Assembly: GCA_030831135.1 (NCBI GenBank)
Contig: JAURLR010000097.1
Span: 1-10,726, forward strand
Length of the DNA: 10,726 nt
From: Alphaproteobacteria bacterium
GTDB lineage: Bacteria; Pseudomonadota; Alphaproteobacteria; UBA6615
Direction: 5' to 3'
The position numbers and the translations under genes were made by a program. The notes beneath the pieces were generated by a model, which saw nothing but the letters and a program-made list of their open reading frames with translations, was not told the origin of the DNA and ran no database searches. Below, in pieces: positions 1 to 10,726 of this stretch; within the stretch, counting starts at the first letter, position 1; each line of letters opens with the position of its first letter.

Positions 1-3
1 CGC

Positions 4-390
4 CTAAGAAGTCTCGCTGACCACCAGATTCAGGCGGGCCTGCTCGGCGTCGCGGCGCATCATCTGACCTTCGACATGGGCTCCGGACTCGATGCTGAGT
101 TCTTCGTGGATGATGTTCCCGACAACCCGCGCGGTGGACGAAAGCACCGCTTTTGTCGCCCGGATTTCACCGTTTACCGAGCCGTGAATATTGGCGACGT
201 CTGCATAAATGTGCCCCTGCACATGCGCGTCACGGCCCACCGTCACTTCCGCACAGCGCATGTCGCCATGAATGGTTCCTTCGATCTGCACCGAGCCTTC
301 GCTCTCCAGATCGCCCGAAACCTTCATGCTTGTACCGATAATCGATGGAATGGCGTTCCCGCTGCCAGTCCGGTCAGTTTTTGAAAACAT
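4..390 (-). CDS. Bactofilin (polymer-forming cytoskeletal protein)
   Basis: A 128-residue protein with the bactofilin pattern: a short polar N-terminal tail (about residues 1-15), then a repetitive core of short beta-strand turns with Gly and small hydrophobic residues about every six positions (for example SGDLESEGSVQIEGTIHGD and VQGHIYADVANIHGSVNGEI), then a short tail rich in Arg, Glu and Ala. This is the right-handed beta-helix core of the family, which polymerises without nucleotide, usually under the inner membrane, and scaffolds cell-wall enzymes. Length is normal for the small bactofilins. The ATG at 390 lies inside the end of the upstream M23 peptidase gene (17-base overlap, different frame), so the two are almost certainly co-transcribed and translationally coupled. 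Paired genes of this kind are known from Hyphomonas (BacA with LmdC) and Helicobacter (CcmA with Csd1). The role in shape, stalk or bud formation is inferred from these pairs. Confidence 0.93.
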   Translation of the reverse strand: MFSKTDRTGSGNAIPSIIGTSMKVSGDLESEGSVQIEGTIHGDMRCAEVTVGRDAHVQGHIYADVANIHGSVNGEIRATKAVLSSTARVVGNIIHEELSIESGAHVEGQMMRRDAEQARLNLVVSETS

Positions 391-1816
391 ATTGCCCCGC
401 CTTTATGAAACTCGCCGGATCCTGCGACCGACCATCAACGATCACCTCATAATGGAGATGCTCTCCCGAACTGCGGCCTGTACTGCCGATCTGTCCGACT
501 TTCTCACGATATTCGAGCTTTTGGCCACGCTTAACATAGATATTTGACAAATGTGCGTAACGCGTCCGGATTCCCAGGCCGTGATCGACTTCGACAATCT
601 TGCCAAAACCACCCTTCCAGCCGACGAATGTGACGACGCCGGGTGAGGTCACATGAACTGGTGCGCGGCGCCGGCTGGCAAGATCAATCCCCCCATGCAA
701 GGCATAGCCCTTGGTGAAGGGGTCGATCCGTCGCCCGTAACCGCTTGTCAGGTGGTACTCATCCAGCGGTGCGGCCAGAGGAAGACGTTCCATCAGATCC
801 TGCAGGCGCTGGAAATCGTCAATCCGCTGCCCCACGGTCGCGATCTGGTTGGTCAAATTCGAACCCGGCATCTCTTCCAATGCCAGGAGCGGGCCACCGA
901 TCCCGATTCCATCATCCACGCCCGCGCGTGTGAGGCGCCCGAGCAGCTGGTCCGCGTCAAGCCCGGCAATTTCCAGCGTCCGCTTCAAGGCATCGCCGCT
1001 TTCGCCGGCCTGCTCCCCCAAACGGGACACGATATCGATCTGGGCCGTTTCGATGGATTCCAGACGATCGGAAAGTTCCACGACCTGCGTACCCAACTCT
1101 GCGCGTTCCGTGTCCACACGGCGCTTGTCGGCCAGGACATTCTGCAGGCGCTGGTTGCTGTCATCGAGCCGGTTGATCAGGTCGACGCGGGCGTAATCGA
1201 GCGTGCCGATTTCTTCCTGCAACCGCTGGGTATCCCGCTGTGCCCGGGCAACCTGCTCGCCCAAACGGGTTCGTTCGGCCGCGAGTTCCGCCAGACGCTG
1301 CCCTTGATCAGCCAGATCGGCTTCCAGAGCACCCTCGCGCACTGCCAGAACTTCCTTCTCGGTGCCGGCCTGCGCGTGCGCCTCGACAGCCCCCAGATAG
1401 GAAAGCGCCAGCTGCTGCCGCTGCTCGGTTGCCGCGCGCAACCGGCTCTCAAGACCTGCGATCTGGAACTGCAGATCCTGATTGTTGGCTGACAGGTCCA
1501 CCGTGGTACGTTGTGTGGCTGTGAGCGACAGTTCCTGTATCTCGGCCTTTCGGCGGGCGTCGGACAGGTTCGCAGCCAGGGTTTCATTCTCGCCACGCAG
1601 ATTTTCAATCACCGCATTGCGATCCGACAGGACCGTATCGTGAGACACAAAGCGTCCCGTCGCATAGGCCGACCAGCCAATCGCGCCCACTGCGAGAATC
1701 AGCGCAACAGACTGGCTGATGCGCCCGAGATTCAGATAGCGCACCCGTCCGCCCGAACGGAGGATGACCTCCCGTTCTTTTGGGATCAGTTTTGTGAGTT
1801 TTTCACGCAACGACAC
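374..1816 (-). CDS. Membrane-anchored coiled-coil M23 family metallopeptidase (LmdC/Csd-like)
   Basis: I place the start at the GTG at 1816, because GGGGAG lies seven bases upstream. A longer reading from a GTG at 1858 lacks such a site. The 480-residue protein has a basic cytoplasmic N-terminus (MSLREKLTKLIPKERE), one membrane helix at about residues 35-55, a long Glu/Arg/Leu/Gln-rich coiled coil at about 60-275, a linker, and a C-terminal LytM/M23 domain at about 350-475. The zinc ligands of M23 are all present: H374 and D378 in HGGIDLAS, and the HLH motif at 453-455 in GEHLHYEV, with a further conserved His (H422) in RYAHLSN. It is therefore predicted to be an active periplasmic endopeptidase that cuts peptidoglycan cross-links, not a degenerate EnvC-type activator. 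The overlapping downstream bactofilin probably localises it. In Hyphomonas a bactofilin and an M23 enzyme (LmdC) act together in this way; equivalence here is inferred. Confidence 0.92.
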   Translation of the reverse strand: MSLREKLTKLIPKEREVILRSGGRVRYLNLGRISQSVALILAVGAIGWSAYATGRFVSHDTVLSDRNAVIENLRGENETLAANLSDARRKAEIQELSLTATQRTTVDLSANNQDLQFQIAGLESRLRAATEQRQQLALSYLGAVEAHAQAGTEKEVLAVREGALEADLADQGQRLAELAAERTRLGEQVARAQRDTQRLQEEIGTLDYARVDLINRLDDSNQRLQNVLADKRRVDTERAELGTQVVELSDRLESIETAQIDIVSRLGEQAGESGDALKRTLEIAGLDADQLLGRLTRAGVDDGIGIGGPLLALEEMPGSNLTNQIATVGQRIDDFQRLQDLMERLPLAAPLDEYHLTSGYGRRIDPFTKGYALHGGIDLASRRRAPVHVTSPGVVTFVGWKGGFGKIVEVDHGLGIRTRYAHLSNIYVKRGQKLEYREKVGQIGSTGRSSGEHLHYEVIVDGRSQDPASFIKAGQYVFKN

Positions 1817-1897
1817 GCGCGTACTCCCCAACCGCAAAACGCGGATTCCGTAAAACACGTACCGGAACCAGCACGCGACGATTTTTGAAATGACCGC

Positions 1898-2089
1898 CTA
1901 GCGGCCACGCCCCCGAAACACACTCCCCACAATCACAATCAGAATTCCCAGCACCACAACGGCATAGGATTTGATGCCCATCACAATGAAGCCATTGTGA
2001 TCCTGCCAGAACTTGTCATGCAGATATCCATAATTGATGACCAGAAGGCCAACCACAATCAAGATCCAGCCTGTTCGGGCGTTTGTCAT
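1898..2089 (-). CDS. Small two-helix membrane protein, unknown function
   Basis: A 63-residue protein with two hydrophobic segments at about residues 8-23 (WILIVVGLLVINYGYL) and 37-57 (a Val/Ile/Leu-rich run). They are joined by a polar loop containing His, Asp and Trp (HDKFWQDHNG), and the C-terminus is basic (RGRGR). By the positive-inside rule both ends should be cytoplasmic with the loop outside. The ATG at 2089 has AAGG just upstream, and that site directly follows the TGA of the nitrile hydratase alpha gene (gap of eight bases). This points to operon membership and probable translational coupling. I do not recognise the family. The link to the hydratase is positional only; a role in metal or substrate handling would be a guess. 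The next gene downstream, the M23 peptidase, starts 81 bases further on. Confidence 0.75.
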   Translation of the reverse strand: MTNARTGWILIVVGLLVINYGYLHDKFWQDHNGFIVMGIKSYAVVVLGILIVIVGSVFRGRGR

Positions 2090-2097
2090 ATTTGCCT

Positions 2098-2766
2098 TCA
2101 GCCAACCAGCTCATCGAGCCGGCGCACATCGCTGACCCCGATCATGCTGTCCCGGGTCACCAGCTTTTCCAATTGCGAAGTCGTCCAGTCTTCGGTTCCA
2201 GCCGGGCGCTGGGGCAGGACCAGGTAACGCAGGTCGGCGTTGCTGTCATGCACACGCACCTGCTTGTTGTCGGGGAGTACGGTCCCGAATTCCTGCAAGA
2301 CGGCCCGGGGCTCGCGGACTGCGCGCGCACGATAGTCGCGACGCTTGTACCAGGCCGGCGGGATCCCGAGGATCGGTCGTGGATAGCATGAGCACAATGT
2401 ACACACGACCATGTTATGGACGTCGTCCGAATTCTCCACGACGCACAATTCCATCGGGCTCATATTTATCCCGAATTCCCGCAAGGCATCATCGCTGCTG
2501 GTCAGCAGCTTTTCCTTGAAGGCCGGATCAGTCCAGGCCCGGACCACGATTTTTGCGCCCAGGGATTCACCGCGGCTGTCCATGGCTTCGATCGCGCGAC
2601 GGATGTCCTCCGCCGAGACGATGCCCTTTTCGATCAGAAGCTCGCGCACAGAAGTTTCAAGAATCTGTGCCTCCAGCGAGGGCAGCGCATCTTCCTGAAT
2701 GGGTTTTCCGTCATGGTCGTGGCCGTGATCGTGCCCATGCTCGTGGTCGTGGTGATGTTCGCTCAT
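2098..2766 (-). CDS. Cobalt-type nitrile hydratase alpha / thiocyanate hydrolase gamma subunit
   Basis: The 222-residue protein carries the metal-binding claw of the family at C122-T-L-C-S-C127. C122, C125 and C127, with backbone amides, bind a low-spin non-corrin metal, and the last two Cys are normally oxidised to sulfinate and sulfenate. Thr after the first Cys is typical of cobalt forms (iron forms usually have Ser). Flanking family motifs are present: ILGIPPAWYK, YRARAVREPRAVLQEFG, and RYLVLPQRPAGTEDW near the C-terminus. The first 20 residues are extremely rich in His and Asp (HHHDHEHGHDHGHDHD) and could bind cobalt or nickel. The residue after the CSCYP segment is Arg130, where I recall Trp in classical enzymes. 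The ATG at 2766 lies 23 bases after the beta C-terminal gene, with GGAG upstream. Together with the two beta-half genes it should form one enzyme that hydrates nitriles to amides or hydrolyses thiocyanate to carbonyl sulfide and ammonia. Sequence alone does not settle which. Confidence 0.93.
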   Translation of the reverse strand: MSEHHHDHEHGHDHGHDHDGKPIQEDALPSLEAQILETSVRELLIEKGIVSAEDIRRAIEAMDSRGESLGAKIVVRAWTDPAFKEKLLTSSDDALREFGINMSPMELCVVENSDDVHNMVVCTLCSCYPRPILGIPPAWYKRRDYRARAVREPRAVLQEFGTVLPDNKQVRVHDSNADLRYLVLPQRPAGTEDWTTSQLEKLVTRDSMIGVSDVRRLDELVG

Positions 2767-2789
2767 TGTCGTGCCGCTCTCCGCTCCGG

Positions 2790-3074
2790 TCAGGCCGGGG
2801 CCATCCAGTGTTCGTAGATTTCGATTTCCAGCGTGTCTTCGGGCGCGCCCTCATAGTCGGGCCAGAGTTCGCCCTGCTTGAAGTTCACGCGGTACAACAT
2901 TTTGTAGGGCAGCCCGGAATGTCCGTAGGCCAGTGTTTCGGGGTTGGGGAAGGATCCAACGATACGCTCGATCACGCCGGTTTTCCCGCGAACATAGATC
3001 GGGGTCCGCACATGCCCGGGCTGATTGCGCTGGAGAATACGAACCTTGTCGCCTGGTTTGTATCTAGACTCCAT
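2790..3074 (-). CDS. Nitrile hydratase beta C-terminal domain as a separate subunit (ScnA-like)
   Basis: I use the ATG at 3074 (MESRYKPGDKV), giving 94 residues. A reading from 3122 would add 16 residues lying entirely inside the preceding gene. The protein is a complete SH3-like beta-barrel domain of the kind that ends the nitrile hydratase beta subunit: YKPGDKVRIL, then PGHVRTPIYVRGKTGVIE, then LYRVNFKQGELW, then a closing strand near YEHW. The Arg in GHVR matches the conserved beta-subunit Arg that contacts the oxidised cysteines of alpha. It overlaps the beta N-terminal gene by 11 bases in another frame (ATGGAGTCTAG), so the two halves are translated as separate polypeptides. This equals the alpha subunit of thiocyanate hydrolase, or one of the two small subunits of the toyocamycin-type three-subunit nitrile hydratase. 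Confidence 0.88.
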   Translation of the reverse strand: MESRYKPGDKVRILQRNQPGHVRTPIYVRGKTGVIERIVGSFPNPETLAYGHSGLPYKMLYRVNFKQGELWPDYEGAPEDTLEIEIYEHWMAPA

Positions 3075-3390
3075 CGCGCGCAGCCTCCAGACGCGCGCGA
3101 ACCTCAGCCTGTTTGGCGTCAAGCTCTTCCTGCGTGAACACAGCCTTTTCGAGCATCAGCCAGGAAACCGCCTGCAGCCAGCGCTCGTAATAGGGATATT
3201 TGTGATAATCCTCGCCAAGGGATTCCTGCATCCGCCGGGACTCATCGACACGTGCCAATTGCCGACGCTGATCGAAAATCAGCATCATCAGGGCATCGAC
3301 GGTTTTTTCCCAATGGGTCGGCACATGTTCGTGCGTTACCGGATCAACCGGCCCCGCATCCAGGCCGCCGTAATCTTGTGGACCGCGCAT
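3064..3390 (-). CDS. Nitrile hydratase beta N-terminal domain as a separate subunit (ScnB-like)
   Basis: I place the start at the ATG at 3390 (MRGPQDYGGLDAG), with GAGGTG five bases upstream. A TTG at 3405 is less likely. The 108-residue product matches the helical N-terminal part of nitrile hydratase beta: an opening GGLDAGPV stretch, THWEKTVDALMMLI, and the helix YPYYERWLQAVSWLMLEKAVFTQEEL, where Arg of YERW fits the second conserved beta Arg near the metal site. The C-terminal half is the next gene, overlapping by 11 bases. Nitrile hydratase activator proteins (P14K/P15K) share this fold, so an activator role is an alternative. The GG motif near the start, and a beta C-terminal domain directly after it, favour a structural subunit. 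It is the first gene of the minus-strand block, and its promoter should lie in 3391-3557. Confidence 0.85.
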   Translation of the reverse strand: MRGPQDYGGLDAGPVDPVTHEHVPTHWEKTVDALMMLIFDQRRQLARVDESRRMQESLGEDYHKYPYYERWLQAVSWLMLEKAVFTQEELDAKQAEVRARLEAARDGV

Positions 3391-3557
3391 TTTCACCTCT
3401 ATCAATTCACAGAGAGATTTTTAGCGCATATCGTCCTCATATCAAGAAGTTCATGGCAAAATTGACCCCTTGCCCCCAATTGGATCGATTCCTTCAGTAA
3501 TCTTCAACGTTTTGAAGGTTGAATCCGTTCAGACAAGCGGATGACGGGATAATTTTG
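3391..3557. other. Divergent intergenic region with short palindromes
   Basis: About 167 bases separate the start of the hydratase operon (minus) from the amber-interrupted gene (plus), so it must hold both promoters. The sequence is more AT-rich than its surroundings. Visible elements are TTGACC at 3462-3467 (a possible plus-strand -35 box with no convincing -10), the palindrome CCAATTGG at 3476-3483, and an inverted repeat at 3502-3517. The ribosome binding site for the hydratase operon (GAGGTG on the minus strand) lies at the left edge. I cannot assign either promoter with confidence. Confidence 0.5.
3502..3517. repeat. Perfect inverted repeat, 6-bp arms with 4-bp spacer
   Basis: CTTCAA and TTGAAG flank CGTT. 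The centre AACGTT is itself palindromic. It sits 41 bases upstream of the likely ATG of the plus-strand hypothetical gene and within the divergent promoter region, so it may be an operator or a leader hairpin. There is no U-tract suitable for a terminator. A chance repeat is possible. Confidence 0.35.
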
Positions 3558-4466
3558 ATGTCAATGGACCGGCAACAACTGGCACGCGCGATTGATGTGG
3601 GTCGCACGTCAACGCTCAACTGTTTCGAGACAACCAAGGATATCGCGGGGATCGCGGCGGATATTGCCGATGACGATCCGCGCGGTCCGATGTTCCGGAA
3701 CCACTTTCTGAACGATTCCATCGTGTTCAAGGTCGTGGAATCCACCGTCGTGCGCGGCAAGCGCAACTATGGCGTCGAGACCCTGATCTACTTTCCCTAC
3801 AACCACGAAAACATCTACGAGGGCGGCGATTCAATCCTCGTCAGTGACCGGCGCCGCGCGGAAAAACTGCATCACAAATGCGGACTTGATCCCAATGACG
3901 AAAGCCGGGCCGCGGATTACGACTGGGACAACTCCATGCTGGAGATGGTGGACACCCTCCCCACGCTCGACCCCTTCCTGATGAAGTGCAAAGCCCAGCA
4001 GACCGGTATCGAGGATCAGCTCAACCCGGCCTATTTCAACATCACGCTCGAAGAGTGGAACCGAATCCAGAAACCTATCCGGCTCAAGATCGAGGCGCTG
4101 GTGCGCAAGGCCCTGGGGCTGGGGCGCGAGGATGCCGGAGCGAAGATCGAGGAACATGTTTCCAAATTCCTGAAGAAAATCTGGGAAGCCCGCGATATCG
4201 ACGGCATCGAGGACTTCGTGCACAGCATGGATATGCCGCCCGAGCGCGCGCCAGAGCTGTTCTTCGCGTGGAAGGCCATTTGCTATTATCAGGTGCAGTT
4301 CACTGAGGTAGAGCCATCCTTGCGCAAGCTCTTTGCCTGGGTCGGAGATCCCAAGAAGTCCCTTCCCGCCGATATGGGCGGACTGCGTTATGAGGTTCAG
4401 GATCAGATCCGGCGGGAACTGAAGATGCTCCGCGCGCGTCTGCGTGAAAACTATCTGAACATTTAG
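3558..4466 (+). CDS. Unknown conserved-looking protein, truncated by an in-frame amber codon
   Basis: From the ATG at 3558 (MSMDRQQLARAI) this encodes 302 residues before TAG at 4464-4466; a TTG at 3519 or a second ATG at 3564 are alternative starts. I do not recognise the family. The product is soluble, with no signal peptide or membrane helix, and is acidic and helical in its second half, with aromatic-rich patches (VETLIYFPYNHENIYEGGD, LFFAWKAICYYQVQF). The last visible part (IRRELKMLRARLRENYLNI) looks like an amphipathic helix that continues smoothly past the stop codon into ETLKNYEESYRQFIEDG. The natural product is therefore probably about 393 residues, with TAG at codon 303. The cause could be a recent nonsense mutation (CAG to TAG needs one change), a sequencing error, or readthrough. 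It is divergent from the hydratase operon; no functional link is evident. Confidence 0.7.
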   Translation: MSMDRQQLARAIDVGRTSTLNCFETTKDIAGIAADIADDDPRGPMFRNHFLNDSIVFKVVESTVVRGKRNYGVETLIYFPYNHENIYEGGDSILVSDRRRAEKLHHKCGLDPNDESRAADYDWDNSMLEMVDTLPTLDPFLMKCKAQQTGIEDQLNPAYFNITLEEWNRIQKPIRLKIEALVRKALGLGREDAGAKIEEHVSKFLKKIWEARDIDGIEDFVHSMDMPPERAPELFFAWKAICYYQVQFTEVEPSLRKLFAWVGDPKKSLPADMGGLRYEVQDQIRRELKMLRARLRENYLNI

Positions 4467-4739
4467 GAGACCCTGAAAAACTACGAAGAGAGCTACCGGC
4501 AATTCATCGAGGACGGCCGACCGGCCGGCTTCAAGACCTTCCTGAGCGAGGCCGACCAGCACTATGTTGATCTTGCCGCCTGCCTGAGTTGCAACGCCCA
4601 CGCCATCAACCTTCTGCAGGACCAGTTGCAGCGCACCGGTGCCATTATCCAGAGCGACCAGCACCGGCAATTGATGGACTGCTTCCTTGGCCTGTTCGGG
4701 ATTGATGTGCAGTCGCCTGGACTTGAGCTGGCAAGCTAG
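4467..4739 (+). pseudogene. In-frame 3' continuation of the interrupted gene
   Basis: After TAG at 4464-4466 the same frame stays open for another 90 codons to TAG at 4737-4739, and its composition matches the upstream part. It encodes a helical segment, then a CxxC (AACLSCNAHAINLL) and a Leu-rich end (CFLGLFGIDVQSPGLELAS). No good start codon with a ribosome binding site is visible inside it: the AGGAG that overlaps the amber codon is followed only by a CTG three bases later. An independent gene is thus unlikely, and it is best read as the C-terminus of the 3558 gene. The absence of frame decay argues for a recent event, an error, or a tolerated stop. Confidence 0.65.
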
Positions 4740-4752
4740 AGCTTGATCTAGC
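4735..4752. repeat. Inverted repeat spanning two convergent stop codons
   Basis: GCTAGA and TCTAGC form a perfect six-base stem around GCTTGA. It contains the TAG ending the interrupted gene (4737-4739) and the stop of the tetR gene on the other strand (4748-4750). The overlapping pair CAAGCT/AGCTTG (4732-4737, 4740-4745) offers an alternative fold. There is no T-run, so any terminator function is weak. Confidence 0.35.
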
Positions 4753-5323
4753 TGCCTTGCGGCAGGTCCGAGGTCAGCAGCCGCAGCCGGTGTTCGGCCC
4801 GGCGCAGGCGGTCGGATACATCAGCAGGCGTATCTCCGGTGACATGCTCGCCGACATCATAAAAATACCAGAGCCGCGCGCGAAAGGCAGCATCTTCAGC
4901 GCTTAGCCCGGCCTCTTCGAACAGAACCCGCGCTGTTTCCATCCGGCGATCATCCACTTCGGCAACCGCACGGGACACATCGGCATCGAAATGCGCCCAG
5001 GCACGCATGGCATTGTCATATCGGTCCGGGTCTTCATGGGCGAGAAACTGCAGGATTGCGCGCATCTTTTCGATCGGCCCGCCCTCGGTGGCCGCGACCT
5101 GCGCGAGAACAGGGTCCGTGTGTCGGCGCGCCCAGAATTCGGGCAAGGACCGCAACAGATCCTCCCGGTTCTTGAAGTGCCAGTAGAAACTTCCCTTGGT
5201 CACGCCAAGACGTGCGGCCAGCGGCTCGACCTTCACGTGATCGATTCCCCGCTCGCGCATCAATTCCAGCGCCTCGGTAAGCCAGGTATCCCGATCCTGT
5301 GACTGGTCCCGTTTTTTGGTCAA
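4748..5323 (-). CDS. TetR/AcrR-family transcriptional regulator
   Basis: I choose the TTG at 5323 (reading MTKKRDQSQDRDTWL), which has GGGGAT a few bases upstream. The open frame runs back to an ATG at 5434, but that extra segment would cover the divergent promoter and operator. The 191-residue protein has the TetR N-terminal DNA-binding domain at about residues 1-50, with the helix-turn-helix in VEPLAARLGVTKGSFYWHFKNREDLL. A variable all-helical C-terminal ligand and dimer domain follows, in which LWYFYDVGEHVTGD may line the pocket. The gene is divergent from the extradiol dioxygenase, with a palindromic site between them, so it probably represses that gene and itself and is released by an aromatic or related ligand. 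Regulation is inferred from layout. Confidence 0.9.
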   Translation of the reverse strand: MTKKRDQSQDRDTWLTEALELMRERGIDHVKVEPLAARLGVTKGSFYWHFKNREDLLRSLPEFWARRHTDPVLAQVAATEGGPIEKMRAILQFLAHEDPDRYDNAMRAWAHFDADVSRAVAEVDDRRMETARVLFEEAGLSAEDAAFRARLWYFYDVGEHVTGDTPADVSDRLRRAEHRLRLLTSDLPQGS

Positions 5324-5354
5324 AACATCCCCATCAAATCCATAGGGCAAAGTA

Positions 5355-5383
5355 TTGACGTGGCGCGCGTCACGCAATACCGT
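5355..5383 (+). promoter_or_regulatory. Possible promoter of the extradiol dioxygenase gene
   Basis: TTGACG at 5355-5360 is a good -35 box. A 17-base spacer leads to TACCGT at 5378-5383, a weak -10 box that lies within the left arm of the putative TetR operator. A bound repressor would thus block this promoter. On the other strand CTGACC (complement of 5396-5401) and TATTGC (complement of 5374-5379), spaced by 16, could serve tetR. TGACG/CGTCA (5356-5360, 5368-5372) forms a second small inverted repeat. Confidence 0.4.
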
Positions 5384-5398
5384 ACGCGACCGTATGGT
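5379..5398. promoter_or_regulatory. Putative TetR operator
   Basis: ACCGTACG and CGTATGGT are inverted around CGAC; seven of eight base pairs match. Size, spacing and the ACCGTA-type half site fit operators of TetR/AcrR-family dimers. It lies between the divergent tetR and dioxygenase starts, overlapping candidate promoters on both strands, so one dimer could control both genes. Confidence 0.55.
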
Positions 5399-5510
5399 CA
5401 GTTGGCCCCCCCTTAACGAGGCCATGTCGGGCATTCCACGCCGATGTGGTTTCCACTAGAGTACGCCCCAACGCCCGCAGCAGGTGAACCGGGCAAGAGG
5501 AGAGAAAGCC

Positions 5511-6473
5511 ATGACAGAACCAATCGTCCGCGTTGCCGACATCGCATGGGGACGCATCCGTTCTCCCGATCTCGACAAACAGGAAGAATTTCTGAGCCGC
5601 TTCGGCATGATCCGCAGCGCCCGGACGGACAACGCGCTGTATATGCGCGGCACCGGATCGAGCCACCATATCCATGTTACAGAACTGGGCGATCCGGGCT
5701 TCGTCAGTCTGGCCTTTCGTGCGCACAACGAAGACGATTTGCACAAGCTGGCCGCAGAAGCCGATGACGCATCCGCCGTCGAGGATATCGACGAGCCCGG
5801 TGGCGGCAAACGCGTCCGCCTGACCGAGCCAAACGGCTACACCATCGAAGTGGTCCATGGTGTCGAGGAGGTCGACGAAATTCCGATCCAGCGCCATGCC
5901 TATAATTTCGGGAACATCGACAAGTACAAGCGCGCCGGAGAGCTGTGGCGTGTCGACAAGGGTCCGGCCCGGGTAATGCGGATCGGCCATGGCGTCCTGG
6001 GCACCACCAAGCTTGATGAAAGCACAGCCTGGGTCCGCAAGCATATCGGCCTGATTGCCTCGGACGAGGTTTTCGTCGAAGGCGACAAGGACAAGGTGAT
6101 TGCGAGCTTCAACCGGATCGATGCCGGTGAGGAATATGTCGATCATCACGTCTTCCTGTATGTCGGCAATGAAAAGGCAGGCCTGAACCATATTTCCTTC
6201 GAAGTTCCCGACTTCGATGATGTGATGATGGGCCATGAACATCTGCGCGACACCGGCGACTACGATCACGTCTGGGGCATCGGGCGCCATGTTCTCGGAA
6301 GCCAGATCTATGACTACTGGAAGGATCCGTGGGGCCGTGTCCACGAGCATTGGGCAGATTCCGATACGCTGAACAACGCCTATGGCACGCGCTATGTCCC
6401 GGCTGAAGAAGGCCTGAACTCACAATGGGGCGAACCCGCACCCATGGAGTTCATCAACCACGTCAGCCCGTAG
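5511..6473 (+). CDS. VOC-fold extradiol (catechol-type) dioxygenase
   Basis: The ATG at 5511 has AGGAG eight bases upstream. The 320-residue product has two vicinal-oxygen-chelate domains, about residues 7-120 and 155-290, as in two-domain type I extradiol dioxygenases such as BphC and catechol 2,3-dioxygenase. The iron ligands of the second domain are visible: H160 (RIGHGVLG), H227 (GLNHISFEV) and E279 (DPWGRVHEHWAD). Second-shell residues match too: H211/H212 (VDHHVFLY), H260 (GRHVLGS) and a Tyr near 267-269. It should use Fe(II) and O2 to open an aromatic ring next to a diol; the natural substrate cannot be read from sequence. It stands alone, controlled by the divergent TetR and closed by a terminator, with no ring-hydroxylating or meta-pathway genes nearby. 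A role in detoxifying a catecholic compound is as plausible as a full degradation pathway. Confidence 0.93.
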   Translation: MTEPIVRVADIAWGRIRSPDLDKQEEFLSRFGMIRSARTDNALYMRGTGSSHHIHVTELGDPGFVSLAFRAHNEDDLHKLAAEADDASAVEDIDEPGGGKRVRLTEPNGYTIEVVHGVEEVDEIPIQRHAYNFGNIDKYKRAGELWRVDKGPARVMRIGHGVLGTTKLDESTAWVRKHIGLIASDEVFVEGDKDKVIASFNRIDAGEEYVDHHVFLYVGNEKAGLNHISFEVPDFDDVMMGHEHLRDTGDYDHVWGIGRHVLGSQIYDYWKDPWGRVHEHWADSDTLNNAYGTRYVPAEEGLNSQWGEPAPMEFINHVSP

Positions 6474-6494
6474 AGACAGCCAAATTCGAACACG

Positions 6495-6527
6495 AACGGC
6501 CCGGTGGTTTCGCCGGGCCGTTTTTTG
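6495..6527 (+). terminator. Strong rho-independent terminator after the dioxygenase gene
   Basis: AACGGCCCGG (6495-6504) pairs perfectly with CCGGGCCGTT (6513-6522) around an eight-base loop, followed by a run of T to 6526. It separates the dioxygenase from glnS. The next 80 bases up to the glnS start show no clear promoter. Confidence 0.92.
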
Positions 6528-6610
6528 TTTGATGTACCCTGATGCCCAATGACTTGGCGCACACCTGCATTTCTGGCAGACAGTGCCCTTCCCTGAATGA
6601 AAATGATCTG

Positions 6611-8296
6611 ATGACCGACACCACCAACACGACGACAGACGAGACGCCCCACGACTTCATTCGTGACCGGGTTCGTGCCGATCTGGAGTCCGGCCTGCAT
6701 GACCATATCGTCACCCGTTTTCCGCCCGAACCGAACGGCTTCCTGCATATCGGTCATGCCAAATCGATCTGTCTGAACTTCGGCATCGCCAATGAGTTTT
6801 CAGGCACCTGCAATCTGCGCTTCGACGACACCAATCCCGCCAAGGAAGACGAAGCTTATATCCGCGCGATTCAGGATGACGTGCGCTGGCTCGGTTTCGA
6901 CTGGGGTGATAAGCCGTTCTATGCCTCCGACTATTTCGAGACGCTTTACGCCTGGGCGTGTCACCTGATCGGCGAAGGCCTGGCTTATGTCGATGACCTC
7001 TCGGCAGAACAAATCCGCGAGTATCGAGGCACCCTGACCGAACCGGGCACTCACAGCCCCCACCGGGAACGGTCCGTTGAAGAGAATCTGGACCTGTTTG
7101 CGCGTATGCGCGTGGGAGAGTTCGAGGATGGCGCGCGCGTGCTGCGCGCAAAAATCGACATGGCGTCGGGCAATATCAATCTGCGTGACCCTGTCCTGTA
7201 CCGGATCATCCGGCACCCCCACCCGCGCACGGGGGACGCCTGGTGCATTTATCCCAATTATGATTTCGCCCATGGTCAATCCGATGCCATCGAGGGCGTG
7301 ACCCACTCGCTCTGCACCCTGGAGTTCGAGGATCACCGCCCGCTCTACAACTGGTTCCTTGAAAACCTGCCGGTGCCCGCGCAGCCCCGTCAGTATGAAT
7401 TCGGACGCCTCAATCTGGGACATACGGTCCTCTCCAAACGCCGCCTGCTCCAGTTGGTGAGCGAGAACCACGTCGCGGGCTGGGACGATCCGCGTATGCC
7501 GACGGTTTCCGGGCTGCGCCGGCGCGGCGTCCCGGCTGCGGCCATCCGTGACTTCATCAGCCGGCTTGGGGTCACAAAGGCCGATGGGCTTGTCGAGATG
7601 TCCTATCTGGAAAACACCATTCGCGAACACCTCAACCAGAGCGCGGAACGCCGGATGGCCGTGCTCGACCCGGTCAAGCTGGTGATCGAAAACTATCCGG
7701 CAGACCAGACCGAGGAACTGGAGGCGGTGAACAATCCCGCCGACGAGAATTCCGATACCCGCATGGTCTCCTTCTCGCGTGAACTCTGGGTCGAACGTGA
7801 TGACTACATGGACGATGCCCCCAAGAAGTTCCGCCGCCTGACGATCGACCAGGAAGTCCGGCTGCGCTTTGCCTATTTCGTGACCTGTACCGGGGTCACG
7901 AAGGATGATGCCGGTAACGTGACCGAAATCCGCTGCACCTACGACCCGGAATCGCGCGGGGGTGATTCCCCGGACGGGCGCAAGGTTCGCGGCACCATCC
8001 ATTGGGTCTCGGCGGCGCACGCCAAAACCGCAGAGGTGCGTCTCTACGATCACCTCTTTGCCGAAGAAGAACCCGGCAAGGAACGGGACTGGCTCGAAGA
8101 CCTCAACCCGGACTCACTCGACGTCCGAAGCACCTGTTATCTCGAACCCGCCTTGCAGGAGGCCGAAACCGGCATTGCCGTGCAGTTCGAGCGGCTGGGC
8201 TATTTCTGCACCGACCCGGATTCCCGCCCCGATGGGCTGGTCTTCAACCGCACGGTCGGTTTGCGCGACAGCTGGGCAAAGGCGAAAGACAAATAG
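6611..8296 (+). CDS. glnS: Glutaminyl-tRNA synthetase
   Basis: The enzyme charges tRNA(Gln) with glutamine in the cytoplasm. From the ATG at 6611 ([13 protein letters not shown]) it has 561 residues, close to the usual length of about 555. An upstream ATG at 6542 adds 23 residues that do not look like the family and begins only 15 bases after the terminator T-run. Class I motifs are present: [12 protein letters not shown] with HIGH at residues 46-49, [14 protein letters not shown], and the KMSKS-type loop as VLSKR at 273-277. The bacterial GlnRS anticodon-binding beta-barrels follow, ending with a conserved stretch ([16 protein letters not shown]). The domain order is complete with no breaks. 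No clear ribosome binding site precedes the ATG. Presence of GlnRS means direct charging rather than sole reliance on the GatCAB transamidation route used by many Alphaproteobacteria. Confidence 0.97.
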
Positions 8297-8297
8297 C

Positions 8298-8342
8298 CTG
8301 ACCTGGGCCATAAATAGTCGCTATTCTGCCAAGGTGATCACC
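8298..8342 (+). promoter_or_regulatory. Possible promoter with two palindromes upstream of the selenoprotein gene
   Basis: The 56 bases between glnS and the next gene hold CTGACC (8298-8303) and, 17 bases later, CTATTC (8321-8326), a plausible promoter. Two perfect inverted repeats are present: AATAG-TCG-CTATT (8313-8325), overlapping the -10 region, and GGTGATCACC (8333-8342), directly before the ribosome binding site. They may be regulator sites. No terminator for glnS is seen here, so read-through from glnS is also possible. Confidence 0.4.
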
Positions 8343-8352
8343 AAGAGGAGCC

Positions 8353-9021
8353 ATGACCACGATGCCGCATTTACCTGTCGTTACTGATGATGAGGCCGGC
8401 CCGGAGGCCAAAGTCCTGTTTGCGCATTCCACGCGAATGTTCGGTCGGGTCGCCAATGCCGTCCGCACCGTGGCGCATTCCCCGAAACTCGCCCAGTCCA
8501 TTTTCGGCTTTCTGGTTGCCGCCTTGCGAGAGGAAGTGACGGGCATTCTCGATGTGAGAACCAAGGCGCTGGTCATCCTGAAGACATCCATGCTGAACGG
8601 ATGCAAGTACTGAACCGGTCACAACGTAACGCTCGGTCGAGGGTTGGGTTTTGACGACGAACTGATTGCTGCCATCGAAGGCGATTATCTTAATACAGAT
8701 CTTTTCACGCCTGCAGAAAAAGCGGCGATGAAATGGGCCGAAGTGCTTACGGAAAAGACCTATCGAGGAGAAAATCCCGATGCGATGCCGGAACTGAAGA
8801 AGCATTTCGATTCCGCGCAAATTGCCGAAATCACCATGGTCTCGTGTTTCTTCAATTTCTGGAACCGTCTGGTAGACGGCTTGCAGGTGGATATCGAGGA
8901 AGACGACGTCATGGGCCGTTTCACCAAGTCAAAGTCCATCGACCCCAAGGACTATGTCGCGTTCATGTGCGATTGCTGGTGGAACAAACCCGGTGCGGGG
9001 ACCGCGCAGAATCCCGAGTAA
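8353..9021 (+). CDS. Carboxymuconolactone decarboxylase/AhpD-family selenoprotein (CxxU)
   Basis: Automatic callers would split this gene at TGA 8611-8613. Read through in frame it gives 222 residues, with Sec at position 87 in NGC84-K-Y-U87-T-G-H90-N. Homologues of this fold have the thiol pair CxxC followed two residues later by His (NGCxYCxxHN). UGA therefore falls exactly on the resolving/peroxidatic Cys codon, and similarity continues without a gap (VTLGRGLGFDDEL). Neither half alone is a viable protein. A SECIS-like hairpin follows at 8618-8655. The start is ATG 8353, with AAGAGGAG just upstream; ATG 8362 is an alternative. The fold is all-helical and usually oligomeric; the CxxU site suggests peroxide or disulfide reductase chemistry rather than decarboxylation. 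The C-terminus carries CDCWW. AhpD-like CxxU selenoproteins have been noted in metagenomic surveys. The genome must also encode SelA, SelB, SelD and tRNA-Sec, which are not in this window. Confidence 0.88.
8618..8655 (+). promoter_or_regulatory. Bacterial SECIS element (selenocysteine insertion hairpin)
   Basis: Starting four bases after the UGA, the mRNA can fold into one long hairpin. From the base up: GUCA/UGAC, C-U mismatch, AAC/GUU, G-G mismatch, UAAC/GUUG, G-G mismatch, CUC/GAG, and the apical tetraloop GGUC at 8635-8638. That is 14 pairs with only symmetric single mismatches. The loop opens with G and lies 21 bases after the UGA, both within the rules for bacterial SelB-binding hairpins (G among the first loop bases, loop about 16-37 bases away). 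It lies inside the coding frame, as in other bacterial selenoprotein genes. Confidence 0.75.
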
Positions 9022-9108
9022 GAGACAGCAAATGACAGGGCCACGGGCAGCACAAAGAAGGCGCCCGGGAATGCCAAACGCACAATGATCCCAAACATGG
9101 AGTTTTTA

Positions 9109-9486
9109 ATGGAAATCAACATTCCCGAGGTTCTGGCAGAGGTCACCGCTGCCCATGATCGCTATGAGGCCGCGCTGATGGCCAACGACGTCGCTGTTCT
9201 CGACGAGCTGTTCTGGAACAATGAACTGACTCTGCGCTACGGCATAGGCGAGCAGCTTTATGGTCATGACCAGATCGCAGCCTTCCGGTCCGCCCGTTCG
9301 TCTACCGGGCTGGCCCGGACCACCGATCCGGTCGTCGTGACGACCTATGGTCGCGACTTCGGCACCGCGAATCTCGAGTTCTACCGGGAAAGCGTCGGGG
9401 GCATTGGCCGCCAGAGCCAGTCCTGGGTGCGTATGCCCGAAGGCTGGCGGATCGTCGCGGCCCATGTAAGCGTCATCAAGCCGTAA
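9109..9486 (+). CDS. HpxZ/AtzH-like small protein of the SnoaL/NTF2-like fold
   Basis: The ATG at 9109 (MEINIPEVLAEV) is chosen because GGAG lies six bases upstream; ATGs at 9085 and 9097 in the same frame lack such a site. The 125-residue protein has the look of the DUF3225/HpxZ group: an N-terminal helix pair (AHDRYEAALMANDVAVLDELFW), the LTLRYGIGEQLYGHDQIAAFR segment, and a C-terminal sheet (QSQSWVRMPEGWRIVAAHVSVI), forming an NTF2-like cone. Members occur with oxalurate/ureide (HpxZ) and s-triazine (AtzH) amide-degrading enzymes, where AtzH is a small amidohydrolase. No such partner is seen here, so the reaction is unknown. It follows the selenoprotein gene by 87 bases on the same strand and ends at a terminator. 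Confidence 0.82.
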   Translation: MEINIPEVLAEVTAAHDRYEAALMANDVAVLDELFWNNELTLRYGIGEQLYGHDQIAAFRSARSSTGLARTTDPVVVTTYGRDFGTANLEFYRESVGGIGRQSQSWVRMPEGWRIVAAHVSVIKP

Positions 9487-9489
9487 TCA

Positions 9490-9519
9490 AAAAAGGCCGC
9501 TCTCACGAGCGGCCTTTTT
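9490..9519. terminator. Bidirectional rho-independent terminator
   Basis: AAAAAGGCCGCTC (9490-9502) pairs perfectly with GAGCGGCCTTTTT (9507-9519) around TCAC. The A-run on one side and T-run on the other make it work for both the HpxZ-like gene (plus) and pckG (minus), whose stop codons lie 3 and 22 bases away. Confidence 0.93.
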
Positions 9520-9541
9520 CCTGTTTCGCCGGCAGATACAC

Positions 9542-10726
9542 CTAGCTGGCAGCGCGCCAGACCTCAGGTGCGCCTTCCATGTCCGACAAAAGCGCCTGAC
9601 GCTGGGCTTCCATTTCCTCTGGCAACCGGTCGGCAAAGCTATCAAACAGTTCCTTCTGGGATTCTGCCTCATGGCTGCCGTCTTCGCTGGCCAGATCCAT
9701 GATCCCACTGAAGGCATCGGACGAGAAATCGAGACCCGACCAGTTCAAATCCTGATAGCGCGGCATGTTGCCGAGCGGACCTTCGACCGAGTCCACATTG
9801 CCCTGGACGCGTTCGCAAACCCACTCCAGCACGCGCATGTTCTCACCAAAGCCCGGCCAGATGAAATTGCCCGCATCGTCCTTGCGGAACCAGTTCACAC
9901 GGAAGATCTTGGGCAACTGGATGCCCTTATTCGCAAAGCCCAGCCAATGTGAGAAATAGTCGGCCATGTTGTAGCCGCAGAACGGCAGCATCGCCATCGG
10001 GTCACGACGGATCGGAGCCTGATTGTCTGCAGCCGCAGTGGCCTCGGATCCCATAGTCGCAGCCATGTAGACACCGTGCTCCCAGTCCTTGGCCTCATAG
10101 ACCAGCGGGAAGGTGTTGCTCAGGCGACCGCCGAAGACAAACGCATCAATCGGCACGCCAGCCGGATCATCCCACGCCGGATCGAGACTTGGGCAATTTA
10201 CAGCAGCCACCGTGAAGCGCGCATTTGCATGTGCTGCCAGACGTCCCGAATCCGGGGTCCAGTCATTGCCCTGCCAGTCGATCAGATGGGCCGGCGCATC
10301 ACCGTCCTTGCCTTCCCACCAGACATCACCGTCATCGGTCAGAGCGACATTGGTGAAGATCGTGTCACGGGTAATCATCTCCATGGCGTTCGGGTTCGTC
10401 TTGGTCGACGTTCCCGGCACCACGCCGAAGTAACCCGCTTCGGGATTGATCGCATAAAGCTTGCCGTCATCACCCGGTTTGATCCAGGCGATGTCGTCAC
10501 CAACCGTGCTCACGGTCCAGCCTTCATAACCCTGCGGCGGAATGAGCATGGCGAGATTGGTCTTGCCGCATGCGCTGGGGAACGCCGCTGCGATATAGGT
10601 TTTTTCACCCTTCGGGGATGTCAGACCGAGGATCAGCATGTGCTCGGCGAGCCAGCCTTCTTCCTTGGCCATGATCGAGGCAATCCGAAGCGAGAAGCAC
10701 TTCTTGCCCAGCAACGCGTTGCCGCC
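9542..10726 (-). CDS. pckG: GTP-dependent phosphoenolpyruvate carboxykinase, 5' end outside the window
   Basis: This catalyses oxaloacetate + GTP to phosphoenolpyruvate + GDP + CO2, the entry step of gluconeogenesis. The frame runs open to the window edge ([17 protein letters not shown]), so the visible 394 residues are the C-terminal two thirds of a protein of about 600. Family motifs, numbered in the visible part: the PEPCK P-loop FPSACGKTN at about 49-57 with its reactive Cys, VGDDIAW (kinase 2) at about 75-81, [13 protein letters not shown], the [15 protein letters not shown] region, and the guanine-binding segment [19 protein letters not shown] with its aromatic clamp. The latter marks the GTP rather than ATP class. 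A TTG near 10714 is internal Leu, not a start. It is convergent with the HpxZ-like gene across a shared terminator. Confidence 0.96.

Follow-up and report, generated by a model that had tools for sequence, protein, structure and literature searches.

The gene and its surroundings

The window, as the whole analysed stretch of 10,726 nucleotides is called here, is contig C24 of a 2.38-Mb assembly with 389 contigs and a completeness of 84.57 %. Its forward strand carries at 8353..9021 a CMD/AhpD-family gene, a putative selenoprotein gene read through one UGA codon into a product of 222 aa. The UGA codon lies at 8611..8613 (forward strand) and is placed by alignment with homologues at residue 87 of the read-through motif N-G-C84-K-Y-U87-T-G-H90-N91. 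Cys84, the first residue of the CxxU motif, is encoded at 8602..8604 on the same strand and was invariant in the 120 listed homologues. Beyond the UGA codon the frame stays open to a TAA at 9019-9021. ORF calling with table 11 divided the gene into a piece of 86 aa (8353-8613) and one of 125 aa (8644-9021). A first-pass annotation of this DNA had described a TGA in place of the second Cys of a CxxC motif, a frame continuing without shift to position 9021 and a standard annotation in two fragments, and all of this was confirmed, with a Cys at this position in 116 of the 120 listed homologues. The read-through product matched PF02627 with 40.2 bits (cut-off 23), which assigns it to the CMD/AhpD-like superfamily. 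Translation perhaps starts at the ATG at 8362 instead of 8353, since the first Met of the five loci from a genome-contig scan aligned with residue 4 of the 222-aa product. The read-through frame of the annotated 222-residue product stands, while its length may be 219 aa. A possible ribosome-binding site, AAGAGGAG, is located at 8343..8350 (forward strand), just 5' of both candidate ATGs.

The gene is flanked by a glutaminyl-tRNA synthetase gene upstream and an AtzH-like gene downstream. None of seven other window proteins that were tested had a match at 24 homologue loci (16 distinct places, limited flanks), and a Pfam scan of six neighbours in the window showed no AhpC. The gene neighbourhood offers no clue to the substrate. 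The remainder of the window includes a nitrile hydratase alpha chain gene (PF02979, 2098-2766, minus strand), further minus-strand frames at 2790-3405 and a 315-aa frame at 3519-4466 on the plus strand that gave no Pfam match at E ≤0.001.

Codon 87 in homologues and the hairpin downstream

The genome-contig scan retrieved five loci of relatives, 56-78 % identical, and every one had a stop at codon 87; four of these loci are on contigs also present in the genome set of relatives, as judged from length and match position. Some match at E ≤0.001 was obtained in 82 of the 142 relatives searched. Among the loci fetched at E ≤1e-4, TGA was present in 13 distinct pieces and a Cys codon in 24. Among rows of more than 50 % identity that were distinct over codons 70-129, codon 87 was TGA in ten (the window included) and TGC or TGT in six, the TGA rows originating from the genera g1, g2, g5 and g7 of one family and from one further named record. 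The protein database contained 219 homologues, and in the 120 of them that were listed C84, H90 and N91 were invariant (120/120), residue 87 being Cys in 116 and Trp in four. These four proteins (P0002, P0003, P0053 and P0061) probably represent a UGA rendered as Trp by gene calling under another table. A protein alignment (A3) combined P0001 with 48 of the 120 listed homologues. A tree computed by a quick method with residue 87 masked, and accompanied by warnings of long branches, contained 95 rows drawn from the loci and from part of the 120 listed proteins. It united 14 close Sec-type rows in one group with an SH-aLRT of 96, the four Trp proteins being counted as Sec by inference. Two Sec/Cys changes are needed on this tree, the second in a distant paralogue pair (the second gene of L018, and L033).

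Six of 385 genomes matched at E ≤1e-60 in a class-wide search, viral contigs contained no relative of the window gene, and all 361 records of a plasmid search were below 60 % identity. Distant AhpD-type matches of 32-38 % identity occurred in the genomes G009, G015, G019, G021, G022 and G023, with one TGA somewhere in each. Another distant CMD relative, L047 (G089:C1:4443532-4444044; 29.5 % identity, from another family), has UGA at the catalytic codon followed by a 7-bp hairpin with a GUU loop, and its genome carries selB. Roughly 0.6 kb separates two divergent AhpD-type genes of locus L018, 1756-2400 (minus strand) and 3001-3645 (plus strand); each has UGA as its catalytic codon and a GGUC hairpin.

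In bacteria, a SECIS element is a stem-loop immediately downstream of the UGA codon with a small apical loop containing a G, according to the accessible text of PMC1088965. Such a structure follows the UGA codon of the window gene: the core hairpin of the predicted SECIS extends over 8628..8645 on the forward strand, with the stem 8628-8634/8639-8645, one G-G mismatch in the stem and the loop GGUC at 8635-8638. The hairpin starts 14 nt past the UGA, so that the loop occupies nt 22-25 after it. For comparisons between loci, identical pieces were entered once. The SECIS alignment (A1) took in nine close and two distant UGA pieces, all distinct ones except L047 (29.5 % identity) and L115 (11 of 13). 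All 11 aligned pieces shared the 7-pair GGUC hairpin at a constant distance from the UGA. Among the 13 distinct UGA pieces, 11 showed GGUC at the loop positions, compared with a single one (L027) among the 24 Cys pieces. The exceptions on the UGA side are the distant L047 and L115, which form 7-bp hairpins whose loops at nt 20-23 read GUU and GGC, respectively. Conserved Gly-Arg codons in part dictate the loop sequence GGU-C.

The clearest evidence for the SECIS element is the synonymous coding constraint. Synonymous codon identity among the Sec forms was 305/379 (0.805) over codons 92-100 versus 2470/5644 (0.438) outside codons 88-100, and codons 92-100 ranked highest of 164 nine-codon windows. 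The six Cys forms had the reverse pattern, with 29/97 (0.299) over the same codons versus 798/1501 (0.532) elsewhere. Drawn at random and non-contiguously, 20,000 sets of nine codons included none that reached the observed synonymous identity; this test used nine sequences, homologues of more than 50 % identity that were distinct over codons 70-129, with L024 omitted as a near-copy of L023. A longer structure of 15 pairs was also examined: 81.2 % of its cells paired versus at most 48.5 % when the partners were slid. The covariation score, the percentage paired and the doubly changed cells were reached by 0 of 500 shuffles, the four doubly changed pairs by 29 of 500 and the pair types by 271 of 500, counts that kinship can inflate. 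In the inner stem, 8 of 11 sequences oppose G to G at the fourth pair, and outer pairs were not formed in up to 7 of 11. By folding energy the window hairpin alone was unremarkable (z -1.30), 17 of 200 shuffles folding equally well, and an Rfam scan of the window returned no match.

Trained on the ten other aligned pieces, with the window excluded, a covariance model (R2) scored the window at 69.6 bits, and Cys loci at 22.5 bits or less across the 20 sources searched; its five top matches were the window and four members of the training set. The model that included the window sequence (R1) found no second match below E 1 in the own genome. Its next match, at E 1.19, falls within a Cys paralogue, and R1 overlooked both other CxxU genes of this genome, thus it has to be regarded as clade-specific.

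Selenocysteine machinery and alternative readings of the UGA codon

The genome encodes SelA (555.9 bits, cut-off 267.9) and SelB (462.4 bits, cut-off 242.25) by adjacent genes on contig C109, which has 3545 bases and ends about 0.4 kb past selB. For selC, no tRNA-Sec over the cut-off was found in the own assembly, where 150 of 412 candidates were scored; selD was likewise not found in this 84.57 % complete assembly. The presence of the Sec machinery, named by the first-pass annotation as a point to verify, is borne out for selA and selB. The best tRNA-Sec candidate, on C224 with 39.6 bits, turned out to be a tRNA-Ser. Two SelD candidates were rejected as well, one on C155 with 48.7 bits (cut-off 125; sharing 29 % identity with a stretch of SelD from a relative) and one on C62 with 29.7 bits against the same cut-off.

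Among 23 genomes searched, 11 had a tRNA-Sec candidate of at least 64 bits, ten a selD over the cut-off and ten both. The two genes were 1.2-1.3 kb apart in nine of these ten (G001, G003, G004, G005, G006, G008, G009, G011 and G013), and G012 contained both in another arrangement. Because selC and selD are neighbours in nine of ten relatives, a single missing stretch could explain the absence of both. Four of the five searched relatives of the same genus had both genes; the fifth, G002 (about 89 % complete), had selB and neither selC nor selD. Assemblies may break at the tRNA-Sec gene, since two contigs of the same G003 assembly, C46 and C177, begin with it, the gene lying at most 15 bases from the first base of each. 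The gene selB was present in all seven other searched genomes with a close Sec form (G006, G009, G011, G014, G017, G018 and G023). It does not discriminate between the forms, since it also occurred in G001, G003 and G004, relatives of the same genus in which only the Cys form was found. At 739-851 codons, the open frames that contain the selD matches of relatives (L092-L101) are more than double the length of the 311-position model and point to a fused protein.

Two readings dispense with selenocysteine. An assembly error or a pseudogene, in which a former Cys gene would have acquired a stop at 8611 by mutation, has in its favour that selC and selD were not found in the own assembly and that nonsense codons do occur there: a Cys paralogue of the window gene (C73:776-1405; L051/L104) has TGC at the catalytic position and a TGA and a TAG at non-catalytic places. 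However, the identical TGA stands at the Cys codon in separate assemblies of four genera, on which ground decay or a sequencing error was rejected. The frame downstream is conserved, the codons of the hairpin are under synonymous constraint, and the homologous frames of relatives, in which decay was looked for, run on without it. This reading is very improbable for the window gene. The C73 paralogue itself is either a decaying copy or affected by assembly errors; its counterparts are open in the same-genus genomes G003 and G004 and split over two frames in G001. A reassignment of UGA to Trp or another standard residue in this lineage would agree with the Trp at position 87 in four of the 120 listed homologues, but the other 116 have Cys there, and selA and selB are present. 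Three of the 12 other main frames of the window terminate at TGA, including the one for the nitrile hydratase alpha chain; the absence of internal TGA in the other window frames is given by construction. Furthermore, the glutaminyl-tRNA synthetase (584 aa) and SelB (640 aa) fit their families nearly over the full length without internal TGA. Hence a reassigned codon is hardly credible.

The UGA at 8611-8613 is very probably a selenocysteine codon, and the interrupted CMD gene very probably encodes a functioning selenium-containing redox enzyme. Selenocysteine in a CMD/AhpD-family gene, the central proposal of the first-pass annotation, receives strong support from the recurrence of UGA, the hairpin and selA/selB. 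The SelB of this genome would bind the hairpin beginning 14 nt after the UGA and deliver Sec-tRNA(Sec) made with SelA, so that Sec would be inserted at residue 87 in place of termination. This assumes that selC and selD are missing merely from the assembly and are part of the genome.

Active site and relation to known families

Cys84 and Sec87 would form a CxxU redox pair beside the invariant His90. By analogy to the CxxC enzymes of the AhpD/CMD type, Sec87 would most likely attack a substrate that is oxidised or electrophilic, such as a peroxide or a different two-electron acceptor. Cys84 would then resolve the intermediate to a selenenylsulfide, and a cellular thiol would reduce it. The protein is best read as a thiol peroxidase or disulfide reductase working through a selenol. 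Taken as a whole, a CMD-fold redox selenoenzyme with SelB-dependent Sec at position 87, attack by Sec and resolution by Cys84, is a proposal in which we have high confidence.

The closest solved structures by sequence include PA0269 (PDB 2ijc, 2o4d) and the debrominase Bmp8 (6ohi), both with the CxxC motif at the same place and a Cys where the window protein has Sec. In AhpD, a Glu and the His at +4 function as a proton relay. This classical pattern, with the spacing taken from 2ijc (the Glu precedes the first Cys by 12 residues, the His follows the second at +4), is absent from the window protein, which has Ala (residue 72) and Asn at these positions. Glu at residue 72 occurred in none of the 120 listed homologues, and all 120 had His at +3 and Asn at +4 after residue 87. 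Bmp8, with the motif CxxCxxH, also has its His at +3. Deiodinases use Sec in a reaction comparable to dehalogenation, which presumably is the chemistry of Bmp8. A selenoenzyme other than a peroxidase, either reductive dehalogenase-like or another thiol-dependent reductase in the manner of Bmp8, would be in line with the shared +3 His and with the wider span of the family profile matched by Bmp8 (positions 11-188 of 217, E 1.6e-12). Four PDB sequences score above Bmp8, though these better-scoring chains cover only about 60-176 of the profile, and the neighbouring genes give no hint of a halogenated substrate, so that we regard such an activity as rather unlikely. The bolder version, an undescribed clade of CMD selenoenzymes with no Glu, His at +3 and an attacking Sec that would catalyse a reductive reaction on a substrate other than peroxide, e.g., a dehalogenation like that of Bmp8 or deiodinases, is improbable too.

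The first-pass annotation had called the CMD family rarely known as selenoproteins. This was mistaken, for CxxU members were reported in 2005 and 2008. The accessible part of the 2005 report (PMC1088965) counts 27 AhpD-like CxxU sequences and four with a CMD domain, with predicted SECIS elements, and applies a stem-loop criterion, the small apical loop containing G, that agrees with the hairpin described above. That of the 2008 report (PMC2398784) gives 299 CxxU sequences for AhpD-like 1 and 70 for AhpD-like 2 (pfam02627); going by such excerpts, CxxU AhpD-like and CMD proteins are frequent in ocean data. AhpD-like, CMD-like and AhpD-related CxxU families are also listed in the accessible sections of PMC9312934 and PMC13188914. 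As described there, the CxxU AhpD-like proteins (COG2128; AhpD-like 1 of the ocean survey) share with the window protein Sec at the second position of CxxC, a predicted SECIS and many Cys homologues, and the CMD-domain selenoproteins (PF02627; AhpD-like 2), compared by description, share PF02627 and CxxU.

The best NCBIfam match of the window protein was TIGR01926, below the cut-off (54 vs 81.8 bits), which was reached by none of five scanned Cys homologues either; an excerpt of a 2026 review places the CxxU AhpD-like selenoproteins under this model. Second came NF053654 (GroundWater_YciW, YciW-related (seleno)protein), where 50 bits were obtained and the cut-off lies at 310. NF041238 (AhpD_rel_CFYUT, alkylhydroperoxidase-related (seleno)protein) has CxxU in an AhpD-type domain, as in the window, but reached only 20.3 bits (cut-off 175) with the C-terminal part of its 357-position model. 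Modestly new is a clade below every NCBIfam cut-off that lacks the Glu and the +4 His of 2ijc. Such a clade is easily missed, since table-11 calling halves the gene and no NCBIfam model reaches its cut-off; no title found in the open-licence literature names it. The Sec clade can be set beside its Cys sister forms, to which a paralogue from this genome belongs, as a natural pair for asking what selenium contributes.

A search of the own genome with PF02627 yielded ten matches, three with an in-frame TGA: the window gene and one gene each on C262 and C251. The second CxxU gene, L116 (C262, 1168-2259, minus strand), encodes 364 aa with the motif CFYUT and scored 341.5 bits with NF041238 (cut-off 175) and 21.5 bits with PF02627, just below the cut-off. 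Folding revealed no clear SECIS for it, a hairpin with a CAUG loop being located near the UGA. The accessible part of a 2006 survey (PMC1794560) names FdhA as the sole selenoprotein of the Sec-decoding Alphaproteobacteria examined. The one genome studied here, with relatives that bear the label Alphaproteobacteria, carries at least three AhpD-type genes with CxxU. The third of them, L115 (C251, 1258-1875, minus strand), encodes 206 aa with the motif CSYU. Its protein had no NCBIfam model at cut-off and matched PF02627 with 25.2 bits, and a 7-bp hairpin with a GGC loop follows its UGA codon.
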